Below, in pieces: positions 1 through 64,000 of a DNA stretch of 64,000 nucleotides (the stretch's first letter is position 1; every line of letters starts with the position of its first letter). Both the position numbers and the translations under genes were made by a program. The notes under the pieces were generated by a model. The model was not told the origin of the DNA, searched no databases, and saw only the letters and a list, made by a program, of their open reading frames with translations. The DNA is from Bacteroidota bacterium (GTDB taxonomy: Bacteria > Bacteroidota > Bacteroidia > Flavobacteriales > Flavobacteriaceae), in the NCBI GenBank assembly GCA_029557895.1, contig JAKQHT010000025.1:62001-126000 (forward strand), given 5' to 3'.

Positions 1-536
1 AATTGGCCGTAAAAGAAATCATTGGCCGTCAGCCCGACCTGTGCGTATCTGGAATTAACCACGGGAACAATGCCTCGATAAATGTTATTTATTCAGGAAC
101 AATGAGCGCTGCTATCGAAGCTGGCATTGAGGGCATACCCGCCATTGGTTTTTCTTTGGGGAATTTCAACTGGAATGCGGATTTTGAACCTGCAAAACCT
201 TATGTCCTAAAAATAGCCGAAAACGTATTGAAATTTGGATTGCCAAGCGGTGTTGTTCTGAACGTCAACATTCCCAACTTGTCAAAATCCGATATAAAGG
301 GTGTCAAAATATGTAGGCAGGCCAAAGCAAGATGGGAAGAAGAATTTGACAAACGTCAAAACCCACACGGTCGGGATTATTATTGGTTGACCGGGAAATT
401 CGTCAATCTGGACAATGGTGATGATACCGACGAATGGGCCCTGAAAAACGGTTACGTTTCGATTGTTCCCGTACAGTTCGACCTGACAGCATACTCAGTA
501 ATTCAAAATTTAAACAATTGGAATATAAATGATTAA
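1..536 (+). CDS. surE: 5'/3'-nucleotidase SurE (5' end outside window)
   Basis: ORF with SurE-type motif VSGINHGNNASINVIYSGTMSAAIEA; upstream of lpxB as commonly seen. Confidence 0.93.
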   Translation, partial: LAVKEIIGRQPDLCVSGINHGNNASINVIYSGTMSAAIEAGIEGIPAIGFSLGNFNWNADFEPAKPYVLKIAENVLKFGLPSGVVLNVNIPNLSKSDIKGVKICRQAKARWEEEFDKRQNPHGRDYYWLTGKFVNLDNGDDTDEWALKNGYVSIVPVQFDLTAYSVIQNLNNWNIND

Positions 537-813
537 AAAAGAAGTGTTTATTGGGTTTTTAATTGGGATTTCTGCCAACGCTTTGGGATTGTTGATTGCT
601 GTTTTGATATTTGGAAATGACGGTAACATCCAATCCTCCGTAAAACAGTCCATTGAAAATGATTTCTTTGGAAAACTTGTGAGCATTGGTGCCATATTGA
701 ACTTAATGGTCTTTTTTTGGTTCATAAAAAAAAAGCAAGATTACAGGGCGAGAGGTGTCATTTTGGCCACTATAGCCGTTGCCGTTATTACGTTTTTGAT
801 AAACTTAAAGTGA
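529..813 (+). CDS. small integral membrane protein of unknown function
   Basis: 94-aa ORF overlapping surE end; about 3 hydrophobic segments. Confidence 0.7.
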   Translation: MIKKEVFIGFLIGISANALGLLIAVLIFGNDGNIQSSVKQSIENDFFGKLVSIGAILNLMVFFWFIKKKQDYRARGVILATIAVAVITFLINLK

Positions 814-880
814 CCTTTTGAATGGACGGAAAGCTATTTGTTGGATTGAAAAACCAATGAAACTCCATAATCTATAACTC

Positions 881-1996
881 ATGAAATATTATATCATAGC
901 CGGAGAGGCTTCCGGAGACCTGCACGGTTCTAACCTTATGAAAGCTTTGGCAAAGCAAGATGCCCAGGCCCAGTTTAGGGTATGGGGAGGCGACCTGATG
1001 CAAGCTGCCGGAGGGTCACTGGCCAAGCATTATAAAGATTTGGCTTTCATGGGATTTGTGGAAGTTTTGATGAACTTGCGAACCATCACCAAAAATCTCG
1101 CTTTCTGTAAGAAAGACATTGATGCTTTTAGTCCGGATGCCATTATATTTATTGATTACCCGGGATTTAATATGCGCATTGCCAAATGGGCAAAACATAA
1201 AGGCTACAAAACACACTACTATATTTCGCCACAAATTTGGGCATGGAAAGAAAACCGCATACGGGACATCAAAAGAGATGTGGATTGCATGTATGTCATT
1301 TTGCCTTTTGAAAAGGATTTCTATGAAAAAAAACATCACTACCATGTAGAATTTGTGGGTCATCCCCTGATTGATGCCATTGCCGATAGGCCACCAGTGG
1401 ATGAACAAGGGTTTAGGGCTGCAAACAGCCTTACCTGCAAGCCCATCATCGCCCTCTTGCCCGGAAGCCGAAAGCAAGAAATTGAAAAAATGCTTTCGGT
1501 TATGTTGGATGTTTCAGGGTCTTACCCCGATTATCAATTTGTCATTGCCGGTGCACCCAGCCAAGACCATGCATTTTATGCCAAATTTATCAAAGAGCAC
1601 AACGTGTCCTTTGTGGCCAATCAAACTTATGACTTGTTGGGTATTGCTACGGCCGCGCTTGTGACCTCCGGTACAGCAACTTTAGAAACCGCACTGTTCA
1701 AAGTGCCACAAGTAGTTTGCTACAAAGGGAGTTGGATTTCTTACCAAATTGGTAAGCGCATCATTGACCTTAAATACATTTCGCTGGTCAATCTTATACT
1801 CGACAAGGAGGCGGTGACAGAATTGATTCAGGGCGATTTCAACCAACAGCGGCTCAAAAATGAATTGGACAGTATACTAACCGACCAAACAAGGGAACGG
1901 TTGTTTATGGACTATTTTGAACTCGAAAAAAAACTTGGCGGACAGGGTGCCAGTGAAAAGACCGCTAAACTTATTTTTAACGCTATCAATAAATGA
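881..1996 (+). CDS. lpxB: lipid-A-disaccharide synthase
   Basis: IIAGEASGDLHGSNLM N-terminus, ALLPGSRKQEI motif. Confidence 0.95.
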   Translation: MKYYIIAGEASGDLHGSNLMKALAKQDAQAQFRVWGGDLMQAAGGSLAKHYKDLAFMGFVEVLMNLRTITKNLAFCKKDIDAFSPDAIIFIDYPGFNMRIAKWAKHKGYKTHYYISPQIWAWKENRIRDIKRDVDCMYVILPFEKDFYEKKHHYHVEFVGHPLIDAIADRPPVDEQGFRAANSLTCKPIIALLPGSRKQEIEKMLSVMLDVSGSYPDYQFVIAGAPSQDHAFYAKFIKEHNVSFVANQTYDLLGIATAALVTSGTATLETALFKVPQVVCYKGSWISYQIGKRIIDLKYISLVNLILDKEAVTELIQGDFNQQRLKNELDSILTDQTRERLFMDYFELEKKLGGQGASEKTAKLIFNAINK

Positions 1997-2586
1997 TTAT
2001 GAAAAGATTGATGATTGCCATTTGCATTGCTTGTGCCTTGTTTGGATGTAAATCGTCCAAACAGAGCAAAAAAACGTCCACCAATAGAACGGTTGTCACC
2101 AAACAACCTTCAAAGACTGTCATTACTACCAAAAAATCTAAAGATAACACGGTCGGTTACCCTGATATCAATGGTGGGTTTGGTGACAGATCTAGCGCAG
2201 TTTTGGCAGAAAAAATCATTGATGAAGCAACCAGATATAAAGGTGTTCGGTACAAATATGGTGGTAATACAAAAAAAGGCATGGATTGTTCCGGACTGAT
2301 CACCATGGCATTTAGTGATGGCGGCGGTATCATCCTTCCCCGATCGAGCAGTGCAATGTCAACCTCCGGTGATTGGATTGATTTGAAAAAGGTACAAAGG
2401 GGCGATTTGCTTTTTTTTGCCACCAACGGAAAGAAACGAACCATTAACCACGTTGGTTTGGTCACTTATGCAGATAACGGCAATGTTGAGTTCATCCATT
2501 CTACCACCAATGCCGGTGTCATTGTGTCGTCTTTAGAAGAGCGGTATTGGTATTTTGCCTTTGTTCAGGCACGCCGGGTGTTATGA
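1993..2586 (+). CDS. C40 family (NlpC/P60) peptidase, probable lipoprotein
   Basis: lipobox-like ALFGC; YKYGGNTKKGMDCSGL and NHVGLV motifs. Confidence 0.9.
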   Translation: MIMKRLMIAICIACALFGCKSSKQSKKTSTNRTVVTKQPSKTVITTKKSKDNTVGYPDINGGFGDRSSAVLAEKIIDEATRYKGVRYKYGGNTKKGMDCSGLITMAFSDGGGIILPRSSSAMSTSGDWIDLKKVQRGDLLFFATNGKKRTINHVGLVTYADNGNVEFIHSTTNAGVIVSSLEERYWYFAFVQARRVL

Positions 2587-4622
2587 AACCACTACAATTT
2601 CCGATAATAAGGCTTACAGTTTTTTTGGTTGTCGGAATCATCATTGCACAGTTTGTTATGGTTCCCATAATGTACATTATCCCGTCTGTCGGGGTATTGT
2701 TGCTACTGCTTTCATTGATTTTTGTGTTTGAAAAAAAACGGTTCAAAAAATCGATTTGGTTTGATGCCGTCACATATCTGTTGGTGCTGTCCATCGGTGT
2801 TTTGGCTGTAAACGTTAACAACGAACGGCTGCGGGACGACCATTATTCGAGGATTGACTTACAAGGCAAATCGGCTTTTGCAACCGTAAAAATCAAGGAA
2901 GTGCTGAAGCCTTCGGGCAATCAGGACAAATTCGTTGGATCAATCTTGAAAATCGATAACACGTCATCATCTGGCACTCTTATAATCAACATTCGGCGTG
3001 ATTTCCCGCAATTACCATTGCAGGTTGATGATGTGCTATTGCTTCCGGTACGTTTGTCAGAGATTCCGGTACCTTTAAATCCTTACCAGTTCAATTATCG
3101 TAATTACCTGAAAAGGCGATATATAGACCATCAGGTTTTTGTGTTGCCAAATGAGGTTTTGACCCTTGAATCCCGGGTTAATACCATCTTGGGGCATACT
3201 GCCAAAATCAGAAATAAAATAGATGCCCAACTAAAAGTTTATCAATTTACCAAAGAACAGCAGTCAATCATTGATGCATTGCTATTGGGACAAAAGAAAG
3301 ATATCAGCCAACAAACCTACAACAGCTACGCAGATGCAGGTGTTATCCATATTCTTGCCGTGTCTGGATTGCACGTAGGTATTATTTTGTTGATGCTCAA
3401 CAGATTGTTTAAGTTTATGGAGCGGTTTAGATACGGAAGATTGGTAAAAATCTGCTTTATAGTTTTTCTGATGTGGTGCTTTGCGGCACTTGCGGGTTTT
3501 TCGCCATCGGTCACGCGTGCCGTGTCAATGTTTACCGTCATTGCCATTGCTATGAATCTCAAAAAACCCACCAATATTTACAATACCCTCGCCATATCTA
3601 TGTTTGTGATTTTGCTCATAAAGCCTATGTTCTTGTTTGAGGTCGGGTTTCAAATGAGTTATGCAGCGGTACTTTCCATCGTGAGTCTCAAGCCCGTTAT
3701 CGCTTCTTTTTGGTCCCCAAAACGGAAATTGGCAAACTATTACTGGCAATTGCTTTGCGTGACATTGGCGGCGCAAATTGGTGTTGCACCGATAAGTTTG
3801 TATTATTTCCACCAGTTTCCGGCCTTGTTCTTTTTGTCCAATTTGGTCATTTTGCCGTTTTTGGGATTCATTTTGGGCTGTGGCATTTTGGTGATCATTC
3901 TGGCATTTTTCGATATTTTGCCGTCGGTTTTTGCAAAAAGCTATGGTTTAGTTATAGACCTTATGAACGGGTTTGTGTACTGGGTGTCGCAGCATGAAGG
4001 GTTTGTTTTTAGGAATGTGTCTTTTGGTATAGCGCTGCTACTTGGTTCGTACCTTTTGATTATTGCAGTTTTTCGGCTACTTGACAAACAGAATTTTTCA
4101 AGATTGCTGGTTGTATTGGGGTCTGTCATGGTACTTCAAGGGGTTTTCATCGCAACAAAATATGTTGACAGGCACAACGAGTTTATCGTTTTTCACAAAG
4201 GCAAAGGGTCGCTTTTGGCAACCAAACGTGGAGGTGCTCTGTTTGTTGGTGACAACCTCGACAGCCACTCCAAGAGGAATGACCGTGCCATTCGGGGCTA
4301 TAAAATAGGTATGGGAATCGACTCCATTGAGGACGTTGCACTCGAATCGGTTTATACTTTTGATGGTAAGCGGTTGCTGGTGGTGGACAGTTTTTCGGTT
4401 TACAACACCAAAACCTTTAAGCCGGATTTTGTGCTGCTCCGCGACTCCCCAAAAGTCAATTTGCGCCGTTTGATAGATTCCCTAAATCCAAAGCTTGTCA
4501 TAGCAGACGGCAGCAATTACAGAACGTACGTGCAACGCTGGAAAGAGACCTGCGATTTACAAGATACACCATTCCATTTCACTGGTACCGATGGTGCCTT
4601 TCGGTATCGGTATGCGGATTAA
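2583..4622 (+). CDS. comEC: ComEC/Rec2 family competence protein
   Basis: multi-TM; HILAVSGLHVGIIL motif; start at 2583 overlaps previous stop (ATGA). Confidence 0.88.
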   Translation: MKPLQFPIIRLTVFLVVGIIIAQFVMVPIMYIIPSVGVLLLLLSLIFVFEKKRFKKSIWFDAVTYLLVLSIGVLAVNVNNERLRDDHYSRIDLQGKSAFATVKIKEVLKPSGNQDKFVGSILKIDNTSSSGTLIINIRRDFPQLPLQVDDVLLLPVRLSEIPVPLNPYQFNYRNYLKRRYIDHQVFVLPNEVLTLESRVNTILGHTAKIRNKIDAQLKVYQFTKEQQSIIDALLLGQKKDISQQTYNSYADAGVIHILAVSGLHVGIILLMLNRLFKFMERFRYGRLVKICFIVFLMWCFAALAGFSPSVTRAVSMFTVIAIAMNLKKPTNIYNTLAISMFVILLIKPMFLFEVGFQMSYAAVLSIVSLKPVIASFWSPKRKLANYYWQLLCVTLAAQIGVAPISLYYFHQFPALFFLSNLVILPFLGFILGCGILVIILAFFDILPSVFAKSYGLVIDLMNGFVYWVSQHEGFVFRNVSFGIALLLGSYLLIIAVFRLLDKQNFSRLLVVLGSVMVLQGVFIATKYVDRHNEFIVFHKGKGSLLATKRGGALFVGDNLDSHSKRNDRAIRGYKIGMGIDSIEDVALESVYTFDGKRLLVVDSFSVYNTKTFKPDFVLLRDSPKVNLRRLIDSLNPKLVIADGSNYRTYVQRWKETCDLQDTPFHFTGTDGAFRYRYAD

Positions 4623-5167
4623 TTTTTGAATTTTGGCACAAATGAAGAATAATAGGTGTTGAATTCTTCTTGGGTCTTTATACTTTTGTGCGCATCAGTC
4701 CCAAACATTTTAAGGTACAGTTCAAGCTGCTGTGGGTTTTGGTAACCCCGTAGTGGAAAAATCAATTCGCCTTTTTCATCAAAAAACACAATTGTAGGAT
4801 AGGCATTCACGCCGAGTATGCTGGTAAGTTCGTGCACACTGTTGCGTTTGTTGGCAAATTCGGGTTTGTAGCCGGGATTTGAATAAGTGGCGCCTTTGTA
4901 TTTTACCACATCATTGCCTTCGGCATTGAATTTTACGGCGTAATAGTTTTCATTGACGTAATTGACCACATCGGTATTTTGGAAGGTGTTTTTGTCCAGC
5001 ATCTTGCAAGGGCCGCACCAATTGGTGTAAACGTCCATCATGATTTTTTTTGGTTTCTTTTTTTGTAAGGCAACGGCTTCTTCAAAGGTTACCCACTTGA
5101 TGGATTGGGAAACTGCGGTTAAAGCTGTAAATAGTGTCAGGGCAAACAGGAAGGTTGTTTTTTTCAT
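4619..5167 (-). CDS. thioredoxin family protein, exported
   Basis: YTNWCGPCKMLDKNTF; signal peptide from MKKTTFLFALTLF (start chosen at 5167). Confidence 0.88.
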   Translation of the reverse strand: MKKTTFLFALTLFTALTAVSQSIKWVTFEEAVALQKKKPKKIMMDVYTNWCGPCKMLDKNTFQNTDVVNYVNENYYAVKFNAEGNDVVKYKGATYSNPGYKPEFANKRNSVHELTSILGVNAYPTIVFFDEKGELIFPLRGYQNPQQLELYLKMFGTDAHKSIKTQEEFNTYYSSFVPKFKN

Positions 5168-5223
5168 TTTGAAAAAATTTGGTAAATTGTGCATATAGGA
5201 GCAAAATCCGTTCCGAACTTAAT

Positions 5224-5254
5224 AAAAATGCCCCAATCTGGGGCATTTTTTTTT
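5224..5254 (-). terminator. intrinsic terminator-like hairpin downstream of POT transporter
   Basis: AAAAATGCCCC-AATCT-GGGGCATTTTT inverted repeat with T tract. Confidence 0.75.
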
Positions 5255-5278
5255 ATTATTTAACGAATTTCAGGTCTA

Positions 5279-7021
5279 TTATCTGACGCCGTGCATCAAT
5301 TTTTTGATAATTGGTTGTAAAATTATGGCAACCACACCAACTGCTGCCGAAATTATGGTAAGCATCCAGAAGAAGTAGCTAATCCCGTTTTCGTTGGCTA
5401 TTTTATCAATGTTTTCACCAAATTTGGCAGCGCCTTTCATTCCGATAGCTACTGCCAGATACCAAACCCCGAACATAAAAGCAATCATTCTGGCAGGAAC
5501 CAATTTGCTCACATAAGAAAGTCCCACAGGAGAAATGCACAGTTCGCCCATGGTATGGAACAAATAGACCAAAACCAACCACATCATACTCACCGAAGCC
5601 GTTTGAGCGCCCGGTTCAATACCTCCGGCGCCAAAGGCCACGCAGGCCATACCAAGAGCCAATAAGAACATTCCAATACCATATTTCATATTGGCCGATG
5701 GGTTGTATTTGCTCTCCCACCATTTAGAAAACATTGGTGCAAGTGTGATGATGAACAATGAGTTTAAGGTAGAGAACCAAGAGGCCGGAACTTCGGGGCT
5801 TTCTTCCGAAAACTGGTCATTGAGCATCCAGATGGAAACGCCCCATACAATCACGAAACTTAACGACAGTACGATATTTGCTATGGCGTATTTCTTGAAA
5901 GTCTGCTTGAAAAGCAAGAAAAGTACCCATGTGATGATGCTCAATGGAATGATGGTCATACAGGCATTGACGACCTTGAAGACTGTTGCAGAAGTGCCTT
6001 CCAGCACCCTGTCAGTGTAATCTCTTGCAAAGATGGTTAGCGTTCCGGGCGATTGCTCAAAAATTGCCCAAAAGAAAATGGTCAGAAATGCAAAAAAGGA
6101 TACTGCTATCATTTTTTGCTTGGTGATTGTAGAATATTGTGTTAATCGATAGACCAATAAGACCACAAAAAGAGCCAGTGCGGTTAGAATGGCAATGTTG
6201 TTGCCATTTTCTCCAAGAAAGCTCAGCATATTGAAACTTCCTCCGGATATCAAGGTTGCGGGCTCGTTGATAATCCACATAACACCCAGAATGATACAAA
6301 CTGCGATGATGGCCAATTGCCAATTGGTGAATGGGTTTCTTTTGTCATCGTCCAGTATTGTTTTGGAGTTTTCATCTTTCTTATTGGGTTTCAGCCCGAT
6401 GTCGCCAAAAATGCTCTGTGAAAGCCAGAATTGTATCAGTCCAAATAGCATAAAGATACCTGCCAGCCCAAAGCCGAGGCTCCACCCAACTTTTTCGCCG
6501 AGATATCCACAAAGCAAAATCCCGAAGAATGCACCCGCATTGACACCCATATAGAAAATGGTATAGGCACCATCTTTTTTTTCGGGTCTGTGTTGGTACA
6601 TTTCAGAAATAATTGAGGTCATGTTTGGTTTGAAAAACCCATTTCCGAATACTAAAAGTGCCAATCCCAGATAGATGGACCAGGGAGTCTCGATGGCCAT
6701 TGAGCCGTGCCCAAGAGTCATCAGAAAGGCGCCCACTACAACGGCCCATCGATAACCAATGATTTTATCGGCAAAGTAGCCTCCTAGCATCGTGGAGAGA
6801 TACACCAGGCCTACATAAGAGCCAAACAGAGACATGGCGTGTTCGCGGGGCCAATCCCAACCACCACCAAGAAGGCTGGTCGTCAAGAACAAAACCAAAA
6901 GTGCCCGCATTCCGTAAAATGAAAAGCGCTCCCACATTTCGGTAAAGAATAATACAAAAAGTCCCGAAGGATGCCCCAATACTTTTGATTTAAAAAACTG
7001 GTCGGTTGAATTTTCGTTCAT
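5279..7021 (-). CDS. POT/PTR family peptide MFS transporter
   Basis: FFTEMWERFSFYGMRALLVLF signature; 12-14 TM. Confidence 0.92.
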   Translation of the reverse strand: MNENSTDQFFKSKVLGHPSGLFVLFFTEMWERFSFYGMRALLVLFLTTSLLGGGWDWPREHAMSLFGSYVGLVYLSTMLGGYFADKIIGYRWAVVVGAFLMTLGHGSMAIETPWSIYLGLALLVFGNGFFKPNMTSIISEMYQHRPEKKDGAYTIFYMGVNAGAFFGILLCGYLGEKVGWSLGFGLAGIFMLFGLIQFWLSQSIFGDIGLKPNKKDENSKTILDDDKRNPFTNWQLAIIAVCIILGVMWIINEPATLISGGSFNMLSFLGENGNNIAILTALALFVVLLVYRLTQYSTITKQKMIAVSFFAFLTIFFWAIFEQSPGTLTIFARDYTDRVLEGTSATVFKVVNACMTIIPLSIITWVLFLLFKQTFKKYAIANIVLSLSFVIVWGVSIWMLNDQFSEESPEVPASWFSTLNSLFIITLAPMFSKWWESKYNPSANMKYGIGMFLLALGMACVAFGAGGIEPGAQTASVSMMWLVLVYLFHTMGELCISPVGLSYVSKLVPARMIAFMFGVWYLAVAIGMKGAAKFGENIDKIANENGISYFFWMLTIISAAVGVVAIILQPIIKKLMHGVR

Positions 7022-7075
7022 AAAATTTAGTTTAGGTTTAGCTTCTGTTTTTATTTTTTATGATAGTCGTGTGGT

Positions 7076-8644
7076 TTAATGGATTCCTTTCATCAATCGT
7101 TTTAGCAGTGGCACCAACATTAAAAGTACCAAGGCGCAACCCAAAACTACATACACGCCCCATTGCAGGTAAACATCAACATAGGGGCTTATCTGTTCTG
7201 ACATTGAGGCGTTTTCTTTGATGTCGCCTATACTTATCAATTTTCCAATTTCGGTTGCAACTTTATTTCCAACGGAATAAGACAAAAACCAAACACCCAT
7301 TGTAAATCCAACAATGTGTTTTGGTGATAGTTTGGTAATCATTGAGAGTCCTACCGGCGATAAGCACAGTTCGCCCAAAGTGTGGAACAAGTACATGAAA
7401 ATGATTGCCCAGACTACGATCAGTTCCCCGGAGGCCATTGCAGATTTTGCTCCCAAAACAATTATCAAAAAGCCTACGGCCAACAATACCAAAGAATAGA
7501 CAAACTTCATGGGAGTGCTCGGCTCTCTTTTGAGTTTATTGAGCTTTATCCAGAGCCAAGAGTAGATTGGTGCAAAAATGACAATAAAAAAGGCATTTAA
7601 AGCTTGAAATTGTGAGGCTGGTATTTCGGAATTTCCCAAAGACCGGTCCACAAATCGATCTGTAATTAATGTGAGCGTGCCACCGGCTTGTTCAAATAGG
7701 GCCCAGAACATAGCGTGGAATATAAAAAGAATCAATACAACCAATAGCCGTGATCCGTTTTCGTAAATCGTGCTGAGATAAACCAAATAGACCAATACAA
7801 TTATTGTTATGATTGTAAGGCCGTATTTGAATACCTCATCGTGGTTGAACAATAAAGCCCACAATGGTACTGCAATAAAACTTAAAAGGATGATGACATT
7901 ATTGAGGCTTAACCCTGCAAAAGCATTTCCTTTACTGTATTTTTCATCGGGAACAAGTCCTTCATCGCCAAAATGTTTTAGGTTCATCCAAAAAACTATC
8001 AATCCGACGATCATTCCTATTCCCGCAAGACCAAATCCCCAGTGCCATCCAACTGTTTCGCCCAGATAACCACAGGTGAGTGCGGAAAGAAAGGCACCCA
8101 CGTTGATCCCCATGTAAAAAATATTGAATGCTGAATCTTTGCGAGGGTCGTTCGGTTCATAAAATTTGCCTAAAAAACTCGAAATATTGGGTTTGAAATA
8201 GCCGGTGCCAACCACGATAAAGGATAAGGCAATAAAAAAGAACATTTCGTTGGTTTCAGCCATCAATCCTTGAGCTGCCAGAACGATATGGCCAATACTT
8301 ATTAAAACGCCGCCCAATAGAATGGCTTTTCGAAAGCCCAGATATCTGTCTGCCATCATTCCACCGATAATCGGTCCCAAATATATTGACGCGGTGTAGG
8401 AGCCATAGATGGCGAGCGATTTGATATCAGCTTCTCCGGTGGAAATTTGTTGGAAAACAACCTTTACCATATAAAGTGTTAACAAGGCCCTCATGCCATA
8501 GTAGGAAAAACGTTCCCACATTTCTGCAAAGAAGCAAACAAAGAGAGCTCTCGGGTGTGTTTTCCAATTCGCCTTGATTACAAGCGGTATCCAAATAAGG
8601 CAAAAAACCCATCCGACAATAAGTAACCCTAATACAAAATCCAT
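7076..8644 (-). CDS. POT/PTR family peptide MFS transporter
   Basis: FFAEMWERFSYYGMRALLTLY signature; paralogue of neighbour. Confidence 0.92.
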   Translation of the reverse strand: MDFVLGLLIVGWVFCLIWIPLVIKANWKTHPRALFVCFFAEMWERFSYYGMRALLTLYMVKVVFQQISTGEADIKSLAIYGSYTASIYLGPIIGGMMADRYLGFRKAILLGGVLISIGHIVLAAQGLMAETNEMFFFIALSFIVVGTGYFKPNISSFLGKFYEPNDPRKDSAFNIFYMGINVGAFLSALTCGYLGETVGWHWGFGLAGIGMIVGLIVFWMNLKHFGDEGLVPDEKYSKGNAFAGLSLNNVIILLSFIAVPLWALLFNHDEVFKYGLTIITIIVLVYLVYLSTIYENGSRLLVVLILFIFHAMFWALFEQAGGTLTLITDRFVDRSLGNSEIPASQFQALNAFFIVIFAPIYSWLWIKLNKLKREPSTPMKFVYSLVLLAVGFLIIVLGAKSAMASGELIVVWAIIFMYLFHTLGELCLSPVGLSMITKLSPKHIVGFTMGVWFLSYSVGNKVATEIGKLISIGDIKENASMSEQISPYVDVYLQWGVYVVLGCALVLLMLVPLLKRLMKGIH

Positions 8645-8685
8645 AGTTGTTTAATTTAGTAGTTTTTTTTAGCAAATCGATTTTA

Positions 8686-10860
8686 TCATTTATCAATTTT
8701 ATCACCTAAAGTCTTATCGATAAAATCGGTCATTTTGGTATATAGATGCAATCGGGTATTGCCGCCATAGATGCCGTGGTTTTTGTCCGGATAGATCATC
8801 CATTCAAATTGTTTGTTGGCCTGTACCAATGCTTCGATGATTCGCATCGTGTTCTGTACGTGTACATTGTCGTCGCCGGTACCGTGTATCAACAGGTAGT
8901 CGCCTTTGAGCTTGTCAACATGGTTTATGGGCGAGTTTTCGTCATATCCACTTGGATTTTCTTGTGGGGTGGTCATATAGCGCTCGGTATAGATGGAGTC
9001 ATAAAACCTCCAGCTGGTTACAGGCGCAACGGCTATGGCCATCTTAAAGACATCGTTGCCCTTGAACAAGGCGTTACTGCTCATAAAACCACCATAGCTC
9101 CAGCCCCAGATACCTATCCGGGTTTCGTCTATATAGCCTAACCTGCCGAGTTGCCGGGCAGCTTCTATTTGATCTTCGACTTCATATTTGCCAAGTTCTT
9201 TCTGGGTCACTTTTTTGAACGCTGCACCTTTTAGGCCTGTTCCCCTTCCATCGATACAGGCCACTATGTAACCTTTTTGGGCTAACAGTTGGTACCAATA
9301 ATCATTGGAAGAATTCCACCTGTTGGACACTTCTTGGGATCCTGGGCCGGAATATTGGTACATGAACAACGGATAGGTCTTGTTCGGGTCAAAATCTACG
9401 GGTTTTATCATCCACATATTCAAGTCATTGCCATTGACTTTGATGGTCGAAAACTCTTTTTTCGATATTTTGTATTCCGATAGTTTTTCCTCAAGCGCAG
9501 CATTGTCAACGATGGATTTTATGACTGTTCCGGTCTTAGAATCGTTCAATGTGTATATCGTGGGTGTCGTAGCATTCGAAAAAATGTTGATGAAATAGGT
9601 AAAATCGGCACTGAATTCGGCACGGTTGGTTCCGGTGCCTTTGGTCAGTCTGGTTTTGTTCTTTCCGTTGAGGTTTATGGAATAGACATCTCTATTGATG
9701 GATCCGTTTTCAACGGATTGGTAGAATATCTTCCCGGATTTGCTATCATAGCCATAATAGCTGGTCACTTCCCATTGGCCTCTTGTTACTTGGTTGATGA
9801 GCTTTCCATCTTTTGAATAGTGGTAGATGTGGTTGTATCCATCCCTTTCACTTGTCCAGATAAAACTGTTATCCTTTAGGAAGGTAAGGTTGTCTGTAAC
9901 GTCCACATAAGCTTTGTCTGTTTCGGTCAGTGCAATGGCTGACGTATTGTTTTTTGCATTGATCATCCAAAGATCCAGAACGTTCTGGTGGCGGTTGGTG
10001 TATTGCGCAGAAAGCACATCGGGGTCATTGGTCCATTTGATGCGCGGAATGTAGAAATCATCATAAGACTTTCCTACTTTGACATCATAAGTCCTATTGG
10101 AAACAACATCGTAGAGGTGTAGCGAAACGACGGAATTTGCTTCGCCGGCCTTGGGATATTTAAAGGTATATTGTGTGGGATAGAGCTGATTTCCGTAAAC
10201 GTCCATAGAAAATTCAGGGACATTGGATTCATCAAATCGGATGAAAGCGATTTTGGTGCCATCAGCATTCCAGTCAAAAGCTCTTACAAAACCAAATTCT
10301 TCTTCATACACCCAATCGGTAATGCCGTTGATGATTTTATTTTTTTGTCCGTCATGTGTAATTTGGGTTGTGGTTCCGCTTTTCAAGTCTTTGACATACA
10401 AATTGTTATTATGCCCGTAAGCAATTTTATTGCCGTCGGGCGAAAATGTCGGTTCTTGTATTTTGTTTTCCGAAATTTTTGATACCGTTTTGGTATTGAT
10501 GTCATATACATAATAGATGCCTAATCTGGAATGTCTGAACACATACTCAAAATCTGTGGCCAGAAGTACCTTGCTTTCATCGTTGCTAAAGGTATAATCC
10601 AAAAAACGCCCCACATCATTAAGGTCGGAAGCGCTTACCAATGTTCGGGTTTTTGAAAGTGTCTTGTAATCATAAATGTCTATAGCGTTGCCGCTGAGAA
10701 CAGAATATTCCTTGCCATTTGCCATAGAGTGCAAAGATTGCATGCCTTTTGTGCGGAAAGTGCCGTTCCACAAATCTTCAAGACCTATTTCTTTGTTTTG
10801 AGCCGGTAAAATGGCTGTCAGAAATAACAAAATGAGGGAAATAAATCGTATGTTTTTCAT
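8686..10860 (-). CDS. S9 family dipeptidyl-peptidase IV-like serine peptidase
   Basis: GWSYGGFMSS nucleophile motif, DWVYEEEF Glu motif, signal peptide. Confidence 0.93.
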   Translation of the reverse strand: MKNIRFISLILLFLTAILPAQNKEIGLEDLWNGTFRTKGMQSLHSMANGKEYSVLSGNAIDIYDYKTLSKTRTLVSASDLNDVGRFLDYTFSNDESKVLLATDFEYVFRHSRLGIYYVYDINTKTVSKISENKIQEPTFSPDGNKIAYGHNNNLYVKDLKSGTTTQITHDGQKNKIINGITDWVYEEEFGFVRAFDWNADGTKIAFIRFDESNVPEFSMDVYGNQLYPTQYTFKYPKAGEANSVVSLHLYDVVSNRTYDVKVGKSYDDFYIPRIKWTNDPDVLSAQYTNRHQNVLDLWMINAKNNTSAIALTETDKAYVDVTDNLTFLKDNSFIWTSERDGYNHIYHYSKDGKLINQVTRGQWEVTSYYGYDSKSGKIFYQSVENGSINRDVYSINLNGKNKTRLTKGTGTNRAEFSADFTYFINIFSNATTPTIYTLNDSKTGTVIKSIVDNAALEEKLSEYKISKKEFSTIKVNGNDLNMWMIKPVDFDPNKTYPLFMYQYSGPGSQEVSNRWNSSNDYWYQLLAQKGYIVACIDGRGTGLKGAAFKKVTQKELGKYEVEDQIEAARQLGRLGYIDETRIGIWGWSYGGFMSSNALFKGNDVFKMAIAVAPVTSWRFYDSIYTERYMTTPQENPSGYDENSPINHVDKLKGDYLLIHGTGDDNVHVQNTMRIIEALVQANKQFEWMIYPDKNHGIYGGNTRLHLYTKMTDFIDKTLGDKIDK

Positions 10861-10983
10861 ACAGGTATTTGTTTTTTATCAAAATATTGCCAAGTTTACT
10901 AAAAATAAAATGAAAACACCAACTATTGATAGTTAAAACAGCAATCTTGGTGTTGGTTCCCTTAATTATTGGGCTTAACATAG

Positions 10984-10991
10984 TATCTTTG
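10984..10991 (+). promoter_or_regulatory. Bacteroidota-type -7 element (TATCTTTG) upstream of HMG-CoA reductase
   Basis: TAnnTTTG match 22 bp upstream of ATG at 11013. Confidence 0.45.
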
Positions 10992-11012
10992 TATTTTTCA
11001 AATCAATCGTTT

Positions 11013-12335
11013 ATGGACAAACCTGTTGTTGGCTTTTCTAAATTGTCAAAATCTAAAAAAATTGACTGGATTGTAGCTACCTATTTTGATGATAGGGCAT
11101 CCGCCGAACAAATCATCAAACAATACTGGAACAGTGATGAAAAACTGCAACAGCTTCATGATGAGTTTATTGAAAACACCATTACCAATTATTATTTGCC
11201 GTTGGGAGTAGCCCCGAATTTTGTTATAAACGACAGGCCGTACACCATACCCATGGCCATTGAGGAGAGTTCTGTGGTTGCTGCGGCGAGCAAAGCTGCT
11301 AAATATTGGGCAGAGCGTGGCGGTTTTACGGCAGAGGTGGTCTCCACCACAAAAATAGGTCAGGTGCATTTTATGTACCAAGGAAGCAAGGATTCCTTGA
11401 AGCGATTTTTTGAGATATTGAAACCCAGGCTTTTTTCAGAAACAGCATCTATAACCCAAGGCATGCAACGACGCGGAGGAGGTATCCTGGACATTCAGTT
11501 GGTGGACAAGACCGAAGCGCTTGAAAATTACTATCAGCTTCATGCTACTTTTGAAACATTGGATGCTATGGGTGCCAATTTTATCAATTCGTGTTTGGAA
11601 CAATTTGCAAAAACCCTTAAGGATCAAGCACTTCGTTTTGATGGCTTTTCGGATTCTGAAAAACATATTGAAGTTGTGATGAGTATCCTGTCCAACTTTG
11701 TGCCCAACTGTCTGGTCCGTGCCGAAGTACGGTGCAAAGTCGAAGAGTTAAGTGATAATGACATTCCTGACGCGCGGCATTTTGCTGAAAAATTTGTCCA
11801 GGCGGTCAGGATTGCCCAAATTGAACCATTCCGGGCAGTCACGCACAACAAGGGCATCATGAATGGTATCGATGCGGTAGTTCTGGCTACAGGCAATGAT
11901 TTTCGGGCAGTAGAGGCAGGCATCCATGCTTATGCTGCCAAAAGTGGTGCTTACACAAGCCTGACCCACGCAGAAATAGAAAACGGGATTTTCAGGTTTT
12001 GGATCGAAATCCCGCTTGCGGTAGGAACCGTCGGTGGATTGACAAGCCTGCACCCACTTGTGAAATTGTCGTTGGAAATGCTGGGCAAGCCAACTGCCAA
12101 AGAACTGATGAAAATCATTGCAGTGGCGGGCTTGGCCCAAAATTTTGCAGCTTTAAAATCGTTGACCACCACCGGCATCCAAGAAGGACACATGAAGATG
12201 CATTTGTTGAACATGCTCAATCAATTAAACGCTACAAATGACGAAAAAGCGAAAATGACCGAACATTTCAAGTCCCATGCCATTAGCCACCATGCGGTTG
12301 AATCGGCCTTAAACGATTTGCGAATGAAGGCATAA
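11013..12335 (+). CDS. hydroxymethylglutaryl-CoA reductase, class II (degradative-type)
   Basis: MDKPVVGFSKLSKSKKIDW N-terminus; ESSVVAAASKAAKYW; ORF extends to 10926 but the ATG at 11013 fits the promoter. Confidence 0.92.
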   Translation: MDKPVVGFSKLSKSKKIDWIVATYFDDRASAEQIIKQYWNSDEKLQQLHDEFIENTITNYYLPLGVAPNFVINDRPYTIPMAIEESSVVAAASKAAKYWAERGGFTAEVVSTTKIGQVHFMYQGSKDSLKRFFEILKPRLFSETASITQGMQRRGGGILDIQLVDKTEALENYYQLHATFETLDAMGANFINSCLEQFAKTLKDQALRFDGFSDSEKHIEVVMSILSNFVPNCLVRAEVRCKVEELSDNDIPDARHFAEKFVQAVRIAQIEPFRAVTHNKGIMNGIDAVVLATGNDFRAVEAGIHAYAAKSGAYTSLTHAEIENGIFRFWIEIPLAVGTVGGLTSLHPLVKLSLEMLGKPTAKELMKIIAVAGLAQNFAALKSLTTTGIQEGHMKMHLLNMLNQLNATNDEKAKMTEHFKSHAISHHAVESALNDLRMKA

Positions 12336-12368
12336 AATACAGTTTAAAGACCAAAGACAAAAGGAGGA

Positions 12369-13556
12369 ATGAATAATCAACAATCAGAAATCAAGTGTGT
12401 TGGGATAATTGGGAGCGGTACCATGGGCAGCGGCATTGCGCAAGTTGCAGCTACAGCAGGATGTTCCGTGAAATTATACGACACCAATCAGGCTGCACTG
12501 GAAAAAAGCAAAACCACTCTGGAAACGACACTTTCCCGACTGATTGAAAAGCAAAAAATCTCTCAAGAAGAAAAGTATCGCATTCAGGGTAATATGCATT
12601 ATGTGAGTTCGTTGAAAGATTTGGCGGATGCCGATTTGGTCATAGAAGCCATCATCGAAAACCTGGAAATAAAACGCAGTGTCTTTTCAGAATTGGAAAC
12701 CTATGTCACAAATGATTGTATTATTGCATCCAACACCTCAAGTTTGTCCATTGCTTCCATTGCGGCATCGTTAAAAACCCCGAAGCGTTGCTTGGGCATT
12801 CATTTCTTTAATCCCGCTCCGCTAATGCAGTTGGTTGAAGTCATTCCAGCTGTGCAAACTTCCAAAGATGTTTTGGCAACAGCCGTAAAAACCATTGCCG
12901 ATTGGAACAAAACCGTTGCCATTGCCAAGGACACGCCCGGATTTATCGTCAACCGTGTGGCGCGACCATTTTATGGCGAAGCACTTCGCATTTATGAAGA
13001 AGGCATTGCCACTACCCATACGATTGACAATGCACTGAAAGAACTTGGCGGTTTTAAAATGGGTCCGTTTGAACTCATGGATTTCATAGGAAACGACATC
13101 AATTACACCGTAACCGAAACCGTATTTTCAGCCTTTTATTTTGACCCCCGGTACAAACCGTCGTTTACCCAAAAAAGATTGGTGGAAGCCGGTTATTTGG
13201 GCCGAAAAACAGGTCGTGGTTTTTATGATTATTCTGGCAATGTCATTCCGAGCGTATCGAAAGAATCCCTTGATAATGAACAGAGCCAATACATTTTCAA
13301 CCGCATCCTCGTCATGCTTATCAACGAAGCTGCAGATGCACTGTATCTTAACATCGCTTCCGCAAAAGACATCGAGCTCGCCATGACCAAAGGAGTAAAC
13401 TATCCCAAAGGATTATTGGCTTGGGCGAACGAGAAAGGCATAGACTGGTGCGTACAGCAAATTGATGAACTCTATGAAATGTATCATGAAGACAGATATA
13501 GATGTAGTCCGTTGTTGAGAAAATTAAGTAAAGAAAAAAAAATGTTTGAAATATAA
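12369..13556 (+). CDS. paaH: 3-hydroxyacyl-CoA dehydrogenase (PaaH-type)
   Basis: [17 protein letters not shown] Rossmann motif; [14 protein letters not shown]. Confidence 0.88.
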
Positions 13557-13564
13557 TTCTTACA

Positions 13565-13969
13565 ATGACACCCGAAGAAATCCCTTACAAAATGCTCTCT
13601 CTCGACCCATTCAGCCAATGGCTTGGGATAGAAATCATCCACTGCGAAACAGGGAGATGTAAAGTGGGAATGACCATCAGAAAAGAGATGCTCAACAGTA
13701 TGGAAAAAGCCCACGGCGGTATCGCGTATGCATTGGCAGATACTGCTTTTGGTTTTTCGGCTAATACCTACGGAAAATTTGCAGTTTCCGTCGAAACATC
13801 CATCAATCATATCGAGGCATTGGAGGCCGGCGATTATATTACTGCAGAATCGATTATCGATATAACTAAAAATAAGTTAGGCTTTCATATTGTCGAAGTA
13901 AAAAAAGATGATAAACTTGTAGCACTGTTTAAAGGTGTGGTTTACAGAACCGGTAAAGATTGGGAATAA
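13565..13969 (+). CDS. paaI: PaaI-type acyl-CoA thioesterase
   Basis: hotdog fold; NSMEKAHGGIAYALADTAFGF. Confidence 0.88.
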   Translation: MTPEEIPYKMLSLDPFSQWLGIEIIHCETGRCKVGMTIRKEMLNSMEKAHGGIAYALADTAFGFSANTYGKFAVSVETSINHIEALEAGDYITAESIIDITKNKLGFHIVEVKKDDKLVALFKGVVYRTGKDWE

Positions 13970-14000
13970 CCCATAATAACAACATTAAAACTTAAACAAC

Positions 14001-14861
14001 ATGAAATGGAAAGGTCGCAGACAAAGCAGCAATATGGAAGACCGTCGCGGGATGAGTACCGGCGGTAAAGTCGTTGCAGGTGGTGGTGCCATTGGCATCA
14101 TTATACTTTTATTGCAGATTTTTGGTGGTGAAACAGGGCAAAATTTAGCACCTGTTTTAGAACAGTTTAACCAAATACAACAGGTTGAAACCTTGCAAAA
14201 CGGCCAACTTACCGAAGCAGAAGTGGAAATAGGCGAATTTGTAGCCACCGTTTTTGCCGATACAGAAGATGTTTGGAATAAAATATTCAGAGAAAACAAT
14301 CTTGGTACGTACAAAGAGCCAAAAATGGTACTCTTTACCAACTCGGTACAAACAGCCTGCGGCGGCGCAAGCTCTGCTTCGGGACCTTTTTATTGTCCTG
14401 GCGACCATAAAGTATATATGGATATGTCTTTTTTTGAAGAATTAAAAACACGATTTGGTGCCAAAGGTGGCGATTTTGCCATAGCCTATGTCACGGCACA
14501 TGAGGTTGGGCATCACGTGCAAACCCTTTTGGGAACATCAAACAAAGTGCGGCAATTGCAGCAAAACCAAAGCAAAGCCGAAGCCAATAAACTATCTGTA
14601 GCTATGGAGTTGCAAGCCGATTTTTACGCAGGTGTTTGGGCGTATCACAACAAAAAATATCTGGAACCGGGCGATATTGAAGAAGCATTGAGTGCAGCCA
14701 ATGCCGTGGGCGATGATGCCATCCAGAAACGTATGCAGGGCCATGTAGTCCCCGATTCATTTACCCACGGAACTTCCCAGCAGCGTATTGAGTGGTTTAT
14801 GAAAGGCTACCAATCGGGAGATATAAGGCAACACGATACGTTTTCGGCCATATTACAATAA
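14001..14861 (+). CDS. ypfJ: YpfJ-family neutral zinc metallopeptidase
   Basis: TAHEVGHHVQTLLG zinc motif; KWKGRRQSSNMEDRRG N-terminus. Confidence 0.88.
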   Translation: MKWKGRRQSSNMEDRRGMSTGGKVVAGGGAIGIIILLLQIFGGETGQNLAPVLEQFNQIQQVETLQNGQLTEAEVEIGEFVATVFADTEDVWNKIFRENNLGTYKEPKMVLFTNSVQTACGGASSASGPFYCPGDHKVYMDMSFFEELKTRFGAKGGDFAIAYVTAHEVGHHVQTLLGTSNKVRQLQQNQSKAEANKLSVAMELQADFYAGVWAYHNKKYLEPGDIEEALSAANAVGDDAIQKRMQGHVVPDSFTHGTSQQRIEWFMKGYQSGDIRQHDTFSAILQ

Positions 14862-14933
14862 ATAAACAAGTAGTAATCTGGAATGAAGTTTCTGTTTTCA
14901 ACTTCAATTTCAATTTCAACTTCAATTTAAAAA

Positions 14934-16148
14934 ATGGAATCATATATTATTGACGGCATAAGAACTCCTATAGGAAGTTATCAAGGCACACTATCGGCGG
15001 TACGCACCGATGATTTGGCAGCTCTTGTTATTTCTGAAATTGTAAAAAGAAATCCCAACATTCCCAAAGAAGCGTATGACGATGTTATTTTTGGATGTGC
15101 CAATCAAGCAGGCGAAGACAACCGCAATGTGGCGCGCATGGCATTGCTTTTGGCGGGTTTGCCTTGCACCGTTCCCGGCGAAACCGTTAACCGGTTGTGC
15201 AGTTCGGGATTATCGGCAATTATACATGCCAATCGAGCCATAAAAGCAGGTGACGGCGATGTTTTCATTGCCGGGGGTGTCGAAAATATGACACGCGGTC
15301 CTTACGTGATTGGAAAACCATCAAGTGCCTTTGGAACAGATGCCAAAATGTACGATTCCAGTTTCGGGTGGCGGTTTGTCAACCCAAAAATGCATAAAAT
15401 GTACGGTACCGACGGCATGGGAACTACCGCCGAAAACCTGGTTGAAAAATATGCTATATCGCGTGAAGACCAAGATGCTTTTGCCTTGTGGAGCCAAACA
15501 AAAGCCACCAAAGCCCAGCAAAACGGACGATTGGCAAAAGAGATAGTTGCCGTAGAAATCCCACAACGTAAAGGTGATGCGCTCATTTTTGATAAAGACG
15601 AATTCATTAAACCAAGTACAAGTTTGGAAGTCTTGTCAAAGTTGCGTCCCGCATTCAAACCTGAAGGTGGAAGCGTTACGGCAGGCAATTCCAGCGGACT
15701 TAATGACGGTGCGGCTGCGGTAATCGTCGCCTCTGATACCGCCGTAAAACAGTACGGATTAAAGCCATTGGCAAAAATCGTGAGCTCGGCAGTTGTGGGT
15801 GTCGAGCCGAGAATTATGGGTATCGGCCCGGTGGAAGCCTCTCAAAAAGCACTTCAAAAAGCAGGCTTAACACTCAACGATATTGACATTATAGAAATCA
15901 ACGAAGCCTTTGCTGCACAAGCATTGGCATGCACCCGAGCTTTGGGCTTGGCAGATAACGACCCGCGCATCAACCCAAATGGCGGTGCCATTGCCATAGG
16001 ACATCCGCTTGGCGTTACCGGTGCAAGAATTTGCCATTCAGCAGCATTGGAATTGTCTTTGACTGGTAAAAAATATGCACTTGTTACTATGTGCATAGGT
16101 GTTGGTCAAGGTTATGCAGCTGTTATTGAAACCCAAAATGCCCCCTAA
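14934..16148 (+). CDS. paaJ: 3-oxoadipyl-CoA thiolase
   Basis: thiolase; NRLCSSGLSAI; GGAIAIGHPLGVTGAR. Confidence 0.9.
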   Translation: MESYIIDGIRTPIGSYQGTLSAVRTDDLAALVISEIVKRNPNIPKEAYDDVIFGCANQAGEDNRNVARMALLLAGLPCTVPGETVNRLCSSGLSAIIHANRAIKAGDGDVFIAGGVENMTRGPYVIGKPSSAFGTDAKMYDSSFGWRFVNPKMHKMYGTDGMGTTAENLVEKYAISREDQDAFALWSQTKATKAQQNGRLAKEIVAVEIPQRKGDALIFDKDEFIKPSTSLEVLSKLRPAFKPEGGSVTAGNSSGLNDGAAAVIVASDTAVKQYGLKPLAKIVSSAVVGVEPRIMGIGPVEASQKALQKAGLTLNDIDIIEINEAFAAQALACTRALGLADNDPRINPNGGAIAIGHPLGVTGARICHSAALELSLTGKKYALVTMCIGVGQGYAAVIETQNAP

Positions 16149-16164
16149 CCGCCAAAGGGGAATG
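16139..16164. repeat. GC-rich palindromic interspersed repeat, overlapping paaJ stop
   Basis: TGCCCCCTAACCGCCAAAGGGGAAT; related to copies at 21982, 22091, 23938. Confidence 0.6.
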
Positions 16165-16431
16165 CAACCCGCCTACCAAGTTCTCGGTTCTCGGTAAATA
16201 CTGATAACTTTGTTGATTTTGCAACCAAAGTTCCAAATCATGACGCCTTTACTAAAACTGTGACTGAATACTCCCTGCAAAAAATTTAGGTAATAAAATC
16301 TAAATAATTACTTCTGGTAATCACATTAAAACCTGCATTGGGATAAGCTTTGGCAAAAGCCATAGACTGCAAAATAGAAGTAGAATCGGAAATTGGGAAA
16401 GGTACGGCGGTGCATTTAAGAGTTTAGAGTT

Positions 16432-16458
16432 CCTGCAAGGTTTTTTTAACCTTGTAGG
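16432..16458. repeat. inverted repeat CCTGCAAGGTT-TTTTT-AACCTTGTAGG
   Basis: 10/11 arm complementarity counted by eye. Confidence 0.6.
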
Positions 16459-16517
16459 TATCGAAAAATCACTATTGTTTATATTGAAGCTATAATTCAA
16501 ATTCAATAAATATTATT

Positions 16518-16525
16518 TATATTTG
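16518..16525 (+). promoter_or_regulatory. -7 element TATATTTG of toxin-antitoxin operon
   Basis: TAnnTTTG match 17 bp upstream of ATG 16543. Confidence 0.5.
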
Positions 16526-16542
16526 TAAAAAATAAATATAAA

Positions 16543-16788
16543 ATGGCAACATTCACTTCATCACTACCTGACAAATTGCTCAATAATTTGGCTGCAGTGG
16601 CTAAAGAGCTAAAAATTCCAAAAAACAAAATCATTGAAAAAGCCCTGGAGTTGTACTTGGAGCAATTAGATAAAGCTGCCTACCTAAAATCCTATAAAAA
16701 AATGGCTGAAGACGAAGATATGCTTCATATGGTAGAAGAAGGAATGGCAGATTATTACAAACAGCTCAATGACTTGGAAGAAGAATGA
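16543..16788 (+). CDS. ribbon-helix-helix (CopG-like) antitoxin
   Basis: TSSLPDKLLNNLAAVAKELKIPKNKIIEKALELYL; overlaps downstream toxin. Confidence 0.82.
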   Translation: MATFTSSLPDKLLNNLAAVAKELKIPKNKIIEKALELYLEQLDKAAYLKSYKKMAEDEDMLHMVEEGMADYYKQLNDLEEE

Positions 16789-17117
16789 AGCAAGGAGAAA
16801 TTTGGGATGTTTATTTTGACCCTATAAAAGGAAGCGAACAAGGCGGCAGAAGACCGGCTGTAATTATTTCGGGGAATTTGGCAAATGCCAATTTAAACAC
16901 CGTAATTGTCTGTCCGCTGACTTCCAAATTGAAAAACTATCACGGTAATCTTGTAGTAACACCAAATGACATCAATGGGTTGTCAAAAAAATCAGAGGTA
17001 ATGACTGTTCACATTCGCTCTGTTTCTAAAGAACGATTGAAACAAAAAATAGGTCGCTTTAACAGTGACGAGTTGGCTGTAGTCATTCAAAGTTTGAATA
17101 AAATCATTAAATACTGA
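16785..17117 (+). CDS. MazF/PemK-type endoribonuclease toxin
   Basis: GEIWDVYFDPIKGSEQGGRRPAVIISG motif. Confidence 0.9.
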   Translation: MKQGEIWDVYFDPIKGSEQGGRRPAVIISGNLANANLNTVIVCPLTSKLKNYHGNLVVTPNDINGLSKKSEVMTVHIRSVSKERLKQKIGRFNSDELAVVIQSLNKIIKY

Positions 17118-17252
17118 TATTCCTGTCAGAAAATAGAAAAGAACGATATCGCCAACTGTGTTCTCTTTCAAAAATCCTCGTTCAAGTAAAGATTTATTGG
17201 TAGCTTTGTTTCTAACCATAAATAGTCAACATTCGTTATTCCATAATTTGCA

Positions 17253-19748
17253 ATGAACACAATACAACACTACATCCTCGGTAATTGGACCAAAGGTCAA
17301 GGTGAAGGCATACCTGTACAAGATGCCGTAACCGGCGAAATTTTTACTAGCGTTACCACCGAAGGGCTTGATATTCCATCCATCCTGAAATACGGCAGAA
17401 ACAAAGGCGAAACGCTTCGTAAAATGACTTTTCAGGAACGCGGCAATATGCTCAAAAAGCTCGCTTTGCACCTTACCAAACGTAAAGAGCAGTTTTACGA
17501 ATTAAGCTACCGCACCGGCGCAACCCGCATCGACAGTTGGATTGACATTGAAGGCGGTTTCGGAAACCTGTTTGTAAACGCATCTTTACGCAAGCAATTT
17601 CCCAATCAGCCGTTTCATGTGGAAGGCGAACCTGTCGATTTGTCCAAAGGCGGTCAATTTATGGCACATCATATCCTTACGCCCAAAAAGGGCGTGGCGG
17701 TTCATATCAATGCATTTAACTTTCCGGTTTGGGGTATGCTCGAAAAATGCGCCGTCAACTGGATGGCAGGAATGCCTGCCGTGGTGCTTCCCGCCCCGGC
17801 ATCGGCATATCTGGCAGAAGCCGTTGCAAGGGAAATCATCGCTTCGGGAATACTTCCTGAAGGCGCACTGCAAATCATAAACGGTACGGTAAAAAACATA
17901 CTGGACACCGTCGAGTCGCAAGATGTGGTGACATTTACAGGCTCGGCAGCTACGGGTAGATTGCTCAAAGCGCATCCGAGAATCATACAGGAATCGGTAC
18001 CTTTTACCACCGAAGCAGATTCTTTAAACGCTTCTGTTTTGGGCGAAGATGCCGTACCCGGAACACCGGAATTTGACCTGTTCATCAAAGAAGTCCGCAA
18101 AGAAATGACTGTCAAAGCCGGACAAAAATGTACCGCCATAAGACGCATCATCGTTCCCGAAAAACTAATCGACGACGTGCAAGTTGCACTTTCAAAAGAA
18201 CTTGACAAAGTAACCATAGGCGACCCAAGACTTAAAGAAGTGCGCATGGGGGCACTGATCAGTAAAAATCAGGTGCAAGCAGTTCGCAATTCCATTCAGG
18301 ATATTGCCAGAGAAGCACAGATGGTCTATGGTAATCTCGATAAAATCGATGCGATTGGTGCAGATGCAACTAAAGGCGCATTCATCAGTCCGGTATTGTT
18401 GAGAACCAATAATCCTTTTCAAAATATTGCCGTTCACGAGCGTGAAGCTTTTGGTCCCGTAAGCACCATTATGCCGTACAAAACTTTGGACGAAGCAGTG
18501 CAGTTGGCACAAATGGGCAAAGGCTCGCTGGTATCGTCAATTGTTACTTTTGATGATAACATCGCCAAAGAGTACGTGCTGAACGCAGCATCACATCACG
18601 GACGGATATTGGTCCTAAACCGCGATAATGCCAAAGAAAGCACCGGTCACGGTTCGCCATTGCCAACCTTGGTGCATGGCGGCCCGGGACGCGCCGGCGG
18701 CGGTGAAGAAATGGGTGGCATTCGTGGAATCAAGCACTATTTGCAGCGTACCGCCGTTCAAGGTTCGCCTACAACGCTTACCGAAATAACAGGCATTTAT
18801 CAAGCCAAAGCAAAATATAAGCAAGCAGACCAACATCCGTTTAAATACCATTGGGAAGACATCCAGCCCGGAATGTCGCTCAAAACCCATAAGCGCACCG
18901 TTACCGACAGCGATATTATCAATTTTGCCAACCTCACTTGGGACCATTTTTATGCCCATACCGACATTACGTCACTGGACGGAAGCATTTTTGAAAAACG
19001 CACGGCGCACGGTTATTTTATTCTGGCGGCGGCGGCAGGCTTGTTTGTATTGCCCGAAAAAGGGCCGGTAGCAGCCAATTACGGTTTGGAAGAATGCCGG
19101 TTTTTAAGACCGATTTATCATAACGACACCATTTATGTGCGTTTGACATGTAAACAAAAAATAGACAGAGATATTGCCCATGCCGAGTTGCCAAGCGGTA
19201 TCGTAAAATGGTTTGCCGAAGTTTTTGATGCCGATGACGAGTTGGTAGCCGTGGCAACGGTGCTCACCATGGTTCAAAAAAAGCAGACCGTTTTTGTTGA
19301 AATGACCGATACAGCCATTGAAGAATGTTTGCACAAGCTGACCGAAAACACCAAGCCCAAATGGGGAATGATGACGCCACAACACATGGTAGAACATTTA
19401 GAATATACCTATAAGATAGCTACAGGCGAAATAGATGGTTTTGACATTGCCACACCCGAGAAAATTCTCGAAAAAGTACACGCATCGTTGTATAATTACG
19501 AAAAATTTCCGCAAAATGTCGCGTTTCCTTTATATGAAAAAGATGTGCTACAACCGCTGAAATACGCAAATTTAGCCGAAGCAAAGCAGAAATTCATAGA
19601 AGCTCGGGAGGCATACAAAGCCTATTTTAAAACACATCCTGATGCCAGAACCAGAAACGTGGTGTTTGGCGATTTAAACCGTTTTGAATGGTATTTGCTC
19701 GAAAGGAAACATTTGAACCATCATTTTGAGCAGTTTGGGATGTTGTAA
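17253..19748 (+). CDS. paaZ: oxepin-CoA hydrolase / aldehyde dehydrogenase PaaZ with extra C-terminal domain
   Basis: ALDH (GQKCTAIRRI) + MaoC hydratase (WDHFYAHTD) + about 150-aa C-terminal extension. Confidence 0.92.
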   Translation: MNTIQHYILGNWTKGQGEGIPVQDAVTGEIFTSVTTEGLDIPSILKYGRNKGETLRKMTFQERGNMLKKLALHLTKRKEQFYELSYRTGATRIDSWIDIEGGFGNLFVNASLRKQFPNQPFHVEGEPVDLSKGGQFMAHHILTPKKGVAVHINAFNFPVWGMLEKCAVNWMAGMPAVVLPAPASAYLAEAVAREIIASGILPEGALQIINGTVKNILDTVESQDVVTFTGSAATGRLLKAHPRIIQESVPFTTEADSLNASVLGEDAVPGTPEFDLFIKEVRKEMTVKAGQKCTAIRRIIVPEKLIDDVQVALSKELDKVTIGDPRLKEVRMGALISKNQVQAVRNSIQDIAREAQMVYGNLDKIDAIGADATKGAFISPVLLRTNNPFQNIAVHEREAFGPVSTIMPYKTLDEAVQLAQMGKGSLVSSIVTFDDNIAKEYVLNAASHHGRILVLNRDNAKESTGHGSPLPTLVHGGPGRAGGGEEMGGIRGIKHYLQRTAVQGSPTTLTEITGIYQAKAKYKQADQHPFKYHWEDIQPGMSLKTHKRTVTDSDIINFANLTWDHFYAHTDITSLDGSIFEKRTAHGYFILAAAAGLFVLPEKGPVAANYGLEECRFLRPIYHNDTIYVRLTCKQKIDRDIAHAELPSGIVKWFAEVFDADDELVAVATVLTMVQKKQTVFVEMTDTAIEECLHKLTENTKPKWGMMTPQHMVEHLEYTYKIATGEIDGFDIATPEKILEKVHASLYNYEKFPQNVAFPLYEKDVLQPLKYANLAEAKQKFIEAREAYKAYFKTHPDARTRNVVFGDLNRFEWYLLERKHLNHHFEQFGML

Positions 19749-19840
19749 TTTAGTATCAAATAGCCCTTTCATGGTTTTGAATTCTGAAAGGGTTCGAAAT
19801 AGTTTCGTATTTTTGTGTACATTCTTTAACACACAACAAA

Positions 19841-20149
19841 ATGCCCAATTACTATTACGCCACCGTTATTGAAGCACTTGATAAACTTCGTAAAAAAGGT
19901 TATACGGTTGACTTTAACTTGCAGGATGTCGCCATTGCGTCACACCCAGAAAACTATAAAATCACCGAAATTTACCGCTACGAAGGCGATACCGACCCTG
20001 ATGAAGAATCTTTTGTATTCGGGATAGAAGCCAATACCGGCGAAAAAGGCGTTTTCGTAATGGGAGCCGCTGCCGCTTCAGAAGGCAATGTTGCGAAATT
20101 CCTTCACGATATTGACTTTAAAAATGGTGATTCGTCAACAAAAAAATAA
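19841..20149 (+). CDS. small conserved protein (annotated in relatives as phosphoribosylpyrophosphate synthetase-like)
   Basis: 102-aa ORF; YYYATVIEALDKLRKKGYTVDFN. Confidence 0.65.
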   Translation: MPNYYYATVIEALDKLRKKGYTVDFNLQDVAIASHPENYKITEIYRYEGDTDPDEESFVFGIEANTGEKGVFVMGAAAASEGNVAKFLHDIDFKNGDSSTKK

Positions 20150-20276
20150 AGACAAAAGACCAAGGGCAGTATCATTTTTTGTGTCTGCCGTGCCTTTTGC
20201 AAGGTTTTTAAAATTTTATATTTGAATCAAAAAAATCAAGTAAAATCCAAAAACAGTCACTTTTTCACATAAGATT

Positions 20277-21032
20277 ATGACACAAGAACCTTACGTAAAG
20301 ACCAAGAACAAGAGCGCCGTCGGATATATCGAATTTTATCACCCTTCGCATAATTCATTGCCTGGCAACATATTGTCAGAGTTGGCAAGGCAAATTAATA
20401 TGGCGGGCGAAGATGACAGTATCAAAGTGATTGTCTTGCAAAGTGGCGGCGACCGCACATTTTGTGCCGGAGCGAGCTTTGAGGAACTCGTTGCCATAGA
20501 AGATGAAACTGCGGGAAAAGTTTTTTTCTCTGGTTTTGCCAATGTCATCAATGCCATGCGCAAATGCCCGAAATTTATTATCGGTCGTGTGCAGGGGAAA
20601 ACTGTCGGCGGTGGTGTAGGCTTGGCTTCGGCGGTGGATTATTGTATGGCAACCCAATATGCCGATATCAAATTGAGTGAACTCAACGTTGGTATTGGGC
20701 CGTTTGTAGTCGGACCTGCTGTAGAGCGAAAAATCGGATTGAGTGCCATGTCGCAAATTGCCATTGACGCCAACACATTTTATTCGGCAGAATGGGCCAT
20801 GCAAAAAGGACTCTATACCAAAGTGTTCGATTCCATTGAGGCATTGGACCAAGCCGTGACGGCGTTTGCCGACAACCTCAAAACCTACAATCCCAAGGCC
20901 ATGTCCGAAATGAAAACCATGTTCTGGAGAGGCACCGAAGACTGGGACCAACTGTTGTTGCAACGTGCAAAAATCAGTGGTCGTTTAGTGTTATCGGAAT
21001 TTGCGAAAAAGACTTTGGCGAAGTATAAATAA
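20277..21032 (+). CDS. enoyl-CoA hydratase/isomerase family protein (PaaF-like)
   Basis: crotonase fold: GDRTFCAGASFEELVAIE, VQGKTVGGGVGLASAVDYC. Confidence 0.88.
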   Translation: MTQEPYVKTKNKSAVGYIEFYHPSHNSLPGNILSELARQINMAGEDDSIKVIVLQSGGDRTFCAGASFEELVAIEDETAGKVFFSGFANVINAMRKCPKFIIGRVQGKTVGGGVGLASAVDYCMATQYADIKLSELNVGIGPFVVGPAVERKIGLSAMSQIAIDANTFYSAEWAMQKGLYTKVFDSIEALDQAVTAFADNLKTYNPKAMSEMKTMFWRGTEDWDQLLLQRAKISGRLVLSEFAKKTLAKYK

Positions 21033-21123
21033 AAGTCCACCCAAACTCTCCTCAAGGAGTGAAAAAGCGTGTGGCGCATTAACTAATAAAATCCCCCTAC
21101 GATCGGTGGGGATTTAGAAACAT

Positions 21124-21729
21124 ATGATATATTCGTTTAAAAACCACATACCCGTCATCCACGAAAGCAGTTTTGTGCATCCATTGGCTGCCGTTACTGG
21201 CAATGTAATCATCGGAAAACATTGCTATATAGGTCCCGGTGCGGCGATACGTGGCGATTGGGGCGAAATTATATTGGAAGACGGGGTAAATGTGCAAGAA
21301 AATTGTACCATCCACATGTTTCCGGGGAAATCTATCGTGCTGAAAGAAAGTGCACACATCGGGCACGGGGCTATAGTGCATGGGGCAAACATAGAAAGAA
21401 ATGTCATGATAGGGATGAATGCTGTGATTATGGACGGTGCCGTAATAGGCGAGGAGAGCATCGTAGGGGCTTTGACCTTTGTAAAAGCAGAGACTATTAT
21501 TCCAAGACGTAGTTTGGTAGTGGGCAACCCGGCAAAAATTATCAAAGAGGTAAGCGACGAAATGCTGGCGTGGAAAACCGCCGGAACAAAGTTGTACCAA
21601 CAACTTCCCACAGATTGCTTTGTGAGTTTACGAGAGGTAGAACCCTTACGGGAAATCCCAAAAGACAGACCGAAGCAGGAGGATTTTTATAAAACATTAG
21701 AAGAATACAGAAAAGAGAATAAAGAATAA
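21124..21729 (+). CDS. paaY: PaaY-type hexapeptide-repeat thioesterase/transferase
   Basis: left-handed beta helix repeats; HPLAAVTGNVIIGKHCYIGPGAAIRGDWG. Confidence 0.85.
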   Translation: MIYSFKNHIPVIHESSFVHPLAAVTGNVIIGKHCYIGPGAAIRGDWGEIILEDGVNVQENCTIHMFPGKSIVLKESAHIGHGAIVHGANIERNVMIGMNAVIMDGAVIGEESIVGALTFVKAETIIPRRSLVVGNPAKIIKEVSDEMLAWKTAGTKLYQQLPTDCFVSLREVEPLREIPKDRPKQEDFYKTLEEYRKENKE

Positions 21730-21736
21730 AGACACT

Positions 21737-23035
21737 ATGTCAAAAATAGAATTTAAACTGCCCAAAATGGGCGAAAGCATTACCGAAGGCACCATCATCA
21801 ACTGGCTTGTTCGGGAAGGCGAGTCGTTTGAAGAAGGCGATATTTTATTGGAAGTCGGTACAGACAAGGTGGATAACGAAGTGCCTGCACCGTTTTCGGG
21901 CAAGCTTTTAGAGATAAAATACAAAGCCAAAGACGTAGTGCAGATTGGCGAAGTGATTGCTATATTGGAACTGTCAGCCTTACCCTTAACCCCTCTCCAA
22001 AGGAGCGGGGAACAAAAAACTCCAAAAGAAGAAAATAAGGTTAAAAAAGAGAAAATTCAAAAGCCAAAATATATTCATACTGAAAAGCAGGTTTCTCCCT
22101 TTTTGGGGGACGGAAGGGGGGATTTTTTTTCGCCTTTGGTACTTCAAATAGCCAAACAACACCACATCAGCTACGAAGAACTCGCGCGTATTCCCGCAAC
22201 GGGAAAAGACGGTCGTTTACGAAAAAGTGATATATTTCAATACATTGAAGACGGTCGCCCATACAAATTTGCACAGCCGGTTGCAGAAAAAGATCCAACG
22301 GCTTACCGAATACCGCAGTTGAATCTGGACAAAGGCAAAGGAAAAATCGTGGAAATGGACCGAATGCGCCAGATGATTGCCGACCATATGGTGTACAGTA
22401 AGCACACTTCGCCGCACGTTACGTCTTATGTAGAAGCCGATATGACCAATATGGTCAACTGGCGAAATGCCAACAAAGAGACTTTTCAGAAACAATATGG
22501 CGAAAAATTGACGTTTACACCACTTTTTGTAGAAGCGGTTGCCAAAGCCATAAAAGATTTCCCGATGATCAATGTGTCGGTGGACGGAACAAATATTATC
22601 GTAAAAGAAGATATCAACATTGGGATGGCAGCAGCATTGCCTACGGGAAATTTAATTGTTCCGGTAATAAAAAATGCAGACCAAAAAGAGTTGCCTCAAT
22701 TGGCAAAAGAAGTCAATGAGTTGGTTGATAAAGCCAGGAACAACAAGCTGAAAGCCGATGATTTAAAAGGAAGCTCTTTTACGATAAGTAATGTAGGAAC
22801 CTTTGGTAGCCTGATGGGAACACCCATTATCAACCAACCCGAAGTTGCCATTTTAGCAACGGGAATTATCAAAAAACGGGCAGAAGTCATCGAAAAACCC
22901 GAAGGTGATACCATCGAAATTCGCCCCATGATGATATTGTCCCTATCTTTTGACCACAGGGTAGTTGATGGCTATTTGGGAGGTTCATTTTTAAGGCGGG
23001 TTGCAGATTATTTTGAACAGTTTGATGTGAAGTGA
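21737..23035 (+). CDS. 2-oxo acid dehydrogenase E2 (dihydrolipoamide acyltransferase)
   Basis: lipoyl motif GTDKVDNEVPAP; catalytic SFDHRVVDG. Confidence 0.92.
   Translation: MSKIEFKLPKMGESITEGTIINWLVREGESFEEGDILLEVGTDKVDNEVPAPFSGKLLEIKYKAKDVVQIGEVIAILELSALPLTPLQRSGEQKTPKEENKVKKEKIQKPKYIHTEKQVSPFLGDGRGDFFSPLVLQIAKQHHISYEELARIPATGKDGRLRKSDIFQYIEDGRPYKFAQPVAEKDPTAYRIPQLNLDKGKGKIVEMDRMRQMIADHMVYSKHTSPHVTSYVEADMTNMVNWRNANKETFQKQYGEKLTFTPLFVEAVAKAIKDFPMINVSVDGTNIIVKEDINIGMAAALPTGNLIVPVIKNADQKELPQLAKEVNELVDKARNNKLKADDLKGSSFTISNVGTFGSLMGTPIINQPEVAILATGIIKKRAEVIEKPEGDTIEIRPMMILSLSFDHRVVDGYLGGSFLRRVADYFEQFDVK
21982..22013. repeat. GC-rich palindromic repeat copy in frame inside E2 linker
   Basis: ACCCTTAACCCCTCTCCAAAGGAGCGGGGAAC. 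Confidence 0.6.
22091..22130. repeat. second palindromic repeat copy inside E2 linker
   Basis: GTTTCTCCCTTTTTGGGGGACGGAAGGGGGGATT. Confidence 0.55.
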
Positions 23036-23052
23036 AAAATGTAAATAAATTA

Positions 23053-23079
23053 CACGCAAAAGGCGTCAAGTTTTTATAG
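23053..23079. repeat. left imperfect inverted repeat flanking GxxExxY pseudogene
   Basis: CACGCAAAAGGCGTCAAGTTTTTATA; about 17/22 match to reverse complement of 23458-23482. Confidence 0.55.
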
Positions 23080-23148
23080 CAAAGAGAATAAAGAGATTTT
23101 GTGTTTTTTGCGGATTGCTTTTGAATTGCATAAAATAGTGTTCCCGGA

Positions 23149-23439
23149 TTATTGAAAAAGCGTTGGTTTATGATTTTAGACAGGCTGGTTTTGAAGTTAT
23201 GCAGTAAGTGCTAATGCCTTTTTTATAAAAAAATTAAAATGGATGTAGGTTACAGGCCTGATTTATTGGTAGAAACTAAGGTAATCATAGAAATAATATC
23301 TGTCGAAAATTTAGCGCCTGTTCATTGCGCACAATTATCGACCTATTTAAAATTGTCAGATTTAAAGTTGGGTTTGTTCGCCAACTTTAATTGTAAGTTA
23401 TTGAAAGATAGAATCCATAGAATAGTAAACAATTTATAG
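23149..23439 (+). pseudogene. GxxExxY family (PD-(D/E)XK-like) protein, degenerate
   Basis: ALVYDFRQAGFEV-(stop/frameshift)-MDVGYRPDLLVETKVIIEIISVENLAPVHCAQLSTYLKLSDLKLGLFANFN; EIK Lys replaced by Ile. Confidence 0.85.
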
Positions 23440-23457
23440 ACCCATTTGCGTTACTTT

Positions 23458-23482
23458 TCTAAAACTTTGCACACTTTGCGTG
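23458..23482. repeat. right imperfect inverted repeat flanking GxxExxY pseudogene
   Basis: TCTAAAACTTTGCACACTTTGCGTG. Confidence 0.55.
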
Positions 23483-23497
23483 AAATAAAAATAGATT

Positions 23498-25564
23498 ATG
23501 AACCACAATATCTCAAAAGAAACATTCCAAAAAGCCTTTAAAAACCTCTGTACCGCCAAGGCAATGGCAGAGCTGTATGAAGAAAATTTTAAAACAGTTT
23601 CCAAATACGTCCACGCTACTTCACGCGGGCACGAGGTTATACAAACCGCTCTCGGGATGCAGTTGCTACCTCAGGATTATGCTTATCCGTACTATCGGGA
23701 TGATGCCATGTTGTTAAGTTTTGGTTGTACACCAAAAGACTTAATGCTTCAATTGATGGCAAAAAAGGACGACCCGTTTTCCGGAGGAAGAACCTATTAT
23801 TGCCACCCCAGTTTGGGAGATGCAGACAAGCCCAAAGTGCCGCACCAAAGCTCGGCAACCGGTATGCAGGCCATTCCGGCTACTGGGACGGCGATGGGTT
23901 TTTGGTATAAAGAAAGCCTCTCACAAATACAGGAAGAAGTTCCCCATTTGGGGGTTAGGGGGCTTGTAGTTTGTTCTTTAGGCGATGCTTCGGTCACTGA
24001 AGGCGAAATTGCCGAAGCCTTTCAAATGGCGGCATTAAAGCAGCTTCCGATATTGTATCTGGTACAGGACAACGGTTGGGATATTTCGGCCAATGCCGCA
24101 GAAACCCGGGCACAAAACGCTTTTGAATATGCCAAAGGTTTCAACGGTTTGGAAGCCGTTTCCATTGACGGAACAGACTTTAAGGAATGTTACACCACAA
24201 CAAAGCATATTATAGAAACGATTCGGAAAGAACGTCGTCCGTTTCTGGTTCACGCCAAAGTGCCGTTGTTGAACCATCACACTTCGGGAGTGCGGATGGA
24301 ATGGTATCGCGACGATTTGGACGAAGCACGATCGCAAGACCCTTATCCGAAAATGCGGAAGCAGTTGTTGGAAAATGGATTCACGGAACAAGAACTTCTT
24401 GAAATTGAAAATGAAGTTAAAATTGAAGTGGAAAAAGCGTATCAGGAAGCACTAAAAGCGGAAGATCCAACTTCCGAAGATTTATTTACACACGATTTTG
24501 CGCCCACCCCTATTGCGGTAGAAACAGGAATCCGTAGTCCCAAAGGCGCCGAAAAAGTAGTGATGGTGGATTGTGCGTTGCACGCTATTGAAGAGTTGAT
24601 GCAAAAACATTCCGAATGTTTGTTGTACGGACAAGACGTGGGAGGAAGATTAGGGGGTGTTTTTCGAGAGGCAGCTACATTAGCACAAAAATTTGGCGAT
24701 AACCGTGTGTTCAATACACCCATACAGGAAGCGTTTATCATTGGTTCAACCGTTGGGATGAGCGCCGTAGGACTAAAACCGATTGTTGAAGTTCAGTTTG
24801 CCGATTATATCTGGCCGGGGCTTAACCAATTGTTTACCGAAGTGAGCCGAAGCTGTTACTTGTCAAATGGAAAATGGCCTGTTTCAATGATACTCCGTGT
24901 TCCTATCGGAGCATATGGTAGCGGAGGGCCGTACCATTCGTCATCAGTGGAAAGTGTCGTGGCCAACATACGCGGAATCAAAATTGCTTATCCCAGTAAC
25001 GGAGCCGATTTAAAAGGATTGCTAAAAGCGGCGTATTATGACCCCAATCCGGTAGTGATTTTTGAGCATAAAGGCTTGTATTGGAGCAAAGTGCCTGGAA
25101 CTAAAGGCGCAACATCTGTAGAACCTGCCGAAGATTATATTTTGCCGTTCGGGAAAGCGTGGGTATTGCAGGAAATCTGGAAGCAAGAAGAAGTTGAAAC
25201 CGCAACCATCGTTAGCTACGGAATGGGCGTGCATTGGGCAATGAACGCCACAGAAGATATGAAAGATAGGGTAGAAGTCATTGATTTACGAACGCTGTAT
25301 CCGCTGGATGAAGAAACCGTGATGAAATCGGTAAAGAAAACAGGGAAATGCCTTGTTGTTACCGAAGAACCGGGCAATAACAGCTTTGCGAGAGCACTGG
25401 CGGGAAAAATTCAGGAAGAATGTTTCCGGTATCTCGATGCTCCGGTTATGGTAGTTGGCAGTGAAAACATGCCGGCAATTCCTTTGAATTCTACATTGGA
25501 ACAAACAATGATCCCGAGCACGGAGAAGGTTAAAAAGAAGCTGGCACAATTGCTCGATTATTGA
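23498..25564 (+). CDS. 2-oxo acid dehydrogenase E1, alpha and beta subunits fused
   Basis: TPP motif GDASVTEGEIAEAFQMAALKQLPILYLVQDN; beta part GQDVGGRLGGVFREA. Confidence 0.92.
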   Translation: MNHNISKETFQKAFKNLCTAKAMAELYEENFKTVSKYVHATSRGHEVIQTALGMQLLPQDYAYPYYRDDAMLLSFGCTPKDLMLQLMAKKDDPFSGGRTYYCHPSLGDADKPKVPHQSSATGMQAIPATGTAMGFWYKESLSQIQEEVPHLGVRGLVVCSLGDASVTEGEIAEAFQMAALKQLPILYLVQDNGWDISANAAETRAQNAFEYAKGFNGLEAVSIDGTDFKECYTTTKHIIETIRKERRPFLVHAKVPLLNHHTSGVRMEWYRDDLDEARSQDPYPKMRKQLLENGFTEQELLEIENEVKIEVEKAYQEALKAEDPTSEDLFTHDFAPTPIAVETGIRSPKGAEKVVMVDCALHAIEELMQKHSECLLYGQDVGGRLGGVFREAATLAQKFGDNRVFNTPIQEAFIIGSTVGMSAVGLKPIVEVQFADYIWPGLNQLFTEVSRSCYLSNGKWPVSMILRVPIGAYGSGGPYHSSSVESVVANIRGIKIAYPSNGADLKGLLKAAYYDPNPVVIFEHKGLYWSKVPGTKGATSVEPAEDYILPFGKAWVLQEIWKQEEVETATIVSYGMGVHWAMNATEDMKDRVEVIDLRTLYPLDEETVMKSVKKTGKCLVVTEEPGNNSFARALAGKIQEECFRYLDAPVMVVGSENMPAIPLNSTLEQTMIPSTEKVKKKLAQLLDY
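23938..23966. repeat. GC-rich palindromic repeat copy in frame inside E1
   Basis: AGTTCCCCATTTGGGGGTTAGGGGGCTTG. Confidence 0.6.
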
Positions 25565-25589
25565 TGCCAGACACCAAAAGTGATTATTT

Positions 25590-26540
25590 TTAGTGTCCCA
25601 AATCCGAATACTTCAATACGGTATTAAACCCCTTTTCTTTAAAATAGCCTGAAGGATCGTTTTTTGAAGTGACCAATATAAAATCTCCGCCCCAAGCCCC
25701 TAGACTTTTGATGCTTCCATCAAAATTGGGGAACAGTCGTTCCTTGATTGGTTTTTGATGGATGATTTTTGAAATGATACTTTCATGGCTATCTATAAGT
25801 GCCCGAAATTCAATTAAATCGGTACAACGACCAATTTTTTTGGTAATCGAAGTGATCTCTGATATTTCTTGTGACAAATCCGAATTATTGTTTCTGTAAT
25901 TGGCTATGGCTTCTCTGCTGTTTTGCTTTTTGTTCAGATAGACAAAGTACAGGCAATCCTTAAAAGGAGGACAAAATGCTATTTCTTCAACGGTTGGTTT
26001 GCCATGGATCAATTGGAAAAGAATTGGTGCATTGTGCTGGGCACAGGCAATGTCGTATCCACTTCCGCCGAAGGTTTTTTCGAGTAATTGATATGGGTCA
26101 ACTTGGGCCCAAGATGCAATATTGTTTATCAATGTTGATGAAGTGCCAAGTCCCCAATTGTTTGGAAAATCCAATTGTGTGGTTACTCGCAATCCAATTT
26201 TGGAGTCAATATATTGGGCCAAAAACGATTCATTGATTTGATTGGCTGTAGTCAATATTTGCAGCAGGGTTTTGCCCACATCGTTTAAGCGTGATTTTCC
26301 GTAATGGCCCATGGAGCCATTAAATACAGAAGGCAAAAGGATTTCACTAAAATCAAATGTTTCCTCGAACCAAATTCTGCCTTTTTCATCAAAACTTTTC
26401 CATATTAGTTTGTTTTCGTCATGTGGTTCAACCATTAGCGACTGCCCGGGTTTGGTGGGTAAAGCAAGGGATAGTGCACCGTCCAGTACAAGGTATTCGG
26501 CGGTAATCAAAAGTTTTCCGTTGCTGTGGAAGTTGGGCAT
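25590..26540 (-). CDS. GYDIA family GHMP kinase (mevalonate kinase-like)
   Basis: GGSGYDIACAQH and WGLGTSSTLINNIA motifs; start MPNFHSNGKLLITAEYLVLDGA at 26540. Confidence 0.9.
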   Translation of the reverse strand: MPNFHSNGKLLITAEYLVLDGALSLALPTKPGQSLMVEPHDENKLIWKSFDEKGRIWFEETFDFSEILLPSVFNGSMGHYGKSRLNDVGKTLLQILTTANQINESFLAQYIDSKIGLRVTTQLDFPNNWGLGTSSTLINNIASWAQVDPYQLLEKTFGGSGYDIACAQHNAPILFQLIHGKPTVEEIAFCPPFKDCLYFVYLNKKQNSREAIANYRNNNSDLSQEISEITSITKKIGRCTDLIEFRALIDSHESIISKIIHQKPIKERLFPNFDGSIKSLGAWGGDFILVTSKNDPSGYFKEKGFNTVLKYSDLGH

Positions 26541-26550
26541 CAGTGATAAA

Positions 26551-27333
26551 TTATTGACCTTTAAAATTGGGCATTCTTTTCTCCACAAATGCATTGACGC
26601 CTTCGCTGTAATCGTCGGTTTGGGCGGATTCGATTTGGTATTTTGATTCTAATGCCAATTGCGCTTCCAAGGTATTGTTCAGCGATGCATTGAATGCTTT
26701 TTTTGTCAAAGCCAGTGCTTTTGTAGGCATTTGGGATAAAGTTACTGCAATGATTTTTGCTTCATCCATAAAATCTTGAGGTGAAAAAACTTTGTAGATC
26801 ATCCCCATTTTTTCGGCGTCTTGAGCAGAAATTTTATCTCCCAACATTGCCAATGCCGATGCTTTTTGAAAACCTATCAATCTTGGTAAAAAGAACGTTC
26901 CGCCGCTGTCGGGAATAAGCCCGATTTTACTAAACGCCTGAATGAACGTTGCCGTTTCTGAAGCCACCACCACATCGCACGCCAAGGCGATATTGGCACC
27001 GGCACCGGCGGCCACACCGTTTATGGCTGAGATTATGGGTTTTTCGATGTTTCTTATTCGTGAAATAATCGGGTTGTAATGCTCGTCCAAAATAGTTTTG
27101 AACCCTGGGTTCAGTTCGGGGCTTGTCACTTCTCTTAAATCCTGACCGGCACAAAAAGCTTTTCCGTTTCCGGTGAGTAAAATGGCGCGCACTTTATCGT
27201 TTGAGGCGCTATCGTCCAAGGTTTTTTGTAGTGCCAAAGCCATTTCGCGGTTAAAACTGTTGAAAACCTCTGGGCGGTTGAGGGTAATGATGGCAAGGTT
27301 GTTTTCTATTTTTAATAAGATACTTTCGGTCAT
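26551..27333 (-). CDS. paaG: enoyl-CoA hydratase/isomerase, PaaG-type (ring-1,2-epoxyphenylacetyl-CoA isomerase)
   Basis: crotonase fold, GKAFCAGQDLREV, NGVAAGAGANIALACD; position in paaA-E operon. Confidence 0.88.
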   Translation of the reverse strand: MTESILLKIENNLAIITLNRPEVFNSFNREMALALQKTLDDSASNDKVRAILLTGNGKAFCAGQDLREVTSPELNPGFKTILDEHYNPIISRIRNIEKPIISAINGVAAGAGANIALACDVVVASETATFIQAFSKIGLIPDSGGTFFLPRLIGFQKASALAMLGDKISAQDAEKMGMIYKVFSPQDFMDEAKIIAVTLSQMPTKALALTKKAFNASLNNTLEAQLALESKYQIESAQTDDYSEGVNAFVEKRMPNFKGQ

Positions 27334-27378
27334 ACTTTTTTTTGAATTACTATTTTTATTTCAATGAACTACTTTTAT

Positions 27379-27915
27379 TTACTTTAAACATTTAAAATAT
27401 TCAAAAGGTTCCAAACAATCATTGCATTGAAATTGTGCCTTGCAAGCTGTCGAGCCAAATTGACTTACCAATTTTGTATTGGTGCTTCCGCAGTTGGTGC
27501 ATTTTACTATTTTTTCATTGCCCAACAGTGCTTTTTTGTCGGATATAACATCGAGCGGTGGCGCGATACCGTACTTTTCCAATGCTTTTCTGCCTTCTTC
27601 GTTAATCATGTCGCTTGTCCATGCGGGCGATAAAACCAACTCAACGTCTGCTGTGTAACCTGCTTTTTTTAAAGCCGATTTGATGTCGTCTCCTATCACA
27701 TCCATAGCCGGACATCCACTGTATGTAGGTGTAATTTGAACTTTTATCATCCCGTTTTCAACCACTGCCGAGCGCACAACTCCCATATCCATGATGGACA
27801 ACACCGGAATTTCGGGGTCTGAAATGGATTGTAAAATAGACAGCACAGTGCTATCTAACTGCCCCAAAGGTGAAGCACTCTTGCCCGAACTTAATATGTT
27901 GTTATTTTCCGTCAT
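27379..27915 (-). CDS. paaD: phenylacetyl-CoA epoxygenase-associated protein PaaD
   Basis: DUF59-like N-term; C-terminal Cys motif CTNCGSTNTKLVSQFGSTACKAQFQC. Confidence 0.92.
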   Translation of the reverse strand: MTENNNILSSGKSASPLGQLDSTVLSILQSISDPEIPVLSIMDMGVVRSAVVENGMIKVQITPTYSGCPAMDVIGDDIKSALKKAGYTADVELVLSPAWTSDMINEEGRKALEKYGIAPPLDVISDKKALLGNEKIVKCTNCGSTNTKLVSQFGSTACKAQFQCNDCLEPFEYFKCLK

Positions 27916-27950
27916 ATAGTTTCCTCTTTTTGGGAGGATTTAAGTGGACT

Positions 27951-28703
27951 TTACCATTCCATATTTGGATAAGTGCGTTGCATAAACTGCATATCGTTGA
28001 GCAAATAGCCTAAATGCTCGGTATGGATGCCGTGTTTTCCTCCTTTTTGAAAATAGGCGGTTTCTGGTATTGCGATGGCGGCTTCTTCCAAAATGCTTTT
28101 AACTTGCTCATAATATGTGTTTTTCAGCTTTGTCACATCAACTCCTATGCCTTCTTTTACCATAGCTATATCGTCTTCGGTTTGGTGGAACAACTCATCG
28201 GTGTAAACCCATAAATCATCAACGGCATTTTGCACTCTACGGTTGCTTTCTTCTGTGCCGTCACCAAGACGTTTTATCCAATCTGACGAAAAACGTCGGT
28301 GGTAGCTCACTTCTTTAACAGATTTTGCCGCAATGGCAGAAAGTGTCAAATCTTTGCTTTTTTGTAATTCCTGTAAAAACAGCAAATGGTACATGTCAAA
28401 CAAAAATTGGCGCACGATGGTGTAGGCGAAATCAGTATTGGGTTGTTCTACGAGCAGTACATTGCGGTATTCATGCTCTTTGCGAAGAAAAGCGATACTG
28501 TCCTCGGTGGCGTTGTTGCCCATCAATTTTGCGGCATATTGGTAATAGCTTCGTACTTGCCCAAACAAATCGAGCGAGATGTTGGTAAGGGCGATATCGG
28601 TTTCCAGATTGGGTCCGTGACCGCATAATTCGCCAAGTCGCTGTGCGAGAATCAAGGAGTTGTCGGCAACTAATAAAATATATTTGTATTGGTTTTCTTT
28701 CAT
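27951..28703 (-). CDS. paaC: 1,2-phenylacetyl-CoA epoxidase subunit PaaC
   Basis: LILAQRLGELCGHGPNLETDIALTNISLDLFGQ. Confidence 0.93.
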   Translation of the reverse strand: MKENQYKYILLVADNSLILAQRLGELCGHGPNLETDIALTNISLDLFGQVRSYYQYAAKLMGNNATEDSIAFLRKEHEYRNVLLVEQPNTDFAYTIVRQFLFDMYHLLFLQELQKSKDLTLSAIAAKSVKEVSYHRRFSSDWIKRLGDGTEESNRRVQNAVDDLWVYTDELFHQTEDDIAMVKEGIGVDVTKLKNTYYEQVKSILEEAAIAIPETAYFQKGGKHGIHTEHLGYLLNDMQFMQRTYPNMEW

Positions 28704-28745
28704 TTTAAATTGAAAATGAAGTTGAAAATGAAGTTGAAAAACAGA
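28703..28745 (-). repeat. TTCAA-type simple repeat directly abutting paaC start
   Basis: minus strand TCTGTTTTTCAACTTCATTTTCAACTTCATTTTCAATTTAAAATG. Confidence 0.65.
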
Positions 28746-28791
28746 ATCTTATATTTGATTTCTGTCTCAAGTTCAATTTCAAGTTAGTTAT

Positions 28792-29143
28792 TTATTTGAT
28801 GTTTTTAATTCTTGTGACTATAATTCTAATAAGTTGTTCATTTTTATCTTTAAGTGGCAGCAAATTTTCATTTGAAATTAATTTTGCCTTTGCTTGAATA
28901 TTGAGGTTTCGTTGACGTTCTCGTAATTCTTTCAAACAAATTCTCAATTTATTAATTTTATCTTTATCGGTTCCCGCACCTAAATACTTCACCGTAATTT
29001 AAAGCTGACGAACAAGAAGAGCGCATGAGTTGGTTTGCCAAATAATCCGCTGCGAAAGATAACGGTTTTGTATCGTATATCAGAATAATAGAAGCTGCAA
29101 AATCTTCCAAACGCTCACACAAATCATATTTATTGTCACTCAC
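28792..29143 (-). pseudogene. four-helix bundle protein (23S rRNA IVS-like family), frameshifted
   Basis: DLCERLEDFAASIILIYDTKPLSFAADYLANQLMRSSCSSALNYGE + (extra nt at 28987) + YLGAGTDKDKINKLRICLKELRERQ. Confidence 0.8.
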
Positions 29144-29179
29144 AATAGCACCATTTCAAGTTCAAATTCAATTTCAATT

Positions 29180-29464
29180 TTACATGTGTTTTACTTCATC
29201 GGGCAGGTCATAAAAAGTAGGGTGCCGATATACTTTGTCTTTTGCCGGCTCAAAAAGTTCGCCGTTGTGCTCCGGATTTGAAGCCGTGATGTGTTTTGAC
29301 TCTACAACCCAAATGCTTACACCTTCATTGCGGCGCGTGTAAACATCGCGAGCGTTTTCGAGTGCCATTTCGGCATCGGCAGCATGAAGACTGCCAAAGT
29401 GCCGATGCTCTAATCCATTTTTGCTTCTTACGAAGACTTCCCATAGTGGCCAGTTTTTTTTCAT
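29180..29464 (-). CDS. paaB: 1,2-phenylacetyl-CoA epoxidase subunit PaaB
   Basis: WPLWEVFVRSKNGLEHRHFGSLHAADAEMALENARDVYTRR. Confidence 0.94.
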   Translation of the reverse strand: MKKNWPLWEVFVRSKNGLEHRHFGSLHAADAEMALENARDVYTRRNEGVSIWVVESKHITASNPEHNGELFEPAKDKVYRHPTFYDLPDEVKHM

Positions 29465-29465
29465 G

Positions 29466-29508
29466 TTAATTAGTATTGAGTAGTTGGTATTGAGTATTGA
29501 GAAAACTC
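29466..29508. repeat. TTGAGTA-type simple repeat abutting paaB start
   Basis: TTAATTAGTATTGAGTAGTTGGTATTGAGTATTGAG; related copies at 29779-29812 and 30744-30765. Confidence 0.55.
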
Positions 29509-29585
29509 AACCTTCCTTTTTATTTTTCTAAATGTTTTATTAGTCCGAAACTCATTTTTTGAACTTCTATGACTTCTTTTGTGTT

Positions 29586-29750
29586 TTATTTTGATGTAGC
29601 CAATTGCTCGGTTGGGTAATACTCTGCTACCAATCTTTCAGCAAATTCACCAACTTCATTAGCTATTCCGTCCATTGCTTTTGCAGGCAATGAACTTGCA
29701 TTACTCTGATTTTTCCAAAGACTTGTCAGAAAGTTAAAATCTATTTTCAT
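29586..29750 (-). CDS. 54-aa ORF of unknown function between paaB and paaA
   Basis: MKIDFNFLTSLWKNQSNASSLPAKAMDGIANEVGEFAERLVAEYYPTEQLATSK translated by hand; may be a remnant. Confidence 0.4.
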   Translation of the reverse strand: MKIDFNFLTSLWKNQSNASSLPAKAMDGIANEVGEFAERLVAEYYPTEQLATSK

Positions 29751-29790
29751 TCTGTTTTATTCTTTAGTGATATCATCCCATTGCTCATTG

Positions 29791-30741
29791 CTAACTACTC
29801 AATGCTGCCCGTTGCTGCTTCTCCGCATAGGCAATTGCGGCATCACGTACCCATTCGCCACGTTCCCAGGCACCAACTCTGGCTTTCATGCGCTCTTTGT
29901 TGCATGGGCCGTGACCTTTGACAACTTGCCAAAATTCATTCCAATCAATCTCGCCAAAATCATAGCTTTTGCGCTCTGCGTTCCATTTTAAATCAGGGTC
30001 CGGAATGGTCAATCCTATTAATTCTGCCTGTGGTACGGTTTGGTCAACAAATTGCTGGCGCAACTCGTCATTGGTTTTGCGTTTCAATTTCCATTTCATG
30101 GATTGTTCGGTATGGACAGATTCGGCATCGGTAGGTCCAAACATCATCAAGCTTGGCCACCACCAACGGTTGAGCGCATCTTGTGCCATTGCTTTTTGTT
30201 CGGGTGTGCCGTTTGCCAGTTTTATCATAATTTCATAACCTTGTCGCTGATGGAAACTTTCTTCTTTACAAACCCGAATCATCGCTCTGGCATACGGTCC
30301 GTAAGACGTGTTGCACAACGGTACTTGGTTGATGATTGCCGCGCCGTCAACAAGCCAGCCTATGGCGCCCATATCTGCCCAAGTGAGTGTAGGGTAGTTG
30401 AAAATACTTGAATATTTGGCCTTGCCGGTATGCAGTTGCTCGTAAAGTTCGTCACGGGAAATGCCAAGTGTTTCGCAAGCACTGTACAGGTATAATCCGT
30501 GACCGGCTTCGTCCTGAACTTTTGCCAACAAGGCTACTTTGCGGCGCAACGATGGCGCGCGGGTTATCCAATTGCCTTCGGGTAACATCCCCACAATTTC
30601 AGAATGGGCATGTTGTGAAATTTGACGGATATGGGTCTGACGGTATTTTTCGGGCATCCAGTCTTTGGGCTCGATTTTTTCGTCTCTTGCTATTCTTGCT
30701 TCAAATTCTGCTTCGAGGCTTTTTATTTCTTTTTCGCTCAT
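29791..30741 (-). CDS. paaA: 1,2-phenylacetyl-CoA epoxidase subunit PaaA
   Basis: [52 protein letters not shown]. Confidence 0.95.
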
Positions 30742-30857
30742 AACTTGGTGTATTGAGTGTTGAAACTATGCTTTTTTCTATCTAATGTTGTGTTTTTCAA
30801 ACCTTGCAAAAAGTGTGATTTTGCTTTTTTACCGCTAGATTTCGCTTCGTGGAGATT

Positions 30858-31931
30858 TTACACATCAAAATCCACCACCACTTTTTCGCTTGTTGGCACT
30901 GATTGACAGCTTAATACAAAATTTTGAGCTACTTCCTTTTCTTCAAGGGCGTAGTTGATTTTCATTTGTACCGAGCCTTCAACAACCTTGCATTTGCAGG
31001 TACTGCACACGCCGCCCTTGCAGGCAAAAGGCAAATCGGCACCGGCAGCCAATGCGGCATCCAAAATGTTGTCGTAATCGCTTTCCATAACAAAATGGAA
31101 TTCTTTGCCGCCGTCAATAATCGTAACTTCTGTTCCCTCAACTTTTTGCTCCATAATTTGGGCAATTCTTTGAGAAGATGCATCGGTATCGCCCAAAAAA
31201 AACAGTTCGTAATGAATTTTTTCTTTTGGCATTCCTGCGGCGTGCAACTCGTCACGGATCAGGAAAATCATATCTTTCGGGCCGCAAATAAAACAATGTG
31301 CCGTATCTTCTATATCAATAAAGGTTTTGGTCAGTATTTGGAGTTTTTGTTTGTCAAACCTACCGTTCAAAAACGGAATATCTCGCTGTTCTTTGGTTAA
31401 AAAATAAAACACTTGAAATCGTCCAAAAAACTGATTTTTAAGTTGTTCTATTTCTTCTTTAAAGATAATGGATTTTATGGTCCTATTCAAGTAAAACAGT
31501 TTAAAAGTGCTGTTTGGCTCTCTTTGCAAATGGGTTTTTATAATGGAAAGTATTGGCGTGATACCACTTCCTGCCGCAAACGCAATATGGTTTTTGGAAG
31601 TTTCGGGGCTGATGTCTATCCCAAAATGTCCCGACGGTTCCATTACTTCGATAATATCGCCGGCTTTGAGGGTGTTGTTGATGTAGGTTGAAAACAATCC
31701 GCCGGGAATTTGCTTTACAGCTACTTTCCATTGGTTGTCAAACGGACTTGTGCACAGTGAGTATGAGCGTCTTAAGTCTTGCCCGTCAATGATGTGCCTT
31801 AATGTTAAATGTTGTCCTTGTTTAAATTGAAACGTTTTTTTGAGTTCGTCGGGCACATGAAAAGTTACCACCGAGCAATCCTTGGTTTCTTTGTATAAGT
31901 TTGAAACTTTGAGTTTATGAAATTCTGCCAT
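30858..31931 (-). CDS. paaE: 1,2-phenylacetyl-CoA epoxidase reductase subunit PaaE
   Basis: FNR-type reductase plus 2Fe-2S ferredoxin motif CKGGVCSTCKCKV. Confidence 0.93.
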   Translation of the reverse strand: MAEFHKLKVSNLYKETKDCSVVTFHVPDELKKTFQFKQGQHLTLRHIIDGQDLRRSYSLCTSPFDNQWKVAVKQIPGGLFSTYINNTLKAGDIIEVMEPSGHFGIDISPETSKNHIAFAAGSGITPILSIIKTHLQREPNSTFKLFYLNRTIKSIIFKEEIEQLKNQFFGRFQVFYFLTKEQRDIPFLNGRFDKQKLQILTKTFIDIEDTAHCFICGPKDMIFLIRDELHAAGMPKEKIHYELFFLGDTDASSQRIAQIMEQKVEGTEVTIIDGGKEFHFVMESDYDNILDAALAAGADLPFACKGGVCSTCKCKVVEGSVQMKINYALEEKEVAQNFVLSCQSVPTSEKVVVDFDV

Positions 31932-31987
31932 AGATGCCTATTCCCTGCCTTTTCAATAGAAAGGGAATTTTTATGATTAGACAATTC

Positions 31988-32005
31988 AACTAACGCTTGT
32001 TAGTT
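31988..32005. promoter_or_regulatory. TetR-type palindromic operator upstream of paaE
   Basis: perfect 7-bp arms AACTAAC-GCTT-GTTAGTT. Confidence 0.7.
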
Positions 32006-32012
32006 TGATTGA

Positions 32013-32020
32013 CAAATTTA
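32013..32020 (-). promoter_or_regulatory. -7 element TAAATTTG for paaE operon
   Basis: TAnnTTTG match on minus strand adjacent to the palindrome. Confidence 0.55.
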
Positions 32021-32031
32021 CAAAAAATAGT

Positions 32032-32616
32032 TTAGTTTTTACGGCTAATGCCTTGTATCAACACCTTGCTTAAATTATGCGCCAGCTCGTTGGTGTCGAG
32101 TTCTTCTTTTTTTGGTATCCAAAGGTATAGGGAGCGTAAGGTTGACAGTATGGAGAACATAATGATTTCGGGGTTTGCATCGATGAATTCGTTGGATTCG
32201 ATGCCCGCTTTGATGATGTCCATAACATCTTTTTCGTAAGCATTTCGCAATTGTAAATAGTAGTCTAATTGTGATTCGAGATGCATCCAATCGTTATTTA
32301 ACGATGCCATTTGATAGGTGTTTTTGGCAGTAATATCAACGTGCAATAGGACGATTTGATGAAGTTTTTCGAGGTTGCCGCTGTTTGTTGCTTTTATGGT
32401 TTCCATGCCTTTGGTAAACTCTTGAGCAATGGAAATCACGATAGAGTTTAATATATCCTGCTTGGATTGTATGTGATTGTAAAGACTTGCTGCTTTAATG
32501 CCCATTGTTTGGGCGATATCGCGCATGGTCACGGCACTATAGCCTTTTTTCTTAAAAAGTCCTGCGGCGGTTTTTATGATTTCGTCTTTGCGGTTTTCGG
32601 GGTTTGGTTTATTCAA
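32032..32616 (-). CDS. TetR/AcrR family transcriptional regulator (candidate paa repressor)
   Basis: HTH: AAGLFKKKGYSAVTMRDIAQTMGIKAASLYNHIQSKQDIL. Confidence 0.92.
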   Translation of the reverse strand: MNKPNPENRKDEIIKTAAGLFKKKGYSAVTMRDIAQTMGIKAASLYNHIQSKQDILNSIVISIAQEFTKGMETIKATNSGNLEKLHQIVLLHVDITAKNTYQMASLNNDWMHLESQLDYYLQLRNAYEKDVMDIIKAGIESNEFIDANPEIIMFSILSTLRSLYLWIPKKEELDTNELAHNLSKVLIQGISRKN

Positions 32617-32686
32617 AATGATAATGTAATTGCTGCCAAGGTATTAGATGTAAATTTAAGCAAAAAATAAATTCCCGGACAAACTG

Positions 32687-33295
32687 TCACAACTTGATAT
32701 CCTGAAACGCTTCGCTGGCGGTTATGGGCATCTCTTCATATTTTAATGTCCAGCCCAAAGAATTTGTCAAAATATAAAACTTTGACAACTCGCTTAACAA
32801 GCGGTTTTTTGCATTGGATTTCAAATCGGAATTTTCAAGTTTTTTTAGTAGCGTTTTTTTGACAACTTCTTTGATTTCGTTGTAATCTTTGGCTTCGAAC
32901 GGGTTGAAGAAATCGGCTTGAATGTCGTAGTATTCAAATTCGGGGCTTATTTTAATTTCTTCTTTCGGGATGTTTGTGATCCGGACGGTTTTTGAGGCTT
33001 CATCAATGTCGTAGGTTATCAAGCTCAAATCGTACGTCACGGTTACATCGGCATTGACAATGACCAGAGCTTTTTTATTGGAAGTGATGAAATCGCCAAA
33101 AATTGCTTTAGAGTTTTTGTAGGTAAATACTTCGCTGAAATGGCCTTCTGTAACTACCAATTTGCTCACGTTTTTTAGCTGTTCACGTATCAATTCAGAA
33201 CTTTCCCTTACGTCGGATTTTCTATCGGGCACAAGGCGGTAGGCGAAAAGCACGATCAGCACCACTAATACGGCATACAGCACTTTTTTCATCAT
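32687..33295 (-). CDS. DUF4230-like membrane-anchored protein
   Basis: N-terminal TM; DVTVTYDLSLITYDID pattern. Confidence 0.75.
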   Translation of the reverse strand: MMKKVLYAVLVVLIVLFAYRLVPDRKSDVRESSELIREQLKNVSKLVVTEGHFSEVFTYKNSKAIFGDFITSNKKALVIVNADVTVTYDLSLITYDIDEASKTVRITNIPKEEIKISPEFEYYDIQADFFNPFEAKDYNEIKEVVKKTLLKKLENSDLKSNAKNRLLSELSKFYILTNSLGWTLKYEEMPITASEAFQDIKL

Positions 33296-33299
33296 CGGA

Positions 33300-33635
33300 C
33301 TATTGCTTTAGTTCCATTTTTTCGGCAAAATAATCGCAGAAATCTTGCATGGTTGCGGTCATTTTTTCGTCCTGTGTGGCACGGTTAAAGGTTTCTGCCA
33401 TGCCCACCAATGTTTGATGGAAGAATTTTTTCATTTCATCTACCGGCATATCTTTGGTCCAAAGGTCGATACGCAAGGTTTCTTGGGCTTTGCTGTCCCA
33501 AACGGAAAGCATCAAGGCTTTGGCTTCTTCGCTGTTTATTCCGCCGTCTTGTGCCGTCCAACTCAATTTTTCCGGTACGCGGTTTTCGTCGAGTTCGACT
33601 TTCAGTTCTATGGTGGAGGTAGTGTTTTTGGCCAT
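33300..33635 (-). CDS. gldC: gliding motility protein GldC
   Basis: STIELKVELDENRVPEKLSWTAQDGGI; adjacent to gldB. Confidence 0.92.
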   Translation of the reverse strand: MAKNTTSTIELKVELDENRVPEKLSWTAQDGGINSEEAKALMLSVWDSKAQETLRIDLWTKDMPVDEMKKFFHQTLVGMAETFNRATQDEKMTATMQDFCDYFAEKMELKQ

Positions 33636-34603
33636 TATTTTCGTGGTTTGTATTTTGAGTTGTTAAAAATTTCTTCGGCGTCTTTGCGCATCATGTCCAT
33701 AAAATCGACATCGTTTTTTGCCATATAGGCCCTGACGATTTGCCAACCTATGAACTGGCCCAATCGTCCCGGCGACTCGTTGTCGAGTTCCAGATAAAAT
33801 TTTGAAAAAGGCGCATTGGCAATAAACCGGCTCGGCAATGCATTGTCGGTGCTGTAAAGCAGTTCGCGTTCAATGAAGTAACTCCATATTTCGCTTTCGT
33901 TGGCAATGGCCCAGGTTATTTCTTCCGGGGTATATTCCATTTTTTCTGCATCGGTTTTGAATGGAATGACCTTGTCCTTAAAGTATAGTTTTTTTCCGTA
34001 ATAAACCATTTCGTCCAGAAGCGTTTTACGCTGCGATTGAAATATATAGTGGTCTGCATAAGCATCTGCCAAGTCGGTAACGATGTTGCTGCGATGCATG
34101 TTTTTTGTAATGTAGTTCGGGATGTCGCCATAAAATTCGTGCTGCGCTCCCAGATAGGTGTCCAGGGCAATAACTGCCACGGTATCAGAAACAAATACAT
34201 TATTCCTATAGTCCACGAACGAGGTTGTCGTGACCACACGGGGCTCGGAAAAAGTGGGGTCATAATATTTTAAATGCTTGAACAAGCTGCGGATTTCGTT
34301 TTCAACATCCTTAATATCAATAAATTGCTTTTCAACTTCGGATGATAGTTCTTGTTGCAATGTGTCGTTTATTTGCGCTACCCAAATGGAGTCGGGGATG
34401 TGCCTTGAAAACATAAATGGAAATGTCTTTTTAAGGTTTGGCAAATTGGCGGCATCTGTTTTTGCAAAAGCCAGATCAAAACGTTCGATGATCACGTTGA
34501 CATCGATTTCTGCAATTTGCTTTTCCAATTGCTTTTCATCCTTACACGAAAGAAAAACAACAAATACAAAGAGTACAAAGCTTAATTTATTCATATTCAA
34601 CAT
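33635..34603 (-). CDS. gldB: gliding motility lipoprotein GldB
   Basis: lipobox VFLSC; downstream gldC. Confidence 0.9.
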   Translation of the reverse strand: MLNMNKLSFVLFVFVVFLSCKDEKQLEKQIAEIDVNVIIERFDLAFAKTDAANLPNLKKTFPFMFSRHIPDSIWVAQINDTLQQELSSEVEKQFIDIKDVENEIRSLFKHLKYYDPTFSEPRVVTTTSFVDYRNNVFVSDTVAVIALDTYLGAQHEFYGDIPNYITKNMHRSNIVTDLADAYADHYIFQSQRKTLLDEMVYYGKKLYFKDKVIPFKTDAEKMEYTPEEITWAIANESEIWSYFIERELLYSTDNALPSRFIANAPFSKFYLELDNESPGRLGQFIGWQIVRAYMAKNDVDFMDMMRKDAEEIFNNSKYKPRK

Positions 34604-34699
34604 CGCAAAAACTTAAACGCCCATAATTTTTCTAAATTGCGTGTTTAAGTTATTTTTGTTCGCAAAGATACTATTCTTTACTCTAAAAAAAGGATTGTT

Positions 34700-35488
34700 A
34701 TGAATACCGAAAAAGTGGTTGCTTATATTGTTGATTGGCTCAAAGATTATGCAGCCAAGGCAGGGGTCAATGGTTTTGTGGTGGGTATTTCCGGTGGTAT
34801 CGATTCTGCCGTAACTTCAACACTTTGTGCCAAGACAGGCTTTAGGGTGCTCTGTCTCGAAATGCCCATCCATCAGGCAGCAAGCCACGTGAGCAGGGCT
34901 CAGGAACACATTGCACAATTAGAAAAACGCTTTGCTAACGTTGACAGTAGGCGTGTTGACCTGACCCCGGTGTTTGAAGAATTTAAAACCGAAGTCACAC
35001 TGGAGGGCAAGCAGGAAACCGTCGACATGGCGCTGGCCAATACCAGGGCCAGATTACGTATGACCACACTGTATTATCATGCTGGATTGTATGGTTTGTT
35101 GGTGGCAGGTACCGGCAACAAGGTAGAAGATTTTGGGGTGGGTTTTTTTACCAAATATGGCGACGGCGGTGTTGATATCAGTCCCATTGCCGACCTGATG
35201 AAGACCGAAGTACGAAAAATTGCCGTACACCTCAAAGTGCCACAATCCATTATTGATGCCGCTCCGAGCGATGGCCTTTTTGGTGATGCCCGGAGCGACG
35301 AGGACCAGATAGGTGCCAACTATCCGGAACTGGAATGGGCAATGACCATGAAAGAAGCAGGAAAGACCATTGATGATTTTGATGGCAGACAAAAAGAAGT
35401 ATTTGAGATTTTCTTGAAACGAAATGCCGCAAACAAGCACAAAATGGAACCAATTCCTGTTTGTATCATACCGGATGGCTTAAAATAA
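34700..35488 (+). CDS. nadE: NAD(+) synthase
   Basis: GISGGIDSAVTSTLCA ATP-pyrophosphatase motif. Confidence 0.94.
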   Translation: MNTEKVVAYIVDWLKDYAAKAGVNGFVVGISGGIDSAVTSTLCAKTGFRVLCLEMPIHQAASHVSRAQEHIAQLEKRFANVDSRRVDLTPVFEEFKTEVTLEGKQETVDMALANTRARLRMTTLYYHAGLYGLLVAGTGNKVEDFGVGFFTKYGDGGVDISPIADLMKTEVRKIAVHLKVPQSIIDAAPSDGLFGDARSDEDQIGANYPELEWAMTMKEAGKTIDDFDGRQKEVFEIFLKRNAANKHKMEPIPVCIIPDGLK

Positions 35489-35621
35489 TTGAATACTTCT
35501 ATTGATTTGGAATACAACGTGTTGATTTTTTTTGTACTTTGGTCAAAATCTCCACATTCAAAAGTGTCCGGAAAGTTGCATAACCGGACTTTGTATTGCT
35601 AACCAATTAAGACTTTGTATT

Positions 35622-36251
35622 ATGATTAATGTATTGGTCGTCGATCCGCATCCAATTGTCCGTGCAGGGCTAAAATGTCTTTTTTCGGGAAGTCCCGAGA
35701 TAAATGTTATAGGCAGTGTGGGCAGCGGTATCGATATTTTTGAGTTCGTAAGACGTAACCATGTGGATGTTATTATCTCTGAAATTGACCTCCCGGAACT
35801 TAACGGCATCACGGCGTTAAGGGCAATAAAAAAAGAGCACAGCAGCATTAAGGTCATCATTTTCAGCCATCAACCTGAAGAAATCTATGCGGTTAGTTCG
35901 GTCAAAGCGGGTGCGTCTGGTTATGTCCATAAATCGGCTACTACGGACATTATAAAAGAAGCCATTGTGACAGTGCACGGCGGCGATTTGTACCTTACCC
36001 AAGCAATGATGAAGCACATGAATTTCAATGATGCAAAAAATGCAAGAGCCAAAATCTTCAAACGCTTGTCAACGCGAGAAGTGGAAGTGCTCCGCTTGCT
36101 CTCTGTGGGCAAGAAAAACAAAGATATAGCGCAGGAGCTTGGAATCAATGAAAAGACCATAAGTACCTATAAGGCAAGGCTTTTCAAAAAACTCAATGTC
36201 AACAATATTGTAGATTTGATCCATCAGGCCAAGCATCATGAGATCGTATAG
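35622..36251 (+). CDS. LuxR/NarL-type response regulator with atypical receiver
   Basis: receiver plus HTH (LSTREVEVLRLLSVGKKNKDIAQELGINEKTISTYKARLFKKL); start ATG at 35622. Confidence 0.88.
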   Translation: MINVLVVDPHPIVRAGLKCLFSGSPEINVIGSVGSGIDIFEFVRRNHVDVIISEIDLPELNGITALRAIKKEHSSIKVIIFSHQPEEIYAVSSVKAGASGYVHKSATTDIIKEAIVTVHGGDLYLTQAMMKHMNFNDAKNARAKIFKRLSTREVEVLRLLSVGKKNKDIAQELGINEKTISTYKARLFKKLNVNNIVDLIHQAKHHEIV

Positions 36252-36263
36252 GGCCAAGGTGCA

Positions 36264-38351
36264 TTAATGTTTCATCCGCACAACCCGTAAGGTTTCTTGT
36301 TTTCTGGAAATCAGTTTTTCGAGTTTTTTATAGTTCATAACGTCTTCCAATACCTCTGTATGTACGGTATCTTTATCATTGGCGGTCATGCTTTGCAAAG
36401 CTTCGTTTTTTTGGTATATAAGTAAGCAGCGTAAGCTCAATATGGTTTCTGTGACCAATTGTGCCAAGCCTTCTGATTTCTTTTTTGGATATATGTGGTT
36501 CCGCTCCCAGTTGTCTAGTTTGTGTTGTTCTTCATTAATAATCATCGAAGTAACCTCTGGCGCAAATTCTGGGTCAATGTCTATGGCAAACTGGTTGAGG
36601 TTGTATTCCGGGTTTTGGTTAAGTAGGTCTATTATGCTGTAATAAAGTTTTTTGAACTGGGGGTTAGAAAACTGCATTTCGTCTTCTTGGAGATCCAGAT
36701 AGATTTTTTCAAAGACTTTGGCGTTCAGCAAGACCGGTTCCAGCTCCAGATCGCCCGTAACATCGTTCTCTTTTAGGGCAAAATCTTCAAAATTTTCGGT
36801 TTTGTTGCCGTATAAGAGGAGGATTTCGATGATTTTCCTTTCCAGTTCGTACTGGTAATCCACTTTTTGTACTTTGGGTTCGTCCCTAATGACTTCAAAA
36901 GCTTTTTGTTCTGTCTTTTGTGATTTGCTTGCTTCGGCCAACATTTTTTTGCCTATTTGCGCCAGGGTCGAAAAGAGTACATCTTCACTGATGTCCATAA
37001 TTTTCGAACATTCCCGGATATAGACTTCCCTTTTGATGGCGTCTGGAATCTTTGAGATGCTGTTTACGATATCCCGGATGGTCTCGGCTTTTTTGATGGG
37101 GTCGTTGCCGGAATCTTCAACCAATAAAGATGCTTTATACTGAATAAAATCCTTGGCGTTTTCTTCAAGATGCGTTGTGAGTTCGGTCAAGGTATTTTGT
37201 TTTGCAAAACTATCCGGGTCTTCGCCATTGGGAAACGTGCAGACCTTAACGTTCATACCTTGTTCCAAAATCAGATCGACACCACGGATGGCTGCACGTA
37301 TCCCTGCGGCATCGCCGTCAAAAAGCACTGTAATGTTTTTTGTCAGTCTGTTGACAAGGCGTATCTGTTCGGGGGTCAGGGCCGTTCCGGAAGATGCTAC
37401 CACGTTCTTAATGCCTTTTTGGTGAAACTGGATCACATCGGTATAGCCCTCAACGAGATAGCAGTTGTCTTCCTTGGCGATGCTCTGCTTGGCTTGGAAC
37501 AATCCGTAGAGAACTTTGCTCTTATGGTACACCTCGCTTTCGGGCGAGTTGAGGTATTTTGCCGCTTTTTTGTCGCTGCCCAAAATCCTTCCGCCAAAAC
37601 CCAAAATCCTTCCGCTCATACTGTGGATTGGAAACATCACGCGGCCTTTAAAACGATCGATGCGCTTGTCGTCTTTTACGATGGTCAGCCCGGTTTTTTC
37701 CAGAAATTCCAGTTGATATCCTTTTTTTAATGCTGCTTCAGTAAAGGCTTGCCAATCTTCCAGCGAATACCCGAGGCCAAAGGTTTTTATGGTTTCATTT
37801 GTAAAACCGCGTTCTTTGAAATAACTCAACCCGATGGCCTTGCCTTGATCTGTATTGAGCAAAATATCCTGAAAATAGGTGTTTGCAAACTCATTGACGA
37901 GGTATAGGCTTTCGCGTTCGTTGGCTTCTTGCTTTTGCTCGTTGGTCTGCTCGATTTCTTCGATTTCTATATTGTACTTTTTGGCAAGGTATCTAATGGC
38001 TTCCGGATAGGTAAAATGTTCGTGCTCCATTAGGAACGTCACGGCATTGCCGCCTTTACCGCTACTGAAATCTTTCCATATTTGCTTAACGGGCGACACC
38101 ATAAAGCTGGGCGATCGTTCGTCGGTAAACGGGCTTAAGCCTTTGTAGTTGCTACCTGACTTTTTGAGTTGCACAAATTCACCTATGACCTCTTCAACGC
38201 GGGCTGTTTCAAACACTTGTGATATGGTAGATTGCGATATCAAATTAAAATTTTTAAGAAGCTTGTAAAGGTAATACAAATGTTGGTTGTTTGGAAATAA
38301 TGTGGAAAAGTGGGTTGGGGAGCGGTTCAATGATTGCCATGTGTAAATCAA
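36264..38351 (-). CDS. dnaG: DNA primase
   Basis: TOPRIM (LVEGYTDVIQFHQKGIKNVVASSGTALT); zinc-finger region GLSPFTDERSPSFMVSP; real start probably downstream of 38351. Confidence 0.93.
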   Translation of the reverse strand: MIYTWQSLNRSPTHFSTLFPNNQHLYYLYKLLKNFNLISQSTISQVFETARVEEVIGEFVQLKKSGSNYKGLSPFTDERSPSFMVSPVKQIWKDFSSGKGGNAVTFLMEHEHFTYPEAIRYLAKKYNIEIEEIEQTNEQKQEANERESLYLVNEFANTYFQDILLNTDQGKAIGLSYFKERGFTNETIKTFGLGYSLEDWQAFTEAALKKGYQLEFLEKTGLTIVKDDKRIDRFKGRVMFPIHSMSGRILGFGGRILGSDKKAAKYLNSPESEVYHKSKVLYGLFQAKQSIAKEDNCYLVEGYTDVIQFHQKGIKNVVASSGTALTPEQIRLVNRLTKNITVLFDGDAAGIRAAIRGVDLILEQGMNVKVCTFPNGEDPDSFAKQNTLTELTTHLEENAKDFIQYKASLLVEDSGNDPIKKAETIRDIVNSISKIPDAIKREVYIRECSKIMDISEDVLFSTLAQIGKKMLAEASKSQKTEQKAFEVIRDEPKVQKVDYQYELERKIIEILLLYGNKTENFEDFALKENDVTGDLELEPVLLNAKVFEKIYLDLQEDEMQFSNPQFKKLYYSIIDLLNQNPEYNLNQFAIDIDPEFAPEVTSMIINEEQHKLDNWERNHIYPKKKSEGLAQLVTETILSLRCLLIYQKNEALQSMTANDKDTVHTEVLEDVMNYKKLEKLISRKQETLRVVRMKH

Positions 38352-38626
38352 TTGGAAACTGGTATTTACAAAATAAATGCAACTGCTTTTTCTGTGGCAA
38401 CCAAACCAATTTTTATAGTTTTTTTGTTTGTGATTAGTTCTTTGTCAAATCCTGTTAAAATATTGATATTGATTAATGTTCTGGATTGTTGGTCGTAGTT
38501 GTGCGGATGCCCTGATTTTCCGCTTCAAAATTTAGAACGGCTCCACATAAAAAATGGGGCATATGCCCTATTGTGCTACATCTACCGCTGTTGTTAATTT
38601 ACACCGCAATATGATATCGAGATAAA

Positions 38627-38695
38627 ATGAAAACATCGATCCTGTTTCTATTTGCATTATTCGAAGAAGCCAAACAGGAACTGAACAATTTATAA
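38627..38695 (+). pseudogene. 22-aa ORF: truncated signal-peptide remnant
   Basis: MKTSILFLFALFEEAKQELNNL*: signal-peptide-like start joined to a short tail. Confidence 0.3.
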
Positions 38696-38702
38696 TACCA
38701 CA

Positions 38703-39353
38703 ATGAAACCATTACTGGCTGCCATAGAACGACCGTTACAGTATTACCGTCAATGGGATTTTCTCATCTTTACGGTATTGACTTTGCTGTCGGTAGTGAA
38801 CGGACAAAGTACCGTTTTCTATCTGCTCTATTTCTTTTGGTGGAATGAGCTTATCCGTTTGGTAGTGGACAGACTGTGCTACAAACGCAATAAAAATGCG
38901 GTGTATGAAATCACACGCAACTCTCGTTTTTTTGAAAGTTTGTTTCTGATGGGGATTTATTGGGTGTTTTTGGTCGTGATTTTCGGGTTCATAGCAGCTG
39001 CAGACAGTCCGGATGCTGTAATAATTGCCAATATGCAGGTGTTGATGTTCCACAATTGGTTTTTCAATGCCAATCTGGTTTTTATTTTGCTCCAACGTTG
39101 GTATCAGCACAAGAGACAGCAACCGCTCCGGGTTTATTTTGAAGCTTTCAATCCCAATACGATCTTGCTGCACATTTCTATCATTATAGGAGCTGCATTG
39201 ATGTTTTTTGTGGTCAGAAACTATCCCGAAACATTTACACCCGAAAACCGCTGGGGTTCGGCGCTCATCATCCTGCCTTTCTTGCTGTTGCGGTTGTTGA
39301 TGCAAAAGCTGACGGCTTCGGATAATGTCATTCAAAAACAAAACAATAATTAA
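38703..39353 (+). CDS. polytopic membrane protein of unknown function
   Basis: about 5-6 hydrophobic segments. Confidence 0.75.
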   Translation: MKPLLAAIERPLQYYRQWDFLIFTVLTLLSVVNGQSTVFYLLYFFWWNELIRLVVDRLCYKRNKNAVYEITRNSRFFESLFLMGIYWVFLVVIFGFIAAADSPDAVIIANMQVLMFHNWFFNANLVFILLQRWYQHKRQQPLRVYFEAFNPNTILLHISIIIGAALMFFVVRNYPETFTPENRWGSALIILPFLLLRLLMQKLTASDNVIQKQNNN

Positions 39354-39371
39354 TCCCAAATACGCAATAAA

Positions 39372-40874
39372 ATGAAAAAATCAATCCTCATACTGCTCAC
39401 GCTCTTGACCGCTATCAGTGGTTTTGGGCAAAATATAGATTGGGCGAATGCACCACGCAATCCCGTTGCGTTTCCATATACGACTAATCATTTTGGTTAT
39501 AAAGGCGATGTGGCTTTGGTAAGCGATGGTCATACCGTTCGGCAGTTTAACAAAGACGGACTGCTGGAAAGAGAATTACAGGGTAAAAACCTGACCGAAT
39601 ATGTCTATGAAGCCGACAAAACATTGGTCGGAATGTATGTGTATAAAAACTATGACGAGCAAGTGAGTTTGACGCTTGTTAAGTTTCATTACAAAGACGG
39701 AAAACTCATCGGTACGCAATCCTCTTACAATGGAGGAGACGACCACAAGCAACTGTTTGAGTATAACGGTAAAGGGCTGTTGTCTGCCATTACCACGCAT
39801 CAAGGAGATACCATCAAAGCCTTTGAATATGACCAAGCGGGCAGGCTTTCCTATATGAAAGATCAAAGCTGGGGGTCGTTGGGTATGGTTTATGAATTCC
39901 GATATACCTATCAGCAACAAAAAGATTGGCTGAAACTATCCATCACAGGCAAAAACATAAAAGACCCCAAAGACAAACCAACATCATCGACCTTTTACTG
40001 CAAAAACGGCATAGAGAGCGAAACGCCCGATTTTAAAACCATAAAAACAGACAACAAAGGCAATCTGCTCAACGACCGGTTTGCCTATCTGTATTTTGAC
40101 GGACAAAAAACCGGAGCCGGATTTCCGCAGGGAACACCAATGTCGGGTTATCTGCTAACCGAAGCCCAAAAGCTATATGCCGGAAAGGATATTCAAGACA
40201 GTAATTGCAACGGGAACTGCAAAGACGGCTGGGGAAGTTTCACTTATCAGAATGGCGACAAGTACGAAGGCTTTTGGAAAGACAGCAAAATGAACGGCTA
40301 TGGGCTGTTTACGTTTAAAAATGCAAAAGCTACCTATGATGGCGAATTTCGGGACAACAGCATAACCGGAATGGGCATACTTACTTACGATGATGGCAAC
40401 AAAACCTATCACGGAGAATTTCAGAGTGGTGTTTTTAGCGGATTTGGCTCTTTACAGGATAAAAAAGCAAATACGTTGCAACTGGGGTTGTTTAAAGACA
40501 ACGTGCTGCACACCGAAGCCAAAGCAACAGGAAATACAACCGCTTGCACCAAAGGCGATTGCCAAAACGAAATTGGAATGTATGTGTATGAAAATGGCGA
40601 TATATTTATAGGGCAATTTGCCAACAGCCAACCTTTTAAAGGTTTATTCTATTACAAGCAAAACGGTACATTCTACATAGGCGAACTCAAAAACATACAA
40701 CCCGAAAATTTTGGAATGTTGATAGAACATAACGGAGCATTCAGTCAAAATGGCTATTGGAAAAACGGAAAGCTGAACGGATTGGGATCAAGCTACAAAA
40801 GAAACAACGGTAACGACAGAGTTAGAGAGATTGGAGAATTTAAAGACGGTACACTGATCAGAAAAATGAATTAA
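39372..40874 (+). CDS. exported protein with YD-like N-terminal repeats and MORN repeats
   Basis: signal peptide; YQNGDKYEGFWKDSKMNGYGLFTF...YDGEFRDNSITGMGILTY. Confidence 0.82.
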   Translation: MKKSILILLTLLTAISGFGQNIDWANAPRNPVAFPYTTNHFGYKGDVALVSDGHTVRQFNKDGLLERELQGKNLTEYVYEADKTLVGMYVYKNYDEQVSLTLVKFHYKDGKLIGTQSSYNGGDDHKQLFEYNGKGLLSAITTHQGDTIKAFEYDQAGRLSYMKDQSWGSLGMVYEFRYTYQQQKDWLKLSITGKNIKDPKDKPTSSTFYCKNGIESETPDFKTIKTDNKGNLLNDRFAYLYFDGQKTGAGFPQGTPMSGYLLTEAQKLYAGKDIQDSNCNGNCKDGWGSFTYQNGDKYEGFWKDSKMNGYGLFTFKNAKATYDGEFRDNSITGMGILTYDDGNKTYHGEFQSGVFSGFGSLQDKKANTLQLGLFKDNVLHTEAKATGNTTACTKGDCQNEIGMYVYENGDIFIGQFANSQPFKGLFYYKQNGTFYIGELKNIQPENFGMLIEHNGAFSQNGYWKNGKLNGLGSSYKRNNGNDRVREIGEFKDGTLIRKMN

Positions 40875-40899
40875 TACAAATTATAAACAGCAAAAAATT

Positions 40900-41727
40900 A
40901 TGAAAGCAACAATCACATTATTACTCATCCTCTTTACAAGCATTGCCACTTTTGGGCAAGTCCCTGATATATCAGGGCAAACCACAACCGAAACCCGTTT
41001 CTATAACAACAAGTATGGCAAATACACCAAAGAAATGGCATTGCAAAAAGTTAATGACTATGTTGCCCGATTAAAAAATGGAGGGTTCGTTTTCAATAAA
41101 ATTGAAGAAAAATCAGCATTTCATTTTACCATAAATTGGCAACAGCAATATGACCAACCTGACAACAAAATGGTTGTTATCATTGAGTATATCATCGGAG
41201 ATAATGATTTAACTTTAAAACTCAAAACCGCCGTCTATTTCAAATCCAAAGCGGATTTTGTAGTTCTTGACAGGAATAGCAAAATCGAAGCTGTAGGGCA
41301 ACTTTATAACAATCAGGTTAGTTTGTTTATTGACGGACTTTTCGATTATATAGGTATTAAAAACAATAAACCTGCCACTTCAACCACCACAGCAGGCTCA
41401 AATACCAATACTACCAACCCATACAGCGGTATGTCCACCGAAGCAGCAGCTTATTTGGCATCCTACAACATAAACCCAAATGGACTGAAAAAATATTTGG
41501 GCAACCAACACAAAAGCTGGGAAGACAAAGGCTATTCTGCCGAAAAAATCACACAGTCTTATGCCGATATGTTCAAAGAAGTATATACCAAAGACAAAAA
41601 AGCCGCTTTTGAATTGATCATTCATATGCCCGACAGTTGGTTGGAGGCAGACAAGCTAAAAAGTGTCTTTTCCCTGCTGACCAAAGAGCAACAACTCTAC
41701 ATCCAGGACGAAGCAAACAGACGTTAA
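40900..41727 (+). CDS. exported protein of unknown function
   Basis: signal peptide MKATITLLLILFTSIATFGQ. Confidence 0.72.
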   Translation: MKATITLLLILFTSIATFGQVPDISGQTTTETRFYNNKYGKYTKEMALQKVNDYVARLKNGGFVFNKIEEKSAFHFTINWQQQYDQPDNKMVVIIEYIIGDNDLTLKLKTAVYFKSKADFVVLDRNSKIEAVGQLYNNQVSLFIDGLFDYIGIKNNKPATSTTTAGSNTNTTNPYSGMSTEAAAYLASYNINPNGLKKYLGNQHKSWEDKGYSAEKITQSYADMFKEVYTKDKKAAFELIIHMPDSWLEADKLKSVFSLLTKEQQLYIQDEANRR

Positions 41728-41743
41728 TTAAATTCAAAATAAT

Positions 41744-42691
41744 ATGAAAACAATTCTAAAACATACCGCCCTATTGCTTTTCCTTGCTCTCGGCTTTACC
41801 TCTACAGCACAGGAAAGCATAAAACCCGAAGATTTCGATTTGCCCGAAAACACTGAAATGGCCTTGGAAATCACCGGTGTATATGATGGAGTGAAACACA
41901 CATTTACGCAAACCAATGCAAAGGAATATCAGTTCAACAGCAACGGACTGCTTGCCCAAGTGAGAGAAATGATTACCGACGGTTTTGGCAGCCAGGATAC
42001 TTACCATTACGATGGGCACGGCGAATTGGTAAAAGTGGATTATCTCCTAGGAACAAGTGCCGGACCAGTAACTGGTTCATCGACCCACAGCATTGAAAAA
42101 GAAGACTACAAAACCACTTATACACGTAAAAATGCCAATGGAGATGTAGAAAGAACCATTGCCTTTTTTAATGAAGCCGGCGAACTGCGTGGCAAAAGTT
42201 TCTATAATGCAAAAAAAGCCCTGGTGAAACAAATTGAGTATGATGGAGCAAAAACATACCGGATCAGGGAATTCAAGCTTAATAAAGTGGTTTCTGACAT
42301 TGTTTATGAAAATAATGAAGAGGGAAAACTGGCAAAAAAACTGAAATATACCGAACCTGGCAAAACACCTAGCAAGGAGCAGCTGACAACAATCAGTTAC
42401 AATGAAAAAGGTGACGCTGATAAAATGTTCGTACACTACGACAACGAACCGGGAACGACACCCAGGGTAATGAATACCCATACAATGGAATATGTGTATG
42501 ACGACGATATCTGGGTGGCACGCATAGAATACAGGCACGGCTACTATAAGCCCAGTCCGACATTGGATATAACACTGCGCCGTATCAAGACAGCGGATAA
42601 AATGTATACCCCAAAAGACGAAAAATCCTTGCTGGATTTCTGCAAGCAAGTGTATCAGCATTACCTGGATACAGAAAACAAGCAAGACTAA
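41744..42691 (+). CDS. exported YD-like repeat protein of unknown function
   Basis: signal peptide; YQFNSNGLLAQVREM, YHYDGHGELVKVDY. Confidence 0.72.
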   Translation: MKTILKHTALLLFLALGFTSTAQESIKPEDFDLPENTEMALEITGVYDGVKHTFTQTNAKEYQFNSNGLLAQVREMITDGFGSQDTYHYDGHGELVKVDYLLGTSAGPVTGSSTHSIEKEDYKTTYTRKNANGDVERTIAFFNEAGELRGKSFYNAKKALVKQIEYDGAKTYRIREFKLNKVVSDIVYENNEEGKLAKKLKYTEPGKTPSKEQLTTISYNEKGDADKMFVHYDNEPGTTPRVMNTHTMEYVYDDDIWVARIEYRHGYYKPSPTLDITLRRIKTADKMYTPKDEKSLLDFCKQVYQHYLDTENKQD

Positions 42692-42705
42692 TAAACCGGA
42701 ACAGA

Positions 42706-43655
42706 ATGAAATACACGATTACAACTTTAATGATGATTGCGGCCTTTGTCGCTACTGCCCAACAGTATGTAGCACAGCATCTCACACCGCCCAAAACCTA
42801 TTGGCAATCCTTTGGCTATCAAAAACAGCCCGACCACGTACAAACGGTGCAATACAAAAGCGATAGCCTCGGTTATGAGCCTACTGCGGTTTTGGTAAAA
42901 TCGTTCAACAAAGAGGGTTTTCTTATTCAGGATTACACCCATATTTTGGGCAATTTTGCCAGTGAAACGGCACACAATTATGTGTACAAAAACGGCGTCC
43001 TGGACAGCATCAACACCTTGACAACCAATCAAGATTTCAGCTCAACCAGAAATTGAATTATAACCCAAAAGGCCAGCTTGTCCATATTATATCAACAGGA
43101 AAATATTCCGAATACACCGATACTTTTACTTATTATGAAAATGGAATGGTCAAAACCATTCAACGAAAATACAAAGACAAAAGCACAACAACTACATCGT
43201 ACGACCATAAGAAGAACGTAGTAACCGAAACCGATAAACGAGCCAATGGCAAAATCGCTACCACAACCTATGTATATAACGTAGATGAATTGTTCGCAAC
43301 GATTGATGGTAAAAATACCGTCAGGTTTCACAACACCTACCACAATTACGATTTTGAAGTACAAGTCGAAGGCGATGCTTTGCAGTATGCGATAGAAAAA
43401 CGCAGATTGTTCCAGCAAGACGAGCAATATCTCGGCAAACTATCAAAGGAGAAAAATGGGAAAATCGTGTTTGACATTCCTGCCATTTCCCGAAACGATA
43501 ATGGCGACATCATACGCCAACTGCAATTGGACAAAACGAGCAAGCAGACACGCAGGAGATTGTGGTTTAGCAAATACGTCTATGCAGACGGCACCACAAG
43601 CGGCAGCACCGATTATGATTTGCTGTTCGGACAACGAGTAGAAAAAATGAAATAA
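42706..43655 (+). pseudogene. exported YD-like protein split by a frameshift near 43030-43053
   Basis: ORFs 42706-43056 and 43053-43655 together resemble neighbour 41744-42691; homology-like reading continues across the frame change. Confidence 0.65.
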
Positions 43656-43664
43656 CGCCATCCA

Positions 43665-44675
43665 ATGAAAGAAAAGTTACCGCTCAACGAGCAAGACATC
43701 AAAAAGTTGTGGAAGCACCTGTTGCCGACGATACTATTTCCGTTTGTGGCAGCAGGTATGTTTTATGCTTTCTTTTTGGTTTTCTTTAAAGATACAGGCT
43801 TTTTTCAAGATAAAATTGGTCTGTATATGCTCGTGGGCTTTAGTGTATTTTTCTTCGGCATTATTGCTTGGATGATTTGGGGCTATGCCATTGATTTGCG
43901 GAGGGGCTTCAAATATAGGATAGAGGGAAAAATAACCGACAAAGAATTAAGGGTACATACCTCTACCTCACATTCTTCGGGAGGCAAAACAGGCAGCGGC
44001 AGTACACACAGTTCCACCACACGGCATTATTCCGTAGAAATCGAAGGTGTGCAGTATTCCATAGAGCAGGAACATTATGGAAAACTACAAGTAGGTGCAG
44101 CTATCATCATCGAAAAAGCACCAAAATCGCACCTTACCTTATTTTTAGAAGTAGGTAAAACCGATGAATTACCACCCGAAAAATCAATAGAAGCAGATGA
44201 CGACAAACGGAAATTTTTGAGCAGCACACCGAGAAAAGCATATTTTACACAAGACGATTACAAGGCATTGAAAAGAGGGTTTTGGGGCAAGGCAAAATTC
44301 AGATTGATTGCATTAACGGTAATGGGGTTATTGGTTGTGCCGTTTTTGGTGGGCAAAATGCAGATAAATATATTTTTCCTGTTTCCGTTGATGCTGATTG
44401 CCATATACCAATTCTGGAAGTTCAACAAGGAATGGAGGTTATACTACCGCAATAAACAATATGCTTACAAAGAGGGCATTCCTACTATTGTGCAAGACAA
44501 ATCCAAATACAATCGTTCAAACAATGTAAAAACTTCGGGAGGAACTATCAGGGTAAAGGACAAACTGTACGCACAATTAAATGTTGGCGACAAAATCATA
44601 TTATACAAACCTGCCAAAGGCAATCAGATTTTGAGCATCACGACTGCTGCCCATGAAGAAATCTATGTGATGTAA
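43665..44675 (+). CDS. membrane protein with two TM/soluble repeats (DUF3592-like)
   Basis: two TM pairs each followed by a beta-rich segment. Confidence 0.65.
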   Translation: MKEKLPLNEQDIKKLWKHLLPTILFPFVAAGMFYAFFLVFFKDTGFFQDKIGLYMLVGFSVFFFGIIAWMIWGYAIDLRRGFKYRIEGKITDKELRVHTSTSHSSGGKTGSGSTHSSTTRHYSVEIEGVQYSIEQEHYGKLQVGAAIIIEKAPKSHLTLFLEVGKTDELPPEKSIEADDDKRKFLSSTPRKAYFTQDDYKALKRGFWGKAKFRLIALTVMGLLVVPFLVGKMQINIFFLFPLMLIAIYQFWKFNKEWRLYYRNKQYAYKEGIPTIVQDKSKYNRSNNVKTSGGTIRVKDKLYAQLNVGDKIILYKPAKGNQILSITTAAHEEIYVM

Positions 44676-44705
44676 TGAATAATGGAATGAACAAAGTAGA
44701 AGCAG

Positions 44706-45758
44706 ATGAAAACGATAATACATAAAATTTTAGGTACAGCATTTTTGCTGATGGCTGTTCTGTTTTCCCAAAAAGTCTTTGCCAATGCCGCACAGCCCGG
44801 CATTTGGAACGCAGGCGGTACAGTCTTTACGATGCTTTATCCCGAAGATTCCGCCACTTTCAAAAAAGTGCAGATGCAGCAGGAACGGATTTATATTCAG
44901 CTATACAAAGGCTTTGCGGTGGTCAAAGGCACATACCTGTTTCGCAATACCACAGACGAAGCGCTCAACTTTAAAATGGGCTATCCTGTCAATGGCATTT
45001 ATTCCGGTGGCGATGCAGAACTAAACCAAGTTACGCTCGATAGCTTAAGCCAATTTAAAATCAGAGCCAAAAACAAATGGTTGCTTTTGCAGGAAAAACC
45101 CAACAGGGAATACGACAATATCATCGCATTTAGCGACAACTGGAAAGTATGGGAAATGTCATTTGCCCCCAATGAAAGCCAAACAGTGGAAGTATATTTT
45201 ATCGTGAATACCAATGAAGCCGGTGTGCGAAGTGGATACAACAAGAAACGAAAAAACGCTTTTATCTACCTGTTGGAAAGCGGTAGCGTGTGGCATCAAC
45301 CGATTGAAAAAGGAAACTTCTACGTACAGCTAATGGACGGTCTGACACCGAAAGATGTGCAGGGCTTGTCATCGGGCTTTAGTTTCCGTTACAATGAAAT
45401 ACACCAACTGTACAGCGGAACAAAAACTAACTTTTCGCCTACACCAAAAGACAATTTAGTAGCAACCTATTATGAACGCAACGAACACTTTGTATTTGAT
45501 AATGCACTCGTCCAAACAGAAAACCTCTTTGCAAAAATTGATGAATTGAGCCGTATGTCTTTAGAAACCTTAACCTACACCAAAGTAGCTATTGGAGACC
45601 CTTGCGAAGTGGAAACCACATTTTTAGGTTATTTACCAATGGCGCTTACCCTATTTGTGATTTATGCACCGTTTATTATTGGGATTATTGTTGTAGCCAT
45701 CATCATTTGGGCAATCGTGAAATGGAATAAAATCAGAAGAAAAAAGAAAGGAGCTTGA
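44706..45758 (+). CDS. exported protein with C-terminal TM anchor (DUF4424-like)
   Basis: signal peptide and C-terminal TM followed by Lys/Arg-rich tail. Confidence 0.65.
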   Translation: MKTIIHKILGTAFLLMAVLFSQKVFANAAQPGIWNAGGTVFTMLYPEDSATFKKVQMQQERIYIQLYKGFAVVKGTYLFRNTTDEALNFKMGYPVNGIYSGGDAELNQVTLDSLSQFKIRAKNKWLLLQEKPNREYDNIIAFSDNWKVWEMSFAPNESQTVEVYFIVNTNEAGVRSGYNKKRKNAFIYLLESGSVWHQPIEKGNFYVQLMDGLTPKDVQGLSSGFSFRYNEIHQLYSGTKTNFSPTPKDNLVATYYERNEHFVFDNALVQTENLFAKIDELSRMSLETLTYTKVAIGDPCEVETTFLGYLPMALTLFVIYAPFIIGIIVVAIIIWAIVKWNKIRRKKKGA

Positions 45759-45759
45759 T

Positions 45760-46101
45760 ATGGTAGCTTTAGCCTTATTATTTATCGTGATTATCGGACT
45801 GTTATTGTGGATAGTACGGTTGTTGCAAGATTTTTTTAAAGCTTACAATAGTTTGAATGAAAATGCCTTTACAGCCGAGTTTGAAGATAAACTACAGAAA
45901 CAAAAAAACATAATTTCCTGTCAAGAAAGGAACAGTGAAATCAATACCGTTATCAACAAACGACTTACGGAATTGGATCAAAAATTTCCAGCTTCACTAA
46001 CACAAATCGAACATCCTGAAATGCTTACATCTGCATTTAAGCAAGCACTACATTCTTCATTGAACTTGCTCAAAGAAACCGAATATAAACACAAGCCATA
46101 A
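45760..46101 (+). CDS. small membrane protein of unknown function
   Basis: 113 aa, single N-terminal TM, starts 1 nt after preceding gene. Confidence 0.65.
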   Translation: MVALALLFIVIIGLLLWIVRLLQDFFKAYNSLNENAFTAEFEDKLQKQKNIISCQERNSEINTVINKRLTELDQKFPASLTQIEHPEMLTSAFKQALHSSLNLLKETEYKHKP

Positions 46102-46149
46102 AATAAATTTATACTTTTATCTCCATATTAATCAAACTAAATCTATCGT

Positions 46150-47961
46150 ATGCAGTTGAAACGGATTATATGGATTATTTGTGTCGGGGTGTTTTCTCTG
46201 AATGCGTTTGCACAGGAACTGACTTTGACGGACAGCATCAGGCAATCCGTACAGAAAGAAAGCGATTACAATCAAAAGATTGAAATCCTGCAAAAAAGCA
46301 TCTTAAATATTTATTCTACCAAATTTGATGAAACCATTGAACTGGCTCGTTTTGGCTATGACCTTGCCCGTCAGAAAAATGACAAAGTAAACAAAGGCGA
46401 TTTTATGCGGACAATCGGTCGGGCATTGATGAAGAAAGGTAACATTGACAGTGCTTCTGTCTACTATCATAAAGCCCTTTCCGAATTGGAGAACAGTGGT
46501 GATAGTGAAAAGTTGGGTTTGCTGTACGATGATATGGCAAGGATTTTCCGCAAATTGCATCAGCCCGAACGGGCTTTGGGCTTTTACGATAAAGCATTAG
46601 AACTGTATGAAGCAAGTAACGATTTAGAGGGCATTGCCCGCATCAACAATGAAAGCGGTGTGGTTTTTCGGGATGAGTACAATGATTATGAAGAAGCCAA
46701 AAGGCGGTTTGAAAAATCTCTGAAAATTCAGACACAACGAAAAGATACATTAGGAATTGGTTACTCGCTGGAATTTTTGGGTTACAACGAATTGATGCAG
46801 AAAAATTACGCATCGGCTGAAAGCTATTTGAAACAGGCACTGGAAGTCAGAAAAAAAGGAAAAGACGATTTTGCTTTAATGCTCAATTACACTGCATTGG
46901 GCGAGTATTATAAAGCAACTAAAAACTATTCGGTTTCCAATGAATATTTCCAAAAAAGCAATGAGGTTGCCCAAAAAATCAAATTTCCCGATATACAGCA
47001 GTACAACTATCAGCAGATTACCGACAATTTTGAAAGTCAGGGAAATTATGCAGAAGCCTACAAATCGCTTAAAGCATTTAATGTGCTCAACGATAGTTTG
47101 TACAATGCAGAAAAACTAAAAAATGTAGAAGAAATTACGACCAAATACGAAACTGCAGAAAAGGAAAAGCAAATACTGCAACACAAAGCAGCAATTACCA
47201 ATCGCAACTTTTGGATTTTCGGATTGGTAACATTGGCAGTCATTATCGGGTTGATGGGCTTCTTGCTGTACAAACAGCAAGTGCTTAAAAACATCAGGCA
47301 GCAGAAAGATAACGAGCTTAAACTCGCTTTGGAAAAAATTGAAAGCCAAAACCGATTGCAAGAACAGCGTTTGGCAATATCACGGGATTTACACGATAAT
47401 ATCGGGGCACAGCTATCATTTATCGTTTCGGCAATCGACACCATTAAATATTATGTTAACGACAAAAATGATAAACTGACCGAAAAATTGGAAAATATCG
47501 GTGCATTTGCAAAAGAAACTATACAGGAGCTGCGTGATACGATTTGGGCGATGAACAAATCGGACATTATGCTGAAAGATTTGCAATCCCGCATTGCCAA
47601 CTTCATCGAAAAAGCCAAACAGTCCCAACACAATATCAATATTTCGGTCGAAGCGGACAAAAGCATTTCGGCAGATCTGAAATTCACGGCATTACAAGGG
47701 CTGAACATTTTTCGTATCATTCAGGAAGCGACCAACAATTCTTTGAAATATGCCGAAGCCAACCATATTCAAATCCAAATTTCCCAAAAGGAAAACAATG
47801 TAAATTTCTTGGTGCAAGACGATGGAAAAGGTTTTGTAGAAACGGAAGTAGAAGCAGGAAACGGACTGCTGAATATGCGGAAACGAGCCGAAGAATTGGG
47901 TGGAGAACTCATACTATTATCAGAAGCGGGCAAGGGAACAACCATTACGTTCAACGTATAA
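46150..47961 (+). CDS. TPR-containing sensor histidine kinase (HisKA_3 type)
   Basis: TPR array, one TM, SRDLHDNIGAQLSFI phosphoacceptor motif, DDGKGF ATPase motif. Confidence 0.92.
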   Translation: MQLKRIIWIICVGVFSLNAFAQELTLTDSIRQSVQKESDYNQKIEILQKSILNIYSTKFDETIELARFGYDLARQKNDKVNKGDFMRTIGRALMKKGNIDSASVYYHKALSELENSGDSEKLGLLYDDMARIFRKLHQPERALGFYDKALELYEASNDLEGIARINNESGVVFRDEYNDYEEAKRRFEKSLKIQTQRKDTLGIGYSLEFLGYNELMQKNYASAESYLKQALEVRKKGKDDFALMLNYTALGEYYKATKNYSVSNEYFQKSNEVAQKIKFPDIQQYNYQQITDNFESQGNYAEAYKSLKAFNVLNDSLYNAEKLKNVEEITTKYETAEKEKQILQHKAAITNRNFWIFGLVTLAVIIGLMGFLLYKQQVLKNIRQQKDNELKLALEKIESQNRLQEQRLAISRDLHDNIGAQLSFIVSAIDTIKYYVNDKNDKLTEKLENIGAFAKETIQELRDTIWAMNKSDIMLKDLQSRIANFIEKAKQSQHNINISVEADKSISADLKFTALQGLNIFRIIQEATNNSLKYAEANHIQIQISQKENNVNFLVQDDGKGFVETEVEAGNGLLNMRKRAEELGGELILLSEAGKGTTITFNV

Positions 47962-47986
47962 CTGAATTTAACTACAAATACCGAAT

Positions 47987-48643
47987 GTGATGAAAACAAG
48001 AATAGCCATCATAGAAGACAATAACTTTCTGATAAAAAGCGTCAAGGAAAAACTATCGTTTTTTGAAGACATAAGCATTTCCTTTACCGCCAACAACGGG
48101 TTGGAATGTATGGATAAATTGGACGGAGATACCCGAACAGATCTAATCCTGATGGATATTGAAATGCCGAAAATGAACGGCATTGAAGCCACCGCTTTGG
48201 TCAAACAGAAATATCCGCAGATAAAAATCATAATGCTGACAGTGTTTGATGACGATGACAATATCTTTCAAGCCATACAATCGGGAGCAGACGGCTATCT
48301 GTTGAAAGATACGGCACCGCAGGCACTCTACGATGCCATTATCCAAACTTTGGAGGGCGGTGCAGTTATGACACCATCCATCGCTATGAAAACACTCAAT
48401 CTTTTGCGTTCGCCTTTATCTTTAGAAACCGATGAGGAGGAAGATGAAACCATAAAACTGACAAGCAGGGAAACCGATGTGTTGGAACAATTATCAACGG
48501 GATTACCTTATACCGCCATTGCCGAAAACCTGTGTATTTCTCCTTCTACAGTCCGCAGGCATATCGAAAATATTTACCAAAAATTACAGGTGCATTCCAA
48601 AACCGAAGCCATTGCTTTGGCAAAAAAGAAACGGTTTATATAA
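47987..48643 (+). CDS. NarL-type response regulator
   Basis: IIEDN, LILMDIEMPKMNGIE, HTH LTSRETDVLEQLSTGLPYTAIAENLCISPSTVRRHIENIYQKL. Confidence 0.93.
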   Translation: MMKTRIAIIEDNNFLIKSVKEKLSFFEDISISFTANNGLECMDKLDGDTRTDLILMDIEMPKMNGIEATALVKQKYPQIKIIMLTVFDDDDNIFQAIQSGADGYLLKDTAPQALYDAIIQTLEGGAVMTPSIAMKTLNLLRSPLSLETDEEEDETIKLTSRETDVLEQLSTGLPYTAIAENLCISPSTVRRHIENIYQKLQVHSKTEAIALAKKKRFI

Positions 48644-48978
48644 GTTTTTGGCAATTTGCTAATTGTCATTACCTTGTCTCTTGTTGTTTTTTTTGGACCA
48701 TTATTCTTAAGGTTGAACATTGCTTTAAAAAGCAGGTTTGGTCGTTTCAATACCTGTCAATTTAATACAAATAAAACTTTACTGATTGAATAATACAGGA
48801 AGATACCGATCGATATATCTTGTATTACACTTGTTCAGATAATTTTTTGTCAACAAAATAGAAGGTGACAAATAAAAATGAATTTATGGCCAACGAAAAT
48901 TGTACTTGTTCTCATGCATCAACAAAATTAGCGAAACCTTAATTCCAAATTGAATTTCAAATTGGTAAAGTAACAGCA

Positions 48979-49602
48979 TCAACTATTTCGCAACGCATTG
49001 ATTTCCTTATTGGTGCTATCGATAAATTGCAAGATATCTTCGCGTCCCAATGCAGAAGTCGAAGAAGTGACAAAATGCCTTGGAGCTTCTTCCCAGTTGG
49101 TCAGGAGCTCGTTAAGATAAGTGTTAACGTGGTCTTCAATGGTATTGGGTTTCAGCTTGTCTGCTTTGGTAAAGACAATAGAAAACGGAATGCCGTGTTC
49201 GCCCATCCATTGCATAAACTCGAGATCTATTTTTTGTGGTTCGTGCCGTATATCGATGAGTACAAAGGCATTGACCAACTGGAGCCTTTTTTCAAAATAA
49301 TCGGTGATAAACTTTTGGAACTTATTCTTTAGCGATTTTGATACCCTAGCGTATCCATAGCCCGGCAAGTCCACCAGATACCAGTTCTTGTTGATTATAA
49401 AATGGTTGATAAGCTGTGTCTTACCCGGTTTACCGGAGGTTTTTGCCAAATTCTTGTGGTTGGTCAACATATTGATCAATGACGATTTCCCTACATTGCT
49501 CCGTCCTATAAAGGCGTATTCCGGCAGGATGTCCTTCGGGCATTTCGTCACATCGGAATTGCTGACTATAAATTCGGCGGTTTTTATCAACATCAAATTC
49601 AA
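48979..49602 (-). CDS. engB: ribosome biogenesis GTP-binding protein YihA/YsxC
   Basis: FIGRSNVGKSSLINML, DLPGYGYA, TKADKLKP. Confidence 0.94.
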   Translation of the reverse strand: MNLMLIKTAEFIVSNSDVTKCPKDILPEYAFIGRSNVGKSSLINMLTNHKNLAKTSGKPGKTQLINHFIINKNWYLVDLPGYGYARVSKSLKNKFQKFITDYFEKRLQLVNAFVLIDIRHEPQKIDLEFMQWMGEHGIPFSIVFTKADKLKPNTIEDHVNTYLNELLTNWEEAPRHFVTSSTSALGREDILQFIDSTNKEINALRNS

Positions 49603-49740
49603 AGTTCAAGGCCTGCCTGTGGCAGGGATGGTTAAATGTTCAAGTGCTCCGAACTTGTAACTGGAGACTCAAAGTTTATTTTAGGTTTGCTATCCAAAGC
49701 ATGATTTTGAATCTTCACTTCAATTTCAAGTTGAATTTTC

Positions 49741-50505
49741 TCAAAGCTTTCTCTTTTGCAACCAGCCTTCAAGTATTTTGTTAAATTCCTCTGGGTGTTC
49801 CATCATGGCAGCATGGCCACATTTGTCTATCCAGAAAAGTTCTGAATCTGGTAGCAAACTGTGGAACTCTTCCGCTACATCCGGGGGTGTTACTGTATCG
49901 TTTCGGCCCCAAATAATGCAGACCGGCAGATTTAATTTCGGGAGATCCTTGGCCATATTGTGCCTAATGGCGCTTTTGGCGATGGCAAGGGTTTTTATCA
50001 GTTTGTTGCGGTCGTTGACGGTTTCATATACTTCGTCCACGATTTCCTTTGTGGCAACCGCAGGATCATAAAATACATCCTGTGCCTTTTTTTTGATGAC
50101 TTCATAATCGCCACGCTTGGTATAGCCGCCGCCCATGGCACTTTCGTAAAGTCCTGAACTTCCGGTGATAATCAATGACTTAACCTTTTCGGGATACAAT
50201 TTGGTGTGGTACAAACCAATGTGTCCACCCAGTGAGTTGCCCAATAAGATAACATCATCAAGCTCCTTAAAAGCGATAAAATCATGAAGGTATTTGGCAA
50301 AACTCTTTACGTTGGTCTTTAGCAAAGACATATCGTAAATTGGCAATTCTGGAATGATGACCTTGTAACCCTTTTGTCCAAAATAGTGCAAAACAGCATC
50401 AAAGTTGCTCAAACCACCCATCAGCCCGTGCAAGACGATGATGGGTTGCCCTTCGCCTTCTTCTATGTAGCTGTAATTCTTCTCTTTTCGTAAACGATAT
50501 CTCAT
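49741..50505 (-). CDS. alpha/beta hydrolase
   Basis: VLHGLMGG, LLGNSLGGHIGL, CGHAAMMEHP; start chosen at 50505 (MRYRLRKEKNYSYIEEG). Confidence 0.9.
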   Translation of the reverse strand: MRYRLRKEKNYSYIEEGEGQPIIVLHGLMGGLSNFDAVLHYFGQKGYKVIIPELPIYDMSLLKTNVKSFAKYLHDFIAFKELDDVILLGNSLGGHIGLYHTKLYPEKVKSLIITGSSGLYESAMGGGYTKRGDYEVIKKKAQDVFYDPAVATKEIVDEVYETVNDRNKLIKTLAIAKSAIRHNMAKDLPKLNLPVCIIWGRNDTVTPPDVAEEFHSLLPDSELFWIDKCGHAAMMEHPEEFNKILEGWLQKRKL

Positions 50506-50723
50506 AGATTGGTTAATCCATTCGTGAAGCAAATATAGGTATTTCGTTGAAATATCTTTTTTGTTTTTCACTTTCTTATTCTTCAAAAAAAAGAGCCCGG
50601 AGCTATTGGTTGTTTTGATCAATTATTATTTACGTAAATAATTTATAACCAATAAGATATAAATAAAATCCAAACCCAAATATTGATATATAATTATAGA
50701 AAAAACAAAACTTATGAACAAAA

Positions 50724-50753
50724 GTGGTAAATTGTGGTAAATTGTGGTAAATT
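50724..50753 (+). promoter_or_regulatory. three tandem 10-bp boxes GTGGTAAATT, candidate MraZ operator
   Basis: direct reading of GTGGTAAATT x3 with 10-bp period, about 50 bp upstream of mraZ. Confidence 0.82.
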
Positions 50754-50800
50754 TTTCAATATATTTGAAACGTTGTCGTTAACTGTGTAAAATCCTGGAA

Positions 50801-51268
50801 TTGGACTCGCTTATAGGAACATACGAATGTAAGGTAGATGCCAAAGGAAGGCTCATGTTGCCGGCTGCCATAAAAAAGCAGCTGACACCTGTGCTGCAAA
50901 ATGGTTTCGTGCTCAAGCGCGCTGTGTTCCAACCTTGTTTGGAACTTTATCCGATGGTCGAATGGAATGTGCTGATGGAAAAAGTTAACAAGCTCAACAG
51001 GTTCAAGAAAAAGAACAATGATTTTATACGCCGGTTCACGGCAGGGGTAAAAGTGGTTGAGGTCGATACTGCCGGGCGCTTGTTAGTGCCAAAGGATTTG
51101 ATGTCGTTTGCGGGTATAGGCAAAGACATCGTTGTTTCTTCTGCCATCAATATCGTAGAAATCTGGGACAAAGTTAAATATGAGCAGGCCATTGATGATG
51201 CTACAGGCGATTTTGCTGATTTGGCCGAAGAAGTGATGGGACAAGATGATGACAATGACATATCATAA
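50801..51268 (+). CDS. mraZ: division/cell wall cluster transcriptional repressor MraZ
   Basis: IGTYECKVDAKGRLMLPAAIKKQL; TTG start. Confidence 0.94.
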   Translation: MDSLIGTYECKVDAKGRLMLPAAIKKQLTPVLQNGFVLKRAVFQPCLELYPMVEWNVLMEKVNKLNRFKKKNNDFIRRFTAGVKVVEVDTAGRLLVPKDLMSFAGIGKDIVVSSAINIVEIWDKVKYEQAIDDATGDFADLAEEVMGQDDDNDIS

Positions 51269-52151
51269 CCCTGTGTTGCTTAAAGAGTCGGTAGATGGAT
51301 TGAATGTGAAACCGGACGGTATCTATGTGGATGTCACTTTTGGCGGTGGCGGCCATAGTCGGGAAATCTTGGATCGCTTGGGGCCTAACGGAAAATTATT
51401 CGCTTTTGACCAGGACAAAGACGCATTGATGAATGCCATCGATGACAATCGTTTTACGTTGATCAATGAAAATTTCAGGCACATCAAACGCTTTTTACGC
51501 TTTCATGGTGTCAAGGAGGTTGATGGCATTCTTGCCGATTTTGGCGTGTCGTCGCACCAATTTGATGTGGCCGAACGTGGTTTTTCCACCCGTTTTGAAG
51601 CTGATTTGGATATGCGTATGGATCAAAACAGTGCTATTTCTGCCTTTCACGTCATTAATGATTCTGACGAAGAAAAGTTAAAGAACGTGTTTTTGCATTA
51701 TGGCGAATTGCGCCAGGCACCTGCCATGGCAAGGGTCATTGTTCAAGAAAGGACACACGGCAAAATAAAATCGAGCGAGCAGCTCAAAGAGGTGTTGAAA
51801 AAATTTGTGAAACACAAAAACGAAAACAAAGTCTTGGCGCAGATATATCAAGCCATCCGCATAGAAGTCAATCAGGAAATTGAAGCCCTGAAAGAACTTT
51901 TAATACAAACGCCCGAGATCCTTAAAAAGGGTGGGAGGATGAGTTTCATTTCTTACCATTCATTGGAAGACCGGTTGGTAAAACGATTTATCAGGAACGG
52001 GATGTTCGATGGCGAGCCGGAGCGCGATGTGTTTGGCAATTTTGAAGTGCCGCTACAAAAAGTGGGTAGTTTGATAGTTCCTACACAGAACGAAATAAAA
52101 CAGAACAATAGGGCAAGGAGCGCAAAATTGCGGGTTGCCGAGAAAATATAA
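51246..52151 (+). CDS. rsmH: 16S rRNA (cytosine(1402)-N(4))-methyltransferase
   Basis: YHNPVLLKESVDGL, VDVTFGGGGHSREIL. Confidence 0.95.
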   Translation: MMTMTYHNPVLLKESVDGLNVKPDGIYVDVTFGGGGHSREILDRLGPNGKLFAFDQDKDALMNAIDDNRFTLINENFRHIKRFLRFHGVKEVDGILADFGVSSHQFDVAERGFSTRFEADLDMRMDQNSAISAFHVINDSDEEKLKNVFLHYGELRQAPAMARVIVQERTHGKIKSSEQLKEVLKKFVKHKNENKVLAQIYQAIRIEVNQEIEALKELLIQTPEILKKGGRMSFISYHSLEDRLVKRFIRNGMFDGEPERDVFGNFEVPLQKVGSLIVPTQNEIKQNNRARSAKLRVAEKI

Positions 52152-52194
52152 AAAACGATATGGGTCTTCCTTTTTTGAAGATGCCCGGAAAAAA

Positions 52195-52515
52195 ATGAAA
52201 CAAAGCATATACAGCATACTCAAAGGAAAGTTCCTGATAAGCGATGATTCTTTCAGAAATTGGAGAATTATCCTTTTCATTTCCCTCTTGGCTATCATTA
52301 TGATAGCGAGCTCGCACAGTGTGGACAGAAAAGTCTATGAAATTGCAAGGCTCAACAATGAGGTCAAGGAGTGGCGTTCGGCCTTTGTGGACGGTCGTTC
52401 AAAATTGATGCGACTCAAGATGGAATCCGGGATTGTTGAAAAAATGGCGGTAAAGGACATATACATTTCCGAAAACCCACCGCAGAAAATAAAGGTCAAA
52501 TCATCAAGAGATTAA
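52195..52515 (+). CDS. FtsL-like cell division protein
   Basis: position between rsmH and ftsI; one TM plus coiled coil; start chosen at 52195. Confidence 0.8.
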   Translation: MKQSIYSILKGKFLISDDSFRNWRIILFISLLAIIMIASSHSVDRKVYEIARLNNEVKEWRSAFVDGRSKLMRLKMESGIVEKMAVKDIYISENPPQKIKVKSSRD

Positions 52516-52525
52516 AAAGACAGCA

Positions 52526-54529
52526 TTGGCAGTAACCGAAAAAAGCATATTGAACCGATTGTACTTTGTGGCAGGATGCATGTTTGTCTTTGCCATTCTT
52601 GTCGTGTACAAACTTGTGGTCATCCAGTTTGTAGATGGTGATAAGTATCGGGACCTGGTCGAAAAGGGAACTGTCAAAAATGTGGTCATCCCGGCAAACC
52701 GTGGCAACGTGTATGCTTCGGATGGTAGCTTATTGGCGACCTCCATACCCAAGTACGATATCCGTTTTGACGCCGTTACCCCTTTGCAAAAGACTTTTGA
52801 ACTTTACCTGAAACCCTTGAGCGATTCCCTTTCAAAATACAGCGGGAAACCATCGTCGTACCATCAAAATGAATTGAGAAAGGCACGTGCCAACAAAAAC
52901 AGGTACTATTTGATTGCCCGCAACATCAACTATACCGATTATGTACGGATCATAAATTTTCCCATGCTCAATCTCGGTGCTTACAAGGGCGGGCTTATCG
53001 TGGAGCAGACCACCAAGAGGGAACATCCGATGGGCGGTATCGCACAGCGTTCCATTGGCTACGAGCGCATCGATGAAGACGGCAATGTGACAAGGGCCGG
53101 CATTGATGGTGCATTTGGTGTTAAATATTTGCGAGGTGTTGATGGCCACCGTTTGAAACAAAAAATCGGACAAGGACAATGGAAACCAATTGCCGATTAT
53201 AATGAAGTTGAGCCCAAAGACGGCTACGATGTTTATACCACATTGGATGTCAACATACAGGATATTGCACACCATGCGCTTTTGGAACAATTGGAAAAAT
53301 ATAAAGCAGATCACGGTTGCGTCGTTGTTATGGAGACCAAAACAGGAGAGATTAAAGCGATTTCTAATTTGGGCAGAAACGCTAATGGTCATTATTACGA
53401 AAGGCTCAACTATGCCGTTGGCGAATCGCACGAACCGGGGTCAACGTTCAAACTAATGGCTTTGACAGCCGCTCTCGAAGACAAAGTGATAGATACGACA
53501 GATGTAGTCGATACCAACGGTGGGGTACTCACTTTTTATGGAAAAAAAGTAAGAGATTCCAGACAGGGCGGCTATGGCAAGATATCGATTTCAAAGGCGT
53601 TCGAAGTGTCTTCAAATACGGGAATCGTCGCTGCAATAGATAAAGCCTACGGTAAACAGCCTAAAAAATTTGTAGAACGCCTTTACGCCATGAACCTCAA
53701 TGATAAGCTCGATTTGCCTATCATCGGTGAGCCAGCGCCAATCATTCCGCATCCAAACAATAAACAGAGATGGAGCGGTATTGCCTTGCAATGGATGGCC
53801 TATGGTTATGGCGTTTCGCTTACGCCCTTGCAAACCTTGACCTTTTACAATGCCATTGCCAATGGCGGCGAAATGGTAAAACCTCAATTTTTGAGGGAAG
53901 TGAGGGAGTTTGATAAAACCATTGTGCCATTCCAAAAAGAAATTATCAATCCGCAAATCTGTTCAAAGGAAACCGCGGACAAAGTGAGGCAATTGCTTAA
54001 AAATGTGGTAGAAAACAAAGGAGGGACAGGGCATAGGCTATACTCTCCAAATTTTTCAATGGCTGGAAAAACGGGTACATGTCAAAAGGACTATGCCAAA
54101 AAAGACAAATTGAGTTATATCTCCTCGTTTGCTGGGTATTTTCCTGCTGACAATCCCAAATACTCCTGCATCGTGGTAATCCACGAGCCCGATAAAAGTG
54201 TCGGTTATTACGGTGCCGATGTGTCCGGGCCTGTGTTCAAGAAAATTGCTCATAAAATTTATACCGATACGCCCATAACCGATGAAGTTGAATCGCTCAA
54301 AGTTATAAACGCTGATGCCGAAAAGAGTTTTGAAACTTATTACGGCCTCGCCCAAACCTATAAAACCATCATGCCGGATGTTACGGGAATGCCCGCCATG
54401 GATGCAGTATCGCTATTGGAAAACATGGGACTGCAGGTTAAACTGGATGGTGTTGGGATTGTAAAAGGACAATCCATTGAAAAAGGAACAAAAATCGGAC
54501 AGAACCAAACGGTTGTCCTTAATATATAA
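52526..54529 (+). CDS. ftsI: penicillin-binding protein (FtsI-type transpeptidase) with PASTA domain
   Basis: SHEPGSTFKLMALTAAL SxxK motif, KTGTCQ, C-terminal PASTA. Confidence 0.92.
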   Translation: MAVTEKSILNRLYFVAGCMFVFAILVVYKLVVIQFVDGDKYRDLVEKGTVKNVVIPANRGNVYASDGSLLATSIPKYDIRFDAVTPLQKTFELYLKPLSDSLSKYSGKPSSYHQNELRKARANKNRYYLIARNINYTDYVRIINFPMLNLGAYKGGLIVEQTTKREHPMGGIAQRSIGYERIDEDGNVTRAGIDGAFGVKYLRGVDGHRLKQKIGQGQWKPIADYNEVEPKDGYDVYTTLDVNIQDIAHHALLEQLEKYKADHGCVVVMETKTGEIKAISNLGRNANGHYYERLNYAVGESHEPGSTFKLMALTAALEDKVIDTTDVVDTNGGVLTFYGKKVRDSRQGGYGKISISKAFEVSSNTGIVAAIDKAYGKQPKKFVERLYAMNLNDKLDLPIIGEPAPIIPHPNNKQRWSGIALQWMAYGYGVSLTPLQTLTFYNAIANGGEMVKPQFLREVREFDKTIVPFQKEIINPQICSKETADKVRQLLKNVVENKGGTGHRLYSPNFSMAGKTGTCQKDYAKKDKLSYISSFAGYFPADNPKYSCIVVIHEPDKSVGYYGADVSGPVFKKIAHKIYTDTPITDEVESLKVINADAEKSFETYYGLAQTYKTIMPDVTGMPAMDAVSLLENMGLQVKLDGVGIVKGQSIEKGTKIGQNQTVVLNI

Positions 54530-55992
54530 TGACAGAACTAAAAGACATATTGTACAGAGTAGCCATCAATGCTGTTGTTGGCAGTACAAATGTGCAGGTC
54601 AATGCCGTTAATTTTGATTCCAGAAAGGTTTCGGTAGGTGATGTCTTTGTGGCCATAAAAGGATCGCTTTCGGATGGGCACCAATTTATAGATATCGCTA
54701 TAGAAAGTGGTGCAGTGGCAATAGTTTGTGAGTCACTTCCGGAAGATTTAAAAAACGGAGTCACTTACGTTGAAGTTGATAACGCTGGCAAAGCATTGGC
54801 GTTCATGGCTTCCAATTATTATGACAATCCCTCTTCAAATTTAAAATTGGTAGGTGTTACCGGTACTAACGGAAAAACCACCGTGGCGACACTGCTTTAT
54901 CAACTTTTCAAAAAAGCCGGGTATAAGGTTGGGTTGCTGTCCACTGTAAAAATTATGGTTGACGACCAAGAGTTTAAGGCCACCCACACTACGCCAGATT
55001 CGTTGACCATCAACAAATACCTTAAATTGATGAATGATCAAGGCGTTGAATTTTGTTTTATGGAAGTCAGTTCGCACGGCATTCATCAGTATAGGACAGA
55101 AGGCCTGAAATTTGAGGTCGGTATTTTCACAAATCTATCGCACGACCATCTGGATTACCATAACTCCTTTGCCGAATATCGGGATGTGAAAAAATCTTTT
55201 TTTGACCGCTTGCCCAAAGATGCGTTCGCTCTTGTAAACATCGATGACAAGAACGGACTGGTCATGTTGCAAAATACCAAAGCGCGAAAATTTACGTATG
55301 CATTGAAGACCTATGCCGATTATAGGGCGCAGATTTTGGAAAATCAACTGGGGGGACTATTGCTGAAAATCAATGATCATGAAGTCTGGACTCGGTTAAT
55401 TGGCAACTTCAACGCCTATAACCTGTTGGCTATTTATGCCGCAGCCGAACTGCTCGGGCTTGAAAGTGCTGAAAACCTTCGGTTGGTAAGCCAGCTCGAA
55501 AGCGTGAGCGGTCGGTTTCAGTATTTCGTCTCTGATGGCAAGATTACCGCCATTGTGGACTATGCACATACCCCCGATGCCTTGCAGAATGTATTGGAAA
55601 CCATCAATAGCATCCGTACTAAAAATGAAGCATTGATAACCGTGGTGGGTTGCGGTGGTGATCGGGACAAGACCAAACGCCCAAAAATGGGACATATCGC
55701 ATCGGCATTGAGCAATAAGGTCATTTTTACAAGCGACAACCCCCGTAGCGAAGTGCCGGAGTCCATTATCGAAGCAATGGAAAAAGGCGTTGAACCGCAA
55801 AATTTTAAAAGAACAGTTTCCATAGTGGATAGGAGACAGGCAATAAAAACGGCTTGTCAGATGGCAGAAGCCAACGATATCATCCTCATCGCGGGGAAGG
55901 GCCATGAAACCTATCAGGAAATCATGGGCGTTCGTACAGATTTTGATGATTATAAAATAGTTCAAGAATTGTTAAAAGCATTGGAAAAATAA
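54529..55992 (+). CDS. murE: UDP-N-acetylmuramoyl-L-alanyl-D-glutamate ligase MurE
   Basis: VTGTNGKTTVATLLYQ; DNPRSE motif. Confidence 0.94.
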   Translation: MTELKDILYRVAINAVVGSTNVQVNAVNFDSRKVSVGDVFVAIKGSLSDGHQFIDIAIESGAVAIVCESLPEDLKNGVTYVEVDNAGKALAFMASNYYDNPSSNLKLVGVTGTNGKTTVATLLYQLFKKAGYKVGLLSTVKIMVDDQEFKATHTTPDSLTINKYLKLMNDQGVEFCFMEVSSHGIHQYRTEGLKFEVGIFTNLSHDHLDYHNSFAEYRDVKKSFFDRLPKDAFALVNIDDKNGLVMLQNTKARKFTYALKTYADYRAQILENQLGGLLLKINDHEVWTRLIGNFNAYNLLAIYAAAELLGLESAENLRLVSQLESVSGRFQYFVSDGKITAIVDYAHTPDALQNVLETINSIRTKNEALITVVGCGGDRDKTKRPKMGHIASALSNKVIFTSDNPRSEVPESIIEAMEKGVEPQNFKRTVSIVDRRQAIKTACQMAEANDIILIAGKGHETYQEIMGVRTDFDDYKIVQELLKALEK

Positions 55993-56004
55993 ATCTGACA
56001 AAGG

Positions 56005-57237
56005 ATGTTGTATTATCTTTTTGAATATTTGGAAAAACATTACCAAATACCGGGCGCCGGACTGTTTCAGTACATATCGTTCAGGGCAGCTTCGGCCATT
56101 CTTTTGTCATTGCTCATCTCTACCATCTATGGAAAACGCATCATCCGTTTTTTGACGAGGCAACAAGTGGGCGAGACCATCCGCGATTTGGGATTGGAAG
56201 GCCAGGTAGAAAAGGCAGGAACACCGACAATGGGAGGTGTCATCATTATCCTTGCCACCCTGATACCTGTATTGTTATTTGCAAAACTGGACAATATCTA
56301 CATCATCCTATTGATTGTGACCACTCTGTGGATGGGAACCATCGGTTTTATCGATGATTACATCAAGAAATTCAAGAAAGACAAAGAAGGGCTTAAGGGA
56401 AGATTCAAGGTCATGGGACAGATAGGCCTTGGACTCATTGTCGGCCTAACGCTCTATTTTCATCCCAAGGTTACAGTACGGCAAGAATTGCCCCAAACCC
56501 AACAAGAAGTGGTCGTGACTGACGGGTCATCCCAAAAACAATATAGCTACGAAGTAAAATCGACCAAAACCACCATCCCATTTGTCAAAGAAAACGAATT
56601 TGACTATGCCGAACTGATTACTTGGATAAGCCCTGAACTAAAGAAATATGCATGGGTAGTGTTCATTTTGGTCAGTATTTTCATTATAACCGCCGTGTCC
56701 AATGGAGCCAACCTGACCGATGGCATCGATGGCCTGGCCGCAGGGTCATCGGCAATTATAGCACTGACCTTGGGCATTTTTGCTTGGGTGTCAGGTAATA
56801 TCATTTTTTCGGATTATCTCAATATCATGTACATACCAAGGGTTGAGGAAATTACGATTTACATTACGGCATTTGTAGGGGCGCTCATTGGGTTTCTTTG
56901 GTATAATGCCTATCCGGCACAGGTGTTTATGGGTGATACCGGAAGTTTGACCATTGGAGGAATTATCGCCGTCATCGCCATCGCCGTGAGAAAGGAATGG
57001 CTGATACCTGTGCTGTGCGGAATTTTTTTGGCAGAAAACTTATCCGTGGTCATGCAGGTGAGCTGGTTCAAATATACCAAAAAGAAATATGGAGAGGGCA
57101 GGCGCATTTTCAAGATGTCACCGTTGCACCACCACTATCAAAAATCCGGATATCACGAAAGCAAGATTGTCACGCGCTTTTGGATTATAGGGATTTTATT
57201 GGCCATTGTATCGATTGTGACATTGAAAATTAGATAA
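56005..57237 (+). CDS. mraY: phospho-N-acetylmuramoyl-pentapeptide-transferase
   Basis: [36 protein letters not shown]. Confidence 0.95.
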
Positions 57238-57289
57238 AATCCATCTCTTGGGCTATTGCCAAAAGAGAAGAGAAACTGATTGAAAGATT

Positions 57290-58669
57290 ATGGAAGCGGA
57301 AAATGGTAACGATGGCAAAAAACTTTTTATTGAAGAGAATGGGAGGTTAGTGGTATTGGGCGGTGGCGAGAGCGGCATTGGAACAGCGCTTTTGGGAAAG
57401 GCCAAAGGCTTTGAGGTTTTTGTTTCTGACCAAGGCACCATAAAAGAAAATTATAGAAACGTTCTTATACATCATGGGATTGAATTTGAATACGGGCAGC
57501 ACACGGAACCAAAAATCCTGAATGCTGACATCGTGATGAAAAGCCCTGGTATCCCCGATAAAGCGGCAATAGTAAAGAAAATTAGGGAGAAAGGGATTTT
57601 GGTGGTTTCGGAAATTGAATTTGCTTCAAAATTTACCAATGCCACAATCATCGGCATAACCGGGAGCAATGGCAAGACCACTACGGCGAGCCTCACTTAC
57701 CATATACTGAAACATGAATTGGAAGTTGGGCTGTCCGGAAACATCGGCAAGAGCTTCGCACAGCAGGTTTTAGAACACGATTATCCAAATTACGTACTTG
57801 AAATCAGTAGTTTTCAGTTAGATGACATTGTGGATTTCAAGCCTCACATCGCCGTACTATTGAACATCACGCCCGATCATTTGGACAGATATGATTACAA
57901 ATTTGAAAAATATATCGATTCAAAATTCAGGCTGGCGATGAACCAGACCAAGGCCGATTACCTGATTTATGATGCCGATGATGAAGTTATCGGCCAATGG
58001 CTCAAAAGCCATCAAATCCAATCCCGATTACTGCCGTTTTCATTGGTGAAAACTATTGAAAATGGTGCGTATTTAGATAATGAAAACATAAAAATAACAA
58101 TAGATAATAACCAAATAATCATGCCAACAGCAAATTTAGCATTAGAAGGAAAGCACAATATTAAGAACCAAATGGCGGCCGCTACGGTAGCACATTTGTT
58201 GAAAATCAGAAAGCAGACCATTCGCGAAAGCCTCGAAAATTTCCAAGGGGTGGAACATCGCTTGGAAAATGTACTGAAAATCAATAAAGTACAATACATA
58301 AACGATTCAAAGGCAACCAACGTAAATGCCACCTACTATGCTTTGGAAAGCATGGAAACCCCAACAGTCTGGATAGTTGGCGGCCAGGACAAAGGCAATG
58401 ATTATACAGAATTGTTTCCCTTTGTAAACGAAAAAGTAAAGGCTATCATTTGCTTGGGTGTCGATAACCAAAAGTTGTTTGACACTTTTGGCAATATGGT
58501 GGACGTGATTGTGGAAACACAGTTTATGAGTGAGGCGGTTAAAATAGCATACAAGATTGCCGAAGCAGGCGACACCGTACTATTGTCACCGGCATGTGCC
58601 AGTTTTGACCTTTTTGAAAATTATGAAGACCGTGGACGGCAGTTTAAAGACGCTGTCAGGAATTTATAA
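57290..58669 (+). CDS. murD: UDP-N-acetylmuramoyl-L-alanine--D-glutamate ligase
   Basis: VVLGGGESGIGTALL, GITGSNGKTTTASL; N-terminal start uncertain. Confidence 0.94.
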   Translation: MEAENGNDGKKLFIEENGRLVVLGGGESGIGTALLGKAKGFEVFVSDQGTIKENYRNVLIHHGIEFEYGQHTEPKILNADIVMKSPGIPDKAAIVKKIREKGILVVSEIEFASKFTNATIIGITGSNGKTTTASLTYHILKHELEVGLSGNIGKSFAQQVLEHDYPNYVLEISSFQLDDIVDFKPHIAVLLNITPDHLDRYDYKFEKYIDSKFRLAMNQTKADYLIYDADDEVIGQWLKSHQIQSRLLPFSLVKTIENGAYLDNENIKITIDNNQIIMPTANLALEGKHNIKNQMAAATVAHLLKIRKQTIRESLENFQGVEHRLENVLKINKVQYINDSKATNVNATYYALESMETPTVWIVGGQDKGNDYTELFPFVNEKVKAIICLGVDNQKLFDTFGNMVDVIVETQFMSEAVKIAYKIAEAGDTVLLSPACASFDLFENYEDRGRQFKDAVRNL

Positions 58670-58708
58670 ATAACGCTAAAATGGGACTAACCTATTGATG
58701 GGCATAGT

Positions 58709-59905
58709 ATGGAAAATGTTTTCAAAAATTTAAAAGGCGATAGATTGATTTGGGCAATAGTGGCACTATTGGCCATTTTCTCGTTTCTCCCTGTGTACAG
58801 CGCTGCTAGTAATTTAGCTTACAACAGTGGATCCGGTAGTACTTTTATGTTTTTTGTGAGGCATTTCATGCACCTGATCTTTGGGTTTTTGATTATTTAT
58901 GGAGTTCACCGCATTCCGTATCGATATTTCAGGGGGCTTTCGATGGTAATGATTCCTGTTGTTTTAGTGCTGTTGCTTTTAACCATGTTACAGGGTACAA
59001 CCATAGAAGGAGCCAACGCCAGCCGATGGATTCAAATTCCTTTTGTTGGTATGTCGTTTCAGACATCCACACTGGCTTCAGTGGTCATAATGGTATATGT
59101 TGCTAGGTACCTTTCAAAAATTAAGGACAAGGACATCACGTTCAAAGAAACCATCTTGCCACTGTGGATACCGGTATTTATGGTGCTGATTATGATATTG
59201 CCCGCAAATTTCTCAACCACAGCTATCATATTTGCCATGGTAATGATTTTGGCATTCATTGGTGGCTATCCTGTTAAATACTTGGCCATCATCATTGGCA
59301 CAGGCTTGTTGGCGCTAACCATGTTCGTTTTGGTGGCAAAAGCCTTTCCGGATTTGATGCCAAACCGTATCCAGACCTGGGAAAACAGGCTGTTGAATTA
59401 TGCTAATGGTGAAGATACCGAAGCCGATTATCAGATAAAAAAAGCCAAGATAGCCATAGCATCGGGCGATATTTTTGGTCTTGGTCCGGGAAAAAGCATC
59501 CAGAAAAACTTTTTGCCACAATCATCGTCCGACTTCATTTTTGCCATTATTGTTGAAGAATATGGACTGCTGGGCGGATTGTTTTTGCTGGTTATGTACT
59601 GTTGGCTGCTGTTCCGCATCATAATCATTTCGCAGAAATCGGATACCGTTTTTGGAAAATTGTTAGTGTTGGGTGTCGGTATGCCCATCGTGTTTCAGGC
59701 GTTCATCAATATGGCCGTGGCAGTGGAACTTTTTCCGGTAACAGGGCAAACGCTCCCGTTGATAAGCAGTGGCGGGACTTCCATATGGATGACCTGTTTG
59801 GCATTGGGTATCATTTTGAGCGTAAGTTCGCAACGTGAAGGAATAAAGGTTCTGGGCAATTCTGATGAGGAAAATCCGCTCGAGATTTTAAGTGAGACGA
59901 TTTGA
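58709..59905 (+). CDS. ftsW: FtsW/RodA/SpoVE family protein FtsW
   Basis: multi-TM; PVTGQTLPLISSGGTSI. Confidence 0.94.
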   Translation: MENVFKNLKGDRLIWAIVALLAIFSFLPVYSAASNLAYNSGSGSTFMFFVRHFMHLIFGFLIIYGVHRIPYRYFRGLSMVMIPVVLVLLLLTMLQGTTIEGANASRWIQIPFVGMSFQTSTLASVVIMVYVARYLSKIKDKDITFKETILPLWIPVFMVLIMILPANFSTTAIIFAMVMILAFIGGYPVKYLAIIIGTGLLALTMFVLVAKAFPDLMPNRIQTWENRLLNYANGEDTEADYQIKKAKIAIASGDIFGLGPGKSIQKNFLPQSSSDFIFAIIVEEYGLLGGLFLLVMYCWLLFRIIIISQKSDTVFGKLLVLGVGMPIVFQAFINMAVAVELFPVTGQTLPLISSGGTSIWMTCLALGIILSVSSQREGIKVLGNSDEENPLEILSETI

Positions 59906-59979
59906 ATTATTGGGCGTAGCGTGCCAAACCCGTATTGTATCAAAAATAAATCTGTTTTTTGGAATTTGAAATTTAAAAA

Positions 59980-61089
59980 TTGGTGTCAAGCAAAAAAACA
60001 TATAAAATAATTCTTTCCGGTGGTGGTACCGGAGGCCACATCTATCCGGCCATAGCCATCGCCAACGAATTGAAGCGCCGTTTTCCGGATGCAGAGTTTT
60101 TGTTTGTGGGTGCTTTGGGACGTATGGAAATGGAAAAAGTCCCACAGGCAGGCTACAAAATACAAGGACTATGGATCTCGGGTATACAAAGAAAGTTCAC
60201 TTTAAGAAACCTGTCCTTTCCGTTTAAATTGATGAGCAGCCTGTTTAAGTCAAGGCGTATCGTGAGAAAGTTCAAGCCAGATGTTGCCATTGGCACCGGC
60301 GGTTTTGCCAGCGGTCCTTTGCTTAACGTGGCAGCTTCAAAAGGTATTCCAAGCCTTATCCAAGAACAGAATTCCTATCCAGGGGTTACCAACAGGATTC
60401 TTGGAAAAAAAGTAAATAAAATATGTGTAGCCTATGATGGATTGGAGCGGTTCTTTCCAAAGGAAAAATTGATTAAAACCGGCAACCCCATACGTAGGGA
60501 TTTGTTGGAAATAGGCAATAAAACCGCCGAAGGCAAAGCTGCGTTCAACCAAAAGACGGGAAAATACACCTTGCTGGTTTTGGGTGGTAGCCTGGGTTCT
60601 AAACGTATCAATGAGCTGGTGGAAAAGGAACTCGATTTTTTTGACACCCAAAATGTGCAGCTTATTTGGCAATGCGGAAAACTGTATTACAATCAGTACA
60701 AGATATACAACCATCAGGAAAATGTACAGGTACATGCTTTCATTAATGAAATGGATTTGGCATATGCCGCTGCAGATTTTATCATTTCAAGGGCCGGCGC
60801 CAGTTCAGTGTCAGAGCTTTGTGTTGTCGGAAAGCCCGTGGTGTTCATCCCGTCACCCAATGTAGCGGAAGACCACCAAACCAAAAATGCCCTGGCCATC
60901 GCAGACAGAGATGCGGCATTGCTTATCAAGGAATCCGATTTGGAAGTCGATTTTGAGAATCGCTTTTCGCAATTGGTTGCAGCGCCCGAAAAGCAGGCGC
61001 AATTGGGAAAAAACATTAAGCAACTGCAGCTTGTCAATGCAACAAGAGATATTGCCGATGAAGTTGAAAAATTATTAAAACTGTCATGA
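59980..61089 (+). CDS. murG: UDP-N-acetylglucosamine transferase MurG
   Basis: [20 protein letters not shown]. Confidence 0.95.
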
Positions 61090-62444
61090 ATCTTGGTCAA
61101 GTACATAATGTCTATTTTATTGGTATAGGCGGCATTGGTATGAGCGCCTTGGCTCGGTATTTTGTTGCCAATGGAAAAACAGTGGCCGGATATGACAAGA
61201 CCAGGACCGATATTACCGAGGCTTTGGAAGCCTTGGGCGTAAAAGTCCATTTCAAAGATGACATAAAGCGTATAGAGACACAGTTTTTGGACAGCGATAC
61301 AACCTTGGTGGTCTATACGCCCGCCATTCCAAACGACCACAAAGAATTGGCATATTTCAGGAACAACGATTTTAGAGTACTCAAACGATCGGCCGTGCTG
61401 GGAGAGATTACCAAGGATACGTTCTGTTTTGCAGTGGCAGGAACGCATGGCAAGACTACCACAACCAGCATCCTTGGGCATCTGTTAAGCGAATGTGGTG
61501 TGGAAGTGACAGCGTTTTTGGGCGGTATTAGCGAAAACTACAATTCTAATTTTATCCTCAAAGGCACTAAAGTCACTGTGGTCGAGGCAGACGAGTTTGA
61601 CCGCTCGTTTCTTACACTTTCGCCAGATATGGCATGTATTACCTCAATGGATGCCGACCATCTTGACATCTATGGAGAAGCCGATGCCTTAAGAAGTTCT
61701 TTTGTTGAATTTTCAAAAAAATTAAAGACCAACGGAAAACTGTTTATCAAAAATGGATTGCCGCTCAAGGGCATCACCTTTGGTATCGAAGACAGTTCCG
61801 ACTATTCGGTTCAAAATTTAAAAATATCAAATGGCAGCTATGTTTTTGACGTTAAGACACCTACACGGCTGCTCGAAAATTTCAAATTTAACCTACCTGG
61901 AAGACACAACCTGTCGAATGCTTTAATTGCCTTGGCGATGTCTGTGGAATATGGTGTCCCTCACCAACAGCTCGCCAAAGCATTGGCATCTTACAGGGGA
62001 GTCAAAAGAAGGTTCACTTATCAGATAAAGACAGACCGCCTGGTGTTTATTGATGATTATGCACACCACCCGGAAGAAATCAATGCCGTCTATCAAGCGG
62101 TGCGCGAGATGTATCCCGGAAAGAAGGTTCTGGCTGTTTTCCAGCCTCATTTGTTCAGCCGCACCCGCGATTTTGCCGATGATTTTGCCAAAAGCCTTTC
62201 CCGGTTCGATGAGGTGATACTATTGGATATCTATCCGGCAAGGGAACTTCCTATTGAAGGGATTACCTCTGAATGGTTGCTTGGGAAAATCAGTAACCCA
62301 AACAAAAAGTTGGTCCAAAAACCAGAATTGATAACCGCAATAAAACAATCGGCCGCGCCCGTAATTTTGACCATAGGCGCAGGAGATATTGGAGAAGAAG
62401 TAAAACACATCAGACACGCCTTGGAAGATGAGAAAGTATTATAA
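61086..62444 (+). CDS. murC: UDP-N-acetylmuramate--L-alanine ligase
   Basis: [34 protein letters not shown]. Confidence 0.95.
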
Positions 62445-63147
62445 GCATATCAAAATAGGGTTGTTACTGTTTCTGGTAGCCTTCCTTTTTGCATTTTCGT
62501 CCTTACGAAACTCAAATCGGATTATAGGCGATCCGAACATCAGTTTTTTGGGCGAAGAAAACCTTTTTGTTTCCCACGAGGCTGTTAGTAAATTGTTAAT
62601 AGTAAATCAAGGAAACATTGCGGATAAGCCTAAAGAAATTATAGATTTGAACGGTCTGGAATCCGCTCTAAATTCCAACCCCATGATCAAGGAAGCGCAA
62701 GTGTACATCAGCGTTGATGGGCAATTGAATGCCGAGATCAGACAAAGAAAACCGATAGCAAGAGTAAGTACCAATGCGTCCTATTACGTCGACAGTGATG
62801 GGGCTTATATGCCATTGTCAACAAATTACACGGCAAGGGTGCCACTTGTGACGGGATATGTGGAGAAAAACGACCTCCATAACATAGCGGTTGTGGCAAG
62901 CAAAGTAAGAGAAGATGATTTTTTATCCAAAAACGTTGTCGGCATACACCAGAATGAAGATGGAAGTTTGGATTTTAAAATGCGGAACGAGGATTTTGTG
63001 GTACAGCTTGGCACCATTAAAAAGTTGGACAAAAAAATCAACAATCTAAAAGCCTTTTACCAAAAGGCAATTAAGGATAGCATGCTCAAAAAATACAGTG
63101 TGGTAAATTTAAGGTTTGACAAACAGGTCATTTGCACTAAAAAGTAA
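62428..63147 (+). CDS. ftsQ: cell division protein FtsQ
   Basis: single TM, POTRA-like segment; between murC and ftsA. Confidence 0.88.
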   Translation: MRKYYKHIKIGLLLFLVAFLFAFSSLRNSNRIIGDPNISFLGEENLFVSHEAVSKLLIVNQGNIADKPKEIIDLNGLESALNSNPMIKEAQVYISVDGQLNAEIRQRKPIARVSTNASYYVDSDGAYMPLSTNYTARVPLVTGYVEKNDLHNIAVVASKVREDDFLSKNVVGIHQNEDGSLDFKMRNEDFVVQLGTIKKLDKKINNLKAFYQKAIKDSMLKKYSVVNLRFDKQVICTKK

Positions 63148-63150
63148 ACG

Positions 63151-64000
63151 ATGGAAAACAATAAGATTTCAGTTGGATTGGACATTGGGACCACCAAGAT
63201 CGTAGCCATGATCGGACGTAAGAACGAGTATGGTAAAGTCGAGATTTTGGGTCTCGGTAAAGCCAAGAGTTTGGGCGTCCACAGGGGCGTGGTCAACAAC
63301 ATTACACAGACCATTCAATCTATACAACAAGCGGTACAACAAGCCGAAGCCGAGAGCGACGAGAAGATAGTAGAAGTAACCGTTGGAATTGCCGGCCAGC
63401 ACATCAGGAGCCTTCAGCACAGTGACTATATTACAAGGCCAAACCCCGAGATGGTCATTGATGAAGATGACATAGATCGTCTGATCAATCAGGTGCACAA
63501 GCTTGTGATGCTGCCGGGCGAGGAGATCATCCACGTATTGCCACAAGAGTTCAAGGTGGACGGGCAGGGCGAAATCAAAGAACCCATCGGGATGTATGGT
63601 GGCCGATTGGAAGCCAATTTCCATGTGGTCGTCGGACAAGTATCTTCAATCAGGAATATTGGCCGATGCGTAAAAAGCTCTGGACTGGAACTCGAAAACA
63701 TTACTTTGGAACCTTTGGCATCCGCAAATGCCGTTTTGAGCCAGGAAGAAAAAGAAGCAGGGGTTGCCCTGATCGATATAGGTGGCGGCACGACCGATTT
63801 GGCCGTGTTCAAAGACGGTATCATCCGACATACCGCCGTGATTCCCTTTGGAGGCAATGTCATCACCGAAGACATCAAAGAAGGCTGTTCCATCATTGAA
63901 AAACAAGCCGAACTTTTAAAAATAAAATTTGGCTCTGCATGGCCAGGAGAAAACAAAGATAACGAAATCGTGTCCATTCCGGGATTGAGAGGACGTGAAC
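63151..64000 (+). CDS. ftsA: cell division protein FtsA (3' end outside window)
   Basis: ISVGLDIGTTKIVAMIGRKNEYGKVEILGLGKAKSLGVHRGVV; LIDIGGGTTDLAVF. Confidence 0.94.
   Translation, partial: MENNKISVGLDIGTTKIVAMIGRKNEYGKVEILGLGKAKSLGVHRGVVNNITQTIQSIQQAVQQAEAESDEKIVEVTVGIAGQHIRSLQHSDYITRPNPEMVIDEDDIDRLINQVHKLVMLPGEEIIHVLPQEFKVDGQGEIKEPIGMYGGRLEANFHVVVGQVSSIRNIGRCVKSSGLELENITLEPLASANAVLSQEEKEAGVALIDIGGGTTDLAVFKDGIIRHTAVIPFGGNVITEDIKEGCSIIEKQAELLKIKFGSAWPGENKDNEIVSIPGLRGRE

Follow-up and report, generated by a model that had tools for sequence, protein, structure and literature searches.

In Porphyromonas gingivalis, the FimS/FimR system consists of a TPR histidine kinase and its regulator (PMC11053733). 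DUF4424 proteins have been described through the structure of lpg2210 (PDB 4g2a), for which M1-aminopeptidase domains were reported as fold neighbours, and no recurrent gene neighbourhood was found for this family (PMC3848476). Here we analyse a run of genes in which both of these elements have counterparts. Its kinase shares with FimS/FimR the combination of a TPR sensor and a HisKA_3 kinase in Bacteroidota, and its best NCBIfam match is FimS; however, it scores 106 bits against a cut-off of 600 (NF053520) and is therefore not FimS, the cluster has no fimbrial genes, and the kinase travels inside an operon that is apparently under its own control. The DUF4424-like protein of the run (G) has 4g2a as its best fold match, followed by the same M1-aminopeptidase neighbours, but differs from lpg2210 in having a C-terminal transmembrane anchor, no YARHG Pfam match, a conserved gene neighbourhood and a score below the Pfam cut-off. 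Literature searches for the gene group as a whole found nothing.

The window, by which we mean the whole stretch of 64,000 nt that was analysed (G000:C21:62001-126000), belongs to a draft genome of 2.4 Mb that is 85% complete. Open reading frames were called with a simple procedure, and the draft genome may contain errors. Ten genes, labelled A to H, HK and RR (Table 1), lie on the plus strand between a divergent dnaG and a convergent engB, and the gaps between them, in order from A to RR, are 18, 25, 16, 14, 9, 30, 1, 48 and 28 nt. The preliminary description of this DNA had reported ten tightly packed genes, all of which are present, although the one placed at 42706-43655 (gene E) is not a single open frame; it had also started the run at 38627, where we find a 22-codon leader ORF ahead of the first gene, A. 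The two halves of E align end to end with intact orthologues of 315-319 aa in three hosts (L023, L026, L027), and the split reflects either a true frameshift or a mistake in the incomplete assembly. For RR, the ATG is most likely the start codon. In this genome surE and engB (window positions 3-536 and 48979-49602) are 48 kb apart, whereas in genus mates only two ABC-transporter-like genes separate them; the wide spacing is a rearrangement of the region.

Table 1. Positions of the features discussed in the text (window coordinates unless a locus is named).
Feature	Position	Strand	Remarks
Putative operator palindrome ATGGGGCATATGCCCTAT, 18 bp	38554..38571	.	Exact match to ATRGKGCAWWTGCCCTAT; sole exact copy in genome
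Degenerate -7 box TTAATTTA	38594..38601	+	4/6 to TAnnTTTG; 22 nt after palindrome
Leader ORF, 22 codons (MKTSILFLFALFEEAKQELNNL)	38627..38695	+	Several other clusters have gene c9 here
A, polytopic membrane protein	38703..39353	+	Kept in type-1 and type-2 clusters
B, exported YD/MORN-repeat protein	39372..40874	+	Pfam MORN
C, exported, with ~100-aa helical C-terminal domain common to several cargo proteins	40900..41727	+	Profile
D, exported YD-like protein	41744..42691	+	
E, exported YD-like protein, frameshifted near 43050	42706..43655	+	Overlapping ORFs 42706-43056 and 43053-43655, in different frames
F, membrane protein	43665..44675	+	Four TM-like segments in two pairs
G, exported DUF4424-like protein with C-terminal anchor	44706..45758	+	Core of every cluster
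H, small protein with one N-terminal TM segment	45760..46101	+	In 7/7 type-1 clusters
HK, signal peptide, TPR sensor, TM, HisKA_3, HATPase	46150..47961	+	
RR, NarL-type response regulator	47990..48643	+	ATG start at 47990; in-frame GTG at 47987
attC-like repeat	L028 11687-11822		
attC-like repeat	L033 8971-9104		
attC-like repeats	L030 5259-5397, 11705-11843, 511-650, 14601-14737, 19464-19602, 20196-20334		

Signal-peptide-like N-termini without a lipobox were found in B, C, D, E, G and HK, and transmembrane-like segments in A, F, G, H and HK; the part of H beyond its N-terminal segment is probably cytoplasmic. Only MORN in B (3.5e-10) and the TPR, HisKA_3 and HATPase domains of HK were above the Pfam cut-offs, with RHS/YD and DUF4424 matches below them and no Pfam match in the remaining proteins of the run; in B-G, moreover, no type IX secretion C-terminal sorting domain was matched by Pfam at E-values up to 1. 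The YD/MORN repeats named in the preliminary description are accordingly upheld for MORN in B, while the RHS/YD part stays sub-threshold (RHS_repeat 4.6e-4 in B), YD-like repeats being near threshold in B and D. A profile of the helical domain of C matched 13 stretches in 11 or 12 cluster proteins, C included, usually at the C-terminus of proteins whose bodies otherwise differ. Structure prediction of a YD-like protein, which had been suggested at the outset, gave for a gene-E orthologue a predicted single-layer beta sheet (pLDDT 84) that resembles, with low TM-scores, Rhs cores and equally OspA and Bacteroides porin-like proteins. The duplicated membrane and beta architecture first proposed for F is borne out, as each of its two pairs of TM-like segments is followed by a beta-rich stretch. 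For G, the description as an anchored DUF4424-like protein holds as a resemblance but not as a family assignment: it scores 18.9 bits to DUF4424 (PF14415) against a gathering cut-off of 27, weak matches occur in 13 of 14 homologues (best E 2.6e-4), and a sequence search against solved structures gave no match, but a model of G (pLDDT 74) returned 4g2a as the top Foldseek hit (E 1.6e-11, though at a TM of 0.41-0.44), with M1-aminopeptidase N-terminal domains next. At the 3' end of the run, HisKA_3 (46.3 bits) and HATPase_c (47.3 bits) in HK, together with a receiver-HTH partner in which the LuxR-type HTH sequence is conserved as judged from the alignment, identify HK and RR as a two-component system.

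Relatives of G are rare. The 120 further family genomes examined, almost all from other genera, contained none, and a profile recovered relatives in 5 of 387 other genomes of the class; a scan of the genome collection gave 14 loci, which we sorted into groups. Type-1 clusters begin with A, continue with a variable set of exported YD, MORN or other genes, and end in an invariant G-H-HK-RR. They occur in seven hosts: the window, Parapedobacter indicus, two Flavobacterium, Confluentibacter, Chryseobacterium and a Sphingobacteriales MAG, in the last of which A is fragmentary, and in Chryseobacterium a 237-aa ORF lies between HK and RR. As six other hosts repeat this layout, the gene run is more than a chance assembly; homologues never co-occurring outside this strain had been set beforehand as the observation that would refute the grouping, whereas G, H, HK and RR are in fact kept together in all seven hosts, which span at least three families. 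Type-2 clusters (Marixanthotalea, Lutibacter, Winogradskyella, Brumimicrobium and Lacinutrix) contain B, an E-like gene, F, G and A without the signalling pair, Kaistella and Frigoriflavimonas have smaller gene sets, and in four distant cases G stands by itself. The exported families also occur as scattered genes, and since they are found in type-2 clusters without the pair, the pair is not obligatory. In marine Flavobacteriia, hairpin repeats resembling attC, 134-140 nt long (CAACAATGTATAA ... TTATACGAGACCGTTG), occupy intergenic positions and border type-2 clusters, an arrangement like that of integron cassette arrays. A search of type-2 hosts for the integron integrase TIGR02249 gave nothing above the cut-off, and control genomes also gave signal.

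The window cluster pairs with that of Parapedobacter indicus in trees of G (support 100/99) and of A (98/100), and the two are 85% identical in A, 77% in F, 76% in G and 84% in RR. This identity, found although the hosts' MraY proteins are only 66% identical, makes it clear from the sequences compared that the operon has passed horizontally between distant Bacteroidota. MraY of the window genome is closer to that of F. profundi (74%) and of the Winogradskyella and Marixanthotalea hosts (83-84%); protein identities were used here, as a comparison of mraY DNA gave only short alignments for the window. Neither GC content (cluster 40.0%, window 41.8%) nor the codon third position has a clear foreign signature, so that it is the trees and identities that speak for transfer. 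The cluster HK shares 66-69% identity with the cluster HKs of five other hosts and 35-39% with the resident pair of its own genus, while RR is 73-84% identical across clusters and 62% to the host's resident paralogue. Among type-2 clusters, the Marixanthotalea and Winogradskyella copies share 98.8% identity across 6.3 kb; the similarity stops sharply at the ends, and the surroundings differ. In the Parapedobacter HK (L022 11435-13411) the kinase half is conserved (78% DNA identity) and the sensor half is different.

A candidate operator for the run was found 132 nt upstream of A. The pattern ATRGKGCAWWTGCCCTAT was first read by eye from four type-1 loci and then searched for in 13 whole genomes, allowing two mismatches; the copies in Parapedobacter, the Sphingobacteriales MAG and F. 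profundi, the last of which is nearly identical to one of the four, turned up after the pattern had been set. All seven type-1 hosts have exactly one exact copy per genome, before the first gene of the operon, compared with a chance expectation of about 0.014 over the seven genomes, and the six genomes without a type-1 cluster, three from genus mates and three from type-2 hosts, had no exact copy. In each of the seven promoters, 22 nt is the best offset from the palindrome to a -7 box resembling TAnnTTTG, the box of the window being the weakest of the seven. In F. psychrophilum, a box of the TAnnTTTG type lies at -12 to -5 (PMC9723704); from this placement and the spacing, the centre of the palindrome would lie near -43.5, a position that we infer to be typical of activators. 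In five clusters, the internal genes that were tested had no comparable site ahead of them, and scans for sigma-70 promoters and terminators gave only chance levels. The presence of a single palindrome and -7 box before the first gene in 7/7 type-1 clusters lends comparative support to the view, put forward in the preliminary description, of one transcription unit in which envelope proteins are made with a dedicated signalling pair. Gene order, transfer, operator and spacing can all be read directly from the compared sequences. From co-occurrence, spacing and palindromy we infer, as very probable, that the cluster RR acts on the palindrome.

A related palindrome, TACGNCAWWTGNCGTA, has 13 exact copies in ten genomes against 0.55 expected. 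Twelve of them are accounted for: seven lie before cluster-family genes, four before the resident HK-HK-RR operon or its RR, and one before xerD. In a genus mate (G098), these sister sites precede xerD, a D/B operon and two isolated genes, A and c10, which came to light only through the motif. In G511 they precede a B-like gene and the resident RR, and in both the window genome and Lutibacter the resident kinase operon. In the distant genome G437, in which no regulator was located, they precede all three cluster-family operons, which encode a 609-aa protein with F, a CHAT protein, and c9. In type-2 clusters, ATACGTAATCTGTCGTAT or a close variant of it is found 49-51 nt upstream of the first gene, and a palindrome lies 50-57 nt upstream of the Frigoriflavimonas G-H set and of a solitary G gene (G769). 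For one exact sister site in the window genome (C25:20736; L115 5237), no target gene is obvious downstream. Three genomes of the genus (L112 5091, L121 4181, L126 4618) have a sister palindrome in the interval that separates xerD from a gene resembling an outer-membrane beta-barrel; it is exact in one of the three and lacks the 22-nt spacing to a -7 box. A second locus in F. profundi (L129 1174-19714), reached through near-palindromes, contains c9, two TPR kinases, a c1-family gene, a CHAT gene, a small TM gene and a paralogous RR; it carries matching palindromes and is a further branch of the same regulatory family.

The resident HK-HK-RR of the same genus (L055-L057) resembles the cluster pair in having a paralogous kinase and regulator and a palindromic operator, with the same spacing at several resident sites. 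Unlike those of the operon, its targets are scattered in the genome, and the two systems differ in both recognition helix and half-site: cluster RRs have SPSTVRRH and sites ending TGCCCTAT, whereas resident RRs have S[TS]GTVRKH and sites ending TGYCGTAT. This pattern, seen in few site classes, fits a divergence of helix and operator together.

Several alternative scenarios may be postulated. In one, which we consider unlikely, the run is an inter-bacterial conflict or phage-defence island in which the pair switches on exported repeat proteins directed against competitors or phages. Its rare and patchy distribution, horizontal transfer and variable cargo would suit such an island, as would the CHAT protease-like protein found in Parapedobacter and G437 and the transposase fragments or attC-like repeats beside some clusters; however, PADLOC on the tested cluster proteins gave only chance-level Csx21 hits (0.008 for H), Pfam detected no nuclease, pore-former or toxin domain in cluster proteins, no relatives of G were found in viral contigs or plasmids, and the inclusion of xerD and the resident kinase operon in the sister regulon suggests physiology instead. 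It is considerably less probable that the pair has no functional link to the exported genes beyond lying next to them and that the packing reflects ordinary genome compaction. The draft genome is compact in general, with many other same-strand gaps below 50 nt in the window, and type-2 clusters lack the pair; against this stand the constancy of G-H-HK-RR and the one operator at the operon head in every type-1 host, the sister operator before the same gene families and a paralogous RR, and the pairing of HK and RR with c9, c1 and CHAT genes at the second F. profundi locus. It is likewise highly improbable that the run is a toxin locus in which B, D and E belong to the Rhs/YD polymorphic toxins, either as remnants or as small members, for although MORN in B, the YD-like repeats, the weak RHS_repeat matches and the sheet of the gene-E family do recall Rhs/YD and MORN proteins, these are short exported sheets of about 315-500 aa rather than toxin shells, closed-shell length, a self-cleavage core and a C-terminal toxin domain were not detected, and the gene-E sheet has its other, equally good matches.

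That A through RR form a coherent, mobile and co-inherited unit appears nearly certain, and a horizontally acquired, self-regulated envelope operon is, in our judgement, probably the best explanation for it. The best reading of the sister sites is that this operon packs together a regulon whose genes, in relatives, are dispersed under the paralogous HK-HK-RR and the sister palindrome. A mechanism covering regulator binding, activation, the signal, complex formation, protein function and an envelope role can be proposed in conditional terms. The TPR domain of HK would be exported to the periplasm, where it probably reads the state of the envelope or the operon's own products; phosphorylated RR would then bind the palindrome and bring RNA polymerase to the -7 box, 22 nt further downstream, driving A through RR as one unit, with positive autoregulation resulting from the inclusion of HK and RR. 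The products would comprise an inner-membrane core of A, F, G and H and the periplasmic or outer-membrane-facing repeat proteins B-E, which vary by host. G may hold this complex together, its DUF4424-like fold having been proposed as a scaffold. A role in envelope surveillance or repair is a tentative suggestion, somewhat short of an even chance.

Joint divergence of regulator and operator should insulate the operon from the host's resident system. A broader proposal, for which we see roughly even odds, is that of a plug-in regulon: a mobile operon would bring with it a paralogue of the recipient's own two-component system, its helix and operator changed together such that cross-talk does not arise, while type-2 clusters, without a pair but with the resident-type operator, would plug into the host's existing system. 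One palindrome and one regulator provide a testable regulatory handle on Bacteroidota envelope proteins that have no assigned function, and the orphan DUF4424-like fold gains a conserved gene neighbourhood. The coexistence of a scattered regulon and a packed mobile version of it under paralogous regulators is a natural case well suited to the study of how regulators and their operators diverge together.
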